A stretch of 64,000 nucleotides of DNA from an uncultured Verrucomicrobia subdivision 3 bacterium. Lineage in GTDB: Bacteria > Verrucomicrobiota > Verrucomicrobiia > Limisphaerales > UBA11358. The stretch is taken from contig CAILMI010000049.1 of assembly GCA_903835255.1 (NCBI GenBank), positions 1 through 64,000 of the forward strand, read 5' to 3'. The first letter of the stretch is position 1; each line of letters opens with the position of its first letter. The notes under the pieces are model-generated. The model worked only from the letters and a program-made list of their open reading frames with translations. It did not search any database and was not told the DNA's origin. A program made the position numbers and the translations under genes. Of the stretch, positions 1 through 64,000 are shown in pieces.

Positions 1-1
1 C

Positions 2-54
2 GGTGACGCGGGTTGGCAGCCGCGGCGTGCAAGGGACTGCCCGCCCTACCTGCG
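2..54 (+). repeat. Family A dispersed repeat, partial copy cut by window edge
   Basis: Matches the second half of the family A repeat (ggtgacgcgggttggca ... gcccgccctacc). The first half would lie to the left of the window. Confidence 0.8.
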
Positions 55-100
55 TAAACAGGTTAGACCTCGCTTTTGGTACATTTCCCTCATTCGCGTT

Positions 101-154
101 AATTCGTGTAATTCGTGTAATTCGTGTAATTCGTGTAATTCGTGTAATTCGTGT
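101..154. repeat. 9-bp tandem repeat, six copies
   Basis: Six perfect head-to-tail copies of aattcgtgt, preceded by one degenerate unit (cattcgcgtt). No gene reads through it with credible codon use. It lies between a partial copy and a full copy of the GGTAGGG-tipped repeat. Copy number probably varies between strains by slippage; this is inference. Confidence 0.95.
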
Positions 155-207
155 CTCAGTCTTTGTCTTCATAGTGGGGGTCCAGCGACCCGCTGGCTTG
201 GCGTGGT

Positions 208-300
208 GGTAGGGCGTGTCACTCCGTGCGCGCCGTCTCCGGGCCTAAGGTGACGCGGGTTGGCAACCGCCGGCGGGCAAGGGACTGCCCGCCCTACCTG
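208..300 (+). repeat. Family A dispersed palindromic repeat (MITE-like)
   Basis: A 93-bp unit that opens with ggtagggcg and closes with cgccctacc, giving 9-bp terminal inverted repeats. The interior is conserved (cactccgtgcgcgcc, then ggtgacgcgggttggcaa). Near-identical copies occur at 27312-27404 in the same orientation and at 10011-10101, 10250-10339 and 10488-10577 in reverse. It encodes no transposase, so it resembles a non-autonomous element. Confidence 0.85.
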
Positions 301-461
301 CCGGTGTGCCAAGGTTCGGTTTAACCTGAACTCCGAAATAGAAGTTCGCGTCCGTGTGGTAGGGTCAGCGCGCTGCGCTGACATCGCCCGCGTTCTGCGG
401 ACGTCAGGAAGGGGGGCCAGAACGGACGCCCGTACAATTCTCTTCCGCGCCGGTTTTCACC

Positions 462-598
462 GGTAGGGATCGCCGCGCTGCGGCGTCCCCGGCGCCGAGC
501 GCAGCGTCAGGCGCCGAAAAACGAATCGCATAGCGAGTGTCTTATTCCCGTTCGTTCCGCCCTCCCGGGCGGAGGCATCGCAGCGCGATGCCCCTACC
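462..598 (+). repeat. Family B dispersed palindromic repeat, copy 1
   Basis: A 137-bp unit with ggtaggg/ccctacc tips and internal hairpins (cgccgcgctgcggcg and gcatcgcagcgcgatgc). Copy 2 lies exactly 295 bp downstream, and flanking sequence is also shared, so this is a duplicated block of about 295 bp. A more diverged copy lies at 8079-8216. The tips match those of family A. Confidence 0.85.
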
Positions 599-756
599 TA
601 TTTTGGAGTGCGGGTTTAATGCCGAACGCTGAAATAGGAGTTTGCGCCAGCAGGGTGGGGCATCGCGCGGCGATGACCTCACCCGCGTTCAGCGGGCGCC
701 AAGAAGGGGGCCAGAACGGCCGCCCGTACAAGTCCCTTCCGCGCCGGTTTTTGACC

Positions 757-893
757 GGTAGGGATCGCCGCGCTGCGGCGTCCCCGGCGCCGAGCGCAGC
801 GTCAGGCGCCGAAAAACGAATCGCATAGCGAGTGTCTTATCCCCGTTCGTTCCGCCCTCCCGGGCGGAGGCATCGCAGCGCGATGCCCCTACC
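757..893 (+). repeat. Family B dispersed palindromic repeat, copy 2
   Basis: Almost identical to 462-598. The shared block extends about 50 bases upstream (ggccagaacgg ... ccgcgccggtttt), so repeat plus leader was duplicated together. No credible reading frame lies inside. The stretch 894-1153 downstream has no gene I can support. Confidence 0.85.
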
Positions 894-1153
894 TAGTTTG
901 GCATTCGGGTTGAACTGCCATAATAATGCAAACAGGCTATTCCATTCATCGGCGTCGCCTGCTGCGGCGGACGCTCTGGCGAAGAGCGGTCCTTTCTCCG
1001 TCATGACCGGGCTGTGGGTTGTCGGCCTTGCATTTGCTGTATTGCGGGCACACTCTGTTCTCGTCGCTCAGCAGGCGAGCGCTGGCCTTGAAAGCGATGC
1101 TTACGGGAGAAGGGGGTGGGTTTCGGCTGGCGCCGCTGGGCTATCGTCCCCGT

Positions 1154-2275
1154 TCAGTTACCCACCATGGTGGCAGTGCCGCCCAGTTTGCTGCCGAGGA
1201 AAGTGAGCACTGGAGTGATGGGGTTGGCGATGGCAGTGGAGCTGCTACCGGCATAAAGCAGGCCGATCGCCCGGGGTTTGCTGGTGATATCTTCCACCAG
1301 CAGGGAACCGGAATCCCCGCTGCCCAGAAAACTGCTGCGGCTATTGGCGATGACAATCTGGTTGGTGAAGGTCTTGGTGAAGGCGGTCCCGCCGACGCAT
1401 TCATTTTCGTAGGTGACGCTGATGGTGGCGTTCAATCCCGCGATGGTGCTGCGGGTGAGGCCGGTGGTGCGCCCGCTTTTCTTGACCAGTTGCGCCAGCG
1501 CTGGTGCCACGGTATTGGAAGACAGGATTCCGATCTCAAGGATGGAGCCGTTGGTATTCACCATGCCGGAAACGACTTGGGCCACTGCGCAGTCCATGTT
1601 GGAATTCGGCAGGGACTTAACCAGGACCAGCTTGCCGACGGTCTGGGTTTTTGTGGCATCGCAGCGGGCGTCAATGAGGCCGGGCTGGATGACCTCGCTG
1701 CCGGTGGTCGCCACGATGCCGTTACCGCCGTTGACGATGTCTGCTTCCAGCACGTGGTAATTGCTGAGGATGTATTGCACGCCGTTGACCCGGATGAGGG
1801 AGCCCAAGGTTCCGCCGCAGCAATAGCCGTTGGCAAGGTCGTTGCGCCAGCCGCCCGAAGTGCCGAGCTGAATCGGAGGCGTCTGCTTGGCGGTGTGGCT
1901 AACGGTGGTGCCGCCCCCGCCGGGGGTGTAGGCATAAGCATAGAATTTTTCGGTCAGTTCGGTGCGAACGGTCACTCCTCGCAGGCGGGGCGGAAAAATA
2001 CCAAGGATTTCCGATTTATATTGCCCATTCTGATCCACATAGACTGTTAGGGTGGGTTCGCCTGCGGCGTCCTGACCAATGGCCGTGCCTAAGATGCCCG
2101 GAAGCTTCATCAAATCGGTCGTTACCTCGTGCTGCAGCGCTTTGGCTCCTTTGTACTTGGGGTACTCTAGCTGATCTTCTGAGGGTCTGGCATTTGCAAT
2201 CCCGGCGAGGAGAAGTGAGCCCAGCAGAACGCAAGCCACGTTGAAACGATTTTGGAAACAGCTCAAAGGCGTCAT
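1154..2275 (-). CDS. Secreted trypsin-like (S1-fold) serine protease
   Basis: A 373-aa protein counted from the ATG at 2275; the longer frame needs a TTG. It opens with a signal peptide (hydrophobic run ending LLLAGIANA). The catalytic triad is visible: His in SNYHVL at mid-protein, Asp in NSNMDCAVA and Ser in GSGDSGSLL. The stretch KKSGRTTGLTRSTI is typical of bacterial trypsin-like proteins of this divergent group. It should act outside the cytoplasmic membrane; the substrate is unknown. It stands alone, convergent with nothing and about 380 bases from the phosphorelay. A long antisense frame at 1019-2050 is a shadow of its GC-rich codons. Confidence 0.85.
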   Translation of the reverse strand: MTPLSCFQNRFNVACVLLGSLLLAGIANARPSEDQLEYPKYKGAKALQHEVTTDLMKLPGILGTAIGQDAAGEPTLTVYVDQNGQYKSEILGIFPPRLRGVTVRTELTEKFYAYAYTPGGGGTTVSHTAKQTPPIQLGTSGGWRNDLANGYCCGGTLGSLIRVNGVQYILSNYHVLEADIVNGGNGIVATTGSEVIQPGLIDARCDATKTQTVGKLVLVKSLPNSNMDCAVAQVVSGMVNTNGSILEIGILSSNTVAPALAQLVKKSGRTTGLTRSTIAGLNATISVTYENECVGGTAFTKTFTNQIVIANSRSSFLGSGDSGSLLVEDITSKPRAIGLLYAGSSSTAIANPITPVLTFLGSKLGGTATMVGN

Positions 2276-2654
2276 AGTGGAGACAATGACTAGCAAAGGT
2301 GCAGGAGCCTGTCAATCAACCCAATTTTGCCGATTTAAAAATAGGTGGCCCCCCCGTCTCCTTCGCTCCGCCTAAACGGGGAGCGGGTTGGGTGGGGCAG
2401 TAACAAGAGGCGCCCGTTCTATTTCAGTTTTTAAAATGTCGGGTTCGTTTTGTGAGCTGATTTTCCTTAATTACGGTATGAATTCGGCTCAGGTCTTGTC
2501 CCTTGGCGCCTTGGCGGTTCATTCTAACCGATGGTTCCGGCTTATGATTCCAAGCACGAGTGGAATGAAGGCTTTTTGATCTCGCTTGAAAATGCAAGGG
2601 GATCCCGAATCGGCATCCGCGCCGCGCTGGGGTCCGGCTATTTTGGAAACGGAT
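2276..2654. other. Intergenic stretch without a supported gene
   Basis: About 380 bases between the protease start and the end of the hybrid kinase. A short palindromic patch (cccgtctccttcgctccgcc then cggggagcggg) is present near 2355-2390. Short frames here lack credible composition. The protease promoter should lie at the left end, but I see no convincing boxes. Confidence 0.5.
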
Positions 2655-5567
2655 TTAGCGGCTCAGCGGGCTGGGAGGATTGCCCGGCGGGTGCGGATCT
2701 TGCAACAGGAGGTGGGTCCGGGCCCGTTTCATTTTTTTATCCAGCAGCGTGTGCAGCGTTTCGGCCAGCTTGGTTATTTCGACCGGTTTTTCCAATAGTT
2801 CGCGGATTCCGGCTTTTCGCAAATCTTCATCCGTGAGCGCCCCTTTGAGTCCGGTGCTCAGGAGGATCGGCAGCTGGGGGCGTAGCCCGTGGATCTCGGC
2901 CGCCACTTCCAGCCCGTTCATTTCCGGCATGATTCTATCCGTGATGACGAGGTCGTAGTCGTCGGGGTTTTTGCGTAAGAGGGCGAGGGCCTCGCTGGGC
3001 TTGTTGCAGGTGCTGACCTGATAATTGAGCATCTGCAAGAGCGTCTCCAGCATGGTGGTCACGATGGGTTCGTCATCAATGACGAGAATGCGCTCGCCCT
3101 GGCCCAGGGGTGCGTCTTTCTTTTCTGAATCGGACAGCGGGTGGGGCTCAACTTGGGTTTGTGCCGGGAAATAAAGTCGGAAGGTGGCGCCTTCGCCCGT
3201 CCGGCTCTCGACCGTGATGAGGCCGTCGTGGGATTGGAGGATGCCGTGGACCACGGCCAGGCCCAGGCCGGTTCCCTTGCCGGCGGGCTTGGTGGTAAAA
3301 AACGGTTCAAAGATTCGATCCAGGATTTCGGCATTCATGCCCTGGCCCGTATCGCCAACGGTGAGCTGCGCGTAGGAAATGGGTCGGAATCGGGGATGCA
3401 GCGCCAGAAAGGCCGCGTCGGGGGTGAAGGCTTCCAGTTTCACGGTCAGGCAGCCCTGGTGGCCTTCCATGGCGTGCAGCGCATTGGTGGCCAAGTTCAT
3501 GGTCACCTGATAGATTTGGGTGGGATCGGCCAGGACTGTGGGCGCGTCGGCCGACAGGTTCAAGTCAATCCGGATATTGGAGGGCAGCGTGGCGCGCAGG
3601 AATTTTGTCGCTTCCCGGATGACGGGAGTCAGCCGGATAATCTGTCGTTTTTGTTCGTGCTGATGGCTGAAGGTCAAAATCTGTTGCACTAAATCTTTGG
3701 CCCGGTTCGCCGCCGCCAGGATGGCGAGCACTTTTTGATGCACTGAATGCTGCCGGAGCGTCTCGTGCTGGAGCATGGAGCCGTACCCAAAAATGACCGT
3801 GAGGATGTTGTTGAAATCATGGGCGATGCCGCCGGCCAGCTTGCCGATCGCCTCCATTTTTTGGGCCTGGCGGAACTGGGCCTCGAGTTGAAGTTCGCGC
3901 GTCACGTCGTGTTTGACGGCCACATAGTGCATGATTGTGCCCTGGTCGTTCCGGATGGGGGAGATGGTGGCGTCCTCTTCATACAGGGTCCCGTCCTTGC
4001 GCCGGTTGATGAAGTGGCCCCGCCACAGTTCCCCCCGCCGGAGGCATTCCCACATGGCCTGGTAAAAAAGCGCGTCCTGCTTGCCGCTTTTCAGGAGGCG
4101 CGGATTCTGGCCCAGGACCTCCGCCGAGTGATAGCCGGTGATTTTTTCAAACGCCGGATTCACATAGCGAATCGCAGCGTCGGTGTCGGTGATCACCACC
4201 ATTTCCGCCGACTGCTCAATGGCCGAGGCGAGCCGGGCGTGGGATTCCATGGTCAGTTGTCCTTCAAACTGCTCGTCCAGTCTGTCTAGCCCGAATGAGA
4301 TGGCATTACTGATCTGCTGGAGCAGGTGCTTTTCCTCTTCGGAGAAAAAGCCTGGCTTGTCCGCAAATAAAATGAGCGCGCCGGTGATGGCTCCATTGCG
4401 GCGGAACGGCACGGAGGCCGACGAGAGGTAGCCGCGCTCCAGGGCGGGGGCGCTCCAGGATTCTGTGGCGGGGGTGCTTCGCGTGTCGTTATTGATGAGG
4501 ATCTCGCCTTGCAGGAGGGGTGGGCTATGAATCCCATGGGGCTGATCCAGGCTGCTTAGAAAGCCGGCCTGTTTGAGATAGCCCGCTTCGTAGCCGTTGC
4601 AGCAAAAGGGGATGAGCCGCGCGGTTTTTATATCCACCAGCCCCACCCAGGCCATTCGGAATAAGCCGAATTCCACCACAGCGCTGCAGACATCCCGGAA
4701 CAGGTCCTCGGATTTTTTAGCGCGCGCCACCGACAGGCTGATCTGGCTGAGGGTGACATACAAATGATTGGCCTGCCGCAGGGATATCTCCATCCGTTTG
4801 CGCTCGGTGATGTCGTGGAGCACCATTAAAAAAAGCGGGCGGTCATAGAGTTTGATGCGCGACACCGAGGAGTGCACCGTTATCGGTTCGCCCGTGCGCC
4901 GGACTAATTCCATTTCGCTGCCATTTGGATTGCTGCCAGCGGCGATGGATGCCAGAAAATGGATGCTCGTCTCCCCTCCCATCAGCGGTGCGAAAATCTC
5001 TGCCTGATTAGACCCCAGTATTTTCGTCCGGGGCAGGTCTAAGAGAATTTCCGCCCGGGTGTTGGTGTCAAGAATTCGACCGGTGATCTCATCAACCAAG
5101 AATACCGCGTCGCTCAGGGCTTCAAAGAGGTGCCGGTATTTGTGTTCTGACTCGCGCATGGTGGCTTCGGCCAGCCTGCTTTCGCGCCGGACTCGCGCCG
5201 CCTGCAGTTCCCGCTCCAGCGCGGGGACCAGCCGTTTCAGGTTGGTCTTCATGACGTAATCATGAGCGCCGGACTTGACGGCTTCGACCGCGGTGTCTTC
5301 CCCGATGGTGCCGGACACATAGAGGAATGGCATGTCCACATCCAGATCTCGCACGATAGGAAGCGCCCGTTTGCCGCTGAATTGGGGCAGGGTGTAGTCG
5401 CACAAGACGGCGTCCCAGTTCTCCTGGGTCAGGGCCTGGCGGAGGGCTTCTTCCGTTTCCACCCGGTGGCTGGTCACCTCATAATGGTCCCGCTCCAGCA
5501 CGCGCAGGATGAGCGCGGCGTCCGCCTCGGAATCTTCCACCATCAGGATGCGAAGTTTATGATTCAT
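2655..5567 (-). CDS. Hybrid sensor histidine kinase with receivers at both ends
   Basis: A 970-aa cytoplasmic hybrid kinase with no membrane segment. Domain order: receiver (1-120, acidic pair E11-D12, phospho-acceptor D57 in LCDYTLP), PAS (about 145-265), GAF-like (about 275-425), PAS (about 435-560), dimerisation domain with H-box [11 protein letters not shown], ATPase domain ([31 protein letters not shown]) and a C-terminal receiver (VIDDEP ... [12 protein letters not shown], then LEKP). The start codon overlaps the stop of the response regulator by ATGA, so the two are co-translated. The N-terminal receiver suggests input from the upstream kinase, and the C-terminal one an internal relay. 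Signal and output are unknown. Confidence 0.92.
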
Positions 5568-5995
5568 GAAATGGATGGGGAGGAGGGTTCCGGGGGCGGT
5601 TCATTTAATAAGAGCCAGTACATTCCGAGCTGCCTGACCACCTCCGTGAATTGCTCGAAATCAACCGGCTTGCAGATGAAGCTGTTGGCTCCCAGATGAT
5701 AGACCTCATTGATGTCCCGCTCCTCCCGGGAGGAGGTCATGATGACCACCGGCAGTAATTTGAGCCGGGGATCGGTGCGGATCCGCCGCAGCACCTCAAT
5801 GCCCCCCATCCGGGGGAGCTGGAGGTCCAATAATACCAGGGCCGGAAGCAGGGTGCAGCGGTTCAGATATTCCATGCCTTCCACGCCATCGGTCTTGACG
5901 ACAATCTCGTTGAGTATTTTGTTCTTTTCGAATGCCCGGAGCGTCAATTTCACGTCGTCCGGGTTGTCTTCAATCAGCAGGATGTTTTTTTTCAT
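5564..5995 (-). CDS. Single-domain response regulator, Rcp1-like
   Basis: A 143-aa stand-alone receiver with no output domain. Acidic residues E9-D10, phospho-acceptor D57 in LLDLQLPRMGG, switch Thr/Ser in IMTSSREERD and Lys in FICKPVDF are all present. The 'D-N-P-D-D' opening and the long beta4 loop are typical of regulators that pair with phytochrome-like kinases (Rcp1 class). It overlaps both neighbours by ATGA: the kinase stops inside its start codon, and the hybrid kinase starts inside its stop codon. The likely role is a phosphate shuttle from the upstream kinase to the hybrid kinase; that is inference from order. Confidence 0.93.
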   Translation of the reverse strand: MKKNILLIEDNPDDVKLTLRAFEKNKILNEIVVKTDGVEGMEYLNRCTLLPALVLLDLQLPRMGGIEVLRRIRTDPRLKLLPVVIMTSSREERDINEVYHLGANSFICKPVDFEQFTEVVRQLGMYWLLLNEPPPEPSSPSIS

Positions 5996-7791
5996 GATGC
6001 GGGTTTGTTGTTTGTTTCCGGCAGGGTGAAATAGAATGTCGCTCCCAGGTTGACTTTGCCTTCGGCCCAGATGATTCCGCCGTGCCGTCGGAGGATGCGC
6101 TGAACACTGGCAAGGCCGATGCCCGTGCCGGGAAAATCCTCCATGGAATGCAGGCGCTGGAAAGCTCCAAACAGTTTATCGACATAGGCCATGTCAAATC
6201 CCGCGCCGTTATCGCGCACAAAAAAGGCGGAGACGCCGTTGGCAATTGTTTGGCCGAACTCAATCCGGGGGGCTTTTTGCCTGGCTGTAAATTTCCATGC
6301 ATTTTCCAGCAGGTTTTCGAACACCACGCGTATCAGGATGGGGTCGGCGGTTCCCATGATTTCGGGCTGGATGACAAACTCCACTTTCCGACCCGGTTCC
6401 TGCTGTTGCAATTCATCCGCCAGTGTGCGGGCCATGGCGCTGAAGTTCATCGGGATTTGGTACAGTTCCTTCCGGCTGATTTTTGATAATTCTAAAAGGT
6501 CGCTGATCAGTTGCCCCATCCGCTGGCTGGCGGCGCACACCCGCTGAAGACTGTCTTTGCCGGCGGCATCCAGCTTGTCCTGGTAATCCTCCAATAAAAC
6601 CCGGCTGAAGCCGTCGATGCTGCGGAGGGGCGCGCGCAGGTCGTGCGAGACCGAATAGCTGAAGGTTTCCAATTCTTGATTGGCTGCAGCCAGGTCCGCT
6701 GTGCGTTCTTTAACGCGCTGCTCCAGCTCGTTATTCAGTTTTTTAATGGCGGCTTCGTCGTGTTTGCGCTGGCGGATATCCCGCGCCAGCCAAAAATAGT
6801 CTTTCTCTCCCTTATATTCATAGCAGGTCATCTTGATTTCCACCGGGACGAGTGTTTTGTTTTTGCAGCGGAGTTGTTGCTCTTGAAGCACTGGATGCCC
6901 GGGCTCAATGTGTCGCCATACTTCACGCGAGGGGTTTAAATCCGAATCCGGTTCCAGTTCCGCCACGTTCATTGTCAGCAGTTCCTGCGGGGAATAGCCG
7001 AGGAGGTCGCAGGCCGCCTTGTTTGAATCCATAATACTTCCCGAGGCCTTAAATAGAATCATGCTGTCGCTGGATTCTTTAATGTAGGTTCGGAAGCGCA
7101 ACTCGCTCTCCATCAACGCAGTTTCCGCCATGGCTTTTTCGGTGATATCCAGATTGGTGCCTAAGACCCATTGGGTTCCCATGACTGGGTCGATATAGAG
7201 AGCTTCCATGGCCTTCAGGAGCAGGCATTTTCCGTCGCTGGCTCTGCGAATGTGAAATTCCCTGTTTCCTCCTCCCTGGCCTTGAACCAATAACTGCAAC
7301 TCCCGCTCCTGCTCTGCGAGCTCTTCGGGGAGAACGCACTTTTTCCATATGGAATAATCCACCAGGCCATCGAAGGTCGGAGGGATGCCGTAGATATCGA
7401 ACATGCGTTTATCCCAGTGAATGGAGTTGTTCGTAGTGTTCCATTCCCAAATCCCCATGCCGGCCGTTTTCGTGGCCAAGTTCATTAATTGCAAACTGCT
7501 GGCCGGGAGAATTCGCGCCATCAGGAGGCTTTGTTTCAGATCTTGTTTCGGCTTTCCGTCATCGTCGGAATTTTGGTTTTTAAGGGCTTTTTCAAGCTGA
7601 CAGATGTGGGTCCGGAGCAGGGCGCTTTCTTGCAGCAGGGTGATGTAGGTTTCTTCCGAAAAGTTCAGCAGGGAGGTCGGTATTAATTCCGGGTCGGCGC
7701 TCTCCTTTTCCGCGGCGCCCGTCGCAGGTTCACTCGGGTTGAGTGGTTCCTGATTTATAATAATCGATGGGTGGGCTGTGACTTGCTTCAT
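5992..7791 (-). CDS. PAS-containing sensor histidine kinase (phytochrome-type transmitter)
   Basis: About 599 aa from the ATG at 7791, chosen because a good ribosome site (gagaagga) lies 5 bases upstream; the 7812 start is a TTG. Two PAS domains follow a variable head (roughly 90-230 and 235-360), then a coiled linker (LNNELEQRVKERTADL). The H-box is FSYSVSHDLRAPLRSI, followed by ATPase motifs FENLLENAWKF, RDNGAGFD and GTGIGLASVQRI. No membrane helices, so it is cytoplasmic. The transmitter type matches kinases that phosphorylate small Rcp1-like receivers, which fits the overlapping downstream gene. The first PAS has W-E-W-N and a 'HWDKRMFDIYG' signature common in PAS_3-like folds. The ligand is unknown. 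Confidence 0.92.
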   Translation of the reverse strand: MKQVTAHPSIIINQEPLNPSEPATGAAEKESADPELIPTSLLNFSEETYITLLQESALLRTHICQLEKALKNQNSDDDGKPKQDLKQSLLMARILPASSLQLMNLATKTAGMGIWEWNTTNNSIHWDKRMFDIYGIPPTFDGLVDYSIWKKCVLPEELAEQERELQLLVQGQGGGNREFHIRRASDGKCLLLKAMEALYIDPVMGTQWVLGTNLDITEKAMAETALMESELRFRTYIKESSDSMILFKASGSIMDSNKAACDLLGYSPQELLTMNVAELEPDSDLNPSREVWRHIEPGHPVLQEQQLRCKNKTLVPVEIKMTCYEYKGEKDYFWLARDIRQRKHDEAAIKKLNNELEQRVKERTADLAAANQELETFSYSVSHDLRAPLRSIDGFSRVLLEDYQDKLDAAGKDSLQRVCAASQRMGQLISDLLELSKISRKELYQIPMNFSAMARTLADELQQQEPGRKVEFVIQPEIMGTADPILIRVVFENLLENAWKFTARQKAPRIEFGQTIANGVSAFFVRDNGAGFDMAYVDKLFGAFQRLHSMEDFPGTGIGLASVQRILRRHGGIIWAEGKVNLGATFYFTLPETNNKPAS

Positions 7792-8287
7792 AAATCCTTC
7801 TCCGTCCGCCAAGATAGCACGGGAAATCCGGTCTGCTTGGATTAATTAGGGGAGGGGAGGGCACGGCTCAAAAGCCGAGCGAACGCGCGACCGGTGGGGC
7901 TATTTCAGCCAGGGACTAGGACCCCCTGGGAGGAGGCGAGCACGGTGCGCAGGACATCGGCCGCGCGCCTGTGAACCCGGGTCCTACATCGGATTTGGCG
8001 AGGGGAAAGAAGTGCCGATCTGGCGTCTGGAAAAGGAGGATTCAACCCGAACGCCGAAAGAGGGGTTTGTGCCAGGGTGGTAGGGACCGCCGCGCTGCGG
8101 CGTCCCCGTCGCCGAGCGCAGCGTCAGGGGACGGAAAGCAATCAGGCGAGGCGGGGTGTCTGACTCCGTTTGTTCCGCCCTGCCGGGCGGAGGCATCGCA
8201 GCGCGATGCCCCTACCTGGCCCCTGCCTGCTTTGGAGTCCGGTTTCAGGGTTGGCAGTCGTGCCGGTAAACGCATAGCATCCATCTG
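7792..8287. other. Intergenic region with one family B repeat
   Basis: About 500 bases. Apart from the repeat at 8079-8216 I see no gene. The text upstream of the repeat (cccgaacgccgaaag) resembles the spacer between the two left-hand family B copies, so flanking sequence travelled with the repeat. Confidence 0.6.
8079..8216 (+). repeat. Family B dispersed repeat, diverged copy 3
   Basis: Has the same tips (ggtaggg/ccctacc), the same internal hairpins and about the same length (138 bp) as the copies at 462 and 757, but differs in the middle (gcaatcaggcgaggcgggg). Lies 70 bases before the metallopeptidase gene. Confidence 0.8.
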
Positions 8288-9007
8288 GTGTTCGACCGAT
8301 TTTTCAAACCCAAGCCAGAGCCGAAATTGGATTCGCTTCAAATCGGATCAAGGTCCGTTCCATTGGTGTTCGTCCACAATCCCAAGGCGCGCCGCTATCT
8401 TTTGCGATTGAGGTCTGACGGGGTAGCCAGGGTGACCGTTCCGAGACGAGGCTCCATTGCATCTGCCAAAGAATTCGTGGGCCATAATATGGGGTGGCTG
8501 GAGCGGCAGATTCAGAGGCTGGAAGCGCAGCCGAAAACTGCGAAGGAATGGCGGCCGGGAACCGAGATTTATTTAAAGGGCGAACGGGTCCGGATTGAGG
8601 TGGAGACGGCAGGACAAATCCGTTTAGGGAAGGTGTTGTTAAACCTGCGCGATGGGAGTGTGGATTTGAGGCCGGCGATCCAAAAGCATCTCCGAAAACT
8701 GGCTGCCCAAGAGCTTCCGGCTCGCGTCCTGGAATTGGCTTCGCGTCACGGCATTGAAATCTCGCGCGTCTCCGTCCGGAATCAAAAATCGCGCTGGGGT
8801 TCCTGTTCGAGGAGCGGCGGGATTTCACTGAACTGGCGATTGATTCAGACGCCAGATTTTGTTCGGGACTACATTTGCCTACATGAGCTGGCGCACCGTC
8901 GGCAAATGAACCACTCGGACCAATTTTGGCTGGAGGTGGAGCGTTTGTGCCCGGATTATTTGGCGGCCGAACGGTGGATTCAAGAGCATTCAAATGTGTT
9001 GCGGTAA
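8288..9007 (+). CDS. YgjP/SprT-like zinc metallopeptidase (DUF45, M48-type)
   Basis: A 239-aa protein starting with GTG at 8288. The zinc site is intact: HELAH with the third ligand in MNHSDQFW about 10 residues later. Other family marks are NQKSRWGSCS, then ISLNWRLIQTP and the late CPDYLAAERWIQ. The N-terminal beta-rich half (RRYLLRLRSDGVARVTVPRRG) is also typical of YgjP-like proteins. The family's physiological substrate is poorly known; members are often linked to restriction or stress loci. It is cytoplasmic, with no signal peptide. The next gene starts 53 bases downstream in the same direction. Confidence 0.9.
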   Translation: MFDRFFKPKPEPKLDSLQIGSRSVPLVFVHNPKARRYLLRLRSDGVARVTVPRRGSIASAKEFVGHNMGWLERQIQRLEAQPKTAKEWRPGTEIYLKGERVRIEVETAGQIRLGKVLLNLRDGSVDLRPAIQKHLRKLAAQELPARVLELASRHGIEISRVSVRNQKSRWGSCSRSGGISLNWRLIQTPDFVRDYICLHELAHRRQMNHSDQFWLEVERLCPDYLAAERWIQEHSNVLR

Positions 9008-9060
9008 ACCCGCATTTTGAAACCTTGCCGCACCCTTGAGCTGGACCCATATTTAATCCC

Positions 9061-9471
9061 GTGCGATTTAGCGAATTTTTCAACGCCGGCAGTGGTTGGG
9101 GGGATGCGGTAAAAATTGTCTTTTTCAGGATGCTGCCGAGAGGGGCGCAAATCGAAAAAGTCAGGTCAGAATTCAACAGCGGCTTTCTGAAGCAATATGG
9201 CACGATGACGCGGCTTGAAATTGATAAAGAAAGCAAGGCGATCCATGCCGACCTGAATTTGAAGGGGGAGAGCGGAATAATTCAGGTTTCGCTTAAAAAC
9301 TATCGGCTCATTCAAGAGGGGGGAAATCCCGTGTTTGAACTGGGCACCATTGAGGTGTCGCGCGAATGGCTGGATGCTCTGTTGAAAAACTGCGTGAAAA
9401 CAAGCGTCATCCCGGGGCGAATGGAAATTAAAAAACAGCTCCATCAAATCGTCCTGAAATCCCTCCTTTAA
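9061..9471 (+). CDS. Unknown 136-aa protein paired with RNase H-like gene
   Basis: Starts with GTG at 9061; I do not recognise the family. It is soluble and basic, with a beta-rich middle (MTRLEIDKESKAIHADLNLKG, shown only by its ends M-T-R and L-K-G) and a C-terminal helix rich in Lys and Leu (KKQLHQIVLKSLL). The stop is followed after a single base by the start of the RNase HI-like gene, so the two are almost certainly translated together. That pairing suggests a role in nucleic acid metabolism, but nothing in the sequence proves it. Confidence 0.6.
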   Translation: MRFSEFFNAGSGWGDAVKIVFFRMLPRGAQIEKVRSEFNSGFLKQYGTMTRLEIDKESKAIHADLNLKGESGIIQVSLKNYRLIQEGGNPVFELGTIEVSREWLDALLKNCVKTSVIPGRMEIKKQLHQIVLKSLL

Positions 9472-9472
9472 T

Positions 9473-9976
9473 ATGCGATTAGACGAGAGCCAATGCGAAC
9501 ACCAGACCCTGAGCCTGTTTGGTGAGGCGCCCCAAGCGGCACCGCGGGCGTTTGAAATAACTGGCACGGCGGAAATCTATTTTGATGGCGGTTGCCTCGG
9601 CAATCCTGGTCAGAAATATGGGTCCTTCCAAATCAAGCTCGATGGCAAAGAAATCATGAAGCGCAGCCGGGCGGATTTTGGTTTCGGAACCAATAACGAG
9701 GCAGAGTTTAATGCCCTGAAACTGGCGCTGGATGAGGCGCTGGGCTGGTTCCAAGAGAAATCCATTGAATTGAAGTCGCTGTCGCTCGTCATTGAAACGG
9801 ATTCCACCATCGTCCGGAATCGGCTGGTGGTGAAAAACGTGATCTTCAAAAAATATCCCAGCAGTCAACGGATGTTTGCGCTGGCCAGCGAATGCCTTGA
9901 GATCATGAACCAGTTCGGAAAATTCCAGGTGATTTGGAAAGGGCGCGCCAACAATGTCGAACGGTTCGGCCACTGA
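9473..9976 (+). CDS. RNase HI-like protein with altered C-terminal active site
   Basis: A 167-aa RNase H-fold protein. The first Asp (IYFDGGCLGNPG), the Glu (TNNEAEFNAL) and the second Asp (VIETDSTIV) of the catalytic quartet are visible. The last block, normally a His-containing loop then N-E-R-x-D, reads WKGRANNVERFGH and then stops. The fourth acid is therefore replaced by Gly, and the usual helix after it is missing. It could be a truncated or inactive copy, or a variant using the terminal His. A tandem repeat array begins 34 bases after the stop, so truncation by repeat insertion is possible. Confidence 0.75.
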   Translation: MRLDESQCEHQTLSLFGEAPQAAPRAFEITGTAEIYFDGGCLGNPGQKYGSFQIKLDGKEIMKRSRADFGFGTNNEAEFNALKLALDEALGWFQEKSIELKSLSLVIETDSTIVRNRLVVKNVIFKKYPSSQRMFALASECLEIMNQFGKFQVIWKGRANNVERFGH

Positions 9977-10010
9977 CGACGGCCGTTCAACGGAACCTTG
10001 GCCCATCCGC

Positions 10011-10577
10011 GGGTAGGGCGGGCAGTCCTCTGCCCGCCGCGGTTGCCAACCCACGTCACCTTAGGCCCGGGACGGCGCGCACGGAGTGACGCGTCCTGCC
10101 TCAGAGCGATTCCGCGAGGGAGATGGTCGGTCCTTGGGTTTATCAATCCGGATCCAGGCATTCTTCATTCATAGGGATGTATCCGGTCTGCTCTTGGTAC
10201 TGAAGCCGGGGTAATAACAAAGCGATCCGCTTGCGCAAAAAAGTCCGCAGGTAGGGCGGGCAGACCTCTGCCCGCCGCGGTTGACAACCCACGTCACCAT
10301 AGGCCCGGGACGGCGCGCACGGAGTGACGCGCCCTACCTCAGAGCGATTCCGCGAGGGAGATGGTTGGTCCTTGGGTTGATCAATCCGGATCCAGGCATC
10401 CTTCATCCACCCGAATGTATCCGGTCTGCTCTTGCTACTGAAGCTGGGGTAATAACAAAGCGATCCGCTTGCGCAAAAAAGTCCGCGGGTAGGGCGGGCA
10501 GTCCTCTGCCCGCCGCGGCTGCCAACCCACGTCACCTTAGCCCCGGGGTGGCGCGCACGGAGTGACGCGCCCTACCT
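10011..10577 (-). repeat. Tandem 238-bp units, each ending in a family A repeat
   Basis: Two full units of 238 bp (10102-10339 and 10340-10577) follow a 91-bp partial unit. Each full unit has about 150 bases of unique text (cagagcgattccgcg ... cgcttgcgcaaaaaagtccgc) plus one reversed family A repeat at 10250-10339 or 10488-10577; the partial one is 10011-10101. Units differ by scattered substitutions, so the duplication is not brand new. No credible reading frame is contained. The stretch after it, up to the tRNA, holds only a doubtful 52-codon frame. Confidence 0.88.
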
Positions 10578-10795
10578 AACAGCGATAGAGCGGGCAGTAT
10601 AATGCGTTGGCTGAAGTATGTGATATGGCGGGCGTGTCCGGCAAAGCCGCCGCGGAAAACTCCCAAGCCAAGCGGATGATTGTCGGCGCGAAGCGCAGAC
10701 ATATCGACTGCCGGCTGCTATTTCTACGCGAGGATGGCAGCGCTGGTGCGGTGGGAGCGGGAGGAAGCAGTGGATCGAGTTGAAGTTTTACTGGG

Positions 10796-10885
10796 TGGCG
10801 GAAGGGGTGGGATTTGAACCCACGGTAGGGTTACCCCTACTCCTGATTTCGAGTCAGGTGCCTTTAACCACTCAGCCACCCTTCC
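10796..10885 (-). tRNA. tRNA-Ser (anticodon CGA)
   Basis: A 90-nt tRNA including an encoded CCA. Acceptor GGAAGGG pairs with CCCTTCC, discriminator G. The anticodon stem CCTGA/TCAGG encloses CTCGAAA, giving anticodon CGA for UCG codons. The long variable arm (GTAGGGGTAACCCTAC) is typical of tRNA-Ser, and the T arm is GTGGG TTCAAAT CCCAC. Confidence 0.95.
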
Positions 10886-10954
10886 CGCCGAGAACTTTTC
10901 CATTAAACCAACAAATCCCCCCGCGGTAAATCTTAATCCGGCGCCCATCCCGGT

Positions 10955-10983
10955 TTGACTATTCCCGTCCGATTCACTAATGT
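10955..10983 (+). promoter_or_regulatory. Candidate sigma-70 promoter of recA
   Basis: TTGACT at 10955-10960 and TAATGT at 10978-10983 with a 17-base spacer, 39 bases before the recA ATG. The -35 is good and the -10 only fair. I did not find a recognisable LexA box here. Confidence 0.45.
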
Positions 10984-11022
10984 CGTTTTCCGTTAAATCA
11001 GAAATCCATTCTTTAAAATTTT

Positions 11023-12096
<1,074 letters not shown>

Positions 12097-12138
12097 TTTA
12101 ATTTTTATCAACCAAGCTCAATAAGCTCAATTAGCTGT

Positions 12139-13734
12139 ATGGAAACCGATTTGGATCTGGAAAAGCTGTTTCTCCCCGCGTGGGCGCAGGACAAGCCCGC
12201 GGGCAACCGCTACGAGAAGTTCACGGGCAACGAAGGCATGAAGCCCGAGCGCCGCTTTAATGACAAGCCCGGCGCCCGGCCCGGCCCGCGCCGGGATGGC
12301 GCCGGCGCTGGCGGCGGCGGGGACCGTCGCGGGGGACCGTCGCGCGGGGGAGCCCGGTTTGGCGGCGGGGACCGCCCGGGCGGTGGTTTCCGGGATCGCC
12401 GCGATGACCGGCGGGAGCCCGTCCGGCGCGAGCCGCCGGCGCCGTTGCCGGAAGTGGGAGTCGCAATTCTGCCCGGGGAGCAGGGTGTGGAATCCCTCGC
12501 CCGCCAGATCCGGATGACGGGCCGCGCCTATCCGCTGTTTCAGATTGCGCAGCTGGTGCTGGACAAGCCGGAGCGATATTCCGTCCAGTTGACGGTGAAG
12601 AAAAAGGCGGAGGGGGCTCCGGCGCAGCCGCTGTTTGTCTGTGCGCTGGATGAGACGCCGTGGTTGAGCGAGGAAGAGGCCATTGCGCACGTGCTGAAGA
12701 CTCAGTTCGCCACCTTTTATCAGGTGGACCGGGTTGCCACTGAGCCGCCCAAGGGCGTCTACACCTTCGTGGCGCAATGCGCCTTGAGCGGGGTGGTTCT
12801 CGGCCCGCCCAACCATCACGATTATCAGAATCAGCTGCGCAAGCTGCACAGCGAGCGCTTTTCCCGGATGCCTTTCGACGCCTACAAGGCGGGCGTGAAG
12901 ATTGTCCGCGATGAGGCGGTCGTGAAGAAATGGATTGAGGAGCAGAGTTTCAAGACGGAGTACACCGTGCTCAACATGCCGGAACCGCTCAAGCTCGCCA
13001 CGCTGGAGGAGGTGGAGCAGCATTTCCGGACCACGCATCGGGAGACGATTATCAAGTCCGTGGACACCCTCGTGGTCAGCGGAGTGATGAGCCGGGCCCT
13101 GCGCAGCCGCGGCCTGCAGCAGCTCGTCCGCGCCGAATGGGAACAGCAGCGGCATTTCCCGCTGCAGCTGGCCAGCACCCTGAGCCAGCAGTTCGCCAAC
13201 CACGGACTCCAGTTTTTCAAGGTCAACAAGACCGTCACCCACGTCGCGGTGGCGCGCCCGCAATTCTTGGATCTCGAGGCCACGCCGGTTTCCGAGAACA
13301 TCAAGCGCATTCTGCTGTTCATTCAGGAGCATCCGAAATGCACGCGCCGGAAATTGATCGAGACGCTCGCCCCGGCGCCCGCCCGCCCGACGGTTCTGGA
13401 GGTCCAGCCTGCCGCCGCCCCGGCGTCCCCCGCCGAGGCCACGCCCGAACAGACCGCCCTCATCGCGGATTTGCACTGGCTGGCGCATCAGGGCCACATC
13501 ATCGAATTTGCCGATGGCAAGCTGGAGGCGGCCAAGAAGCCCCTGCCCAAACCCACGAAACCGGCGAAGCAGCCGGCGGCGACATCCCCTGTTGCCGGAG
13601 GGATCGAGGCGGTGGTTGGCGCGGTGATCACCGACAGCCCGGCGGCTGTGGAAGCCGCGCCTGCGGAAGCCGCAGCTGAAAATGCCGCAGTGGCGGCGCC
13701 TCTGCCGGCCGATCCTGCTGCCGCGTCCGTGTAG
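12139..13734 (+). CDS. Unknown 531-aa protein with RG-rich segment
   Basis: I do not recognise this family. Layout: a short head (DLEKLFLPAWAQDKPAG), a Gly/Arg-rich low-complexity tract (about 42-100) resembling RGG RNA-binding tails, then a well-structured middle (about 105-430) with VGVAILPGEQGVESLARQ, LDETPWLSEEEAIAHVL, PNHHDYQNQLRKLH and a long helical part. A final Ala/Pro/Glu-rich tail follows 430. No signal peptide or membrane segment. The middle ends in a segment (IKRILLFIQEHPKCTRRKLI) that looks like a winged-helix-type DNA-binding fold; this is inference. It lies 42 bases after recA. A nucleic-acid-binding role fits composition and position but is unproven. Confidence 0.8.
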   Translation: METDLDLEKLFLPAWAQDKPAGNRYEKFTGNEGMKPERRFNDKPGARPGPRRDGAGAGGGGDRRGGPSRGGARFGGGDRPGGGFRDRRDDRREPVRREPPAPLPEVGVAILPGEQGVESLARQIRMTGRAYPLFQIAQLVLDKPERYSVQLTVKKKAEGAPAQPLFVCALDETPWLSEEEAIAHVLKTQFATFYQVDRVATEPPKGVYTFVAQCALSGVVLGPPNHHDYQNQLRKLHSERFSRMPFDAYKAGVKIVRDEAVVKKWIEEQSFKTEYTVLNMPEPLKLATLEEVEQHFRTTHRETIIKSVDTLVVSGVMSRALRSRGLQQLVRAEWEQQRHFPLQLASTLSQQFANHGLQFFKVNKTVTHVAVARPQFLDLEATPVSENIKRILLFIQEHPKCTRRKLIETLAPAPARPTVLEVQPAAAPASPAEATPEQTALIADLHWLAHQGHIIEFADGKLEAAKKPLPKPTKPAKQPAATSPVAGGIEAVVGAVITDSPAAVEAAPAEAAAENAAVAAPLPADPAAASV

Positions 13735-13909
13735 CAATCGCTGGCAAGAGCCGGTTCCGGGGGGCGTTGGCTTCTGTTCCGGCCGCGGGCGAACTCTCCC
13801 TGGCGGAGAGGGAGAGCCGCGGAAGTCCGCGCGGGAGTGTATGCCCGCGAGTGTGTGCGTGTATGCCCTTGAATGCGGCCCGTTCTGAAATTAAAAAGAA
13901 CTCATTCTC

Positions 13910-14383
13910 ATGCTTCGTAAAATTCAGTCCAAAAAAATCCAGGGTCGCGGCGGCGTGTTTGCCATTGTCGCCTCCAATTATAATGCGCGTTATGTCGACG
14001 CCATGCTGCGGGCGGCGCGCCGGGAATTGACGCGCGCCGGGGCCCGGGTGCAAGTCGTGCGCGTGCCGGGCGCCTATGAGATTCCGGTGGTGGCGGCGCG
14101 TCTGGCGCGTCTGGCGTCGGAGGATTCGGGGCTTTCTGCGATCCTCTGCCTGGGGGTGATTTTGCGCGGGGCCACGACGCATGCGCAGCACATTGGCGAA
14201 GCGGTGAGCGCCGCGCTGGCGCAGATTCAGATTCTGCATGAGGTGCCGGTCATCCACGAGGTGTTGCTGCTGGAAAACGAGCAGCAGGCGCGGGAGCGCT
14301 GTCTCGACCGGAAGCACAATCGCGGCACGGAAGCGGCCCAGACCGCCCTGGAAATGGCGCGGGTGATGGCCGGGTTGAAATAG
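13910..14383 (+). CDS. ribH: 6,7-dimethyl-8-ribityllumazine synthase
   Basis: A 157-aa RibH. It condenses 5-amino-6-ribitylaminouracil with 3,4-dihydroxybutanone phosphate in the penultimate step of riboflavin synthesis, as an icosahedral or pentameric shell. Motifs: VASNYNARYV, VPGAYEIPV, the phosphate/base loop GVILRGATTHAQHI with its catalytic His, and NRGTEAAQTALEMARVM near the end. The usual 'GVLT' strand reads EVLLLENEQQA, a modest departure. No other riboflavin gene is nearby. About 170 bases separate it from the gene upstream, and I see no FMN riboswitch there. Confidence 0.95.
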   Translation: MLRKIQSKKIQGRGGVFAIVASNYNARYVDAMLRAARRELTRAGARVQVVRVPGAYEIPVVAARLARLASEDSGLSAILCLGVILRGATTHAQHIGEAVSAALAQIQILHEVPVIHEVLLLENEQQARERCLDRKHNRGTEAAQTALEMARVMAGLK

Positions 14384-14413
14384 CGCGTTGAAATAGCGCG
14401 CTTTTTGAGGCTG

Positions 14414-14442
14414 TTGACAAACCACTGCAAAAGGAGTTTATT
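14414..14442 (+). promoter_or_regulatory. Candidate promoter for LuxR-type regulator
   Basis: TTGACA at 14414-14419 and TTTATT at 14437-14442 with a 17-base spacer, just before the regulator's ATG at 14452. An aaggag sits at 14431-14436 but is rather far (15 bases) from the start. The reading is tentative. Confidence 0.35.
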
Positions 14443-14451
14443 AAAAGAAAA

Positions 14452-15735
14452 ATGTCCAAGCAGCGTCCAAGCAGCGGGGATTTGAGTGCCCAAAACCCTG
14501 AATCTCATGAGGTTCAGAATTTTTGGATCAAGCGCATTTTTAAAAACACGTACACGCGCGACGGGCAGCGGCTCAAGGTGGATAGCTGGTCGGTAAAAAT
14601 CCAGCATCACAGCCGTCGCCGGACTTTTTCGCTGGGTGCTTCGGATAAAGCCACCGCTGCCATAGCGGCCAAGGCGATCTATGACACCATTGTGGCCGAA
14701 GGCTGGGACGCGGCCCTGGTCCATGAGAAAAATCAGACAGGCTTTTCCAAAACGGACGCCTCTTATTGGAAAGAGCAGCTTCTTCTGCGTCGCTATCTTT
14801 TTCCCGGTTCGGGGGAGCCGGACAAATCCTTTACAGCGCGGATTGGGCACGCGGGGAACGGCTATTTTTTCCCGCTCGGCACCAGCGACGCGGAGGAGGC
14901 TGCCCGCCGGGCCTGCCATATTTATTGCGCCATCGTCAAACAAGGCTGGGAGGAGGCGTGCCAATTATTTCCGCGCGAGCTGATCGTGGCGTTTGAGTGG
15001 GCCGTCCATCCGGTCATCATGTGGACTTACACCACGGTGCACACTCTGGTGGGGCGCCTGGCGGATGTGGGGGCGCTGCCGCCGCGGGCGCCGGCGGAGG
15101 CGCAGCGCGTATTGATTGTCGAAACGGATGCCGGCCTGCGCCGCGCTCTGGTCTGGAGCATCAACCAGCAGCCGGGATACTGCGCCGTGCCGTGCGAAAC
15201 GCCGGAGTCGTTTGCGGCGATGGCCGCCCTGCATCACCCGAAGCTGGTGCTGACGAATCGGAGCCTGGCAGAGCGCATCGGCGTTCAATTTACCGGGGGA
15301 TTAATGCGGCTCGCCTCCGGAGCGCTGGCGCTGGCTTATTCCGTTTCCGTGGATGGCGATCACATGTTTGTCTCCACGCCGGGCGGCGCCGAGGGCTACC
15401 TGCTCAAGCGCGTTCCTCCCGCCCACCTCCTCGACCCGGTGATTCACTCCGGAAATCCGGCGGGCACCGATGCCGAGAGCCATCTGGCGCCGGTCCGGCT
15501 TTTTTTCAAGGAGCTGCTGCGGCCCCGGTCCGGCCCGCATGTCGCCGCGCTTTCCAAGCTCACCCCGCGCGAAAATGAGGTGCTGATGTTGCTCAGCAAG
15601 GGGGGGGTGGACAAGGAAATTGCCCAGGCCATGGGCATCAGCGTGTGGACCGTGCACGGGCATATTAAAAAGATCTTTGAACGTCTGGGGGTCCGGACCC
15701 GGACCGAGGCGGTGGTGCGGTATCTGGAAAAATAA
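14452..15735 (+). CDS. LuxR-family regulator with duplicated N-domain and pseudo-receiver
   Basis: A 427-aa protein. Residues about 20-85 and 100-175 are two related modules: each ends in a 'FSLG-S-DKATAA...IYD.IV.EGWDAA' or 'FPLGTSDAEEAA...IYCAIVKQGWEEA' pattern, resembling the arm-type domains of integrases. Residues about 215-330 fold like a receiver (VLIVETDAG ... LVLTNRSLAERIG ... GYLLKRVPP), but Asn replaces the phospho-acceptor Asp. The C-terminus is a LuxR helix-turn-helix (LTPRENEVLMLLSKGG ... IAQAMGISVWTVHGHIKKIF). It probably binds DNA and is not switched by phosphorylation. The signal and regulon are unknown. The pseudopilin gene lies 170 bases downstream. Confidence 0.85.
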   Translation: MSKQRPSSGDLSAQNPESHEVQNFWIKRIFKNTYTRDGQRLKVDSWSVKIQHHSRRRTFSLGASDKATAAIAAKAIYDTIVAEGWDAALVHEKNQTGFSKTDASYWKEQLLLRRYLFPGSGEPDKSFTARIGHAGNGYFFPLGTSDAEEAARRACHIYCAIVKQGWEEACQLFPRELIVAFEWAVHPVIMWTYTTVHTLVGRLADVGALPPRAPAEAQRVLIVETDAGLRRALVWSINQQPGYCAVPCETPESFAAMAALHHPKLVLTNRSLAERIGVQFTGGLMRLASGALALAYSVSVDGDHMFVSTPGGAEGYLLKRVPPAHLLDPVIHSGNPAGTDAESHLAPVRLFFKELLRPRSGPHVAALSKLTPRENEVLMLLSKGGVDKEIAQAMGISVWTVHGHIKKIFERLGVRTRTEAVVRYLEK

Positions 15736-15785
15736 ATACGGCGCCCCGCTGCGATCGGAGCGGCTCTGCCGCCCCTTTTTAGTTG

Positions 15786-15824
15786 TCTGCCAGGCCAGCC
15801 CCCCTAAAAGGGCTATGGCAGATT
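15786..15824 (+). terminator. Possible stem-loop terminator
   Basis: An interrupted hairpin: ctgcca and cagccc pair with gggct and tggcag across a ccctaaaa loop, followed by attttgag. The T-run is short, so termination is only possible. Confidence 0.35.
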
Positions 15825-15907
15825 TTGAGGGCCAATGGTTAAATTGGCTCGTCACTATTTGAATCGAGCCGGCATTCAGTCAATATCCATTGATTCCTAT
15901 TGATCAA

Positions 15908-16789
15908 ATGATAAGAAAACGAAACAGCCCAAGCGGTCAGACGGTAAAGCCCTCCGGATTTACACTCATTGAATTGTTGGTGGTCATTGCCATCATCGCC
16001 ATTCTCGCGGCGATGCTGCTTCCGGCGCTGTCCGCCGCGAAGTCAAAGGCGCAGGCCATCGGATGCCTGAATAATATTCGCCAGCTGGATATTGCCTTCA
16101 TCATGTATTCGGGGGATAACTCGGATCGCATCGTCAATAACCACACCACCGGAAATTCCTGCGGCCCCAATGCCTGGATCAAAGCCGGGGGTTCCGGGTT
16201 TAGCAGCTACACCGGCAATGCCCGGGTGGATCCGAATGATCTGGCCATTCAAAATGGGGTTCTTTATCCCTTTAATACGAGTTCCAAGATTTACCATTGC
16301 GCTTCCGATCAGACCCTGGTGAACAACAGCACAACGGTTCTCAAAAACCGCAGCTACTCCATGAGCACTGGCATGAACTGGGCCAATATTTCAGCCGGTG
16401 CTGTGGACGCGGATCCCGTCAGCGGCAGCTTTGTGAAATTATCCGCAATCGCAACGCCGGGTTCGGTGCTGGCGGCGGTCTTTGTCGAGGAAGCGGCCAA
16501 CAGCATTGACAATAACGCTCTCGGAATCTACAGCCCGCAATACATCAGCGGCAAAACGTTCTGGAACCTCCCTTCCAGCCGTCACAGCGGCGGTGCCAAT
16601 ATTGCCTTTGCCGACGGCCACACTGAATTTCACAAATGGAAAGGGCCCAATGTTCAAAAGGGAAATTTGATTGCTGATCCGGTGCCGAGCAGCTCTCTGC
16701 AGGGGCCCGGGTGGGGTGCTCCGGCGCCCGATGTCAACGGTTCGACCGATCCCGATTTGCTGTACCTTTCAACCACGGTTCCCCCTTGA
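15908..16789 (+). CDS. Secreted pseudopilin-like protein (prepilin head, H-x9-DG)
   Basis: About 293 aa from the ATG at 15908; an in-frame TTG lies 18 bases upstream. The head [20 protein letters not shown] is a class III prepilin signal cleaved before the Phe, followed by [20 protein letters not shown] as in the large Planctomycetes/Verrucomicrobia pseudopilin family. The body is Ser/Asn-rich and extracellular. The tail has the H-x9-DG motif ([13 protein letters not shown]). Such proteins are thought to pass through a type II/IV-pilus-like machine. The function is unknown. It is transcribed toward the glycan operon 78 bases downstream and may serve it, but that is inference. Confidence 0.88.
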
Positions 16790-16867
16790 AACAAATCTTC
16801 TCCGCAGCATTTCTGGGGCTGCGTGAATGACGTTTCATCGGCGGCCGTCCTTGGATCAAAATTTTTT

Positions 16868-18190
16868 ATGCCCGACATCACTCGCAGAAAATTTATCGGC
16901 CAGTCGGCGCTCGCCGCACTCGCCGCAGGCACCTTCGCCTCCCCCTTCATCCGCAGCGCCCGCGCGGGCGAGCCGGGCGCCAATTCAAAAATCCGCCTCG
17001 GGCTCATCGGCTGCGGCGGCATGGGCCAGGGCGACCTGAAATGTTTCTTCGGCAATCCGGAGGTGGACTGCGCCGTCATCGCCGACGTGGATGACGCGCG
17101 GCTCGCCGCTGGCCTGCAGATCTGCTCCGATTTCCACCGTCCCAAGCCGGACACGGTGAAGGATTTCCGCCATGTGCTGGATCGCAAGGACGTGGATGCG
17201 GTGCTCATCGCCACGCCCGATCACTGGCACGCGATCCCGATGGTCATGGCCGCGCAGGCCGGCAAGGACATCTATGTGGAGAAACCCCTCGCCAAGACGA
17301 TTGACGAAGGGCGGGCGATGCTCACCGCCGCGCAAAAATACAATCGCATCGTGCAAATGGGCTCCCAGTGGCGCAGCGCGGCGCACATCATCGAGGCGGC
17401 GGAAATCATCCGGTCCGGCAAGCTCGGCAAAGTCAGCCTGGCGCGGGCCTGGGCATTCCTCGACTGGCAGCCCAGCATCGGCCATGTGGCGGACGGCCCC
17501 GTCCCGCCCGGCGTGGACTATGACATGTGGCTCGGGCCGGCGCCGCTGCATGCCTTCAACGCCAACCGCTTTCATTACAACTTCCGCTGGTTTTGGGATT
17601 ACGCCGGCGGGCTGATGACCGACTGGGGGGTTCATTTGCTGAACATGGTTTCGATGGGATTGCCGCCGGAAAATCCCCGGTCGGTGACGGCGGCCGGCGG
17701 GAAATTTATTTTGGACGACGATTCGGAAACGCCGGATTCGCTCGTGACGCTTTATGATTTCCCCTCCTGCCAGCTGATCTGGGAGCATCGTGCCGGTCTG
17801 AACAACGGCCTGAACGGCCGCTCCTGGGGCGTGGAATGGCATGGCACTGAAGGCAACATCATATTGAATGACGCCGGCTTTGAACTCGTCACTGAACCCA
17901 AGAAAGCTAATATTCCTTCCCGCAAGAAAAAAGGCTCCGGCGACCCGCGCCCCGCCCACGTCCGTAATTTTCTCGACTGCTGCCAGACCCGCCAGCAGCC
18001 CGTCCTTAATCTGGAGATCGGCCATCGCGTCTCGACGCTGGCGCATCTCGGCAACATCGCCTACCGCACCGGCCATAAGATTGTCTGGGACGACGTGGCA
18101 GAGAAGGTTGTCGGCGATCCTGAGGCGGACAAGCTGGTCGGCGTCAAATACCGGAAGCCGTGGCGCCTGCCTTATATGCGCCGGTCTTAA
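16868..18190 (+). CDS. Exported Gfo/Idh/MocA-family oxidoreductase
   Basis: About 440 aa from the ATG at 16868; the longer frame upstream lacks a signal. A twin-arginine signal (TRRKFIGQSALAALAAG) sends the folded, cofactor-loaded protein to the periplasm. The Rossmann fold follows (LIGCGGMGQGD), then ATPDHWHAIPMVMAA and the EKPLAKT block whose Lys contacts the nicotinamide. The C-terminal half (FRWFWDYAGGLMTDWGVHLLN, quoted in two parts: FRWFWDYAGG and LMTDWGVHLLN) carries the usual His. This family oxidises or epimerises sugars with tightly held NAD(P). It opens a six-gene operon with spacings of 1-26 bases. Confidence 0.93.
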   Translation: MPDITRRKFIGQSALAALAAGTFASPFIRSARAGEPGANSKIRLGLIGCGGMGQGDLKCFFGNPEVDCAVIADVDDARLAAGLQICSDFHRPKPDTVKDFRHVLDRKDVDAVLIATPDHWHAIPMVMAAQAGKDIYVEKPLAKTIDEGRAMLTAAQKYNRIVQMGSQWRSAAHIIEAAEIIRSGKLGKVSLARAWAFLDWQPSIGHVADGPVPPGVDYDMWLGPAPLHAFNANRFHYNFRWFWDYAGGLMTDWGVHLLNMVSMGLPPENPRSVTAAGGKFILDDDSETPDSLVTLYDFPSCQLIWEHRAGLNNGLNGRSWGVEWHGTEGNIILNDAGFELVTEPKKANIPSRKKKGSGDPRPAHVRNFLDCCQTRQQPVLNLEIGHRVSTLAHLGNIAYRTGHKIVWDDVAEKVVGDPEADKLVGVKYRKPWRLPYMRRS

Positions 18191-18216
18191 GGTCCCCAAA
18201 CCATTATTAAATCATC

Positions 18217-19080
18217 ATGAACTCCCCCGCTCCCCTTCGCCGCCGCCATTTCTTGCAGCTGTCCGCTCTGAGTCTGGCGGGCGCCTCGCTCGGTCTGGCG
18301 GGCTGCGCCAGCGCCGCCAAACCCGCCGCGGCCGCCCGAAAGAAAATCCCCGTCGGCGTGCAGTTGTATTCCGTCCGCGCGGCCTGCAAGCAGGATTTCC
18401 CCGGCACATTGGCCGCGATTGCCCGCATGGGTTATGCCGGGGTGGAATTCGCCGGCTATTGGAATCGGTCGGCAAAAGAAATCCGGCAGATGCTCGACGA
18501 CAATGGCATTGTCGCGTGCGGCTCGCACACGCCCAGCGAGATGGTCCTCTCGCCGGACAAGCTCAAGGCGACGATTGAGTTCAACCAGATTCTCGGAAAC
18601 CGCTTCATCATTGTCCCGGACATGAGCGGCGCCACGCGCCAGATCTGGGTCGAGAAGGCGGCGCGGTTCAATGCCATTGCCGCCCAGCTTGCGCCTCTGG
18701 GGCTGTCCACCGGCTATCATTCGCACTGGCACGATTTCAATTTGGTTGAGGGCGCGCGGCCCTGGGAGATCTTCGGTGAAAATACCAGCGCCGACGTCAT
18801 CTTGCAGCTCGACACCAGCAACTGCTGCGATGGCGGCGCTGACCCGGTGGCTGAATTGAAAAAATTTCCCGGGCGCACGCGGAGCATTCATCTCAAGCCC
18901 AACGGCGGCGGCCCGGAAGCCGTCATCGGCGAGGATAAAGTGGACTGGCCCGCCGTGTTTGAAATTTGTGAAACCACCGGCAGCACCCAGTGGTATGTGG
19001 TGGAACATGAAGCGAGCCAGAATCCGATGGGCGCAGTGGCTCGCACGTTTGACAAACTCAAAGCTCTCGGCAAGGTGTGA
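18217..19080 (+). CDS. Exported sugar-phosphate isomerase/epimerase-like protein
   Basis: A 287-aa xylose-isomerase-like TIM barrel. The head has twin arginines (LRRRHFLQLSALSLAG) ending in a lipobox-like LAGCAS, so it may be an exported lipoprotein. Barrel marks: GVQLYSVRAACKQDF, GYAGVEFAGYW, STGYHSHWHDFNLV, QLDTSNCCDGG and a metal-site-like FEICETTGSTQWYVVEHE. The family interconverts keto and aldo sugars, and exported members often sit beside Gfo/Idh/MocA enzymes, as here. The last codons overlap the next gene's GTG. Confidence 0.92.
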   Translation: MNSPAPLRRRHFLQLSALSLAGASLGLAGCASAAKPAAAARKKIPVGVQLYSVRAACKQDFPGTLAAIARMGYAGVEFAGYWNRSAKEIRQMLDDNGIVACGSHTPSEMVLSPDKLKATIEFNQILGNRFIIVPDMSGATRQIWVEKAARFNAIAAQLAPLGLSTGYHSHWHDFNLVEGARPWEIFGENTSADVILQLDTSNCCDGGADPVAELKKFPGRTRSIHLKPNGGGPEAVIGEDKVDWPAVFEICETTGSTQWYVVEHEASQNPMGAVARTFDKLKALGKV

Positions 19081-20519
19081 ATCCCCCCCCACGTCAGGAT
19101 CGCGCCCTGGCCCTGGACGCTTTGCGCGGCCTGGCGATTCTGGCCATGCTGCTGTCGGGGCAGCTGCCATTCGATGCAAACGCGCTGCCTGCCTGGATGT
19201 ATCATGCGCAGGTTCCGCCCCCGCATTTTGTCTTTAATCCCAACCTGCCCGGCCTCACCTGGGTGGACCTGGTTTTCCCGTTCTTCCTCTTTGCAATGGG
19301 CGCTTCATTTCCGCTCGCGTTGTCGCGCCGGATGGAAAGCCAGGCGCCGCCCTGGAAGCTTTTTCTGTTCGTGGCGGAGCGGGGATTCCTGCTCGGCTTT
19401 TTTGCGCTGTTCGTGCAGCTCATCCGGCCCTACACGCTAAACCCTCATCCCGCAGCCGCCACCTGGCTGGCGGCGCTCCTGGGATTCTTTATTTTCTTTC
19501 CAATCCTCACGCGCCTGCCGGAGGGATGGTCGCGGATGCGGAAGATCTCCATCCGCGCCGCCGGGTGGCTCGCAGCCATTGTCTTCTGCCTGTGCGCCGT
19601 CTATCCCGACGGGTCCGGATTCAAGGTGACGCGCAGCGATATCATCATTATTGTGCTGACGAACATGGCTGTTTTTGGGTCGCTGCTGTGGATGGCCACG
19701 CGGGACAATCTGGCGCTGCGGCTGGGGGTGCTGGGAATTGTTTTCGCCATCCGCCTCTCGAATCTGCCCGCGCCTACCGAGGGCTGGGTGCATGACCTCT
19801 GGAGCGCCTCGCCGCTGCCGTGGATGTATCAGCTGTATTATCTCCAATACCTCTGCATTGTCATCCCCGGGACGATTGCGGGGGATTTGATTTTGAAGTG
19901 GGCGCGGCGGCCAATAGTGGCGGCAGACTCTGCCGCGCCGCCCGCTTGGACTTCGGGAAAATATCTGCTGCTTCTGCTGACCCTGATCGCGCTGCTCTTC
20001 TCCGTGCTGATAGGATTGAAAGTGCGCTGGCTAATGGAAACGACGCTGGCCGCCATCGCGCTAGGCGCCGCCGGGTGGAGGCTGTTACAAAAGCCGTTGA
20101 ATGACACCGAGCGGCTTTACCAGAAACTTTTCAACTGGGCGATTTATTGGCTGGTATTGGGTCTGGTCTTGGAACCGTATGAGGGCGGCATCAAAAAAGA
20201 TCATCCGACGCTGAGCTATTATTTTGTCACGTCGGGCCTCGCCCTCGGCGCCTACATCGGATTCTCGATCTGGATTGATGTGTTCCGGCGGAAGCGCGGG
20301 CTGGGCCTGCTGATCGGCAACGGACAGAACCCCATGATTGCCTATGCGGGCATCAATAATTTCATCACGCCGGTCCTCGCGCTCACCGGGGCCGGCGCGC
20401 TGCTGGCGCCGCTTGCGACCACCCCCTGGGGCGGCTTTTGCAAGGGAGCCCTCGTCACCGTGCTGATGGCGGTGACGGTAAATTTTCTGACCCGACGCAA
20501 GATTTTTTGGAGAACCTAA
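19077..20519 (+). CDS. DUF5009 / heparan-alpha-glucosaminide acetyltransferase-like membrane protein
   Basis: A 480-aa inner-membrane protein starting at a GTG that overlaps the upstream TGA (GTGA). The opening (LALDALRGLAILAMLLSG) matches the NagX/HGSNAT-type acyltransferase family, in which the first helix leads to a conserved His region. About ten hydrophobic helices follow, including GWLAAIVFCLCAVYP and MIAYAGINNF near the end. Related proteins pass acyl groups across the membrane to amino sugars or glycans. In this operon it may modify or process the glycan attacked by the GH92 enzyme; that is inference. Confidence 0.85.
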   Translation: MNPPPRQDRALALDALRGLAILAMLLSGQLPFDANALPAWMYHAQVPPPHFVFNPNLPGLTWVDLVFPFFLFAMGASFPLALSRRMESQAPPWKLFLFVAERGFLLGFFALFVQLIRPYTLNPHPAAATWLAALLGFFIFFPILTRLPEGWSRMRKISIRAAGWLAAIVFCLCAVYPDGSGFKVTRSDIIIIVLTNMAVFGSLLWMATRDNLALRLGVLGIVFAIRLSNLPAPTEGWVHDLWSASPLPWMYQLYYLQYLCIVIPGTIAGDLILKWARRPIVAADSAAPPAWTSGKYLLLLLTLIALLFSVLIGLKVRWLMETTLAAIALGAAGWRLLQKPLNDTERLYQKLFNWAIYWLVLGLVLEPYEGGIKKDHPTLSYYFVTSGLALGAYIGFSIWIDVFRRKRGLGLLIGNGQNPMIAYAGINNFITPVLALTGAGALLAPLATTPWGGFCKGALVTVLMAVTVNFLTRRKIFWRT

Positions 20520-20520
20520 T

Positions 20521-22251
20521 ATGAATGATTCTAAGAACCGATTCGGCCGCCGCCATTTTTTTAAAACCGCTGGACTGGCGCTGCCGCTCCTGGCCGGAGC
20601 GCCCGGCGCGCTGGCGGCCGGGGCGAATGATTCGGCGCCCAAGCCTGCGGGGAATTCCCGCGCCCGGGAGCTTGCCGCCGATCTGATCATTGCGGGCGGC
20701 GGCCTAGGCGGCTGTGCGGCGGCGCTGGCGGCGGCTCGCAATGGGCTGAGCGTCATTATCACGGAGGAAACCGACTGGATTGGCGGACAAATCACCCAGC
20801 AGGCGGTGCCGCCGGATGAAAATAAATGGATTGAAACATTTGGCGGGACTCAAAGCTACCAGCGGTTGCGCACCGGAATCCGGGATTATTATCGGCGGAA
20901 TTATCCGCTCACTGAAAAAGCGCGCGCCGACCTTCTTTTGAACCCCGGCAATTCCTGGGTCACCCGCATTGGCGGCGAGCCGCGCGTGGCCCTGGCGGTG
21001 CTTTATGAAATGCTCGCGCCCTATCTCGGAAACGGGCGCATCACCCTTTTGCTCCAGCACAAGCCCGTGTCCGCGGCGACCCGCGGCGACAGGGTTGAAG
21101 CCCTTGCCGTTCGAGATCTGGAATCGGGTCATGAGATCGTTTTGCGCGCGCCGTTTTTCGTGGACGCCACCGAGCAGGGCGACTTGCTCCCGCTGACCCA
21201 GACGGAATATGTCCTCGGCGCCGAAGCCAAGTCGGACACGCACGAGCCGCACGCCAAAGACAAGGCCGAGCCCCACAATCTGCAGGGATTCACTTTTTGC
21301 TATGCGATGGACTATCTCGCGGGCGAGGATCACACGATTGAAAAGCCGAGCGATTATGCGTTCTGGCGCGACTTTATCATGACCACGGATTCGGCTAAAA
21401 AGCCGTATCGCTTTTTGAGTTTTGAAGAAGCCGACTCCAAGAAAATCGGCTTTGATCCCCAGGCGCGCAAAGGCTTCTGGACGTATCGCCGCATCGCGGA
21501 CCGCGACCTCTTTGCTCCGGGGTTTTACGGGGGCGATTTGACCATCGTGAATTGGCCGCAGAACGATTACTCCTTCGGCCTGATCTGCGACGTCAGCGAG
21601 GCTGAGGCAAAGAAGCACTTGGACCGGGCCAAGCAGCTCAGCCTGTCTTTATTTTACTGGCTGCAGACCGCTGCCCCGCGCACCGATGGGGGCACGGGCT
21701 GGAAGGGGTTGCGCTTGCGCCCCGATGTGGTTGGCACCGAGGACGGGCTTGCCCAGTACCCCTACATTCGCGAAGCGCGACGCATCAAGGCGGAGTTCAC
21801 CGTTTTGGAGCAGCATGTCACGACCGAAGCGCGCATGCAGGAAACCGGTCTCCCGAAAAACGAGGTCCGCGCCGCGCCATTTGCCGACACCGTGGGCATT
21901 GGCTGTTACCGGATGGATTTGCACATCACCACCACCGGCGACCACGGGGCTTACGGCAGCACCCTGCCGTTTCAGATTCCCCTGGGCGCGCTGATCCCGC
22001 AGCGGGTGGAAAATCTTCTGCCCGCCTGCAAAAATCTCGGGGTCACCCATCTCACCAACGGCTGCTACCGGCTGCATCCGGTGGAGTGGAATGTGGGCGA
22101 GTCCGCCGGCACGCTGGCGGCATTTTGTCACGCGCAGAAAAAAACCCCGCGCGAGGTGAGGGCCAAGCCCGAGCTGCTGGCTGCGCTCCAGAAATTATTG
22201 CGCAACGACGGGGTGCGCCTGGAATGGCCCAAAGAAGTCGGGCCGGTCTGA
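20521..22251 (+). CDS. Exported FAD-dependent oxidoreductase (FAD_oxidored family)
   Basis: A 576-aa protein starting one base after the previous stop. It has a twin-arginine-like signal (FGRRHFFKTAGLALPLLAG), then the FAD-binding GGGLGGCAAALAAARNG and the family signature (TDWIGGQITQQAVPPDE). A late block (QIPLGALIPQRVENLLPACKN, quoted as QIPLGALIPQ and VENLLPACKN) is also typical. The family is large in Verrucomicrobia and Bacteroidetes glycan loci. Its substrates are largely unknown; sugar or polyol oxidation is assumed. It should be periplasmic. Confidence 0.92.
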   Translation: MNDSKNRFGRRHFFKTAGLALPLLAGAPGALAAGANDSAPKPAGNSRARELAADLIIAGGGLGGCAAALAAARNGLSVIITEETDWIGGQITQQAVPPDENKWIETFGGTQSYQRLRTGIRDYYRRNYPLTEKARADLLLNPGNSWVTRIGGEPRVALAVLYEMLAPYLGNGRITLLLQHKPVSAATRGDRVEALAVRDLESGHEIVLRAPFFVDATEQGDLLPLTQTEYVLGAEAKSDTHEPHAKDKAEPHNLQGFTFCYAMDYLAGEDHTIEKPSDYAFWRDFIMTTDSAKKPYRFLSFEEADSKKIGFDPQARKGFWTYRRIADRDLFAPGFYGGDLTIVNWPQNDYSFGLICDVSEAEAKKHLDRAKQLSLSLFYWLQTAAPRTDGGTGWKGLRLRPDVVGTEDGLAQYPYIREARRIKAEFTVLEQHVTTEARMQETGLPKNEVRAAPFADTVGIGCYRMDLHITTTGDHGAYGSTLPFQIPLGALIPQRVENLLPACKNLGVTHLTNGCYRLHPVEWNVGESAGTLAAFCHAQKKTPREVRAKPELLAALQKLLRNDGVRLEWPKEVGPV

Positions 22252-22252
22252 A

Positions 22253-24997
22253 GTGAAATCGGTTAAAAGAATATTTCTACTGACGTTGGCTTTGGGCGGC
22301 TGCCTGAAGCCGATTTGCGGAGCCCCCATTTCTGTGGATGCCGATATTTGTGTCTACGGCGGCACTTCCGGCGGTGTGGCGGCGGCGGTGGCAGCGGCGC
22401 GCCTGGGCAAATCCGTCGCCCTCGTTTCGCTGAACAACCATCTCGGCGGCATGTCCGCAAGCGGATTGGGCGTGACAGATATCGGGCCGGGCAATGATTA
22501 CAGCTATCTGGGGGGGATTTCGCGCGAGTTTTACACCCGCGTCGGTGCGGCATACGGCTCCACCAATCCGGTCATCTGGTTTGAGCCGAATGTCGCCGAA
22601 ACTGTTTTCTGGCAAATGGCCACCAACGCGGGCGTGAAAGTTTACAACAGCCTGCTGCTTTCATCCGCGCTCGTGGTCAGCAACCGGATCACGCAGATAT
22701 CCATGCAGGACGGCTCGGTTTTTCGAGCCAAGGAGTTCATTGATACCACATATGAGGGCGACCTGATGGCAGCGGCAGGCGTGGCCTTTACCTGGGGCCG
22801 CGAAGGCACCAATGCGTACAATGAGTCTCTGGCGGGCATTCGATCGGCGGGGGGCACTTACAATTACGACCCGTATGTGATTGCCGGGAATGCGGCGAGC
22901 GGCCTGCTGCCCCTGGTCAACACGACCAATGGCGGCACGGTGGGCAATGGCGACCAGCGGTTGCAGGCCTACAATTTCCGCCTCTGCCTGACTCAAACTG
23001 CAACCAACAAAATTGCCATTGGCCCGCCTTCAGGGTACTCGGAGGCAAACTATGAGCTGGTGCGCCGCTATGTTGCGGCGCGCGTGGCGGCGAGCGCCTC
23101 CACGGCGTTAAATAAACTGATTGATGTTCAGACCATCATTCCCAATGGCAAGACCGATATCAACGCGAACGGCGAACTGTCCACGGATTACGTCGGCTAC
23201 AACTATACCTGGGCGACGAACACGTATGCGGGGCGGGAAGTCATCCGCCAGGCGCATGAGAATTACCTCCGCGGTCTGCTTTACTTTTATGCGACCAGCA
23301 CAAACGTCCCTGCAAGCTTGAACGCCGAGGCGTCGTCTTGGGGTCTGGCCAAGGATGAGTTCACGGATAACGGCGGCTGGCCCTGGCAGATTTACGTCCG
23401 CGAGGCGCGCCGCATGGTGAGCGATTATGTCATGACGCAATCGAACTGCGAGGCGCGCGTGACGGCGCCGGATGGCATCTGCCTCGCCCGCTATAACATT
23501 GATTCGCATGGCGTCCAGCGCGTGGCGGCGAGCGGAAATTCCCGCTGGGAAGGCAGCATTGGAGGGACGCCCCCCTATCCGTATCCCATCAGCTATCGTT
23601 CCATCATTCCCCGCAGCAATGAATGCCAGAATGTGTTCAGCACCTTTGCGCTGTCGGCGAGCCATGTCGCCTTCGCCTCCTGCCGCATGGAGCCGGTCTT
23701 CATGATGATAAGCCAGAGCGCGGGCACGGCGGCGGCGTTTGCGATCGATGACGCGGTGGCGGTCCAAAATCTGAATTACAGCAAGCTTGCCGCTCAGCTG
23801 CGCGCAGATGGGCAATTGCTTTCATGGACGGCAGCGACCTCAGCCACTAATGGAATTATTTTGGATCAGGATACCGTGCCCGGCACCACAAATTCGGGCG
23901 GGTGGACACCCGGGTCCAATGCCGGGGGATGGAATGGAAATTACCTGCTGGATGGCATCGGCGTGAACAAGCCCACTCGCTGGGTGCGTTATGCGCCGAC
24001 GCTGCCGACGAACGGCACCTATGAAGTTTATGCGTGGTGGGTGGAATCCAGCAACCGCGCCACGAATACGATATACGACATTGTCCATGCTTCCGGAACA
24101 AACCGCGTGCTGGTGAACCAGCGCCTGAGTAGCAGCGGATGGTACAAGCTGATGACGACCAATTTTGTGCAGGGTCAGACCAATGGCGTCATCATCCGCA
24201 ATGATGGCACTCCGACAAATAATTATGTCGTCGCCGACGCCGTTCGCTTTCTTGGTGTCGGTTCCGCAGCGCTGCTGCCGGCGCTGACGGTTGAGATTGT
24301 CGCCAGCGATGCGGCGGCGGGGGGGGGTGGGTCGAATCCTGGGCGCTTTGCAATTGTGCGCAGCGGCGATACGAATGCGGCGGTGACGGTGGCTTATTCT
24401 GTGGCCGGCACGGCTGTTCCGGGTGTGGATTACGCGGCCTTGCCCGGGAGCATCACGCTGCCGGTCGGCATCGCCTCCACCAACCTGATGGTATCGCCGC
24501 TGGGAAATAATCTTGGGACCAATCAGGCGACGGTGATTGCGAAGCTCACGTCATCCGCGAATTATACACTGACCGCGCTGACCAACGCGACGGTGGTCAT
24601 CGCGGATCGTCCGGTGAATATCTGGCAGCGCGCGAATTTTACGGCGGCAGAATTAACTAATGCCGCCGTGAGCGGCGACGCCGCCAATCCGGACCGTGAC
24701 GGAGCGCCCAACCTGATGGAGTATGCGATGGGAACCCTGCCGAAGCTGGCGGAGGCGAATCTCATTTCCCCCCGATCTAGCAATGGCTTGTTTACTGTAA
24801 GCTATCCGCTTTCCAAGGCCGCGGCGGATGTGTCGCTCACGCCGGAGTGGTCCTCCAATCTGTTCACGTGGCTTTCGGGCACCAATTATTTAAAAGTCGT
24901 CAGCGTGCTCGATCAGGTCACCAATCAAATCATCACCCTCCAGCCAGTGGCGCCGGTGCCATCGGGATTTATCCGCTTCAGCGCGTCGCGGCTCTGA
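22253..24997 (+). CDS. Secreted modular FAD-dependent oxidoreductase
   Basis: A 914-aa protein with GTG start one base after the previous stop. Modules in order: signal peptide (to about 24); FAD_oxidored core (28-530: DICVYGGTSGGVAAAVAAAR, HLGGMSASGLGVTD); a golvesin-C/Xly-like beta domain (about 535-675: GYNGNYLLDG-like GGWNGNYLLDG, RWVRYAPTLPTNGTYEVYAW); a Calx-beta-like domain (about 680-780); and a C-terminal segment with a calcium-type loop (NPDRDGAPNLMEYAMGTLP). The last part recurs on verrucomicrobial secreted proteins and may anchor or sort it. The add-on domains suggest binding to polysaccharide or the cell surface. It is paralogous in its core to the preceding gene. Confidence 0.9.
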   Translation: MKSVKRIFLLTLALGGCLKPICGAPISVDADICVYGGTSGGVAAAVAAARLGKSVALVSLNNHLGGMSASGLGVTDIGPGNDYSYLGGISREFYTRVGAAYGSTNPVIWFEPNVAETVFWQMATNAGVKVYNSLLLSSALVVSNRITQISMQDGSVFRAKEFIDTTYEGDLMAAAGVAFTWGREGTNAYNESLAGIRSAGGTYNYDPYVIAGNAASGLLPLVNTTNGGTVGNGDQRLQAYNFRLCLTQTATNKIAIGPPSGYSEANYELVRRYVAARVAASASTALNKLIDVQTIIPNGKTDINANGELSTDYVGYNYTWATNTYAGREVIRQAHENYLRGLLYFYATSTNVPASLNAEASSWGLAKDEFTDNGGWPWQIYVREARRMVSDYVMTQSNCEARVTAPDGICLARYNIDSHGVQRVAASGNSRWEGSIGGTPPYPYPISYRSIIPRSNECQNVFSTFALSASHVAFASCRMEPVFMMISQSAGTAAAFAIDDAVAVQNLNYSKLAAQLRADGQLLSWTAATSATNGIILDQDTVPGTTNSGGWTPGSNAGGWNGNYLLDGIGVNKPTRWVRYAPTLPTNGTYEVYAWWVESSNRATNTIYDIVHASGTNRVLVNQRLSSSGWYKLMTTNFVQGQTNGVIIRNDGTPTNNYVVADAVRFLGVGSAALLPALTVEIVASDAAAGGGGSNPGRFAIVRSGDTNAAVTVAYSVAGTAVPGVDYAALPGSITLPVGIASTNLMVSPLGNNLGTNQATVIAKLTSSANYTLTALTNATVVIADRPVNIWQRANFTAAELTNAAVSGDAANPDRDGAPNLMEYAMGTLPKLAEANLISPRSSNGLFTVSYPLSKAAADVSLTPEWSSNLFTWLSGTNYLKVVSVLDQVTNQIITLQPVAPVPSGFIRFSASRL

Positions 24998-25014
24998 GCT
25001 TTCCGCTGCCTTTT

Positions 25015-27285
25015 ATGAAGACACTCTCCTGTTCTACGATGAGCCCCGCCCGCCTGAAGAATTTTTTCCGCAGCGCGGGTCTCGGGATTGCGATGGTCTT
25101 CCAGCCCGCATGGTGCTGGGCGGCTCCTCAGCCGGCGGGCGAGGCTTTGCCGCTGGTGGGCACGGGCGGGCATGGCCACACGTATCCGGGGGCAACGGTG
25201 CCCTTTGGCTTTGTGCAGCTGAGTCCGGACACTCGCACCAAGGGCTGGGATGCCTGCGCGGGTTATCATTTTGATGATGCGACGATATTAGGATTCAGCC
25301 ACACGCATATTTCCGGAACCGGTGTGGCGGATCTAGGCGATGTGCTCGTCCTGCCCGTCACCGGTGAACTGGCGGGCCGCCTCGCCTGCGAACGGTTTCA
25401 ATCCCCCTTTTCACACGACCAGGAAGTGGCGGAGCCGGGTTATTACCGGGTCCGGCTGGAGAAATACGATGTGCTGGCGGAATTGACCGCCACGGAGCAC
25501 GCGGGAATGCATCGCTACACATTTCCGGATTCGGCGCGGAGCCACTGCTTGATTGACCTGGTTCACGGCCTTGGAAACAAGCCGACCGACGCGGGGTTGA
25601 AGATTGAGAATTCCACTCTCCTCACCGGGTTCCGCCGCAGCGACGGCTGGGCGAAGGGGAAGGCGGTGTATTTTGCCATCGAAACCTCCGTGCCATTGAA
25701 AAACTACGGTTTGGAGCTCGATGGGAAGAGGCTGGCGCCGGATGCCTCGGAAGCCCGCGGCAAAAATATCCGCGGCCAGTTTGAGTTTCAGCTGCCGCCG
25801 GGCGGGCAGCTTCTCCTGCGAGTGGGCCTTTCGCCCACCAGCGTGGAGGCGGCCCGGCAAAATTTAAAAGCGGAGATGGACTCGTGGGATTTTGACGGCG
25901 TGCGGGCTGCGGCCGGGCGTCGCTGGAACGAGGCCCTGTCGCGTATCCGGATCGAATCTTCCAATCCCCAGATCCGCCAGACGTTTTATTCGGCCGCTTA
26001 TCACACATTGACGGAGCCGGTCCTCTACAATAACGCCGACGGTTCCTATCCCGGTCCGGACGGAAAAATCCATGCCGGTGATGGATTCCAATATTATTCC
26101 ACCTTTTCATTGTGGGACACGTTTCGCGCCGAGCATCCGCTTCTGACGCTCACGCAGCCGGAGCGGGTCGATGATTTTATCCGCACGCTGCTGGCCTTTT
26201 ACCAGCAGTCGCCGGAGCGCTTGCTGCCGCTGTGGCCTCTGGCCGGCATCGAAACCGGCTGCATGATCGGCTATCATTCCATCCCTGTGATTGTGGACGC
26301 GTGGCAAAAAGGCTTTCGCAATTACGATGCGGCCCTCGCGTATCAGGCGATGCGCGCTACGGCCAGCAGCGGGCGCCATCATCAGGAGGAATACCAAAAG
26401 CTCGGGTATGTTCCGGCAGTGAACGGCAAATCATTTTATGCGACCGCGCGAACGCTTGAATTCTGCTATGATGACTGGTGTCTTGCGCAGATGGCTGCGG
26501 CCCTCGGCAAAACTGATGACGCAAAATTATTTGAGCGCCGCGCCCAGAATTTCACCAACGTCTTTGATGCCGGGACGGGGTTTTTCCGGGGGAAGACCGC
26601 TGAGGGAACTTTCCGTGAGCCGTTTAATCCCAGAGCGGTTTCGTTTGACGACTATATCGAAGCGAATGCGTGGCAGTATGCGTTTGCAGTTCCGCACGAT
26701 GTTCCCGGCATGATCCGGCTTTATGGCGGGCCGGAGGCGTTTGTTCAAAAGCTGGATGCGCTTTTTAACGCGGATTCGCAGGTGGACCAGTACCTTATCG
26801 ATGTCTCCGGCCTGGTGGGCCAGTACGCTCACGGCAACGAGCCCTGTCATCACGTGGCCTATCTCTACAACCGAGCCGGGGCGCCCTGGAAGACGCAGCA
26901 GCGGGTCCGGCAGATCCAGCTGACGCAATACGACAATTCGCCGGAGGGCATCTGCGGCAATGATGATTGCGGTCAGATGTCGGCGTGGTACGTGTGGAGC
27001 GCGATGGGGCTGTACCCCCTGAACCCTGCCGCCGGGCGGTATGAAATCGGGAGTCCGCTGGTGGAGAAGGCGCAGATCCAGCTGGATCCCCAATATTATC
27101 CCGGCCGCACTTTCACCATTATCGCCCACCATGTCTCTCGCCAGAATGGCTATATTCAATCTGCCAAACTCAACGGCCAGCCGCTGAATCGGTCGTGGAT
27201 CAGCCATTCAGAACTCGCTGCCGGCGGCACGCTGGAGTTTGAGATGGGTATACAACCCAATAAATCTTGGGGAACTGAAAACTAA
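25015..27285 (+). CDS. GH92-family alpha-mannosidase-like glycoside hydrolase
   Basis: About 756 aa from the ATG at 25015, 17 bases after the previous stop; the open frame extends upstream but overlaps that gene. A signal peptide ends near WCWAAPQ. GH92 hallmarks: VGTGGHGHTYPGATVPFG, QLSPDTRTKGWDACAGYH, GFSHTHISGTGVADLGD, IETGCMIGYHSIPVI and GNDDCGQMSAWYVWSAMGLY, which holds the acidic catalytic residues and a calcium site. GH92 enzymes are exo-acting, calcium-dependent alpha-mannosidases on N-glycans, mannoproteins or phosphomannans. This supplies the only clear substrate clue in the operon: an alpha-mannose-containing glycan. Confidence 0.95.
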   Translation: MKTLSCSTMSPARLKNFFRSAGLGIAMVFQPAWCWAAPQPAGEALPLVGTGGHGHTYPGATVPFGFVQLSPDTRTKGWDACAGYHFDDATILGFSHTHISGTGVADLGDVLVLPVTGELAGRLACERFQSPFSHDQEVAEPGYYRVRLEKYDVLAELTATEHAGMHRYTFPDSARSHCLIDLVHGLGNKPTDAGLKIENSTLLTGFRRSDGWAKGKAVYFAIETSVPLKNYGLELDGKRLAPDASEARGKNIRGQFEFQLPPGGQLLLRVGLSPTSVEAARQNLKAEMDSWDFDGVRAAAGRRWNEALSRIRIESSNPQIRQTFYSAAYHTLTEPVLYNNADGSYPGPDGKIHAGDGFQYYSTFSLWDTFRAEHPLLTLTQPERVDDFIRTLLAFYQQSPERLLPLWPLAGIETGCMIGYHSIPVIVDAWQKGFRNYDAALAYQAMRATASSGRHHQEEYQKLGYVPAVNGKSFYATARTLEFCYDDWCLAQMAAALGKTDDAKLFERRAQNFTNVFDAGTGFFRGKTAEGTFREPFNPRAVSFDDYIEANAWQYAFAVPHDVPGMIRLYGGPEAFVQKLDALFNADSQVDQYLIDVSGLVGQYAHGNEPCHHVAYLYNRAGAPWKTQQRVRQIQLTQYDNSPEGICGNDDCGQMSAWYVWSAMGLYPLNPAAGRYEIGSPLVEKAQIQLDPQYYPGRTFTIIAHHVSRQNGYIQSAKLNGQPLNRSWISHSELAAGGTLEFEMGIQPNKSWGTEN

Positions 27286-27619
27286 TAGTAGTTCCTGGCA
27301 ACTTTGTGTCAGGTAGGGCGCGTCACTCCGTGCGCGCCGTCTCCGGGCCTAAGGTGACGCGGGTTGGCAACCGCCGGCGGGCAGGGGACTGCCCGCCCTA
27401 CCTGCCGATGTGCCACGGTTAAGTTCAACTGTCCTATTTCGGCGTTTTGGGGCTATAATATTTATATTGAAAGAAGGCGTCCGTCCGGGCGTATTCATAG
27501 GTAAGCACCTTTGGGGATTAATAAGGATACCCAACGGAGCCTGGTTTGCAGCTTCGCACTTAAGGAGGTCGAGCGGGGGTTTGGGGAGATGAGGCCTGAA
27601 GGAGTGCGGGGTTGTTTTT
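27286..27619. other. Intergenic region with family A repeat
   Basis: About 330 bases. The repeat fills 27312-27404; beyond it is AT-richer sequence (ggctataatatttatattg, near 27451) that may hold the promoter of the next gene. No gene seen. Confidence 0.5.
27312..27404 (+). repeat. Family A dispersed palindromic repeat (MITE-like)
   Basis: Nearly identical over its 93 bp to the copy at 208-300, 27 kb away, and in the same orientation. It has the same ggtagggcg/cgccctacc tips. Confidence 0.88.
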
Positions 27620-28141
27620 ATGAAATACGCTGACAAAAAGCTACCGCAGGGACGGAAATTGACTGTTTTCGTCTTGGACGATGCGTCCCCGGGTTTTTAT
27701 GAGAGTCTGGGACAAGTCTATATCGGCCTGGCGCAATTCCGGAAATTGAGGAATGCCGATGCGGCGCTGGCGGAGTTATCCGAAACCGATCCTGACATTT
27801 TGATTATCAATCTAAACCATCCCGGGCTGGATGCGTTGAGTCTGTTAAGGTCCCTCGCCCTCAAAAAGGTCCGGTACCCCCTGCTATTGGTCACGGCAGC
27901 CGACACCTTGGAATTGTATGAGAATTTTTGTTGGAACGAATATCCCCGGCTGAATGTGGTCTTGATGGAAAAACTGAATGAAGGGGAATTATTTTACCAG
28001 CACCTGGCCCGTTGCATCGCCCGCTTGTCCACCCAGTTTGAACCTGTTGAGGCACCCCCGTTGGCCGTGGCCCCGACCCTCTTTTCAGGGGGCGCCCCGT
28101 CGGTGAATCCATCCGTCCCCGGGAATTCCCATCCGACCTGA
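27620..28141 (+). CDS. Degenerate receiver-like protein
   Basis: A 173-aa protein. Residues about 14-135 follow the receiver pattern: acidic pair in VFVLDDASP, beta3 DILIINLNHPGLDALSLL and beta4 YPLLLVTAADT. The phospho-acceptor Asp is replaced by Asn in INLNH, and the usual Lys-Pro is absent (VVLMEKLN). A Pro/Gly-rich tail of about 35 residues follows. No output domain. It is probably a phosphorylation-independent partner or decoy. It stands alone between the glycan operon and the leftward ilv genes. Confidence 0.7.
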   Translation: MKYADKKLPQGRKLTVFVLDDASPGFYESLGQVYIGLAQFRKLRNADAALAELSETDPDILIINLNHPGLDALSLLRSLALKKVRYPLLLVTAADTLELYENFCWNEYPRLNVVLMEKLNEGELFYQHLARCIARLSTQFEPVEAPPLAVAPTLFSGGAPSVNPSVPGNSHPT

Positions 28142-28258
28142 AATTGGCCGTGACCAAGCGGGGGCCATTACGGCCGGCGCAGTTTTCATCCGTCCGGTTC
28201 GACTACCTTTTTCCGGCGCCCTCACCTTTCGTTTGGATTGGTTGCCAGAGGGGTCGTA

Positions 28259-28495
28259 TCACTTCTCGTCCGCGCCGGACTCCGCCCCCTTGCCTTTGCC
28301 GTGATTCAGGTTGATGAACTGCCGGGTTTCGGCAATGTGCCCTACGATGTTGAACCGGCCGATCGGCTCTTTTTTTGCAGCCTCCCAAGCGTCGCCGGTG
28401 GCGCCGAAGTCTTTGCCTTTCAGGGCGTTTTTTGTCCATTGGTGGGAGCTGGTGAGGTATTCCAGCTTCTCCGCGTCTTCGATCAGGATGTTCAT
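28259..28495 (-). CDS. Small conserved-looking hypothetical protein
   Basis: A 78-aa acidic/basic soluble protein from the ATG at 28495 (MNILIEDAEKLEYLTS). The codon pattern and the ordered sequence (QWTKNALKGKDFGAT, then IGRFNIVGHIAETRQFINLNH) look like a genuine compact domain. I recall similar small orphan proteins in environmental bacteria but cannot name a family or function. It lies downstream of ilvC on the same strand, behind a terminator, so it is probably transcribed separately. Confidence 0.55.
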   Translation of the reverse strand: MNILIEDAEKLEYLTSSHQWTKNALKGKDFGATGDAWEAAKKEPIGRFNIVGHIAETRQFINLNHGKGKGAESGADEK

Positions 28496-28573
28496 GAGCG
28501 GGTAATTTACCAGAGGCGCCCGAACGGGGCGCATGCAATCCGCGATTATTTTTGCGGATCCAAGCGCCGCGGG

Positions 28574-28609
28574 AAAAGAAAAAAGCCGCCGGATGACTCC
28601 GGCGGCTTT
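28574..28609 (-). terminator. Rho-independent terminator of ilvNC
   Basis: A perfect 12-bp stem (aaagccgccgga / tccggcggcttt) with a tgac loop, followed on the minus strand by a T-rich run. It lies 20 bases after the ilvC stop. Confidence 0.9.
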
Positions 28610-28628
28610 GCGTTTAAAATGGGATCGG

Positions 28629-29651
28629 TTAGTAGGCGGCTTGAGCGCCCTTGATGGCGCGCTTTTTCATCCATGGCATCATCGCGCGGAGCTTGGCCCC
28701 GGTCTTTTCGATCGGATGCTTCTCGCCCTTCTTGAGCAGGGCGTTGTAGCGCTTGTACCCGCCCTGATATTCCTTGACCCAGTTTTTGGCGAACTTGCCG
28801 GACTGGATGTCCTTGAGCGCCGCCTTCATGCGTTTCTTCACGCTGGCGTCGATGATCTTGGGGCCGACGCTCACGTCGCCCCACTTGGCGGTTTCGGAGA
28901 TGGAGAAGCGCATGCCGCTGATGCCGGCTTCGTTCATCAGGTCGGCGATGAGTTTCAATTCATGCAGGCATTCAAAGTAGGCCATCTCCGGCGAATAACC
29001 GGCCTCGACCAGCACCTCGAATCCGGCCTGCACCAGGGCGCTCGCGCCCCCGCACAGCACGGTCTGTTCGCCGAACAAATCGGTTTCCGTCTCTTCCTTG
29101 AAATCCGTTTCGAGCACGCCGGCGCGGGTGCCGCCGATGCCCTTGGCCCAGGCCAGCGCAATCTTCTTGGCGTCCTTGCCCGGGTTTTGGTGGATGGCGA
29201 TGAGGCTGGGCACGCCCTTGCCCTCGGTGTACTGGCGGCGGACGGTGTGCCCCGGTCCCTTGGGCGCGACCATGATGACGTTCACATTCTTCGGCGGAAC
29301 GATGGTCTTGAAATGGATCGAGAAGCCATGCGTGAAAACAAGCGTCTTGCCCTTAGCCAGGTTCGGCTCGATGTCCTTCTTGTAGCACGCCCCCTGCTTG
29401 GTATCGGGCAGCGCGACCATGATGACGTCCGCCTTTTTGACGGCTTCCGCGGTGGGGAGGACTTGGAAGCCCTTTTCCCGGGCCACTGCGATGGACTTGC
29501 TGCCTTCGTACAGGCCGATGATGACCTTGAAGCCGCTGTCCTTGAGGTTGAGCGCGTGGGCGTGACCCTGCGAGCCGAAGCCCAGGATTGCGAGCGTTTT
29601 CTTTTTCAACACGCCGAGGTCGGCGTCCTTGTCGGTGTATACTTTTGCCAT
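28629..29651 (-). CDS. ilvC: Ketol-acid reductoisomerase, class I
   Basis: A 340-aa enzyme of valine/isoleucine biosynthesis. It isomerises and reduces acetolactate or acetohydroxybutyrate with NAD(P)H and two Mg2+. The Rossmann loop is [18 protein letters not shown]; the cofactor loop GLYEGSKS resembles the NADPH-type pattern with Ser residues. The metal and catalytic residues are in the C-terminal knotted domain ([24 protein letters not shown]). The length is that of the short class I. It is preceded by ilvN on the same strand with 36 bases between, and followed by a strong terminator. Confidence 0.97.
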
Positions 29652-29687
29652 AAAATCAGTTTGTTTTTTTGTTTTTGGGATCTTGGA

Positions 29688-30161
29688 TCACTTCCGGGGC
29701 ATTGCCACTTGTCCGGTGCGGGTCAGTTCCACCACGCCAAACGTCTTCATCAGGTCGAGGAACTTCTCCACTTTGCTGCTGCTGCCGGTGATCTCGATGG
29801 TCAGCGTCCGGGGTTGCACGTCCACGATCTTCGCCCGGAAAATGTCGGTGATCTGCATCACCTCGGCGCGCGAGGTGGAGTCCACATTGACCTTGGCCAG
29901 CACCAGTTCGCGGTCCACATATTCCCCCTCCTGAAAGCTCTGCACCTTTAGCACGTTGGGCAGCTTGTTGAGCTGCTTGACGATCTGCTCCAGCGTCGCG
30001 TCGTCGCCATGGGTGACCACGGTCATGCGCGACAGGGCCGGATCCTGGGTGGGGCCGACGTTGAGCGTGTCGATGTTGTAGCCGCGGCCGCTGAACAGTC
30101 CGGCCACGCGCGTGAGCACGCCGAACTTGTTTTCCACGAGAATCGAAATGGTGTGTTGCAT
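29688..30161 (-). CDS. ilvN: Acetolactate synthase small (regulatory) subunit
   Basis: A 157-aa subunit from the ATG at 30161. The N-terminal ACT domain (HTISILVENKFGVLTRVAGL, GRGYNIDTLNVGPT) carries valine feedback control; the second half (VDRELVLAKVNVD, QPRTLTIEITGSSSKVEKFL) is the C-terminal ferredoxin-like domain. It works with a catalytic subunit (ilvB/ilvI) that is not in this window, which is unusual because the pair is normally adjacent. Equivalent names are ilvN and ilvH. Confidence 0.94.
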   Translation of the reverse strand: MQHTISILVENKFGVLTRVAGLFSGRGYNIDTLNVGPTQDPALSRMTVVTHGDDATLEQIVKQLNKLPNVLKVQSFQEGEYVDRELVLAKVNVDSTSRAEVMQITDIFRAKIVDVQPRTLTIEITGSSSKVEKFLDLMKTFGVVELTRTGQVAMPRK

Positions 30162-30325
30162 AAAACCGTTTGGAACGGACCGCCAGCCTAGCAACGCGAG
30201 CAAACTCGGTCAATTTTGAATTTCAGGATTCACGCGGATGCCGACCGCCCTGTTTTCTTCCTTGTCTCACCTTAAGAGAGGGGTGCCGGGGAGGGAAGGA
30301 CCTGTTAAATTCCTACTGCCCGCCT

Positions 30326-30844
30326 TCATCTCGGCAGAAATGTCTCGGCCAGCGAGCCCTTCTCGGTGCGGATGACGGTGCCGGGATTGATGTGGTGCCG
30401 CGCAAACCAGCCCTCCCGCGTCTCCAGCACAAACCGGATGTTGTCCGTCGCCGACATCACCCCGTTGGTGTCATTCTTTTCAAGGTGATGGATCTCCGCG
30501 ATGACGCCCTCCGGCGTGATGTAGGCGGCGGAAATGGATTCAGGACAGTGCATCATCCAAAAATTCGCGCGCTGCGTGGCGGGCAGGACGAACAGCATCG
30601 CATCCGTTTCCTGGATGTTCGTGCGGTACATCATGCCGGTCATTTCCTGCTGCGGCGTCAGCGCCAGCTCCGCCTCCAGGGTTTCCGCGCCGAGATAAAT
30701 CTTCAGGGTCGCCAGTTTCGGCTGCGCCTGCTTGGGAAGAAGGTCCTCCATCGACGCCGCCGCCGGGGGGGCGGCCTTTTCGCAGCCGGCAGCCAGCGCC
30801 AGCGCCAGCGCCAGCATGAGCCCCAGACCGTGTCGGTGTTTCAT
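30326..30844 (-). CDS. DUF192-family lipoprotein
   Basis: About 172 aa from the ATG at 30844. The head is a lipoprotein signal (LALALALAAGCEKA). The DUF192 fold follows with its typical lines: ELALTPQQEMTGMMYRTN, MLFVLPATQRANFWMMHC, IAEIHHLEKND and NIRFVLETREGWFARHHI. The role is not established in general; the domain is a small secreted beta barrel. The signal segment is built from a short gcgccagc tandem repeat in DNA, an oddity that could vary in length. Confidence 0.9.
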   Translation of the reverse strand: MKHRHGLGLMLALALALAAGCEKAAPPAAASMEDLLPKQAQPKLATLKIYLGAETLEAELALTPQQEMTGMMYRTNIQETDAMLFVLPATQRANFWMMHCPESISAAYITPEGVIAEIHHLEKNDTNGVMSATDNIRFVLETREGWFARHHINPGTVIRTEKGSLAETFLPR

Positions 30845-31002
30845 CCCCACAGCCTGCCTGAGGCTCAGGGGCTTTTCAACTCCTCACCCGCGGCGCCGGG
30901 GGGCAGGAGACGTTGGCACCGCAATTCACCGACAGTAAAAGGCAAGCGACCGGCAGCGGGTTTCGTTGACTTCCCGCAGGCCCGGCTTATTTTTTAGTCA
31001 TC

Positions 31003-31290
31003 GTGACAACCTCTGCCTCCACCGCCCCAGTGCTCGTCCGGCTGGATCAATTGCCGCCGAACCAGTGTGCCGTCGTCCGGCACATCGCCATTGACGACGA
31101 GGAGACGCAACGGCTCAAAACCCTGGGGGTCTGCCTGGGGCGCCGGGTGGAAATCATCAAGCGGGGCGACCCGTTGATTCTGCGCGTTTTTGGTTCGCGA
31201 CTGGGGCTGGCCGCTTCTCTGGCCTGCCAGGTTCAGGTGGAAGTCTGCCAGCCGGACCAGTGCGTGCTGCGCGAGAATGACCGCCCATGA
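31003..31290 (+). CDS. feoA: Ferrous iron transport accessory protein FeoA
   Basis: A 95-aa SH3-like protein starting with GTG. The conserved pattern is seen: LPPNQCAVVRHI, then RLKTLGVCLGRRVEIIKRGDP and LRVFGSRLGLAASLA. Its last codons overlap the feoB start (ATGA). The N-terminal head is slightly longer than usual. Known role: supports FeoB in Fe(II) uptake. Confidence 0.93.
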   Translation: MTTSASTAPVLVRLDQLPPNQCAVVRHIAIDDEETQRLKTLGVCLGRRVEIIKRGDPLILRVFGSRLGLAASLACQVQVEVCQPDQCVLRENDRP

Positions 31291-33311
31291 GCCGGTCCCG
31301 AAACACCGCGGCCGTTTCCCCCCACCGGCACCACGCCTTCACTCTGGCGCTGGTCGGCAATCCCAATTCCGGCAAGACGACCCTCTTTAATGCCCTCACC
31401 GGCCTGCGCGCCAAGACCGCCAACTTTGCCGGGACCACCGTCGAACGAAAAGTGGGCCGGCTGCGCCTCGGGGATCAGCAGGTGGTCCTCGTGGATCTGC
31501 CCGGATTGTACAGCCTGAACAGCAGTTCCCCGGACGAACGGCTGGCCAGTGATGTGTTGCAGGGCCGCCTGGCGGAACATCCGGCGCCGGACGCCGCCCT
31601 CGTGGTCGTGGACGCCACCAACCTGGAGCGGAATCTTTTTCTCGTCAGTCAGCTGCTGGAACTGGACTGTCCGGTCATCGTGGCCCTGAACATGATGGAC
31701 ATGGCCCGGCGCGATGGCATCGAGCTTGACGTGGAGCAGCTGCGCGCCGAACTCGGCTGCGTCGTCATGCCCGTCTCGGCGCGTTCGGGCGCCGGCCTGG
31801 CGGAATTGAAGCGCGAGCTGGCGCGGTTGGTCGGCGGCGCCATGCCCGAATCCGTCGCGCACCGGAAGCCGGAGTGCGGCAATTGCTCCGGCTGTTCGTT
31901 TCAGGCCCGCTATGATTGGACGGAGGAAGTTTCCACCCGGGTCATGGACGCGGAGTCGTCGCGGCGCTCGGCCTGGACCGAAAAAATCGATGAGGTCGTC
32001 ACCCATCCCGTCGCCGGCGTGGCCGTTTTTCTGATGGTCATGATGGCCCTCTTCGCCCTGATTTTCTGGGCCGCCAAAATCCCGATGGATCTGATTGACC
32101 ATCTGTTTGCAACCGTTGGAACCGGGGTCACCGCGCTGCTGCCGGACGGCGACCTTCAAAGCATGCTGGTCAATGGCGTCATCGCCGGGGTCGGCGGCAT
32201 TCTTATCTTCCTCCCGCAGATCTGCATTTTATTCTTTGCCCTGTCGCTGCTCGAAGACACCGGCTACCTCGCGCGCGCCGCGTTCGTGATGGACAAGGTC
32301 ATGCGTCGCTTTGGCCTGCCGGGCAAGGCGTTTGTCCCCATGCTCTCCGCCCACGCCTGCGCCATCCCCGCCATCTTGTCCGCGCGCGTGATTGAAAACC
32401 CTCGGGACCGGCTGGTCACTATCCTCATCACGCCGCTGATGACCTGTTCCGCGCGGATTCCCGTCTACGCCATGGTCACCGCCCTGATCTTTCCGCAGTC
32501 CCCGCTCAAGGCCGCCCTGGTGTTCACCGGCGCCTATGCCATCGGCATCCTCGCCGCCCTGGGATGCGCGCTGCTGTTCAAACACACTCTCTTGCCCGGC
32601 GGGACCAAGCCGTTGATGATTGAACTTCCGCCCTACCGCCTGCCCGGACTGCGGGTGGCCCTGCTGCACACTCTGGATCGCGCAAAGATGTTCGTGAAGC
32701 AGGCCGGCACCGTCATTCTGGTCATTTCGCTGGCGCTGTGGGCCCTGTCACATTATCCCCAGTCCGCGCCGCCCGCCCCAGCGCTGGCCCTCCAAGCCCA
32801 GGCCGCCCAACTGGATCAGGCCGGAGATGCCGCCCAGGCCGGCGCGGCGCGCGCGGCAGCCAATCGCCTGACTGCCCAGTATTCCCTCCAGCATTCCTTT
32901 GCCGGGCAGATCGGCCACGCCATCGAGCCCCTCATCCGCCCGCTGGGTTATGACTGGCAAATCGGGATCGGGATCTTCAGTTCGTTCGCCGCCCGGGAGG
33001 TCATCGTCTCCACCCTCGCCATTGTCTACGGCGTGGGGGAGGACACCGGCGATACCCCCCGCACCTCCCTCTACGACACGCTCCGCCGCGCCCAGCGCAC
33101 GGACGGTTCCCCCGTGTTCACCACCGCCACCTGCCTGAGCCTGCTTGTCTTTTACATCCTCGCCGCGCAATGCCTCTCCACCCAGGTCGTCGTCCGGCGC
33201 GAAACGAACAGCTGGAAATGGCCGCTATTCCAGATCGCTTATATGAGCGGCCTAGCTTATGTCGCCGCCCTGCTGACGTATCAAACCCTCCGCTGGCTGG
33301 GCTGCGCGTGA
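31287..33311 (+). CDS. feoB: Ferrous iron transporter FeoB
   Basis: A 674-aa inner-membrane Fe(II) transporter. The N-terminal G domain has G1 GNPNSGKTTLFNALTG, switch TVERKVG, G3 DLPGLYSL and G4 NMMD. The membrane part has two Gate domains with ILIFLPQICILFFALSLLED, AFVPMLSAHACAIPAIL and SARIPVYAMV, and the conserved Cys residues. An Ala/Gln-rich loop (about 500-530) separates the last helices. There is no feoC gene. Expression is probably iron-dependent, but I see no clear Fur box. Confidence 0.96.
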   Translation: MSRSRNTAAVSPHRHHAFTLALVGNPNSGKTTLFNALTGLRAKTANFAGTTVERKVGRLRLGDQQVVLVDLPGLYSLNSSSPDERLASDVLQGRLAEHPAPDAALVVVDATNLERNLFLVSQLLELDCPVIVALNMMDMARRDGIELDVEQLRAELGCVVMPVSARSGAGLAELKRELARLVGGAMPESVAHRKPECGNCSGCSFQARYDWTEEVSTRVMDAESSRRSAWTEKIDEVVTHPVAGVAVFLMVMMALFALIFWAAKIPMDLIDHLFATVGTGVTALLPDGDLQSMLVNGVIAGVGGILIFLPQICILFFALSLLEDTGYLARAAFVMDKVMRRFGLPGKAFVPMLSAHACAIPAILSARVIENPRDRLVTILITPLMTCSARIPVYAMVTALIFPQSPLKAALVFTGAYAIGILAALGCALLFKHTLLPGGTKPLMIELPPYRLPGLRVALLHTLDRAKMFVKQAGTVILVISLALWALSHYPQSAPPAPALALQAQAAQLDQAGDAAQAGAARAAANRLTAQYSLQHSFAGQIGHAIEPLIRPLGYDWQIGIGIFSSFAAREVIVSTLAIVYGVGEDTGDTPRTSLYDTLRRAQRTDGSPVFTTATCLSLLVFYILAAQCLSTQVVVRRETNSWKWPLFQIAYMSGLAYVAALLTYQTLRWLGCA

Positions 33312-33394
33312 AGGAACCCCGCGGGAGAGGGGGATTGGGGCCCGTCCGCAACCTGCTTGCGCCTCCGGGTCGCGCCCGCTAGAGTTCCTGAGTT

Positions 33395-33471
33395 GCGCCT
33401 GTAGCTCAGTTGGATAGAGCATCTGCCTTCTAAGCAGGCGGTCGTGCGTTCGAATCGCGCCAGGCGCACCA
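33395..33471 (+). tRNA. tRNA-Arg (anticodon TCT)
   Basis: 77 nt including an encoded CCA. Acceptor GCGCCTG pairs with CAGGCGC, discriminator A. The anticodon loop CTTCTAA in stem TCTGC/GCAGG gives anticodon TCT for AGA codons. It marks the edge between core and accessory DNA; I did not find a second copy of its 3' end in the window. Confidence 0.96.
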
Positions 33472-34177
33472 TATTTTATTGGAATTTCTCATTGTGATGG
33501 CCGGAAGGAGACCCGCTCTAGTCCAGTTTCTAGTCCCATTGATCGCGGGGTGACATGGGGCGGTTGTGATGTGCGCCAAACACAAAGCAACTTGAAAACT
33601 GAATGGCCCATTTCAAGAACGAAGCGCGAACTAATTTCCAATTGAGCCACGCGAACCAATTTGAGGTTACAGCTGAACTTGCAATTGCTTGCTGATCACT
33701 TGCTTCGTGAGCTGGATATACATTTTCTCGGTCTGCTTTTTGTTAGGGAAGGCCACCTCGGCAATTTTCTTGAGGTCACCGTTTTCGGTGGTGATAGTGA
33801 AGAGGATGCTTTCTTTGGACAAAAACGGGATCACATTGATGCTATCATACTTTTGACCTAGGTGGATGCCGGAGACGGCCCAACAAGTAGGATTGATGTT
33901 TAACTTATTGGCACCCATAGCAATTGACTAATCAGCTAAAGAATAGCTTTTAGATCAACGAATCCAAGACGTAGGTGGCGGGTCGCTGGTTACATGGTTA
34001 TAAACCGCCCGGCGTGAGCGGAATGAAGTGCGAACTAATTTTGTCTTTCGAGTGCCATCGAATTGCAAAAAGTATTCATTTTCACCGCCCGTGGAAAATC
34101 CCAAAACGATTTTCATTTTCAAAAAAGCCGGGGGTGCAGGATTTGACAGATGTTCACACTGGTGTTAACCTGCCCCG
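33472..34177. other. AT-richer accessory stretch, mostly without genes
   Basis: About 700 bases after tRNA-Arg with lower GC than the flanks. Only one doubtful minus-strand frame (33667-33918) has a plausible composition. The rest shows no gene, repeat or RNA that I can name. Confidence 0.5.
33667..33918 (-). CDS. Possible small hypothetical protein
   Basis: An 83-aa frame with balanced composition (ILFTITTENGDLKKIAEVAF, then a Lys/Gln-rich tail KQVISKQLQVQL) and lower GC than the neighbours, as expected of transferred DNA. No ribosome site is visible and I recognise no family. It could be a remnant. Confidence 0.35.
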   Translation of the reverse strand: MGANKLNINPTCWAVSGIHLGQKYDSINVIPFLSKESILFTITTENGDLKKIAEVAFPNKKQTEKMYIQLTKQVISKQLQVQL

Positions 34178-34525
34178 ATGCTGGAAGTCCAATTTTACCG
34201 GACCGTCGCCGGTGCCTGTCCGGTGGAGAAATTCTTGGATTCGCTGAACGCCAAGCAGGCGCAAAAGGTATTATGGGTGCTACGCGCCGTGCAAGAATTG
34301 CCGCGTGTGCCGCAGCAGTATTTCAAGAAACTGGAAGGCCGGGATGATTTATGGGAAGTGCGGGCCGAATTTGGCGGTGACGCCTTCCGGCTGTTGGGCT
34401 TTTGGGATGCCGGACGGCTGATTATTTTGACGAATGGCTTTGCGAAGAAAACGCAGAAGACCCCGGAGCGGGAAATGGCTCTGGCCGAACAACGCAAACG
34501 CGACTATTTGAGCCGAAAGAAATGA
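34178..34525 (+). CDS. RelE/HigB-type toxin (phage Gp49-like)
   Basis: A 115-aa toxin of the Gp49/HigB branch. Visible pattern: [20 protein letters not shown], then [27 protein letters not shown] (ends only: LPRVPQQYF and [11 protein letters not shown]), [26 protein letters not shown] with the basic patch used in ribosome-dependent mRNA cleavage. It precedes and overlaps the antitoxin gene (ATGA), the order typical of HigBA. It lies outside the tRNA-Cys island, in front of an IS21 remnant. Confidence 0.9.
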
Positions 34526-34812
34526 CTATGAAAAACGACGTGGAAAAATACATTGGAAAACGCAAAACGGCTGACAAGGCCTTTGCGAAAGACTTTGACG
34601 CGGGCTATGAGGATTTCAAAATCGGCGTAATGCTGCGGCAGGCACGCGAAGAAGCAGGCGTAACCCAGGAAGCGCTGGCGAAGATCACGAAGACCAAAAA
34701 ATCCGCCATTTCGCGGCTGGAAAATCACGCCGAAGACGTCCGGCTGTCCACCGTGGGCCGAGTGGCGCGGGCATTGGGCAAAGTCGTGCGGATTGAACTT
34801 GTAGAAGTGTAA
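34522..34812 (+). CDS. HigA-type antitoxin, XRE-family helix-turn-helix
   Basis: A 96-aa protein starting inside the toxin's stop codon. The XRE helix-turn-helix spans residues about 36-90 ([30 protein letters not shown], quoted by parts [18 protein letters not shown] and [12 protein letters not shown]). It should neutralise the toxin and repress the pair's promoter. A second ATG lies two codons downstream. Confidence 0.9.
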
Positions 34813-34822
34813 ACGGCGGCTG

Positions 34823-34871
34823 AAAAGTGCGGTGGGGGTCATGTGTGTGACGGGGCGGTTCAAAAGTGCGG
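34823..34871 (+). repeat. IS21-type end repeats (candidate transposase-binding sites)
   Basis: Two direct copies of aaaagtgcgg at 34823-34832 and 34862-34871, 39 bases apart, just before the transposase gene. IS21-family ends carry such multiple internal repeats. The outer boundary is not clear, and the opposite end is missing. Confidence 0.55.
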
Positions 34872-34892
34872 CATCTTCATTAACAATGAAGC

Positions 34893-36233
34893 ATGTATCG
34901 CAATATGAATGACTGGACCGAGATTCGCAGAAGAGTGTTGGTGGAGGGCGTTAGCCGGCGGCAGATTCTCCGGGAGACGGGGATGCACCGGCAGACGTTG
35001 AAGAAGATATTGGAACACAGCGAGCCGCCGGGTTACCGGCAACAAAAGCCGCGACCGCGGAAGAAGCTGGGGGCGTTTCTGGAACGGATCAAACAGATTT
35101 TGAAGGATGATCAGGCCATGCCGCGCAAGCAGCGGCACACGGCCAAACGGATTTGGGAACGGCTGCGGGAGGATGGCTTCACGGGCAGCTATACCGTGGT
35201 CAAGGATGCGGTGCGGGAACTGACCCAGAAGACTCAGGAGGTGTTCGTGCCATTGCTGCATCGGCCCGGCGAGGCGCAGGTGGATTTCGGCCACGCGCTG
35301 GCCAACGTGAATGGTCAGTTGCGCAAGGTGGCGTTCTTCGTGATGGCCTTCGAGCGCGAATGCACGGAGACGTTCTGGGAAGGCCATGTGCGGGCGTTCG
35401 AGTTTTTCAAGGGGGTGCCCACGCGGATCACCTACGACAACACGAAGGTGGCGGTGAGTAAGATTTTGGGCAAGGAGCGGCGACTGACGCAGGGGTTTCT
35501 TCAACTCAAAAGCCATTACCTATTCCAACATCACTTCTGCCGGGTGGCGCGTGGCAACGAAAAGGGCGTGGTGGAAGGCCAGGTGAAGTTCACGCGGCTC
35601 AATTACTTCGTGCCGGTGCCGCTGGCCGGCGACATCGCCGAACTCAACGGTCGGCTATATCAACGCTGCCAGGACGATCAGCAGCGGCGATTGCGTGGAC
35701 AGACGGGCCCCAAAGCCGAGTTGCTGTTAGCGGATCAAAAAGCTTTTCTGTCGCTGCCGACCACCCCGTTCGAAGCCTGCCGCAAGTTTTCAACGACGGC
35801 CAGTTCGTTGTCGCTGGTGCGGTTTGACGGGAATGATTACTCCGTGCCGGTGCGCTGGGCGCACCATCCCATCGTGGCCAAGGGTTACTTTGACCGCGTC
35901 GTCTTGTGTGGCGATGGCAATGAAGTCGCCCGGCATGCACGGATCTGGGAGGACGAGCAGGTCAGCTTTGAACCACTGTATTATCTGGCGTTACTGGAGA
36001 CCAAGCCGGGCGCATTTGATCATGCCCGGCCGCTGATGGGGTGGACGTTGCCAGAGTGTTTTGCGCTGTTGCGCCGCCGACTGGAGGCGGAGCGGGACGG
36101 CGACGGCACGCGGGAGTATATCAAGGTGCTCCGGTTGCTGGAGAAGCATTCCTTGTCCCAGTTAAGGCGGGCAGTGGAACAGGCACTGGCGGTTGGAGCC
36201 ATCACCCGCGATGCCGTGGCCCAGTTCCTTTAA
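34893..36233 (+). pseudogene. IS21-family transposase IstA, element incomplete
   Basis: A 446-aa frame. The N-terminal helix-turn-helix is clear (RRRVLVEGVSRRQILRETG), then the DDE core with QVDFGHA, FFVMAFERECTETF, the YDNTKVAVSK Asp, and FCRVARGNEKGVVEGQVKFTR, whose Glu closes the triad. Full IstA proteins are near 500 aa and end in a longer tail; here the tail stops at ITRDAVAQFL. The partner gene istB is absent and no right end is seen. The frame is otherwise open, so the C-terminal loss is recent. The break lies about 100 bases before the tRNA-Cys island. Confidence 0.85.
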
Positions 36234-36262
36234 AGCGAAGTTCAAACGAATCCAAACGCTTT

Positions 36263-36285
36263 ACTGGCAGTTTCACTGGCAGTGA
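36263..36285 (+). repeat. Double actggca repeat, outer copy
   Basis: A 23-bp motif made of two actggca half-sites 12 bases apart, with cag instead of cac (actggcag tttc actggcag). Related copies lie inside the island at 36536-36558 and 59497-59519. This one lies 45 bases outside attL. Confidence 0.75.
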
Positions 36286-36329
36286 CCACCTGCCGCCTCA
36301 TAAAGCATTGATGCACAAGCATCAAAGAC

Positions 36330-36353
36330 TGGAGGCGAGGGTCGGAATCGAAC
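36330..36353 (+). repeat. attL: 24-bp copy of the tRNA-Cys 3' end
   Basis: Identical over 24 bp to 59566-59589, the CCA/acceptor/T-arm end of tRNA-Cys (starts tggaggcgagggtcgg). Sequences diverge immediately outside on both sides. Such a repeat of a tRNA 3' end is the usual footprint of a tyrosine-recombinase island. The bases just to the right (ggggattttttcaaaatcc, near 36362-36380) form a small tRNA-like arm that may be a relic. Confidence 0.85.
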
Positions 36354-36535
36354 GGGGTCAGGGGATTTTTTCAAAATCCACTACTCCGCAATTACCACCC
36401 CACCACCAGAGGCGAACAGCCTCATAACTAACGAACGCCAATAGAATCAGGCATTTCTGCACTTCTGTCAAGCACCCGCCATTACGCACCAAATACCAAT
36501 CAACTACTCACCAATTACTCATTTATCGCCCATTC

Positions 36536-36558
36536 ACTGGCACTTTCACTGGCACTGA
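36536..36558 (+). repeat. Double actggca repeat, inner left copy
   Basis: Two actggcac half-sites (actggcactttcactggcac...), about 200 bases inside attL. Matches the inner right copy at 59497-59519 in 22 of 23 positions and in the same orientation. A possible recombinase arm site. Confidence 0.75.
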
Positions 36559-36589
36559 ATTCGACAAATTTGCAACCGCAAGGCTTACG

Positions 36590-38017
36590 TCACGCGCGGA
36601 TTTTTTCAATCTTCCACCCATTCGTTGCAAGCGCCGAAATTTGAGCATCAGCAATGTGTTCGGTGGAAATCGCCAAACACAACAAGTGGCTGGGACGACT
36701 CATGCCGACGAATACTCTTTTGCAATGGCCTCTTGCTGAATCTCTCATTTGACTGCCGTGTTGTGCTGCCGTCAAAACGGGCAAAAGCTCCTTGAGATCG
36801 TGCTGTCTGGCAAACGTCTCAACCACGAGTGTCGCGGCGTGAGTTTCGCCCTTAACCCCGTGAATTGAATCGAAGCGGATTGGCAGCGAAACATCGCCTG
36901 CGCGATGAAGATAAATGCCTTCAGTTTGGATCGCGGATTTTGCCTCTCTTGCTGGCATTGCGCCGGCGCAATTCTCCCATGCGAGGAAGTTCAAAACCTC
37001 TTGCGGAGGCTTTGAGAATCCAAAAAGGATCAAGAACTCTTTCATGCAGGCAGTCCACTTGTGTTCGTCCAGTGTGTTCACTGGATTGAGCAATTGCCAA
37101 ATAAGTTTTTGAAACGCACTGAAGCATCCGTTTTGCATGACAGCTTGATGCAGCGTCGTCTTCGTTCGCGGCAGGGTTTCTGCTTCATTGGGAAGTGTGC
37201 GACGCAGTAGAGCCAAAACACCGGAAATTGCCAAATTGTAAGGTTCAGCGCCCGTTCCGGTTTCCGCCCATTTTTTGCGGGACTCGACAATGTAGCCCAA
37301 AAAAGTATCAGGCGTTGGGGGCTTGGCGGCCCTTGGGGAAACGTAATAGTTTCCATAGTCACCCAGAAAAGCCGGGAAATTGTCTTTGGTATGTTGCGCG
37401 GCATTCACCCGGTTGCCTACAACACAAACAGGTTTTTCTTTCAGGATTTCAGGATGCACTGTTTTAAGAACCAGATTCCCAAATGATGGAACGACGCGGC
37501 CCACAGCCGCACGGTCAAAAACGAAAACAGTGTTCTCTAAATCCGGTAATCCAGGGTTTCCGACAAGGGTCTGCGGCTCGACTGCCGTGAGCCGACTTGT
37601 AAAAGCCGCGATGGAACTGCCAAAACGGTGGGTGCCATTTAGAAAAAGAGTTTTTCTCCTACCAAACAGAGATTGTCCGCCATCGGAGTCTGAATCAAAA
37701 TCGAAAATGGCCTGATTCTTATCGCCGAACCGTTGGAATATGCAGCCATCAGCCCCAAATATCGCTTCAATCACGCTGTCTTGCATCCGTGAAGTATCCT
37801 GAAGCTCATCAATAAACACCCACGGAAAACGTCGGCGCAATGCTGGAGCAACATACGGGACTTTGAACAGGCACGCTTCGGCAAACGCAAACATGTCATC
37901 GTAACGAAAGTAGCCTTCGGCTCGAAGCAATTGCTTGACGGCTATTAAAGCCTGGCCGGTTGCAGAGGATTCACTTGGGAAACGCGTTTTTCCAACCCCA
38001 TCGTGAGTCACTCCCAT
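36590..38017 (-). pseudogene. UvrD-like helicase lacking its N-terminus (Gabija GajB-like?)
   Basis: A 475-aa open frame with superfamily-1 helicase motifs: II FIDELQDTS, III FQRFGDKNQAIF, IV GTHRFGSSIAAF, V SIHGVKGETHAATLVVET and VI FVGMSRPSHLLCLA. The Walker A motif and about 100 residues that should precede motif II are missing; GVGKT near the start lacks the proper spacing. The order and size of what remains resemble the compact UvrD helicases that accompany OLD-type nucleases in Gabija defence, but no GajA-like gene is present. The 5' end coincides with a chimeric junction near 38020 with the next operon. Probably inactive. Confidence 0.75.
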
Positions 38018-38114
38018 GTGTGCGCCGTCGATTGGTCTCGGCAGCGCGTGAAGGAGTCTGTAGCACAGCGACGAGCGTTAGTGAGATGGCGAGTGTGATG
38101 GTTCGATAATTCAT
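37971..38114 (-). pseudogene. Stump of a secreted protein cut at a recombination junction
   Basis: A 47-codon frame whose ATG overlaps the SCO gene's stop (ATGA), so it was the next gene of that operon. It opens with a good signal peptide (TITLAISLTLVAVLQTPSRA) and then runs into the helicase sequence in another frame. Only the first 30 or so residues look native. The original protein cannot be identified. Confidence 0.65.
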
Positions 38115-38827
38115 TTTGTGTTGTTAGGTTTGCGAAGTTTTTCGATTTGAGTGAGGACGTCGCTGACAACTCCACGATTGAGCCCGTTGAACGAGGCGAA
38201 GACGCTTCCTTTCTGATCAACGAGCATGATCCGATCCGTGTTCGTGAAGCCGCCCGGAATGAGGTCTTCCAATTCGGGAGATTTGGGGATGAAGCTGGTT
38301 TCAATGAGGTCATACAGTTCCGGTTTGTTACCGGTCAGGAATAGCCAGCGATTGGTGTCTGCGTGGAAGCTGTCGGCAAACTTCGCCAGCACGGAAGGTG
38401 TGTCCGTGCGCGGGTCAACAGTCAGGGAGAGCAGTTGCACGTCGGCCCAGTCGGCGACAAGGCGCTGAATTTCCTCCATGCGGTCATTAACGGCGCGACA
38501 GCTCAACAAGCAACTCGTGAAGACAAAGTTGACGACCAGAATCCTGCCAGCCAATTCAGCCTGCGTGACCGAACGCCCACTGCGATCCGTGAGGTTGAAC
38601 GCGACCAACTGGCGCGGTGTGTCCAGATGCCCAGGCGGAAGCGCCGCCTTTTTCCGGCTTCCTGAGAAAAAGGCAAGGACTACGGTCACGCTGGCGAAGG
38701 CGAGACCGAGGCAAATCGCACCGATCAGTTCCCGCCGTGTCAGACTTGTGCTCTCGTCCGGCACGGCGGGATTGCTGTTCGCCTCAACGCTGTTTTGCTT
38801 TTCGGGATTTGACGAGCTTGGCTTCAT
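38111..38827 (-). CDS. SCO1/SenC-family protein
   Basis: About 238 aa, membrane-anchored by one N-terminal helix (LIGAICLGLAFASVTVVLAFF, quoted in part) after a twin-Arg-like TRRELIG. Thioredoxin fold with the copper-site cysteines C-x3-C (VFTSCLLSCRAV) and LLSLTVDPRTDTPSVLAKFA. The usual late His ligand before the I-x-L-V-D strand is not evident: the stretch reads FTNTDRIMLVD. Classical SCO proteins insert copper into cytochrome oxidase; without the His this one may act as a thiol reductase. It overlaps the HMA gene upstream by 44 bases. Confidence 0.85.
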   Translation of the reverse strand: MKPSSSNPEKQNSVEANSNPAVPDESTSLTRRELIGAICLGLAFASVTVVLAFFSGSRKKAALPPGHLDTPRQLVAFNLTDRSGRSVTQAELAGRILVVNFVFTSCLLSCRAVNDRMEEIQRLVADWADVQLLSLTVDPRTDTPSVLAKFADSFHADTNRWLFLTGNKPELYDLIETSFIPKSPELEDLIPGGFTNTDRIMLVDQKGSVFASFNGLNRGVVSDVLTQIEKLRKPNNTK

Positions 38828-39104
38828 AACCGGCGTCAACAATCACCTTTTTCAAGCCAGCGGTCGAAACGCGATTCGTATCGTAGGCCACGACCGCGAG
38901 TTTATTGCTGAAAGCAACGTCGGCGGTCACGACCCTGGGCGTCCGCCTTAACTCGGAAGCGATGCCGTGTGCACAGCCGTCGCAACTCATGCCAGTGATG
39001 GTGAACCGGTTCGTCGCGTTGGCCGTGATGTTGGAATTGTCTTGCGCTCGCGTCGTGATGACGACGCAGGCGAATATGAAGATAAGGGCGAGTTTTGTTT
39101 TCAT
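38784..39104 (-). CDS. Exported heavy-metal-associated (HMA) domain protein
   Basis: A 106-aa protein from the ATG at 39104. The signal peptide (LALIFIFACVVITTRA) is followed by a single HMA fold with the metal site TGMSCDGCAHG and the expected beta-alpha pattern (RVVTADVAFSNKLAVVAYD, AGLKKVIVDAGYEAKLV). It resembles MerP and other periplasmic copper/mercury chaperones. Followed by the SCO gene with overlap, and 31 bases after the DJ-1 gene, so part of one operon. Confidence 0.9.
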   Translation of the reverse strand: MKTKLALIFIFACVVITTRAQDNSNITANATNRFTITGMSCDGCAHGIASELRRTPRVVTADVAFSNKLAVVAYDTNRVSTAGLKKVIVDAGYEAKLVKSRKAKQR

Positions 39105-39135
39105 TGCTTCAGGTGGGATAGCGCTTTTATCCGCT

Positions 39136-39996
39136 CTATTTCGTCTTCGCTTGCGCGATGGCCTGTTTGAACCTCTCGACCAGCGGCGCGTGCATCGTGT
39201 TAAGCATGTCCACCGCCACCTTGTCGGCGGTGCGGGGGTTTCCGCCACCAGGGAACGGCGGTTGCGGATCGTATTCGCCGAGTAACTGCACTCCCTTCGC
39301 GTAGAAGTCGCCGCGATAACGGCGGACGAGTTCCAAGCCCAGGTCCAGGCCGGCACTCACACCGGCGGCGGTCACGCGATCCGTGCCGTCGAATACTACG
39401 CGCTCGGCAACAGGCGTCGCGCCTACCTCTTTCAGCACGTCGAGCATCTGCCAGTGGCTGGTGGCACGTCTGCCTTTCAAGAGTCCGGCCGCGCCCAGCA
39501 CCAGCGAGCCGGTGCAGACGCTGCCGACGAGCTTGGTTTTAGCGGCGCGGCTTTGGAGAAACTTGATTGTGTCTTTGTCCTCAATGGCGGCGAACGTGCC
39601 GGTCAACCCGCCGGGGACGAGCAGCAAGTCGAGTTGCTCCGGGCAATCAGCGAACGTGAGATGCGGTTTGACGCAAAACCCACCTTTGCTCGCGCCTTCG
39701 CATGGCACAAGATCGAGGGTCTTGGCAACGAAGCGCACGGTCGCCCCCATCATGCCGGCGAGTGCATAGTGCGGTCCGAGCGCATCGAGGGCGGTGAATT
39801 CGGGATAGACGAGAATCGCAATCTGCTCGCTACCCATCTGCAATTGTTGTTGCGGGTGAACGTGCAGCGGCGCGTTGGTCCTCGATGTCGCGGGGGCTTC
39901 GGCCGCCGCCAACATCTGAGGTGCGATTGCGCCGGTTGCCGAGGCGAGCGCCATGAGGCGCAGCATTTCGCGCCGAGAGAGGGTGTCGTTATTCAT
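39136..39996 (-). CDS. Exported DJ-1/PfpI-family protein (isonitrile hydratase-like)
   Basis: About 286 aa from the ATG at 39996, with an Arg-Arg signal (LSRREMLRLMALASATG). The DJ-1/PfpI core shows IAILVYPEFTALDALGPHYAL, the nucleophile elbow VGSVCTGSLVLGAAGLLKGRRATSHW (quoted as VGSVCTGSLVLGAAG, KGRRATSHW) and VFDGTDRVTAAGVSAGLDLG. These lines are closest to cyclohexyl-isocyanide hydratases, which are usually cytoplasmic, so export is odd. It follows the pseudopilin after 14 bases and precedes the HMA gene. Confidence 0.88.
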   Translation of the reverse strand: MNNDTLSRREMLRLMALASATGAIAPQMLAAAEAPATSRTNAPLHVHPQQQLQMGSEQIAILVYPEFTALDALGPHYALAGMMGATVRFVAKTLDLVPCEGASKGGFCVKPHLTFADCPEQLDLLLVPGGLTGTFAAIEDKDTIKFLQSRAAKTKLVGSVCTGSLVLGAAGLLKGRRATSHWQMLDVLKEVGATPVAERVVFDGTDRVTAAGVSAGLDLGLELVRRYRGDFYAKGVQLLGEYDPQPPFPGGGNPRTADKVAVDMLNTMHAPLVERFKQAIAQAKTK

Positions 39997-40010
39997 GAGT
40001 TTGTTGGTTG

Positions 40011-40820
40011 TTAATAATAGTAGTTGCCGAGGAGATGTTTGATTTGGAGATCGGGGCTGCCTGTTCCGGAGAGATTGATGCGCTTGCCAGTGGTCCATTC
40101 GACTGAGCCATCCGACCACGCGCGATGGATGCCATCGAGTTCTTCGGCGTGGTAGCGGAAATCGGGATACTTGACCTGTTTGCGGGCATGAAAGAATTCA
40201 AAGCGTCGCGGGTCGGAGATGATGAATTCGTCCAACACATCCGCCCACAAGACGCCGCGCCGGGTGTTCTTGCGGTCGGCGGTGTGGTCGGGATTGACGA
40301 GCGTGGCGAAACCCATGCTGACCATCTTGGAGCTTTCGACGCCACCGACGTAGGCGTAGCCCGTGTAAAGTCCGCCGCCGAGCGTCACGCCTTCCGCATA
40401 GCCGGAGTCCGCCGCCATCGGACAATTGATCCAGCGCGGTTGTTCGGCACGCTTCGGCCAAGTTGCCGCCGGGCCGTTGGGAATGGTCATGCCGAGGGTT
40501 TGCGCCATCACCTTGAGCCGGTCCACCGTGATGGTGCTAGGCACAAAGTCGTTGACCGCCGGGAGCTGGCCGTTGTCGTTGCCATACATTGTGTCCGCGA
40601 GGGCGAACTGCTTGAGGTTGTTCAAACAAATAGTTCGTTTGGCGCGGCGCTTCGCCTGCGAGAGCGCCGGAAGCAGGAGCGCCGCAAGAATGGCAATGAT
40701 CGCGATGACCACCAACAATTCAATCAGCGTGAAAGCCGCAGCGCGATGTCGCGGCCTGCCGCCGTGTTTTGTCACGACAGCAGGCACGCGTTGAGTTGAC
40801 TGTTGAGGCAATACGCTCAC
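40011..40820 (-). CDS. Pseudopilin-like secreted protein
   Basis: A 269-aa protein. After a basic leader comes the prepilin signal ([20 protein letters not shown]) and [20 protein letters not shown]. The body contains [12 protein letters not shown], a shortened form of the family's His...Asp-Gly ending. Its start codon overlaps the stop of the upstream 502-aa repeat protein by ATGA, and 14 bases separate it from the DJ-1 gene. A coupled pseudopilin suggests the upstream protein is surface-displayed or carried by a pilin-type machine. This is inference. Confidence 0.88.
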
Positions 40821-42325
40821 GGCTGCTTCAATCGGAAGAAGCGCGCTGGCTCAGCGGCGTTGATGGGGATGGCGTTGGAACACGCGCCACCGCCGTCAAA
40901 TACGCCGGTCGCGCTCGTCGTCCACGCGGACGATGGCAACGATACGTTTGTTGCCGATAGCAATGAGTAGCTGCTTCCCGCGAGACCATTCGTGGCTCGC
41001 ACGATCAAATTGCCGCCTAAAACCGTCAGTTGGTTAATGACCGGCGTGGAAAGCGGAACGGTGTAGCCGGTGAACACGAAGTCGCCTACATCCTTGAGCG
41101 TGTCCGCTGGCGTGGCGTAGAGGAAATTCGCAATCTCAAAGGAAACCCCGAGGTCGCCGGAGATCGTGAATGAATTGGTCGTCTCCACGACGCTCACGTT
41201 CAGCAGATCGAACGCCGCCGCAGCCGGGGGAATGTTCCCCAGGAGATACCAACCCGTTCCGCCGAGCGCGATACGGTTGGTGTCATATTGCAACGTGTAG
41301 TCGCCATAAAGGAGATTGCCAGCCGCGCCACCTAGCACGGCGAACCGGGCCACACCACCCAGGCCGATGCTGCCTGTTTGGTTTGTCAGATTTCCTCGCG
41401 TGTAGGCGAATGTCGTTGGCTGCGTGTAACGGCTCGGCAAGTTCGTCACGCTTGCGCCGTTCAGCGCATAGACTTGGTTCGTGTAGGAATAGCCGGCCTG
41501 CGCATTGGTAAGCAGTTCGCTTTGGGTGAGCGCGTTCGCCTCGGCCTGGTTGAAGAACGCCGACAACGTGAGCACCGGCGGTGTGCCGAACCCGGACGCA
41601 AGCGTATCCCACGCCGCCTTGTCGTAGTTGATCGTGGCTAACCCGACGGTCAACGTGGCGACGGATTGCGCGGTGAAACTGAAGCTGCCCACCACGGCGA
41701 GCGTGTCTGCCGGTGTGCTGTAAAGGAAGTTGGCCACTTCAAAGGTGACGGCGAGATCACCAGCTATGGTGAACGAACCCGCCGATTCAATGATCGTCAC
41801 ATTGAGCAGATCAAACACCGCTGCAACTGGCGGGATATTCCCTTTCAGATACCAGCCCGAGCCGCCCAGGCCGATGCGGGTGCTGTCGTATTGCAGCGTG
41901 TAATCGCCGTAGAGCAGATTGCCGCCAATTCCGCCGAGAACCGCGAATCGCGACACCCCGCCCAAACCGATGCTGCCGGTGTGCTGGGCCAGATGTCCCG
42001 GCGTGTAGACAAACGTCGTGGGCTGGGTGGTGCGTCCCGTGAGATTGGTCACGGTCGGGCCATTCATCGCATACACCTGATTGGTGTAGGACGGCGTGCC
42101 CGGAATATCGCTCAACACTTGCGCATCGGTGCGGGCATTGGCCTGTGACTGGTCGAAGAAGGCACTGAGAGTGAGCACCGGCGGTGAGCCGTATGCGGAC
42201 GCCAGCGCGTCCCAAGCAGGTTTATAGAAGGTGATCGTTGCCGAACCGCTGGTCAGCGAATCGGCGCGGGCGACGGTTAAACCCGTCACGCCCAGAATGG
42301 CAGCGAGCAGAAGAAGTCTTTTCAT
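40817..42325 (-). CDS. Secreted protein with two ~200-residue internal repeats
   Basis: A 502-aa protein that I cannot assign. A signal peptide ([19 protein letters not shown]) is followed by two homologous blocks, about 26-220 and 228-420. Each block has [54 protein letters not shown] and a ...FDLLNV end. A C-terminal domain ([20 protein letters not shown] ... FFRLKQP) resembles the end domains of verrucomicrobial secreted proteins. The first gene of a leftward operon with pseudopilin, DJ-1, HMA and SCO proteins. The context hints at a metal or redox role outside the cell. Confidence 0.85.
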
Positions 42326-42550
42326 AATCGGAAAACTGAAAACGGTTGATTGCTAAATTTCATTGATGCCCGCCAACCGAGCGGGCTGCTGCCAAAGGCA
42401 ACGCCAGAACGGACCGGGACAGTTCATTCAAACACCGACCGCAGGCGACAGCCCTTGGTCAAAAACAGAATCGGGAAAATCCACAGCGCCAAGTCACGAA
42501 GACCAGACAAGGTTCGTGCCGGACGTGGACTCAGGAATACGGAGGTAGAA

Positions 42551-42931
42551 TCAAGCCGTCCGGGGACGCGGCTTGGGAGGCTCGTAGGAGCGGATGGATG
42601 CGTCAGTGTTCGGAGAGGAAATCTTTTCGCGTTCGCTGGAAAAATGAAAAGGCGTGCATTGCCACACCAGCCCCAAATCCATTTTTGATCCGGGCTTCAC
42701 CTGCTGCTTTTGCTGTTGGTCTTTTTCTTCGGCCCGCGCCTTCTTGATGACTTTGCACATCGGACAGGGATGTTCGCCGTCGAAGGTCTTGCTCACCGCC
42801 TCGGAAAAAGAAGCATCGCGCGAGTAACTGATGATCATGCCCGTCCAAGCAATCGTTTGCAGGAAGGCCCAATGCAGGCCCAAGGAAAGGACCAGCACCA
42901 GCACCGTAACGACTCTAACTGTGGCACGCAC
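42551..42931 (-). CDS. Small membrane-anchored protein with CPMC motif
   Basis: A 126-aa protein with GTG start. One N-terminal hydrophobic segment (VVTVLVLVLSLGLHWAFLQ) is followed by an acidic/basic soluble part with GEHPCPMCKVIKKARAEEK and a Pro/Arg-rich tail. The CPMC pair next to a His could bind metal or a heme-like group. I know no functional name. It lies 56 bases downstream of the ZIP transporter on the same strand, so a metal-handling role is a reasonable guess only. Confidence 0.7.
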   Translation of the reverse strand: MRATVRVVTVLVLVLSLGLHWAFLQTIAWTGMIISYSRDASFSEAVSKTFDGEHPCPMCKVIKKARAEEKDQQQKQQVKPGSKMDLGLVWQCTPFHFSSEREKISSPNTDASIRSYEPPKPRPRTA

Positions 42932-42987
42932 GATGGATAATGCTACCGGGATTCAATGAGACGTCAACTGAAGATCTTCTGACTGGA

Positions 42988-43860
42988 TCATCTCTGTGCT
43001 GGTTGTGTTGCCGTTGGTTCGTGAGGCTCGTGGCTGTGCCCATGCTCATCGCCTTCGCAAACTCCCACCAGCACAGCGACGCCGATGCCTGCCAGCAACG
43101 CGATGGAAAGCTTGGCACGGTCATGCGAATGAAAATGCAGTTCCGGCAGCAGGTCGCTGGCGGCAATGCACAGGAAGCTCCCGCCGCAAAAGGCCAGTGC
43201 CGCGCCCAATACTGCGTGATTCGCCTCCAAGGTCTCGCCCATTCCCAGCGTGAACAACAACGCGCCCAAGGGTGTGACCATCGCGAAGATCACGTTCACC
43301 CATCTTCGCAGCTTTGGCGCGCAGTTGGCCGCCTGCATGAGTGTCGTGACGGCAAGGGCGTCGAATGGTTTGTGCAGAATAACGGCGAGCGCCGCGCCCA
43401 GTCCTACTGAAACGCCGTGACTTTGTCCCGCCGCTACAGCGGCGGCAAGCGCCACTCCATCCAGCAGTGAATGCAATCCCAACCCGAATGCCGTGCTGAG
43501 CCAAGTTGTAGATTTGGCCGTCGGAGCGGCAGGAGCATGCGCCCCGTGTGCGGTGCAGCAGTCAGCGGCGGCTTCCGCTTCCGGTGTGTCGTGACTGTGA
43601 TAGTGAAATACGCGTTGGAGAAAAAACAGGGCAAGAAATCCCGCCAGTGTCCATTGGACGGTGTGATCCAGCGACCCGGTTTCCGCAGCGGCATGCGGAA
43701 TCATGTGTAGAAGAGCGATGCCGAGCATCAAGCCAGCCACGAAGCTGAGAGCGATTTGTAGTCGAGTGTGCGTGAGACGCAACCAACTGGGGATCGAGCC
43801 GCCGACCAGCGATACAACCAGCACTACGGCACAGTAACTGACAAGTGTGATCGTGTTCAT
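42988..43860 (-). CDS. ZIP-family divalent metal transporter
   Basis: About 290 aa from the ATG at 43860. Around eight helices. The helix IV and V metal sites are clear: HSLLDGVALAAAVAAG and HKPFDALAVTTL. A His/Asp-rich cytoplasmic loop (HYHSHDTPE) and a His-rich tail (EGDEHGHSHEPHEP) add binding sites. ZIP proteins move Zn2+ or related ions into the cytoplasm, opposite to the P-type ATPase in the same block. A Fur-family fragment lies immediately upstream. Confidence 0.92.
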   Translation of the reverse strand: MNTITLVSYCAVVLVVSLVGGSIPSWLRLTHTRLQIALSFVAGLMLGIALLHMIPHAAAETGSLDHTVQWTLAGFLALFFLQRVFHYHSHDTPEAEAAADCCTAHGAHAPAAPTAKSTTWLSTAFGLGLHSLLDGVALAAAVAAGQSHGVSVGLGAALAVILHKPFDALAVTTLMQAANCAPKLRRWVNVIFAMVTPLGALLFTLGMGETLEANHAVLGAALAFCGGSFLCIAASDLLPELHFHSHDRAKLSIALLAGIGVAVLVGVCEGDEHGHSHEPHEPTATQPAQR

Positions 43861-43932
43861 TATGGGGGCGATTGTGCGATGATTACAGAGCAAACGACAG
43901 CCCGATTTGCATGGCTACGAGACAGACTGGGT

Positions 43933-44095
43933 TCAATTTGCCCTTTCCAAAACTGTTTTGAGTTGTCCGCGCGGCATTCGCGGTTGCAGTTTCGCGCACA
44001 CAACTCCTGGCGGATGCTTCTGACAGGCCGGGCAGATGCCAAAGAACTGGAGTTCATGGTGCAGCTTGGCGTGCAGTGGCTTTGAAGCTGGCAAT
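43933..44095 (-). pseudogene. C-terminal fragment of a Fur-family metalloregulator
   Basis: In the gap between the ZIP gene and the bestrophin-like gene, the minus strand encodes about 40 residues ending at 43933, with LHAKLHHELQFFGICPACQK, the typical Fur-family dimerisation/metal segment with a C-P-x-C pair. It then degrades and stops after LKTVLERAN. No helix-turn-helix or start precedes it; the frame merges into the end of the bestrophin-like gene. A lost Fur/Zur-like regulator of the ZIP gene is the simplest reading. Confidence 0.7.
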
Positions 44096-44848
44096 TAAGG
44101 CGAGCCGCTCCGCCGTATCCTTGATGGGTTTGAGGGAAACGTCTTCACCCGATGAGCGGTCATAGTAGCCGAAGGGGTTGTCTAGATCCCGGATGAGCAG
44201 GAGGAGGAAGATCATCAGATACGAGATGACGCCAACGAAGAACAACGACTCGTAAAATGGTTCGATCCTGGCAAAGATCAGCCCGACACAAAGCAGTATG
44301 GTCACAAAGTCGGCGAGCAAGTATCCGGAGGAAATGAAAGACGTTTCGCGGATGGTGTGGATGCGGATGAGGGTGCGCCGGAGGTTGCCCTGCTCCTGTT
44401 TCAACCGAGCCACCAGTGTCGCCTGTGTCCATTGTTCCATTGCGGCAAACTGGGGGGTGAGAGCATTCAAGTGCTCCAGCAATTCAGCAGTGCGATGTTT
44501 TTTATGAAACCAACTCAGAATGTCCTCACTCAACTGCGCGAGCAGCAACAGACACTCGTCCACCTTCGCCTCCGGTTTGGCATATCTGATTCCGCAGACT
44601 TCCTGCGTTAGATTCTCCAGACACGCGCTCAGTTCGCCGGGCAGACGTTCGCTTTCCTTGAAGTCGGACAGGACCCCGCTCAAGAGAAAGCCCATCAGGA
44701 AAACATTAGCCGCCACGATGCCTGAGAACAACGGGTTGACGGAAATGACTTCCCACCCCAGGAAATGCGCGGCGAGCTTTGCGCCGACAACAATCCCAAC
44801 CAAGGCGCTCACTCGCAGCAGTAGGCGATGCCGGTTCTGGAGCTTCAT
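44054..44848 (-). CDS. Bestrophin/DUF4239-like membrane protein
   Basis: A 264-aa protein with two helices near the start (SALVGIVVGAKLAAHFLG, IVAANVFLMGFLLSGVLSDF) and two near the end (LLADFVTILLCVGLIFA, LFFVGVISYLMIFLLLLI), enclosing a helical soluble part. This layout and DFKESERLP after helix 2 resemble the bestrophin-like/DUF4239 group of putative channels; I am not certain. It starts inside the ATPase stop codon (ATGA), so it is co-translated with it. The last dozen residues (ATARQAAP) overlap the Fur fragment and may be post-deletion sequence. Confidence 0.75.
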   Translation of the reverse strand: MKLQNRHRLLLRVSALVGIVVGAKLAAHFLGWEVISVNPLFSGIVAANVFLMGFLLSGVLSDFKESERLPGELSACLENLTQEVCGIRYAKPEAKVDECLLLLAQLSEDILSWFHKKHRTAELLEHLNALTPQFAAMEQWTQATLVARLKQEQGNLRRTLIRIHTIRETSFISSGYLLADFVTILLCVGLIFARIEPFYESLFFVGVISYLMIFLLLLIRDLDNPFGYYDRSSGEDVSLKPIKDTAERLALIASFKATARQAAP

Positions 44849-47241
44849 TTTGGGGTGTCCTGCGATCCGACCCCGGACGGCATTTGCGTTGTCCTCATGA
44901 AGAGCAAACGCAGACTGTTCAACACGACAATCACCGTGCTGCCTTCATGCCCGATGACCCCGACCGTGAGCGGAATCTTCCCGAAGATTGCGAAGCCAAC
45001 CAAGACTGCCACCGTCCCGAGGGAGACGATCAGGTTTTGGCGGATGACCCGGCGGGCGTTCTGGCTCAGCCGAAAAGCCGCCACGAAGTTTTCCAGCCGA
45101 TCGTTCATCAGCACAATTTCCGCCTGTTCCAGCGCAGCGTCCGCGCCACGAGCCCCCATTGCCACACCGACATGAGCCACTGCCAGACTGGGCGCATCGT
45201 TGACTCCATCGCCAATCATAGCCACGCGTTTGCCTTCGGCCATGAAACCGCGAATGGCCTCCACCTTCTGTTCAGGTTTCAATTCGGCACGCACATCGGC
45301 CAGCCCGAGCTTACGTTGCAGAGCTAGGGCCGATGCCGGACGATCACCGGTCAACACAACGCAATGCACCCCCAGTTTCTGCAATGAGGCGAGCACTGGA
45401 CCGGACTGCGGGCGGATGTCGTCCCGCAACAACAACCGCCCGAGCAAATCGCCATCGCCGATCCAGACTTCGGAAAGGCCGGGTTGCGCGGCGGTAACGC
45501 TAGCCGACAATTCGGCCCAGCGGGCATCTTGCGGCAGCACCTCTGCCAACCACTCGCGGCGGCCTAGGAAGATTTTTCGAGCGCCGAGTTCAGCGCGGAT
45601 GCCCAGACCAGTCACGGACTCGGAGTGGTTGAATTCAACCGGCACCAAACTCTGTTGCTTGCCGTGTCGGGTGATGGCTCGCGCGAGCGGATGCGTGGAA
45701 AGCCGTTCGATCGAAAACGCCAGTTGCGCAATTTCTGCTTCCCGGCCCGGCGGAAAACTTTCCACGGTTTCCACCTGGAGTTCGCCGGTGGTGAGCGTGC
45801 CGGTCTTGTCGAGGGCCACCACGGTTACCTCGGCAAGTTTCTCCACGGCGGCCCCACCGCGAAACAGGATGCCGCGTTTCGCGCCCCAAGCTATGGCAGC
45901 CAACACCGCTGAAGGAATCGAGAGCACCAAAGCACACGGCGAGGCCACGACCAGCAGGGTCATCGAACGGTAAAAGGCGCTGCGCACCGCATCCGTGGAA
46001 ACAAACGGCGGCAACTTCATGACCAGCCACCAGAAGAGGAACATCCCCAGCGCCAGTCCGAGAATGGCATAGGTGTAACGCGTGCCGAACTTGTCGGTGA
46101 ACCGTTGGGACGGCGCCTTGAGATGCTGGGCTTCGTGAATGAGGCGGATGACTTTTTGCAGGGCGCTCTCGCTCGCCGGACGCAGCACGGTCACTTCCAC
46201 GACACCCCAGAGATTGATGGTGCCCGCGAGCACGGTGTCGCCCAAGGTTTTCTCCACCGGAGTCGCCTCGCCGGTCAGATTGGATTCGTCGCTGGCGGTT
46301 TTGCCTTTGACAATCTCAGCGTCCACCGGGAACAACGAGCCAGGTTTGACCAACAGCCGTTGTCCCTGCCGCAGGGTATCCACCGCGACTTCGGTTTCCT
46401 GCCCTTCTTTGTCCACCAAGGTGGCCACCTTGGGTGCGGTGCGGAACAATGAACGAATTTCCCGCTGCGTTCGGCCCATCGCGTAATGTTCCAGAGCGCC
46501 AGAGGTTGAAAACAGAAACAACAGCATGGCTCCCTCGGCCCACGCACCCACCGCCGCGCTTCCCGCCGCGACGGCCAGCATGAGAAAATGAACGTCCAGC
46601 GTCCAGGTGCGCAACTTCTCAAATGCTTCCTGCGCGGCGAACCACGCCCCCGCCAGACACGACAGCGCGTAGAGCGAAACTGACCACGCTGGTTGCGGGG
46701 TGAAGTAGCCAGCCAGTCCGAAGATGGCGCAAAGTCCAGCCGCCACAGCTTGAGCACGCCATTCGTTCAGATTCGATTCGTCCTCGGGAACGCTGACCTG
46801 GCGCGGCTCGATTTTGGGCAGCGGGAAGTCGCGCCAACGCCAGAACTTCGGCGCGCTGGGACAGCGGATTCGCGCCACGGTTACACCTCCGGCGCTTTCC
46901 GTGATGGTGAATCCCTGCTGGCGAATCGGCTTCAACGGCTGTTTGCATTGGGCGCAACTGGTATCAGTTTGCAGCAACCGGCAATCCTCCGCCGTCGCAT
47001 CCGTCTGCACCTTCGCCAGTGCGGCTTGAATTTGCCCGGCGACGGCGGGGTCGGAGTCCCGACCTATCGTGGCGACGGAAATCTTGCCCTCCCCGGTTTT
47101 GATGGCGATGGCCTCCACTGACTGATGTTGAGCCAGTTCACTTGCGGCCGCGTGAACCAGACACGGTTTATCCAGCACGGCGATGGGGTGAGATTGTGTT
47201 TTCATTTCATTTTGGTCCCACTCAACGATTATCTTCTTCAT
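44845..47241 (-). CDS. P1B-type heavy-metal ATPase (P1B-4-like, Co/Zn/Cd)
   Basis: About 798 aa from the ATG at 47241 with an aaagaag upstream; another ATG lies at 47205. The N-terminal region is a degenerate HMA-like part plus a zinc-ribbon-like segment (DTSCAQCKQPLK). The transmembrane metal site is SPC (VVASPCALVLSIPSA), and the last helices have GHEGSTVIVVLNSLRLL; together these fit the P1B-4 (CoaT/CtpD) group rather than CPC copper pumps. ATPase motifs: LTGEATP, DKTGTLTTGE, HPLARAI and MIGDGVNDAPSL. It exports Co2+, Zn2+, Cd2+ or possibly Fe2+. Confidence 0.93.
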   Translation of the reverse strand: MKKIIVEWDQNEMKTQSHPIAVLDKPCLVHAAASELAQHQSVEAIAIKTGEGKISVATIGRDSDPAVAGQIQAALAKVQTDATAEDCRLLQTDTSCAQCKQPLKPIRQQGFTITESAGGVTVARIRCPSAPKFWRWRDFPLPKIEPRQVSVPEDESNLNEWRAQAVAAGLCAIFGLAGYFTPQPAWSVSLYALSCLAGAWFAAQEAFEKLRTWTLDVHFLMLAVAAGSAAVGAWAEGAMLLFLFSTSGALEHYAMGRTQREIRSLFRTAPKVATLVDKEGQETEVAVDTLRQGQRLLVKPGSLFPVDAEIVKGKTASDESNLTGEATPVEKTLGDTVLAGTINLWGVVEVTVLRPASESALQKVIRLIHEAQHLKAPSQRFTDKFGTRYTYAILGLALGMFLFWWLVMKLPPFVSTDAVRSAFYRSMTLLVVASPCALVLSIPSAVLAAIAWGAKRGILFRGGAAVEKLAEVTVVALDKTGTLTTGELQVETVESFPPGREAEIAQLAFSIERLSTHPLARAITRHGKQQSLVPVEFNHSESVTGLGIRAELGARKIFLGRREWLAEVLPQDARWAELSASVTAAQPGLSEVWIGDGDLLGRLLLRDDIRPQSGPVLASLQKLGVHCVVLTGDRPASALALQRKLGLADVRAELKPEQKVEAIRGFMAEGKRVAMIGDGVNDAPSLAVAHVGVAMGARGADAALEQAEIVLMNDRLENFVAAFRLSQNARRVIRQNLIVSLGTVAVLVGFAIFGKIPLTVGVIGHEGSTVIVVLNSLRLLFMRTTQMPSGVGSQDTPK

Positions 47242-47304
47242 GGCTTCTTTGAGCGGAAGAACTTCACCCCGCCTGACCGGCATGGGGTTTGTTCCGATGC
47301 CATT

Positions 47305-48021
47305 TTAGTCGTCGTCGTGATCACGCTCGGACTTTCCTTCCCCGGATTCGTTTTCGCCAAGTTGCAGCGTCACGCCCAGGCCGGGCAGTTTGAGCGTCGC
47401 CGTGCGGGCGTCATGGCCGGCAAACAGCGCTCCAATCCAAAGGGTGCTGACCACCAACGCGATGATTCCCCAAATCGCGTGGGCGGACGGGATCGCGTCC
47501 TCGGGCTTCCCGTGTTTTTTGCCGGTGACCATCGCCAGCGCGATGTTTTCGCGATGACGGATCGTGTGCCATGCCAGCCCCAGGAGGTGCAGGGCAATGA
47601 CCGTGAGCAAAGCCCAGGCGAGCACTTCATGCAGTTCCTCCAGAGCTTCACCGCCCAAGCCGATGCCGGAAATGAACAACGCGGGAACGAGCAGGAACAT
47701 CATGACCGCCGCCAGCGCCGAGCCCGGATTGTTTCCTGCGAAGCTCCGAGTCTTGGAAACGACCGCACTGACCAAGTAGCTGACGAGTTCATGCGGACGC
47801 AGCGGAAAGCTGGAAAACCGCGAGTAGCGTGCGCCCACCAACCCCAACACCACGCGCCCGGCGAGCAGAAACAGCGCGACCACCCCGAAGACCATGTGCA
47901 GTTGAAACAGTGGTTGCTCTTTGTCCACAAGGAATCCGATGCCGATGGCCGCTGTGAGCGAGCCGGCGAAGACCCAATGAAACAAGCGGGCGGGAAAATC
48001 CCAAACGAGAATTCTGGTCAT
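47305..48021 (-). CDS. Cytochrome b561-like membrane protein
   Basis: About 238 aa from the ATG at 48021, which overlaps the histidine kinase stop (ATGA). Four or five helices with heme-type histidines: VWDFPARLFHWVFAGSL, LFQLHMVFGVVALFLLAG, EELHEVLAWALLTVIALHLLGLAWHTI (as parts ELHEVLAWALL and ALHLLGLAWHTIRHRE). This matches the Ni-Fe-hydrogenase/b561-type cytochrome b family. A C-terminal acidic/His tail (GEGKSERDHDDD) could bind metal. It may pass electrons to a periplasmic partner of the metal block. Confidence 0.88.
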   Translation of the reverse strand: MTRILVWDFPARLFHWVFAGSLTAAIGIGFLVDKEQPLFQLHMVFGVVALFLLAGRVVLGLVGARYSRFSSFPLRPHELVSYLVSAVVSKTRSFAGNNPGSALAAVMMFLLVPALFISGIGLGGEALEELHEVLAWALLTVIALHLLGLAWHTIRHRENIALAMVTGKKHGKPEDAIPSAHAIWGIIALVVSTLWIGALFAGHDARTATLKLPGLGVTLQLGENESGEGKSERDHDDD

Positions 48022-49073
48022 AATGGATGGCGGCTGAGGATTTTCTCCGCCACCGGCAATCGGAGGCACGCCCAGAAGAATCGCCGGTGGCGGATGGTTA
48101 ACTTGGCTTGCTGCAACTGATGGGACAAGGCTTGCACCAGGCGGAGGCCAATGCCCAACCCCTGTCGGGAAGCTTGGGTCCGCTCCGTCGCACGATTGCC
48201 GAGGAGGAGGCTCACGCCACTTTGTCGCGGGCGGACTCGAAGCAGAATATCTTGGTCCCCATGCTTCAAGGCGTTGGATAGCAGATTGAACAAGATCTGT
48301 TTGAGCGCGCCGCGGTCAGCGTTCACTACGACCTCCGCCGGACAAGACCAGAGCAGGCGTCGGCCCTCGGCGGTTGCGAGCCGGGAGAAGGCTTCGAGCA
48401 TATCGGTCAGAAATTCTTTCAGCACCACCGACTCCGGCTTTAGTTCCAGCCGGCCTTGCTCGGCCCGGGCTATGGTCAAGGCGGTCTCGACGTAGTTGGT
48501 CAACCGGGCCAGTTCCTCCTGCAACTCCTCCGCGAGTTCGGGTTTCATTCCGGCGGCATTGGCCTCGATGCGCAGCCGCATCAACTGCAACGGCGTCCGC
48601 AATTCGTGCGCGACTTGCGTGGTGTATTCGCCGAGGTGATTGAACGCCTGCTCCAATCGTGCCAGCAGATCGTTCACATGCCGGACCAGTTCCCCCACTT
48701 CCGGATCCACATCGGGCGCCCGCAAGCGTTCGGCCAGGGTCATCGGCCCCAGATTTGCCAGTTGCCGGTTCACCTCGCGCACCGGACGGTCCGAACGGCG
48801 CGCAATAAAATACGAGGAAACCAACGCCACGCCGACAAGCGGCACGCCCACGATGATCCAGAAGCGAACCAGTTCGCCTAAAATGTCCTCAACCTCCTTG
48901 TCGCTGTAACTGCCGTGCAGAACCCAGTCCGTATGCCCAGGCGCCGTGCGCTCCCACTTCTCCTGCCGCAGTTCGTAATCCAGATGTTTGTGGGCGGCTA
49001 GGATCAAGCCGGTCACGACTACCAACAAGCTGACTCCGAACCAGAGCGTGAGCCGCCAGCGCAGGGATTTCAT
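48018..49073 (-). CDS. Membrane sensor histidine kinase (CzcS/CusS-like)
   Basis: A 351-aa kinase with two membrane helices (LTLWFGVSLLVVVTGLILAA, FWIIVGVPLVGVALVSSYFI) around a short periplasmic sensor of about 45 residues. HAMP-like region, H-box TQVAHELRTPLQLMRLRI, N-box QILFNLLSNALKHGD and G-box RQGLGIGLRLVQAL; the usual D-x-G-x-G segment is shortened (LGNRATERTQASRQG). It starts inside the regulator's stop codon (ATGA). The context says it senses metal for the ATPase block. Confidence 0.92.
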   Translation of the reverse strand: MKSLRWRLTLWFGVSLLVVVTGLILAAHKHLDYELRQEKWERTAPGHTDWVLHGSYSDKEVEDILGELVRFWIIVGVPLVGVALVSSYFIARRSDRPVREVNRQLANLGPMTLAERLRAPDVDPEVGELVRHVNDLLARLEQAFNHLGEYTTQVAHELRTPLQLMRLRIEANAAGMKPELAEELQEELARLTNYVETALTIARAEQGRLELKPESVVLKEFLTDMLEAFSRLATAEGRRLLWSCPAEVVVNADRGALKQILFNLLSNALKHGDQDILLRVRPRQSGVSLLLGNRATERTQASRQGLGIGLRLVQALSHQLQQAKLTIRHRRFFWACLRLPVAEKILSRHPL

Positions 49074-49750
49074 GCGACCTCCGGTGGCACCAGGGAAAAG
49101 CCGACCCCGCGAATTGTGCGAATCAGCGACGGTTCGCCTGGCAAGTCAATCTTGGCCCGAAGGTAGTTGATATAAACATTCACGACATTGGTGCCGCCGT
49201 CGAAGTGCTGATCCCAGACGTGCTCCACAATCGCCGTCTTCGCGACCGTTTTGGGCGACGCCTGCGCCAGAAATTCCAGCAGCGCAAACTCCCGGTTGGT
49301 CAGTTCGATCAACCGTGCGCCCCGTTTGACGGTATGGGATACAAGATCCATTTCGAGATCACCGACTCGCAGCAGGTGGTTCAATTCACCCCGCTGGCGC
49401 CGACCGAGTGCCCGAATTCGCGCGAGCAGTTCATCCAGCGAAAAGGGTTTGACCAGATAATCATCCGCTCCGGCATCCAAACCGGCCACTCGATCTCGAA
49501 CCTCACCACGGGCCGTGATAAACAGTATTGGCATCGCCAAACCTCGCCGGCGCAAGCCACGCACCAGCGTCACGCCATCCAATTGCGGCATCATGATGTC
49601 GAGGACGAGCAGATCAAACGTGCCATTCTCCACCGCCCAGCGCGCTTCGGCCCCATCGTGGGCACAATCCACCGTGTGCCCCGCCTCGCGCAAGCCGGAG
49701 GCCAGGTGCCGCAACAACTTACTGTCATCTTCCGCCAGTAGAATTTTCAC
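49070..49750 (-). CDS. OmpR/PhoB-family response regulator
   Basis: A 226-aa regulator. Receiver with D8-D9, phospho-acceptor D51 in LLVLDIMMPQLDG, Thr in FITARGEV and Lys in YLVKPFS. The winged-helix DNA-binding domain has LTNREFALLEFLAQ, HVWDQHFDGGTNVVNVYI and TIRGVGFSL. Overlaps the kinase gene by ATGA. Likely activates the leftward metal block. Confidence 0.95.
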   Translation of the reverse strand: MKILLAEDDSKLLRHLASGLREAGHTVDCAHDGAEARWAVENGTFDLLVLDIMMPQLDGVTLVRGLRRRGLAMPILFITARGEVRDRVAGLDAGADDYLVKPFSLDELLARIRALGRRQRGELNHLLRVGDLEMDLVSHTVKRGARLIELTNREFALLEFLAQASPKTVAKTAIVEHVWDQHFDGGTNVVNVYINYLRAKIDLPGEPSLIRTIRGVGFSLVPPEVA

Positions 49751-49817
49751 AACCGCATCTTGAATCAGTCAGGTGCTAACATCAACGGCGCGCTGGGCTA
49801 CACTTCTCACCCTCGGC

Positions 49818-50342
49818 TCAATCTCGATCATCCTTCTGTTCTTTGCGCTGCGATTGGACAGCGGTGGCCTCGTTACCCGCAGCCGTGCTGACGATGTTGA
49901 CCCCGGCACCATGCCGGTAAACCAGCGCCCCGCCCCGATGCCCCGTTTCATACACGGTCCACGAGGCGACCCCCGCCGCCAGTGCAGCGGCCACTGCGAC
50001 TACACGCGCGGCGCGTGGAAAACGGAACAGTGCCGCCGCTCCAATGGCGACCACAGCGGCAATCGTGGCGGCGGTGAGCGTCCGTTTCGCCCAGTTCTCG
50101 TGTGCTTCCAACAATGACTCCACCGGAGCGGCGGTGTTTTCGACCAGTCCTCCGTCGGATTCCCCCGTTTGCGTCGCCGCCCACGCGCCCAACGCCCCGA
50201 GTGTCAGCAGCGCCGCCGCGAAGGCGGGGATGTATCCTTTGCGCCAGAACACGGCCACGCCGGACAGCGCAGCCCCCAGCACAATCAACACAATCGGGAA
50301 GTGTACCACGGCCGGATGCAGCGGATTGGGGATTAAGTTCAT
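49818..50342 (-). CDS. DUF2231-like membrane protein
   Basis: A 174-aa protein with four helices. The family signature HPAVVHFPIVLIVLG opens it. Later helices: FAAALLTLGALGAWAATQTG, TIAAVVAIGAAALF and VVAVAAALAAGVAS. Proteins of this type often sit beside metal-export or c-type cytochrome genes; the function is not established. It is 67 bases upstream of the response regulator and probably in its operon. Confidence 0.85.
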   Translation of the reverse strand: MNLIPNPLHPAVVHFPIVLIVLGAALSGVAVFWRKGYIPAFAAALLTLGALGAWAATQTGESDGGLVENTAAPVESLLEAHENWAKRTLTAATIAAVVAIGAAALFRFPRAARVVAVAAALAAGVASWTVYETGHRGGALVYRHGAGVNIVSTAAGNEATAVQSQRKEQKDDRD

Positions 50343-50376
50343 AATTCAAATGGGCTCGAAAGCGCAGTGGACACGC

Positions 50377-50610
50377 TCACTTGATGAGTTCGTAATTGCT
50401 GACTGGCTCGCGGCAGCTCACGCAATTCTTGTCCGGCAGCTTCGTGACCGTGTAACCACACACTTTGCAAACGTAGAGGGGCACGTCCGCGTTCTTCCCG
50501 AGATTATCAAGCGCGTCTTGGTAAAGTTTGGCGTGCTCGGCTTCGGCCTTTTGGGCGTAAAGCAGAGTGCGGATGGCGGGTTTCGCCTCATCCTTCTTCG
50601 CCAGTGCCAT
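50377..50610 (-). pseudogene. Rubrerythrin C-terminal fragment
   Basis: A 77-aa frame. The last helix of the ferritin-like domain (KAEAEHAKLYQDALDNLG) is followed by the rubredoxin-like iron site (VPLYVCKVCGYTV ... CVSCREPVSNYELI), whose four cysteines are intact. The first ~100 residues with most di-iron ligands are missing, and no homologous frame lies upstream of the ATG. Either a remnant, or a free rubredoxin-like domain still made from the ATG at 50610. Confidence 0.75.
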
Positions 50611-50764
50611 GAATTCGGGATGGCATTAGCACCCTTCTGGCACCTCACGGCAAGGCATTCTCACAGAAGGACTCTACGTTGCTTTGCCATGGTGGCCCGT
50701 CGCTCGAAGAAGTTTGTGTCCCCTTCATCCACATTCCGTGCAGCAGTATTAAAACGAAGTGACC

Positions 50765-51499
50765 ATGCGCGCCAAAATTGAAATCGTTTTTCGCCGCAAA
50801 GTCCGCGCCATTTGGCTGGATCAAGGCTTGGAACTCGCCGCGCAGGAGGCTGGCTGGTCAGAAGCCAAGCCGGTGCTGGCGAAGGAAATCGCCGCAGAAA
50901 ATTCCGGCACGGTCACCATTTCCAAAGTCTTGGAACATGTTCGGCGCATCTGGTTTGAGCCGCCAGAGGACGCGCTCGCCTTGCGCGCGGATGCATTGCG
51001 CCTGCACCAGCTTAATGCCTCCCCTGAAACCACGTTGCTGTTGAACTGGGGAATGACCATCGCCGCTTATCCGTTCGTCGGCAGCGCGGGTGAAGTCGTG
51101 GGCCGGCTGTTGAAGTTGCAAAAACAAGCCCGCCGCGCCGACGTCCAGCGCCGGCTGCGCGAACAATACGGCGACCGTGACTTCGTCAACCGGATTACGC
51201 GTTACACCGTGAGCAGCTTTCTGGATTGGGGAGTCATCGTCGAAACCAAGCCGAAGGGGATTTATCTGTCCGGCAAACAGGTAACTCCAAAGAAGACGGA
51301 GCATTTAGCCTGGCTCGCCGAGGCGGTAATGATTTCTCGCACAAAGACCCAGATGCGATTGTCCGAACTTTGCAATCATCCCGCCCTGTTCCCTTTTGCT
51401 TTGGACAAACTCAATGCCGCCGTCTTGCAACACAACCCGCGCCTGCGCGTTGAGCGCCAGAGCTTGAATCAGGAATTTGTGTTTCTCACGTCAACGTAA
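50765..51499 (+). CDS. Unknown 244-aa protein, winged-helix-like
   Basis: Starts at the ATG at 50765. No family I can name with confidence. Mostly helical and soluble: RAIWLDQGLELAAQEAG, then TLLLNWGMTIAAYPFVGSAG, VQRRLREQYGDRDFVNRITR and SSFLDWGVIVETKPKGIYL. The last two segments look like a winged-helix unit. Its style recalls helper proteins of anti-phage operons, but no such operon remains here; that is a weak inference. It is the only rightward gene before the AbiE region. Confidence 0.65.
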   Translation: MRAKIEIVFRRKVRAIWLDQGLELAAQEAGWSEAKPVLAKEIAAENSGTVTISKVLEHVRRIWFEPPEDALALRADALRLHQLNASPETTLLLNWGMTIAAYPFVGSAGEVVGRLLKLQKQARRADVQRRLREQYGDRDFVNRITRYTVSSFLDWGVIVETKPKGIYLSGKQVTPKKTEHLAWLAEAVMISRTKTQMRLSELCNHPALFPFALDKLNAAVLQHNPRLRVERQSLNQEFVFLTST

Positions 51500-51807
51500 A
51501 ACGCATGGATTTCCCTGCTCACCAGCCGTGACCAACGCACGTTTTGCTTCGCTTCACGGGCTGCCCGTCGGCCCTGTTCCCCCTCTCGACGACGCCCGTT
51601 CCGCTTCTCAAACCGTGCGCTCGTCACGAGCTTGCATGGTGCAGAGCCGCAACCGCATCGGCGCATTCCAGCAGCCGTCCGTTGAATCAATGCCGACTCT
51701 GACCAGTAACCCGTTCATGCTCGCCCTCCGTTCCAGCCAAGCTCCGCGAACAACCCGATGGCGGGCTGCTCGACAAGCTGGTCTTCGGTGTAGGCGTGGG
51801 GCATGGC
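51500..51807. other. Intergenic stretch without a supported gene
   Basis: About 310 bases between convergent genes. Frames on either strand have poor composition (many Arg/Ser/Pro). No terminator hairpin stands out. Confidence 0.5.
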
Positions 51808-52497
51808 TCAGCCCTTAGGTGCAGCATCGCCCGTCGTTGCCGCACTCCTTCTTTGGTCAACTTTCATCCTAGCTTCGTGCATGCGCTCTGCGCCGGCTAA
51901 ACCAAAACCAAAAAACACGGCCATGATCAGCACCAGGCTGAGGAAGCTGGAATACGACGATAATTCTCCGAACGCCGCTCGAAGGGCCTGTATGGCAGGC
52001 ACGCATCTGCGATCTTGGGAGGTTTGCGGCAGGCGGTTCTGGTCGAGGGCCGGGAGCGCGACGAGAATTGGCGGCGCGACCGGAGTTGGTTGGACCAACT
52101 TGGCATCCCACACGCCCTCGCGTGCCATTTTTAGGTCTAGCTGGACATCAAGATGCGATTCCTGCATCCGCTCTACCAAAATATCTGGCGACTTTACCCA
52201 AACGAAATTTGTCGCGGGCCATAGCAAACCCACAAACACTGCGAGAGTGATGAAGCCAATCCAACCACATTTCATCACCGGATAGAAGTCATCGCCAGTC
52301 TTGTCGCTACGTGCTTCCACCCACTTCGGAAACCGCCAAGGGTAGAAAATTATGAACGACGCAAGACCGATACACAACACGAGCACGAATGTGGCATGCA
52401 AAGGCAACTTCGTATAGGCAGCCCCGATAACCGTGGCAACGAATATTATTACCGCAATGACCTTGTGAATCTCCCAATCCTTAAATGGCTTTAGCAT
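51808..52497 (-). CDS. Hypothetical membrane protein next to symporter fragment
   Basis: About 229 aa from the ATG at 52497, overlapping the symporter end by 17 bases. Helices: VIAVIIFVATVIGAAYT, ATFVLVLCIGLASFIIFYPW, CGWIGFITLAVFVGLLW and SLVLIMAVFFGFGLAGAE. A periplasmic or cytoplasmic loop rich in Pro/Val lies between helices 3 and 4. I recognise no family. The overlap suggests it is the partner of the transporter. Confidence 0.7.
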   Translation of the reverse strand: MLKPFKDWEIHKVIAVIIFVATVIGAAYTKLPLHATFVLVLCIGLASFIIFYPWRFPKWVEARSDKTGDDFYPVMKCGWIGFITLAVFVGLLWPATNFVWVKSPDILVERMQESHLDVQLDLKMAREGVWDAKLVQPTPVAPPILVALPALDQNRLPQTSQDRRCVPAIQALRAAFGELSSYSSFLSLVLIMAVFFGFGLAGAERMHEARMKVDQRRSAATTGDAAPKG

Positions 52498-53611
52498 ATG
52501 CGTCCTCCTGAGTTCCAGTTTTTGGGCAAAACCACATCGTAATGAGCGCGACGACCACCGGAATGAAAACCCCGCCCAACGACCAGTAGAACTCCGTCGG
52601 CGGGCGCACAAGGCTGATGATTACGGTTGGGACGTAAAAGACTAGTGAAGTTAGCACCACCCAAGCCGAGGGAATGCGGCCGAATGCCAGCAAGATAAAC
52701 GGTATGGCGAGATTCACACACGTCGGCATGATTGCGAAGATTATCTTCGTGGTGTTAATTCCCAGAGCAATGAACAGGGCGTAGAATCCGGCAAACACGC
52801 CCGCTACGACAGCTCCGTGAATGATGGGGTGAATATTGGCCATCAGCTTCTCCCGCAACTTCCCGCTCGTGGCGTCGAACTGCCAGACCAGCAGAAACGA
52901 ATAGGTTTGACTGTCTGCGGTTGAGAATAGCGCGCCGACTGCTGCCAACCAAAACAGCATGAGGAAGAGCGGTGTGATTGCAGACATCTTCTGAACAGAC
53001 TCCGCAACCGCGCCATCTCCTGCTTGCCCAGTAATGGCGTATGCCAATAAGCCATGGAACAACATCACCAGCCACAGAAACGCAGTCACCCCCATCGCCT
53101 TCGCCTGAAGAGGGCGAACTTTATCCCTGAACAACCACATCCGCATCCAATGTGGTTCGGTCGAGAGAATTTGCAGTGAATTGATGACCGAAACGTGAAA
53201 TGCAAACATCAGGCACTGCTGCCAACCGAGGAGGGGGACACCAAGCGCGCCGATACCGCTGAACGGCTGGTTGACTTGACGAGCATAAAGAAGCGCTGCT
53301 CCAACGAAGAGTCCAACTGCCCCAATCAAGATGAACGGGCTGTGTAGAAGGTCCGCGAACACGAAGCCTCTCACACCATACTTCAGCGTGAAGTAAACCA
53401 CCGAAAGAACGGAGACGAACATGATTCCAGTTTTCACCGGCCAGGTGTCCACGTGAAACAGCAAACCGGCGAACTCGGTCATGAGGTTGAACTCAAGCCA
53501 GATGACAGATGCGATGCAAAACATGCTGACGTATTTAACGAGCCGCGAGAGCCTCTTGCCACGAGCGTCGTTCGTCCAGAACAGGGTTGCGATTACGCCA
53601 CCGCTGTCCCG
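52481..53611 (-). pseudogene. Sodium:solute symporter (SSS) fragment, N-terminus lost
   Basis: An open frame from 53611 (after a TGA) with an internal ATG at 53524. It encodes about nine hydrophobic helices of an SSS-type carrier: VYFTLKYGVRGFVFADLLHS resembles the conserved 'G-G-x-A-v-x-x-T-D' region, and ALFSTADSQTYSFLLVWQFD is the later sodium-site helix. The first 100 or more residues are absent; upstream DNA belongs to the divergent lipoprotein gene. Probably non-functional. Confidence 0.75.
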
Positions 53612-53646
53612 TCAGCTTTCCAATCAACCTCAACTCCAATCAAACC

Positions 53647-54231
53647 ATGAAACATCTCGCGCTCATTCCACTCGTGTTCGTCGCCTCGTGCGCTTCGCGC
53701 CCGCAACTCGCCGTTCGTCCCGCGCCGCCTGCGGCGGTCGCCCCGGCCGAATCCCTGCGGTATGACGAGGTTGTCCGCGCTTACCACGTCGGTCGCCAGG
53801 TTGACCCGAACCATCCCGACATGATGGCGGAAGGGCATCCGGTCTATCGCGTCGAGGTTTCCTCGCGCTGGAATCTTCACCCCGGCTCGCCGAACGCCGC
53901 CAATTTGTTGAACCCGCCGCCGGACGCCGCATTCGCGCCGCCGCCCACCAACGATGTTGTCATCGCGGAGATGAACCGCCAGCGCGAGGCCACCGCGCTC
54001 GTCATGCAACAGGCTGCCCGGCTCGCGCAGTCCTACCAGGAATTGCAGAAGGTGTTCGGCGAAATGAAGACCGTTGCCCAAAACAACGCGCTCTTGAACG
54101 CGCGTCTCGCCGCCACCGAGCAGCGCGTCACGGTCTTTGAGAAGGAAATGCAGAAGATTACCGCATCGCCTTCGCCCACCAATGACATTCCCGCTTTTTC
54201 ACCGGAATCGAATGATTCCCCGAAACCCTAA
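53647..54231 (+). CDS. Lipoprotein with C-terminal coiled coil
   Basis: A 194-aa protein. Lipobox head (ALIPLVFVASCASRP), a Pro/Ala-rich linker, a conserved-looking part (LRYDEVVRAYHVGRQVDPNHP, given as LRYDEVVRAYHVGRQ and VDPNHP) and a coiled coil about 115-170 (MNRQREATALVMQQAARLAQ). It may be a surface or secretion-associated component of a former mobile element. No named family. Confidence 0.7.
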   Translation: MKHLALIPLVFVASCASRPQLAVRPAPPAAVAPAESLRYDEVVRAYHVGRQVDPNHPDMMAEGHPVYRVEVSSRWNLHPGSPNAANLLNPPPDAAFAPPPTNDVVIAEMNRQREATALVMQQAARLAQSYQELQKVFGEMKTVAQNNALLNARLAATEQRVTVFEKEMQKITASPSPTNDIPAFSPESNDSPKP

Positions 54232-54321
54232 AGACACTTTGCCGGGCGGGGCAGTGTGACTGCCTTGCTCCGGTGAACACGGCAAATGCCGCGCATCCAA
54301 AAAACAACAAATCGAATCGTT

Positions 54322-54726
54322 ATGACAAAACCAAGAACATCCGCGCCAACCAGCGCCAGCGGCAATGCCGCACCCGCAGAACAGCCCACCTTCCGCTCCA
54401 ACCCGGAGGTGGATGCCAAGATTGATGCCTACATCAAAGAGAACCCGAAGTATTGGACTTACGTCCAGGCCATGCCGCGCGAGCGGCTCGAACGCAGCGT
54501 GGTCCTCAACGAGGTGCGCGAACTCGACCGCCAGCAAAGGATGCGCGAGGGGATGATGAAACGCATCAATTCCAACCCTGCGCTCAAAAACGCCTACGAA
54601 ACGCTGGTAAAGGACCTGCCGGAAGATCAGAAAGAGGGCGTCATCGCCCAAATCGCGCGGTCCACCCGCCGCGCCGTCGCCCGCACCCAAGGTCAGCAGC
54701 AACGCCCGGAAGGCGTCGCCGTCTGA
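54322..54726 (+). CDS. Hypothetical helical protein
   Basis: About 134 aa from the ATG at 54322. A Ser/Thr/Ala-rich head precedes a charged helical body (VDAKIDAYIKENPKYWTYVQ, RERLERSVVLNEVRELDR) and an Arg/Gln-rich tail. No signal peptide. It may be co-transcribed with the lipoprotein upstream, and a strong terminator follows. Function unknown; possibly an accessory gene of the integrated element. Confidence 0.65.
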   Translation: MTKPRTSAPTSASGNAAPAEQPTFRSNPEVDAKIDAYIKENPKYWTYVQAMPRERLERSVVLNEVRELDRQQRMREGMMKRINSNPALKNAYETLVKDLPEDQKEGVIAQIARSTRRAVARTQGQQQRPEGVAV

Positions 54727-54757
54727 TGCTCAGCCTTTGGTCGCCCCCTCATCACAC

Positions 54758-54793
54758 ACGGAAGCCTGCTGTAGTTGCAGGCTTCCGTTTTTT
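54758..54793 (+). terminator. Rho-independent terminator
   Basis: A 12-bp perfect stem (acggaagcctgc / gcaggcttccgt) with loop tgtagtt and a T-run. It ends the two-gene unit before the AbiE operator. Confidence 0.92.
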
Positions 54794-54830
54794 CCACCAT
54801 GCCCGGCCGCAATTCGTGCCAGCACCGGTT

Positions 54831-54874
54831 TTACACAATGTATTCAGTTGTTGCCATCTGCATACATTGTGTAA
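54831..54874. promoter_or_regulatory. AbiEi operator: 13-bp perfect inverted repeat
   Basis: ttacacaatgtat at 54831-54843 and its exact complement atacattgtgtaa at 54862-54874, 18 bases apart, ending 10 bases before the antitoxin's GTG. AbiEi antitoxins are known to repress their own promoter through paired inverted repeats, which matches position and shape. Confidence 0.85.
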
Positions 54875-54884
54875 TAATTGCTTC

Positions 54885-55487
54885 GTGGCCAAAACCCACC
54901 AAAACGAAGTGCTGAAACTCGCGCGCAAGCTGGGAGTGCTGCGCCCGCGCGACCTGCAATCCGTTGGCGTTCCGCGAGTCTATCTCAAGCAACTGATGGA
55001 GCGCGGTGAACTGCTCAAGACCGGACGGGGGCTTTATGTCGTTGCGGGTGCAACGCTTACCGAAAATCATTCGCTGGCGGAGGCGGCAAAACTTTCACCG
55101 AAAGGAGTCATCTGTCTGCTGTCCGCGCTGCGCTTTCACGGTCTGACCACGGAGAATCCAGCCGAGGTCTGGATCGCCATTCCACGCGGTGCGCGCCCGC
55201 CGAAGTCCGGCGCTCCGGCGCTGCGCGTGGCGAGATTCTCCGGGCGGATGATGACCGAGGGAGTCCAACGGCATGTCATCCAGGGCGTATCCGTGCCGGT
55301 CTATTGCGTCGCCAAAACGGTGGCTGACTGTTTCCGCTTCCGCAATCGCATCGGCGTCAACATCGCCGTCGAGGCGCTGCGCGATGCGTGGCGGGACAAA
55401 AAGGCCACTTCCGAGGAACTCTGGCATCACGCCAAGGTCTGCCGGGTGCTGAAAGTCATGCGTCCTTATTTCGACAGTCTCGCATGA
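54885..55487 (+). CDS. AbiEi-type antitoxin / transcriptional regulator
   Basis: A 200-aa protein from the GTG at 54885; upstream in-frame sequence is non-coding. N-terminal winged helix (VLKLARKLGVLRPRDLQSVG, YLKQLMERGELLKTGRGLYV), then the AbiEi C-terminal domain (SPKGVICLLSALRFHGLTTE, VWIAIPRGARPP, VSVPVYCVAKTVADCFRFRN). It should repress the operon and antagonise the AbiEii toxin (type IV toxin-antitoxin). The stop overlaps the toxin's start (ATGA). Confidence 0.92.
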   Translation: MAKTHQNEVLKLARKLGVLRPRDLQSVGVPRVYLKQLMERGELLKTGRGLYVVAGATLTENHSLAEAAKLSPKGVICLLSALRFHGLTTENPAEVWIAIPRGARPPKSGAPALRVARFSGRMMTEGVQRHVIQGVSVPVYCVAKTVADCFRFRNRIGVNIAVEALRDAWRDKKATSEELWHHAKVCRVLKVMRPYFDSLA

Positions 55488-56389
55488 AAAATCTTCCCGC
55501 TTCAATTCATGCCCGTCTGGCCCAACGCCGCGCGAAAACCGGCGAGGATTTCAACGTGCTGCTGGTGCGTTTCACGCTGGAGCGCCTGCTTTACCGCCTG
55601 TCCCGTTCCCAACATCGCGAACAGTTCATCCTGAAAGGGGCGATGCTCTTCGCGCTCTGGGAACCGGCGCTGCACCGCGTCACACGGGATTTGGATCTGC
55701 TCGGCTTCGGGCATCCGACACCAGAACGGTTGGCGGAAATTTTCAAAGAGTTGTGCCGGCTGGAGGTCGAAGCCGATGGCGTTGATTTCGATGCGCGCTC
55801 GGTGGTGTGCGAGGACATTCGGGCGCAGGATGAATATGCCGGCATCCGGGTGAAGCTGCGGGCGACCATCGGCAAGGCCATTGTTCCTTTGCAGGTGGAC
55901 GTGGGTTTCGGGGACGCGCTGCCCGTTGCCCCGGAGGAAATCACCTTTCCCGTGATGCTGGGTATGGCGGCTCCCAAGTTGCGGGCTTATGCGCGTGAAA
56001 CCGTCGTGGCCGAGAAACTGGAAGCCTTGGTGAAATTGGGAATGTTGAACTCGCGTTTCAAAGATTATTTCGACCTGCATTATCTCGCGCACACATTTCC
56101 CTTCGAAGGCGACTTGCTGGTCAAATCCATCGCGGCGACTTTTACCCGCCGTGGAACCGCGTTTCCCGCCGGGCTGCCGGCTGGCTTGACGCCCATGTTC
56201 GGAAGCGACCCGGCAAAAATTCGCGGCTGGCAGGCATTTTGGCGAAAGACCGGACCCAAAAGCGAAGCGCCAACACTCGCAGCCGTGATTGAATTGTTGG
56301 TCAAGTTTTTGGAACCACCGCTGGAGGCGGCGGCAAAGGGAAAATCACTGGCCGCGACTTGGCAAACAGGTCGCTGGCAAAAAACATGA
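55484..56389 (+). CDS. AbiEii-type nucleotidyltransferase toxin
   Basis: A 301-aa DNA-polymerase-beta-fold nucleotidyltransferase. Signature: FILKGAMLFALW, then RVTRDLDLLGFGH with the paired acids, a later PLQVDVGFGD, and ARETVVAEKLEALVKLGMLNSRFKDYFDL, the conserved Lys/Asp region (given as ARETVVAEKLEALV and NSRFKDYFDLHYL). AbiE systems abort phage infection by toxin activity; some members modify tRNA. It is intact and of normal length, the only complete defence-type pair inside the island. Confidence 0.92.
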   Translation: MKNLPASIHARLAQRRAKTGEDFNVLLVRFTLERLLYRLSRSQHREQFILKGAMLFALWEPALHRVTRDLDLLGFGHPTPERLAEIFKELCRLEVEADGVDFDARSVVCEDIRAQDEYAGIRVKLRATIGKAIVPLQVDVGFGDALPVAPEEITFPVMLGMAAPKLRAYARETVVAEKLEALVKLGMLNSRFKDYFDLHYLAHTFPFEGDLLVKSIAATFTRRGTAFPAGLPAGLTPMFGSDPAKIRGWQAFWRKTGPKSEAPTLAAVIELLVKFLEPPLEAAAKGKSLAATWQTGRWQKT

Positions 56390-56407
56390 TTCACCAGCGA
56401 GGAATTT

Positions 56408-56653
56408 ATGGAACACCCGGTTTTCTATCTGGCACGTGTGACGAAGTTCTTGGACCGTTTGATTCAGGAACAGGGTGACTATTTGTTTGCCGGTTTCGTG
56501 GTCGTCTGCGCGGTGGTGCTCGTGTGGATGTTCACCCGTCGCCGCAAACACCCCGTCCATGAAATCTCGGTGGTGATCCTGCCGCTCGGACTGCCGCCAA
56601 AACGAGAATCCTCGCCCGAGCCGGTCCTGTTCCGGGAGCACTCGGATTTTTAG
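56408..56653 (+). CDS. Possible small membrane protein
   Basis: An 81-aa frame 18 bases after the toxin gene. One hydrophobic helix (YLFAGFVVVCAVVLVWMF) followed by RRRKH, then a short variable tail. Composition is credible for a small single-span protein. No family recognised. It could be the third gene of the AbiE operon. Confidence 0.45.
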   Translation: MEHPVFYLARVTKFLDRLIQEQGDYLFAGFVVVCAVVLVWMFTRRRKHPVHEISVVILPLGLPPKRESSPEPVLFREHSDF

Positions 56654-56689
56654 GCTGAATTCGGCTTCCAGCAGATTTTCCAGCCCATC

Positions 56690-57319
56690 TCAACCGGTTA
56701 TCTTGTGTTCGAGCAGGATTTCCACCTTGATTTTATCCGCAAAAGTCAGCGTCGGTGGATTTTCGGGAAGCCCCTTCAAGTCGAACTGGCCGACGACGAA
56801 TAGAGGGCGCCTGACCCAATCAGAATAACGGGTTCGCACAATCCGATTCCAAATCAAGGTTTCCCAGCCGCCCATCCCAAAACAGGCGAGCAGGCCGCAG
56901 CCGTAAACGGGGATGGATGGGGTGCGCAGAAAAAAGCCGATGGCATTTTCCGAGTCTTCCGGGGTCTTTTTGTTGCGAAATTCATCCAGCCGCTTGAAGG
57001 ATTTTAGCCGGGCGCTCTTGTGTTGATAAAATATGAGGTCGGCCTTTTCAAACTTTGCGCCCACTGCTGGCGCAATCTGGACGTGGGAACGAGCACAGAT
57101 GGCGAGGTATTTCCGAAATTCTGCGAAAACCTGTTCCTCCAGATGCGTGTAGCTCTCGTCGAGATGCTTTTTGTCCCCGTGCTTGCGATCGTCCAGCGGC
57201 GGCCGCGTGGTGAGGACAATCAGATCATTCGGTTTGATGAACTTGAAATGTTCGGGGCCGAGCTTCTTGTCCTTCTTGGGGTCAAACGGCGAGTTGAAGA
57301 GAATGTTCCCGTATCGCAT
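56690..57319 (-). CDS. Unknown 209-aa protein
   Basis: From the ATG at 57319; sequence upstream in frame is a shadow of the fragment on the other strand. A soluble mixed alpha/beta protein: NPFDPKK-like NSPFDPKKDKKLGPEHFKFI, NDLIVLTTRPPLDDRKHGDK, then IPVYGCGLLACFGMGGWET and RPLFVVGQFDLKGLP. I know no family. It looks intact and ordered but its start lies exactly at a junction, so the N-terminus may be missing. Confidence 0.65.
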   Translation of the reverse strand: MRYGNILFNSPFDPKKDKKLGPEHFKFIKPNDLIVLTTRPPLDDRKHGDKKHLDESYTHLEEQVFAEFRKYLAICARSHVQIAPAVGAKFEKADLIFYQHKSARLKSFKRLDEFRNKKTPEDSENAIGFFLRTPSIPVYGCGLLACFGMGGWETLIWNRIVRTRYSDWVRRPLFVVGQFDLKGLPENPPTLTFADKIKVEILLEHKITG

Positions 57320-57321
57320 CC

Positions 57322-57965
57322 GCACCAATCTCCGCCGCTCGCATGAAGACGCGGAAATCTTTGCCACGCGCCTCGCCAATCTGCGACAGGACTTGGGCGT
57401 CCGGCAGGACACGTCGGGCGATAAATTCCGCATTGAACTCGACGGCCAGGAATCCAACAACCGGGGCATTGCGGGCGAATTGATCATGCGCCGGGCGGAA
57501 AAACTCAAGGCGCGGTTTGGCGACGACATCAAAATCGGCCGCTTCGCCGGTTTTGATTTGTTCCTGCGTCCGGGTTTCAACAACACCACGGAAATGGTCA
57601 TTCGCGGAAGCAACAGTTACGGCGCGCGGGTCACGGACACGGCACTCGGCACCATTCGTTCGCTGGAGGCGACGGTTCAGGGATTTGAGGAACGCGCGGA
57701 AAGATTGGAGATGGACATCACCGATGCCCACAAGCGCGTCAAAGAGCTTGGCGAAAAAGTTGGCGCGAAGTTCGAGCGCGAGGACCGCTTTCAGGAACTG
57801 ACCCGTCGCCAGGGTGAGATTGAGGAAAAACTCGATCTCACCAAGAACCAAGCGCCGAGCCAGGTAGAAGCCGTGTCCGCCGGCGACGACGAACAAAAGA
57901 TTTCCGAGAATCAAACCCAAACCCATTCGCCCCGGCGCGCACGCGGGGCGGCCGTTCATGTATGA
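57322..57965 (+). pseudogene. C-terminal tail of a giant helicase/methylase (mobile-element type)
   Basis: About 214 codons open from the junction at 57320 with no proper start. Text such as NNRGIAGELIMRRAEKLK, IGRFAGFDLFLRPGF and a long coiled coil (FEERAERLEMDITDAHKRV, FEREDRFQELTRRQGEIEEK) matches the C-terminal end of the very large helicase/N6-methylase proteins carried by conjugative plasmids and phages (DarB-like). The other ~1500 residues are gone. Its last codon overlaps the excisionase-like gene, so the original order survives. Confidence 0.7.
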
Positions 57966-58261
57966 ATATCACCGCCCAACAAACCGAATTTCTCAGTTGG
58001 AAAGTCGTTCCCGCCCGGCTCGATGCCACCCAGGCGGCGTGGTTTCTCGGCTTTGAACCGCACGAGATTCCAAGGCTCGTAACGGCAGGCTTGTTGAAAC
58101 CGCTCGGCCATCCCGCCCGCAACAGCACCAAGTTCTTCGCCACCGAAACGCTGGAACAATACCGCCGCGACGAGAAATGGCTTGCCCGCGCCAGCGATGC
58201 CATCGCCAGCTACTGGCGGGAACGCAACGCCCGCAAGCAGAAGGCGCGCAGGCGTGCGTAA
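57962..58261 (+). CDS. Excisionase-like small helix-turn-helix protein
   Basis: A 99-aa protein overlapping the upstream stop (ATGA). RLDATQAAWFLGFEPHEIPRL looks like a MerR/HTH_17-type helix-turn-helix, then a wing (LKPLGHPARNSTKFFATETL) and a basic helical tail (RERNARKQKARRRA). It faces the integrase gene with 12 bases between stops, the usual place of a recombination directionality factor. Function inferred from position and fold. Confidence 0.65.
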   Translation: MNITAQQTEFLSWKVVPARLDATQAAWFLGFEPHEIPRLVTAGLLKPLGHPARNSTKFFATETLEQYRRDEKWLARASDAIASYWRERNARKQKARRRA

Positions 58262-58273
58262 TCCCCAGGGCAT

Positions 58274-59350
58274 TCATCCAGCCGCCGAAATCGAGTGACC
58301 ATTTCTTTCGGGCTTTGGCAGAGGCGGGAGCAACGGAATGATGCGGCCTTCCACGTTTTGTTTTTCGTAGCTTTCCAGCGAAGGCAGTCTGACTTGCGCT
58401 TTGCGGGCGTAGGCACGGTGAATGGCCTTGCTGTTGTGTCCGAGGGCCTCTTGTGCAAACCGCTCTGGGTAACCGGCAGTTTTCGCGCGCTCCGCCCAAG
58501 CGTAGCGGTAAGAGTGCAGCGACACGCCCTTTATACCCAATCCATTGCATCGCTGCTTGAATTCCGTGGCGCGGTCGCCACAGCGAACGGATTGCAAGTA
58601 GGGAAACAACGGGCCGGTTGCCGGCATTTGCCGCAGGATGGCCTCAATGTCCGGGCCGAAATGGATCATTGCAAGGCTGCCGGTTTTCTGCCGGGTGTAA
58701 GCGATGGTCTGGTTGGGCCAGTCAATGTCCTCCGCCTTGAGATTTGCGATGTCAGTTTGAGAACCGCCGAGATGCCAGCAAAGTTCATAGAAACTGCGAC
58801 GCTCCTGGTTCTTTTCCCGCTCAATGATGAGCTGATGTTCTTCGCTGGTGATGGCGCGCCGTTCCTTGAAGCGCACTTCCGGCCAGAGGCGCTTGGGAAT
58901 GAGCGGCCACGGCAGCCAGTTCATCGAAAGGCAGAAGTTGTGCAGTTTCCGCAGATGGACATTTGTGCTGACCGTGCCCGCCTTGAGACACGCGAACAGG
59001 TGCTCGGCCTGCGTTTCAAGAATCACACGATGGCGAATGTGGTCCAACGCGGTTTCTTTCGCTGCCCGCCGCCAGCGATCCTGGGTTGAGCCGTTCTTGG
59101 TCTCGACGATGGCATCAAGAGCTTGTTGCCAGGTCCGGGTCGCGACGCCTGAATCCGTTCCGGCCAGGTATGCCTTAGCGATCTGGAGATTGAGTTGTGG
59201 CTGGCGGGTGGATTCATTGCGGGCGTTGAGCAGCGACGTGGCCTCGGCCCGATTCCGAGTGCCGGTGCTTTCCTGCTTTCGGGTTTCGGTGTCTTCGATG
59301 TAGAACATGCCGCCGCGTTTGCGGCGGTAGAGGATGTAACGACGTTTCAT
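58274..59350 (-). CDS. Tyrosine recombinase (island integrase)
   Basis: A 358-aa integrase. The arm/core part is N-terminal (MKRRYILYRRKRGGMFYIED opens it; SAM-like helices about 75-160). The catalytic domain follows: Lys in AYTRQKTGSLAMIHFG, the H-x-x-R box LHSYRYAWAERAKTAG, then ALGHNSKAIHRAYAR with the Tyr nucleophile. The first box, normally T-G-x-R-x-x-E, reads HLGGSQTDIANLKAEDIDW, with Gln where the first Arg should be. The gene lies about 215 bases inside attR and reads away from the tRNA. It should recombine the 24-bp att sites. Confidence 0.92.
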   Translation of the reverse strand: MKRRYILYRRKRGGMFYIEDTETRKQESTGTRNRAEATSLLNARNESTRQPQLNLQIAKAYLAGTDSGVATRTWQQALDAIVETKNGSTQDRWRRAAKETALDHIRHRVILETQAEHLFACLKAGTVSTNVHLRKLHNFCLSMNWLPWPLIPKRLWPEVRFKERRAITSEEHQLIIEREKNQERRSFYELCWHLGGSQTDIANLKAEDIDWPNQTIAYTRQKTGSLAMIHFGPDIEAILRQMPATGPLFPYLQSVRCGDRATEFKQRCNGLGIKGVSLHSYRYAWAERAKTAGYPERFAQEALGHNSKAIHRAYARKAQVRLPSLESYEKQNVEGRIIPLLPPLPKPERNGHSISAAG

Positions 59351-59496
59351 AGTTTCAGACTTTTGGTCCGAAGCTATGAGGCTGAACGCGGCTTTGGGCG
59401 TATCAGCTACACCAAACGGGCTGCGTATCCCGTCGTCGCGAGTGATTGCCGAGTTTTACCGGAGTAGTTGTTGAGTGGTAGCCCGGTAATGATTTC

Positions 59497-59519
59497 ACTG
59501 GCACTTTCACTGGCACTGG
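59497..59519 (+). repeat. Double actggca repeat, inner right copy
   Basis: Same 23-bp double motif as at 36536-36558, here 47 bases inside attR and between the integrase promoter region and the tRNA. A candidate recombinase arm or accessory site. Confidence 0.75.
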
Positions 59520-59565
59520 CCTCCTCTGGAATCTGCAACCCGTTGCAAAAAAGCAACTTAGAGTT

Positions 59566-59589
59566 GGAGGCGAGGGTCGGAATCGAACC
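59566..59589 (+). repeat. attR: 24-bp repeat within tRNA-Cys
   Basis: The 3' terminal 24 bases of the tRNA-Cys gene, including its CCA, repeated exactly at 36330-36353. The intact tRNA lies on this side, so the gene is preserved after integration. Confidence 0.88.
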
Positions 59590-59639
59590 GACGATGCAGC
59601 TTTTGCAGAGCCGTGCCTTACCACTTGGCTACCCCGCCG
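59566..59639 (-). tRNA. tRNA-Cys (anticodon GCA)
   Basis: 74 nt with encoded CCA. Acceptor GGCGGGG pairs with CCTCGCC (one G-T), discriminator T as usual for Cys. The anticodon loop CTGCAAA in stem CGGCT/AGCTG gives GCA. T arm GTCGG TTCGATT CCGAC. It is the integration target of the island to its left. Confidence 0.95.
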
Positions 59640-59896
59640 CCTCTCACAGAGCGGTCAGTCTGCCGTGACGCCCGGATAATTTCAAGTTTTGCCGCGCGCA
59701 ATTTTTAGCGCGACCGTGACTCAAATTTAAAACGTTCAGGGAGAAGCCCTGGGGGCAGGCGTCCGATCGCTGAACTCGCCGCCATCCCTCCCTTGCAGGC
59801 AGGGCAATGAAGTCGTCGGTGCTATCCGGAATCCTCTGCTGCGGTGAATTTTGTCTACTTGTAGGGGCGGCTCCGTTGATGGATGATTTTGAAATC

Positions 59897-60781
59897 ATGT
59901 TTCGCATCGGCATTGACCTCGGCGGTACAAAAATTGAAGGCATTGTTCTGGACGCCCACGGCCGGGAACTGTTCCGGCAGCGCGTGGAGACGGAGCGTGA
60001 AAAAGGATATGCCCACATCCTCAATCGGATCCAAGCCGTGCATGACGCGCTGGTGGCGCGGTTGGAGGGGGCGCCGCACACCTTCGGCATCGGCACGCCG
60101 GGGGTGGTATCGCCCCGGACCGGCCTGCTGAAAAATTCCAACACGGTCTGCATGAACGGCCAGCCGTTGAAGGCGGATCTGGAGCAGCGGCTGGGTCGGC
60201 AGATCGCGATTCAGAACGACGCCAATTGCTTCGCCATGGCAGAGGCGCAGCTCGGCGCGGGGCGCGGAAAGAAACTGGTCTTTGGCATCATTCTCGGCAC
60301 GGGCTGCGGCGGCGGCATCGTCTACAACGGGGAGGTGCTGGCTGGGCCTCAGGGCATTGCGGGCGAGTGGGGGCACATGTCCATCGATCCCCGCGGCCCG
60401 GTCTGTTACTGCGGCCAGTCGGGCTGCGTGGAGGGATTCATCAGCGGCGGCGGCCTGGAGAACCGGTATGCGGAGCAGTTCGGGGTCCGGCGCTCCTTCC
60501 GCAACATCGAGCAGGACTATCATGCCGGCCTTCCGGAGGCGGCGGCGTTCATGAAGGTGTTCTTCCGCCACTTCGGCCGGGCGGTGGCCAACCTGATCGA
60601 TGTGCTGGACCCGGACCTGATCGTGCTCGGCGGCGGGGTGTCCAAGTTTGACGCGCTCTACACGGAAGGCGTCGCCGAGGTGGCTCAATTTGTTTTCAAT
60701 GACCGCTTGGAAACCCCCATCGTCAAACACCAGATCGGCGACTCCGCCGGGGTCATCGGCGCGGCCTTGATCGGGGTCTGA
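59897..60781 (+). CDS. ROK-family sugar kinase
   Basis: A 294-aa kinase from the ATG at 59897; upstream in-frame codons look non-coding. ATP site RIGIDLGGTKIEGIVLD, second phosphate loop GIILGTGCGGGIVYNG, the sugar-binding QNDANCFAMAEAQLGAG with catalytic Asp, and the ROK zinc site (GEWGHMSIDP, CYCGQSGCVEGFISG: one His and three Cys). This pattern is closest to bacterial fructokinase/glucokinase-type ROK enzymes such as Mak. It phosphorylates a hexose; which one cannot be told. Single gene, core genome. Confidence 0.92.
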   Translation: MFRIGIDLGGTKIEGIVLDAHGRELFRQRVETEREKGYAHILNRIQAVHDALVARLEGAPHTFGIGTPGVVSPRTGLLKNSNTVCMNGQPLKADLEQRLGRQIAIQNDANCFAMAEAQLGAGRGKKLVFGIILGTGCGGGIVYNGEVLAGPQGIAGEWGHMSIDPRGPVCYCGQSGCVEGFISGGGLENRYAEQFGVRRSFRNIEQDYHAGLPEAAAFMKVFFRHFGRAVANLIDVLDPDLIVLGGGVSKFDALYTEGVAEVAQFVFNDRLETPIVKHQIGDSAGVIGAALIGV

Positions 60782-61051
60782 TGCCGTATAAGCTAGTTTT
60801 CCCCATGCAAGTCGGCCGTTGCCGCTTTTGATTCTTCCGGGCGTTAGGTTTTTCCGCAATCCCGCCTTCAATGCGGGTGCCGCACTTCAGCCGGCGGCGC
60901 GGACCGGATAAGCCTGAAGGTAGGGGTGCAAGAGAATGAATAAATTCGGCCGGGCTGGATGGCTGGATTTGACAGAGCCTATTTTCTGCGGGAGCGTGGA
61001 CAGGGACGGAGTTAATTCCCTTCGCAAAATCAAAACAACCAAGGAGATCCT

Positions 61052-61462
61052 ATGAAAAAAAGTATTCTGTTCATCGCCGCGCTCGCTATTCTGACATGGC
61101 TGCCTTGTCAGATGATGGCCCAGGAAAAAGGTGCCACCAAGTTGCTCACCCTGAAAACCCTGCCGGATTTGCAGCAGGTGGAGGCCGGGGACACGATTGT
61201 GATGTCCTGCCCCAAATGTAAGGATGCGTTTGCAGTGAGCGTGACCCAGACCTTCAAGGGGGTCAGCCCTGAAGAGGTTAATACAATGGTGCAACATCTG
61301 TGCCCGACGTGTGTCACGACCATTAAGACCACCGGTGTCGGCAAGCACGCTGCGAGCAAGCTAGTGCATACTTGTAATCACTGCGGCAGCAAGGAAGTCA
61401 CCTGTTGCCTCATGAAAAAAGGCGGCGGAGCGACTCCGGGCATGGAAGAGCCCAAGCATTGA
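61052..61462 (+). CDS. Secreted Cys-rich zinc-ribbon-like protein
   Basis: A 136-aa protein with a strong ribosome site (aaggag, 7 bases before the ATG), rare in this window, suggesting high expression. Signal peptide (ILFIAALAILTWLPCQMMAQ), then paired cysteines: MSCPKCKDA, HLCPTCVTT, HTCNHCGSK and TCCLMKKGG. Two C-x2-C pairs of ribbon type would bind zinc or another metal. No named family. It ends with a strong terminator, so it is a single-gene unit. Confidence 0.8.
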   Translation: MKKSILFIAALAILTWLPCQMMAQEKGATKLLTLKTLPDLQQVEAGDTIVMSCPKCKDAFAVSVTQTFKGVSPEEVNTMVQHLCPTCVTTIKTTGVGKHAASKLVHTCNHCGSKEVTCCLMKKGGGATPGMEEPKH

Positions 61463-61488
61463 CGGGCAGTCAATCGTCGGTACGAGAT

Positions 61489-61519
61489 GGGCGGCGCGAA
61501 AGCGCCGCCCGTTTTTTTT
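61489..61519 (+). terminator. Rho-independent terminator
   Basis: A 9-bp GC stem (gggcggcgc / gcgccgccc) with a gaaa tetraloop, then g and eight T residues, 27 bases after the Cys-rich gene. Confidence 0.95.
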
Positions 61520-61963
61520 GATCTGCCCCGATCAAGATCGCTCCCTGATATCGGATGGCGATTCTCCGAAATCAGTCCCTGCCTGCGTCCCGGTTCCCTC
61601 GATTCTGTCATTCGTCCGCGCCCTCTCCCTTCCGGGATGATTATTGGCGCGGGCTTGGTATGTGCGGGCGAAAAATAGGGCGTCCCGACCGCCGCCCAGA
61701 GCTCGGGTGTTTTAAGACAGTCCTGTCCCGAAACTCCTCCTGTCGCATTGTGCCTGGGACACCTCAGTGCCCGTCATCCATCGGGACAGCAAAAAAAATG
61801 GCGGCTCCCCGGAGAGGGAGCGGTTGAAAACTCCCAGCCTATCAAGGGGTTCTGCCGTTCATTTTTCCGGACAGTCTCCAGTCCGGTTTCTTCACCGGTT
61901 CGTGCATCGATAAAAAAAGGAGCCCGTCGCCGGGTTGGCAAGAAGATTGCGTTAGCCACCGGT
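61520..61963. other. Long leader or intergenic region
   Basis: About 440 bases before the fibronectin-III gene. An open frame runs through part of it (61748 onward) but its composition is poor, so I place the gene start at 61964. Complementary patches (cctgtcccgaaac and atcgggacag) could fold, making a structured 5' leader possible. No known riboswitch recognised. Confidence 0.45.
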
Positions 61964-62506
61964 ATGATTCAAAAAACAGCGATCGTTTACCGGTATGGGC
62001 GGCTTGCCGTCCTTGTGTTCTCCATGGGTTTGGTTTTTGCCATGCAGCCGATGCGGGCACTGGCCGTCACGGGTCTGGCTCTGGTGTGGACGCCCAGCAC
62101 CTCGTCGAATGTCGCGGGTTACCACGTGTACTACGGCGGAATGAGCGGCGTGTACACCAACCGGGTCTCCACGGACAATGCGACCAATGCGGTCATCTCC
62201 GGATTGGTGGAGGGGGCGACCTATTACTTTGCTGCGGCCGCCTATGACAGCGCCGGGCTGGAAAGCCCGCTTTCAAACGAGGCCTTCTCTGTGGCCGCTC
62301 CGGTGCAGTTGACGCTGTCGATCCCCGCCGGCGGGCAGTTGACGCTGAGGATGACGGGTGCTTCCGGCATCCCGCACGTCATTGAGGCCTCCACCGATCT
62401 GGTCCACTGGGTGTCGGTTGAGACCAATGTGGCCCCCTTCACCTTTACGGACCCCGCTGCCGGCCAGTTCAGCCAGAGGTTTTATCGCTCCGTCGCTGCC
62501 CTTTAA
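61964..62506 (+). CDS. Secreted fibronectin type III domain protein
   Basis: A 180-aa protein from the ATG at 61964. Signal peptide (LAVLVFSMGLVFAMQPMRALA), one fibronectin-III domain (VWTPSTSSNVAGYHVYYGG ... SGLVEGATYYFAAAAYDSAG) and a C-terminal domain (LRMTGASGIPHVIEASTDLV ... FSQRFYRSVAAL), the type found at the end of many verrucomicrobial secreted proteins. It probably lies at the cell surface or outside. No catalytic part. Confidence 0.85.
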   Translation: MIQKTAIVYRYGRLAVLVFSMGLVFAMQPMRALAVTGLALVWTPSTSSNVAGYHVYYGGMSGVYTNRVSTDNATNAVISGLVEGATYYFAAAAYDSAGLESPLSNEAFSVAAPVQLTLSIPAGGQLTLRMTGASGIPHVIEASTDLVHWVSVETNVAPFTFTDPAAGQFSQRFYRSVAAL

Positions 62507-62767
62507 GAAACTGGAGGCAGAGGCGTCCGTCGGGGATATCGGGCCGGGGGCAGACTTCAGAGAGGTGGGATTAAAACGGTTTGCCCCGGCCGTCTAAAAT
62601 AACGATGCATTCACCGAACGGGGCCTCTGGACCGGTCCGCTCAAGTGGCTGTTGGGCTTACTCCCCGGCTATTCCTTGAAAGAGCTTTTTATCATTTCAT
62701 AATATCTTGCCAAGTAATCTGCCCCTGACATCTTGGAATCTTTAACGTGCAACCCAGACCCTCATTT

Positions 62768-64000
62768 ATGTCTTCTGTGCCCTCATCCTTGACTGAAGCG
62801 ACCATTCCCCGGCATCTGGTGCGCCGCCTGTCCGAACACGGTGTGGAGATGGGATTCGGGATTGTTGGCGACTATGCGCTCCGGCTTTTCGGGGCATTGA
62901 ACGATGCCGGGCTGCCCATGCTGGTGACCGCGGATGAGCAGGGGGCCGGCTTTGCGGCAGACGCCTTTGCCAGATTGCGGGGATTCGGAATGGTCGGCTG
63001 CACCTACGGCGTGGGGGGGCTCAAGCTGGCCAACGCGGTGGCCAATGCCTGGGCCGAACAGGTGCCGCTGCTCGTGGTGTCCGGGTCTCCCGGGGTGGCC
63101 GAGAGAGCCAGCGGGGCCATGCTGCACCACAAAATCAAGGACTTTGACACGCAATACCGCGTCTTCCGCGATCTCACGGTGGCCCAGGCCCTGCTGGATA
63201 ATCCGGTGACGGCGGCTGCCCAGATTGACCATGTGATCGCCCGGGTATTGGAGACTCAGCGGCCGGGTTATCTCGAAATCCCGCGTGACCTGATCGATGG
63301 CTTGATTCCTACCCCGGCGGGTCCGATTTTGGTGAAGCCGCAGCGGGTGGACCCGTTCCGGCTGGAGGCGGCAGTCGCTGATGTGATGTCTCTGCTGGGC
63401 TCCGCAAAGTCGGCAGTCATCCTGGCTGGAGCGCAAGTTTCCCGGCGCGCTCTGGGAAAATCTCTATTGGAAATTGCCAATCATTCAGGCATCCCCGTTG
63501 CCACCAGCTCTCTGGGAAAAGGGGTTTTCCCTGAAGGACATCCCCTCTCTTTGGGGGTGTACCAGGGCGTGGTCAGCCCGGCTGCCGTGGTTGACAAGGT
63601 GGAAAACGCGGAGGCCATTCTTAGCTTTGGGGTCCTTCCCACCGACCTCAACTTTGGCGGGTTCACGGCCCGGATCGACCCCACGCTGCTCGTGGAGTGC
63701 ACGGACGACAGTGTTACGGTGGGACTTCGCACCTACCGCAATGTTCCGCTGTCGGCGTTTCTTCCGGCTCTGCAGGAGGAGCTGGCCAAAAAACCGGCGG
63801 CGGTCCTCCCGTCATCGAATCCTCCCCCCTTCGTATCTCAAGGTGAAGTTCCGATTCATGTGGAGAGGCTGATCGCCGCGCTGACCCATTGCCTGGATGC
63901 CCGGCACGGATTCATCGTGGATCCGGGGGATTGTATGTTTGCCGCGGTGGAGCTGCGCGTCCCCAACTGGTGCCTATCCAGTGCCTACTATGCCACCATG
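62768..64000 (+). CDS. ThDP-dependent decarboxylase-like protein (partial, runs off window)
   Basis: 411 codons from the ATG at 62768, open to the window end. The Pyr domain of the pyruvate/indolepyruvate decarboxylase group is complete: RHLVRRLSEHGVEMGFGIVG, then LVTADEQGAGFAADAFARLRG with the ThDP-activating Glu and GCTYGVGGLKLANAVANAWA, SGSPG. The middle domain follows, and the start of the PP domain is visible (IVDPGDCMFAAVELRVPNWC, SAYYATM); its Mg/ThDP motif lies beyond the end. The likely reaction is non-oxidative 2-oxo acid decarboxylation; the substrate cannot be told. Confidence 0.88.
   Translation, partial: MSSVPSSLTEATIPRHLVRRLSEHGVEMGFGIVGDYALRLFGALNDAGLPMLVTADEQGAGFAADAFARLRGFGMVGCTYGVGGLKLANAVANAWAEQVPLLVVSGSPGVAERASGAMLHHKIKDFDTQYRVFRDLTVAQALLDNPVTAAAQIDHVIARVLETQRPGYLEIPRDLIDGLIPTPAGPILVKPQRVDPFRLEAAVADVMSLLGSAKSAVILAGAQVSRRALGKSLLEIANHSGIPVATSSLGKGVFPEGHPLSLGVYQGVVSPAAVVDKVENAEAILSFGVLPTDLNFGGFTARIDPTLLVECTDDSVTVGLRTYRNVPLSAFLPALQEELAKKPAAVLPSSNPPPFVSQGEVPIHVERLIAALTHCLDARHGFIVDPGDCMFAAVELRVPNWCLSSAYYATM

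Follow-up and report, generated by a model that had tools for sequence, protein, structure and literature searches.

The arm domains of tyrosine recombinases (lambda Int and the HPI, HAI7 and P4-like integrases) and the AP2 domains represent a common fold class, and the AP2-type factors of plants and parasites are thought to be derived from proteins of mobile elements. Response regulators of the NarL/FixJ type, including atypical orphans, carry a receiver followed by the GerE helix-turn-helix (HTH). The intS gene of KplE1 is reported to be negatively autoregulated, its promoter being overlapped by attL (PMC2951348). No description of a LuxR regulator with integrase arm domains was found in the accessible portion of the open-access literature.

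The regulator described here, encoded in a stretch of 64,000 nucleotides (hereafter: the window), resembles the recombinase arms in a predicted three-stranded sheet followed by a C-terminal helix, in its homology to Verrucomicrobial integrases, and in tandem 10–11 bp repeats at the 5' end of its own gene, but it has no recombinase domain, is fused to a receiver and an HTH, and possesses two copies of the arm, of which only one retains the basic turn. With the NarL/FixJ-type regulators it shares the receiver-like domain followed by the GerE HTH, while Asn in place of Asp, the eroded acidic pair and Lys, the two N-terminal arms and the tail set it apart. The arm-like fold is predicted to be common to the AP2/ERF and ApiAP2 factors of plants and apicomplexans, but the regulator is bacterial, joined to two-component parts and closest in sequence to local integrases. 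Like intS (PMC2951348), the regulator is an arm-domain protein with putative sites at the start of its own gene; unlike intS it is not a recombinase, and its autoregulation is a prediction.

The open reading frame at 14452–15735 (+ strand) starts with ATG and contains no internal stops, in a genome with an assembly size of 3.17 Mb whose close relatives bearing names are mostly metagenome-assembled genomes of Verrucomicrobia subdivision 3 / Limisphaerales. The features of the locus are as follows:

14452–15735, + strand: coding sequence of the regulator (427 aa; from the open reading frame and profiles), in the order arm module 1, arm module 2, tail, pseudo-receiver, LuxR HTH
14454–14475, + strand: tandem direct repeat across the start codon, two perfect 11-bp GTCCAAGCAGC units, proposed site of module 1
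14454–14464 and 14465–14475, + strand: the individual GTCCAAGCAGC units
14515–14718, + strand: arm module 1, integrase-type, residues 22–89 (integrase-arm profile)
14614–14622, + strand: basic turn Arg55-Arg56-Arg57 between strands of module 1 (module alignment)
14752–14958, + strand: arm module 2, diverged, residues 101–169 (integrase-arm profile)
14965–15069, + strand: conserved tail after module 2, residues 172–206, motif RE..W..P..TYTT..T (family alignment)
15109–15435, + strand: receiver-like domain, residues 220–328 (Pfam Response_reg, below the cut-off)
15256–15258, + strand: Asn269 codon AAT at the phospho-acceptor position (receiver alignment)
15556–15717, + strand: LuxR/GerE helix-turn-helix, residues 369–422 (Pfam PF00196)
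15890–16789, + strand: prepilin-type exported-protein gene (N_methyl, DUF1559), downstream neighbour and candidate target

The gene upstream of the regulator (13910–14383) presumably codes for the riboflavin synthase beta chain; two adjoining copies of a direct repeat, TTGAAATAGCGCG, span its stop codon (14375–14400). Promoter and terminator predictions around the regulator gene, a hairpin at 14498–14517 among them, differed in number by no more than about one standard deviation from those in shuffled DNA and were rejected.

The earlier note had described the N-terminal part of the protein as two integrase-arm-like modules, and several lines of analysis agree with this description. A profile of 14 N-termini of Verrucomicrobial tyrosine recombinases, with no regulators included (the short or cut integrases L036, L046 (115 aa) and L047 (183 aa) are among them), matched residues 22–89 (E 7.9e-22) and 101–169 (E 1.1e-13) of the regulator at a database size of 10,000. 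Of the two matches, that of module 2 carries more independent weight, because the 14 integrases had been retrieved with a two-module query, mostly through module 1. Profile-profile comparison, proposed in the earlier note as a check of both modules, related each of them to the integrase arms (module 1: E 2.7e-28, 43% identity; module 2: E 6.6e-21) and to each other (98.6%, E 1.2e-15). A query with residues 18–199 found matches in 24 of the 59 genomes searched (including the window's genome in the 59), and several of the module-1-only matches represent the N-terminus of open reading frames of about 450–510 aa. All eight of the arm-bearing frames from the order that were scanned matched Phage_integrase (PF00589) at E < 0.01, six of them above the curated cut-off. 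In the phylum, a query with module 2 and the tail matched at least 18 of 387 genomes; among the matches listed, the 17 besides the window's genome belong to the same class, outside the order, and PF00589 was found in all 16 arm-bearing frames scanned from there, in 15 above the cut-off. The order-wide search matched at least 125 of 320 genomes, regulators and integrases pooled, and the regulator family was found inside this one order only, among the matches listed. Scoring was limited to 12 candidates per genome in the phylum search and to 15 in the order search, so that the counts are lower bounds and the absences soft.

PF00589 was absent from the regulator protein at E up to 10, as were the curated Pfam arm families, which were also absent from eight integrases at E up to 1, save for DUF6538 (E 0.044) in L039; these Pfam arm negatives are limited, since the HMMER filters discard most weak matches. 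An AP2 match at residues 46–75 of the regulator was weak (E 0.009, 16.7 bits vs the cut-off of 33.3). Two scans of viral contigs, one with the regulator and one with an integrase, came out negative, although such scans detect close relatives only; PHROGs gave a match to module 1 at chance level only, and searches of PDB sequences with the module profiles identified no credible relative (best E-values of 0.38 and 0.018, for unrelated proteins). At the level of sequence, the profile and profile-profile comparisons support the assignment of the regulator's front end to a pair of arm-type domains homologous to the arms of tyrosine recombinases.

The module fold predicted from a 12-sequence module alignment (mean pLDDT 82.1) comprises a helix, three strands and two further helices. 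Among 1000 re-aligned PDB chains, the closest one was the arm domain of the HAI7 integrase (Z 4.9, 2.9 A over 63 residues), and solved integrase arm domains occupied ranks 1, 3, 4, 7 and 20 with weak scores (Z from 4.9 to 2.6); the upper rows contained the lambda Int, P4-like and HPI arms, the AP2 domains of SIP2 and TEM1, and also unrelated proteins. Foldseek searches with the module model returned no matches below E 0.001. The structural scores (Z < 5) are too low to prove the fold alone, but the model is consistent with the sequence result. A sensor fold devoid of a DNA-binding surface, which the earlier note had named as the outcome that would speak against it, was not what emerged: the structural list is headed by an integrase arm domain, with unrelated proteins also ranking high. 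The model of the full-length regulator was poor (mean pLDDT 56.6, pTM 0.41), and the arrangement of the domains was therefore left out of the argument.

The two modules differ markedly in charge, the mean net charge being +8.7 for module 1, +5.0 for the integrase arms and +1.8 for module 2. Basic residues occupy the positions of Arg55, Arg56 and Arg57 in 50, 100 and 76% of the module-1 copies and in 75, 79 and 29% of the integrase arms, vs 6% each of the module-2 copies; position 56 is Arg in module 1 of all 54 two-module regulators, and module 2 of the window's protein exhibits Asn-Gly-Tyr in place of the basic turn. In an unrooted module tree (170 sequences thinned to 138, no outgroup), all 40 module-1 rows and all 27 integrase rows group together, apart from module 2, on a branch with SH-aLRT of 97% that excludes all single modules save that of L174; trees of such 70-residue modules are weakly resolved.

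For the analysis of the family, 88 regulator loci were used, all sharing the fixed order of tail and receiver, 54 of them with two modules and 34 with one. They comprise the window, L009–L015 and 80 stretches picked from the order-search matches reaching the tail, and are thus a subset. L136 is a duplicate of L013, leaving 87 different proteins, and L142, listed under the one-module loci, is a gene with both modules that is divided between two frames; L096, L106, L132 and L157 are cut at contig ends, the HTH of L123 is incomplete, and L023 is a cut regulator. L026 and L041, each with a stop within the match, were left out of the alignments, and L062 was left out as a duplicate, by score and frame, of L061 and L063.

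The C-terminal HTH was confidently identified (PF00196, residues 369–422, E 9e-14, 51.3 bits vs the cut-off of 23.5). The Response_reg match (PF00072, residues 220–328, E 9e-6) scored 26.3 bits, below the cut-off of 30.2, with position and span as expected. Alignment of the receiver to two ordinary regulators from the window's genome placed Asn269 at the phospho-acceptor position, confirming the observation of the earlier note; Asn occupies this position in 76 of the 88 family loci and Asp in three, while the second acidic residue is kept in only two loci and Lys in 23. The residues, with Asn269 and the eroded acidic pair and Lys, thus support the view, also taken in the earlier note, that the receiver is blind to phosphate. 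The tail motif RE..W..P..TYTT..T is present in the regulators and absent from the integrases examined, and no Pfam family matched the tail (14965–15069), which is the most family-specific part of these proteins. The equivalog of the PEP-CTERM regulator EpsA (TIGR03020) matched the HTH only, with 47.3 bits vs a cut-off of 170.

New in this locus is the tandem repeat at the start codon. Searched as GTCCAAGC-(2 or 3 nt)-GTCCAAGC in a search interval anchored on the first module, it was found with up to 2 mismatches of 16 in 48 of the 54 two-module regulators, in one of the 34 one-module regulators and in one of 2944 control windows, and with 3 mismatches in 53/54, 3/34 and 7/2944, respectively. 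When the interval was set from the start of the open frame, the counts were 43/54 and 1/34. The sole one-module regulator with the repeat at up to 2 mismatches is L174, which carries a module-1-type arm, and L141 is a two-module regulator in which the repeat cannot be recognised. The spacing is 11 bp in 38 of 53 repeats and 10 bp in the other 15. When perfect tandem 8-mers were sought without a preset motif, periods of 10 and 11 appeared in 16/54 two-module loci each, vs 1/34 and 2/34 one-module loci. Among 313 genomes of the order, 50 exact repeats were found in 40 genomes (vs 3 for the reversed pattern), and of 30 that were fetched, 24 correspond to regulator starts. The presence of the repeat tracks module 1 and not module 2, the module-2-only regulators being without it. 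On the tree, four changes of module-1 presence suffice, which makes this association phylogenetically shallow; of three supported independent pairs, a mean of 1.9 showed a parallel change of the repeat and none an opposite one, the pairs being too few for significance. The repeat lies 26–71 bp before module 1, close enough for a single deletion to take both.

The integrases that bear the arm exhibit the same repeat design. Between -250 and +150 of the gene start, a perfect tandem repeat of period 11 is present at 21 of 29 arm-bearing integrases, several of them close relatives, vs 7/976 control windows and 3/369 control gene starts; the remaining 8/29 are without it. The commonest integrase unit is AAGTGGCCAAG, which lies upstream of the gene start in L036 and L043. 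The pattern GTGGCCAAGAAGTGGCCAAG, with one mismatch allowed, has 18 matches in the 313 genomes and none when reversed, nine at arm-bearing frames and the other nine (8 clusters) 26–110 bp from a tRNA gene. One contig (G493:C195, locus L263) contains a complete element of 8.1 kb (4003–12187) with an arm-bearing integrase at one end and with 58-bp direct att copies at 4003 and 12130, the second of which overlaps a tRNA-Lys gene; the tandem repeats sit a short way inward of the two ends (4190 at one, 12026 and 12069 at the other), an arrangement characteristic of arm-type sites. The similarity between regulator and integrase units is modest: in the best rotation, 8 of 11 positions agree with the commonest integrase unit (shuffle p 0.023) and 5–7 of 11 with most others. 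A tendency of similar arms to go with similar units was not significant among 19 arms (r 0.22, p 0.09). The two arm copies, together with the match in style between the start-codon repeat and the repeats at integrase attachment sites, suggest that the reading head of a mobile element has been reused for gene control.

We consider it likely that the protein is an orphan, phosphate-independent regulator of the NarL/LuxR type, whose module 1 reads the start-codon repeat for control of its own gene and of a neighbour, with module 2 in a structural role. Module 1 would most likely read the repeat GTCCAAGCAGCGTCCAAGC in the manner of an integrase arm, i.e. with one arm per 10–11 bp head-to-tail unit, and module 1 of two protomers could occupy the two units over the start codon, thereby limiting the regulator's own expression. 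Self-control is most likely because the GTCCAAGC site covers the start codon of the regulator itself, and its sign would be negative, by analogy with the integrases that have sites at their own gene starts. The HTH may be brought to nearby promoter DNA of the adjoining exported-protein gene (prepilin-like, PEP-CTERM or LamG/Ig), which is probably the target. Module 2, having lost the basic turn, is probably a dimerisation or structural adaptor, and the receiver may be a dimerisation or scaffold domain that operates without phosphorylation.

Alternatively, the arm modules could serve protein-protein contacts or ligand sensing, the HTH could do all of the DNA binding, and the repeat could be kept for translation or be the chance product of a peptide, MSKQRPS. 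In agreement with this, module 2 has lost its basic turn, the two modules are conserved to a similar degree (mean column identity of 59 and 60%), and the repeat lies within the coding sequence and encodes a peptide conserved in most loci. However, codons for the same residues are frozen synonymously: in 31 genes with the commonest register, Arg is encoded by CGT in 30/30 cases (background 12%), Pro by CCA in 30/30 (13%) and Lys by AAG in 31/31 (52%). As the synonymous sites are frozen, the DNA is conserved beyond the peptide alone, with the qualification that the rows are related and the p-values for these sites therefore non-independent. Moreover, the repeat is translated in all three reading frames across the family; in one sister lineage (f2) the presumed start codon is preceded by a second copy of the repeat; the mean charge of module 1 exceeds that of the integrase arms; and repeats of the same period occur at the gene starts and tRNA att sites of the arm integrases. 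We regard this alternative as unlikely.

The earlier note had proposed a different use of two DNA-binding arms, namely looping between two separate sites. In such an arrangement module 1 and module 2, or the arms and the HTH, would hold two sites in an intasome-like manner. For the window this proposal found no support: there is one repeat pair, the exact repeat occurs once in the 3.17-Mb genome (at 14454), the basic turn of module 2 is lost, and the repeat follows module 1, being absent from regulators with module 2 only. Looping in the window was rejected because the genome has no second exact site; with up to 3 mismatches the genome contains 32 matches, vs 24 for the reversed pattern. In the f2 lineage, where the alignment of 13 loci shows GTCCAAGCATGTCCAAGCA to be invariant with the presumed ATG between the units, looping could still apply, because here, and among the loci examined only here, 11 of 15 loci contain a second repeat pair at a distance of 78–79 bp; in six loci an inverted GCTTGGCCAAGC lies between the repeat pairs. 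One end of the integrase element of G493:C195 likewise bears two repeat pairs, separated by 43 bp. Overall, we find looping quite unlikely. The GCTTGGCCAAGC sequence, found upstream of the regulator in L114, L119, L144, L148, L149 and L153, consists of the CCAAGC half-unit that the tandem repeats also contain and may be a site for an HTH dimer.

An independent gain of a general AP2/arm-like fold by regulators and integrases, or its passage from regulators to integrases, would agree with a structural likeness that reaches the AP2 domains and with weakly resolved module trees whose root is unfixed without an outgroup, but it is highly unlikely in view of the 43% identity between module 1 and the integrase arms (E 2.7e-28) and of the finding that all 16 frames scanned outside the order are recombinases while, among the matches listed, regulators occur only inside it.

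We see roughly even chances that a host transcription-factor family took over the integrase arm and its 11-bp 5' repeats as one unit and turned the repeats into a start-codon operator, translated in any frame and synonymously frozen, in regulators that are often neighbours of exported-protein genes; one lineage perhaps bridges two such sites in the manner of an intasome. The step from recombinase arm to regulator is directly testable, because integrases with the same arm, their repeats and their att sites persist in the same order. Operators could also be sought by a testable rule: peptides conserved at the N-terminus (MSKQRPS in the regulators, KSGQEVAK in the integrases) may actually be DNA sites, and a site masked in this way is betrayed by the lack of variation among its synonymous codons. 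If this is confirmed, the regulators and integrases together would form a natural series of arm-unit pairs, which could give a recognition code for the arms.

The genomic neighborhood points to exported proteins as candidate targets. Of the 88 loci, 36 have a prepilin motif no more than 1 kb away from the regulator gene and the other 52 have none; of 37 such motifs, 30 lie upstream on the opposite strand and 7 downstream on the same strand; their density is 0.22/kb near the regulators vs 0.015/kb in 398 kb of the same genomes. Further neighbours include PEP-CTERM and LamG/Ig exported proteins. Six of the 30 exact repeats that were fetched lie away from regulator starts. In five of these (L218, L219, L222, L226 and L242) no link between the repeat and an exported-protein gene is evident, and only L224 (genome G550) exhibits an evident exported-protein gene as a possible target, with the repeat 145 bp before an open reading frame that has an export-signal-like start and whose product shares 60% identity, across 438 aa, with that of the gene divergently adjoining regulator L109. 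In this stretch of L224 (about 1501–1665) the regulator-type repeat stands alone and is directly followed by another tandem repeat of about 30–40 bp, and the region may be a target in trans. By reading of the neighbourhoods, 18 regulators (L101, L104, L108, L110–L112, L114, L117, L119, L144, L148–L151, L153, L162, L166 and L168) are followed by genes for Rieske-type oxygenases, FAD oxidoreductases or MttB-like proteins, which resemble those of methylamine or betaine demethylation.
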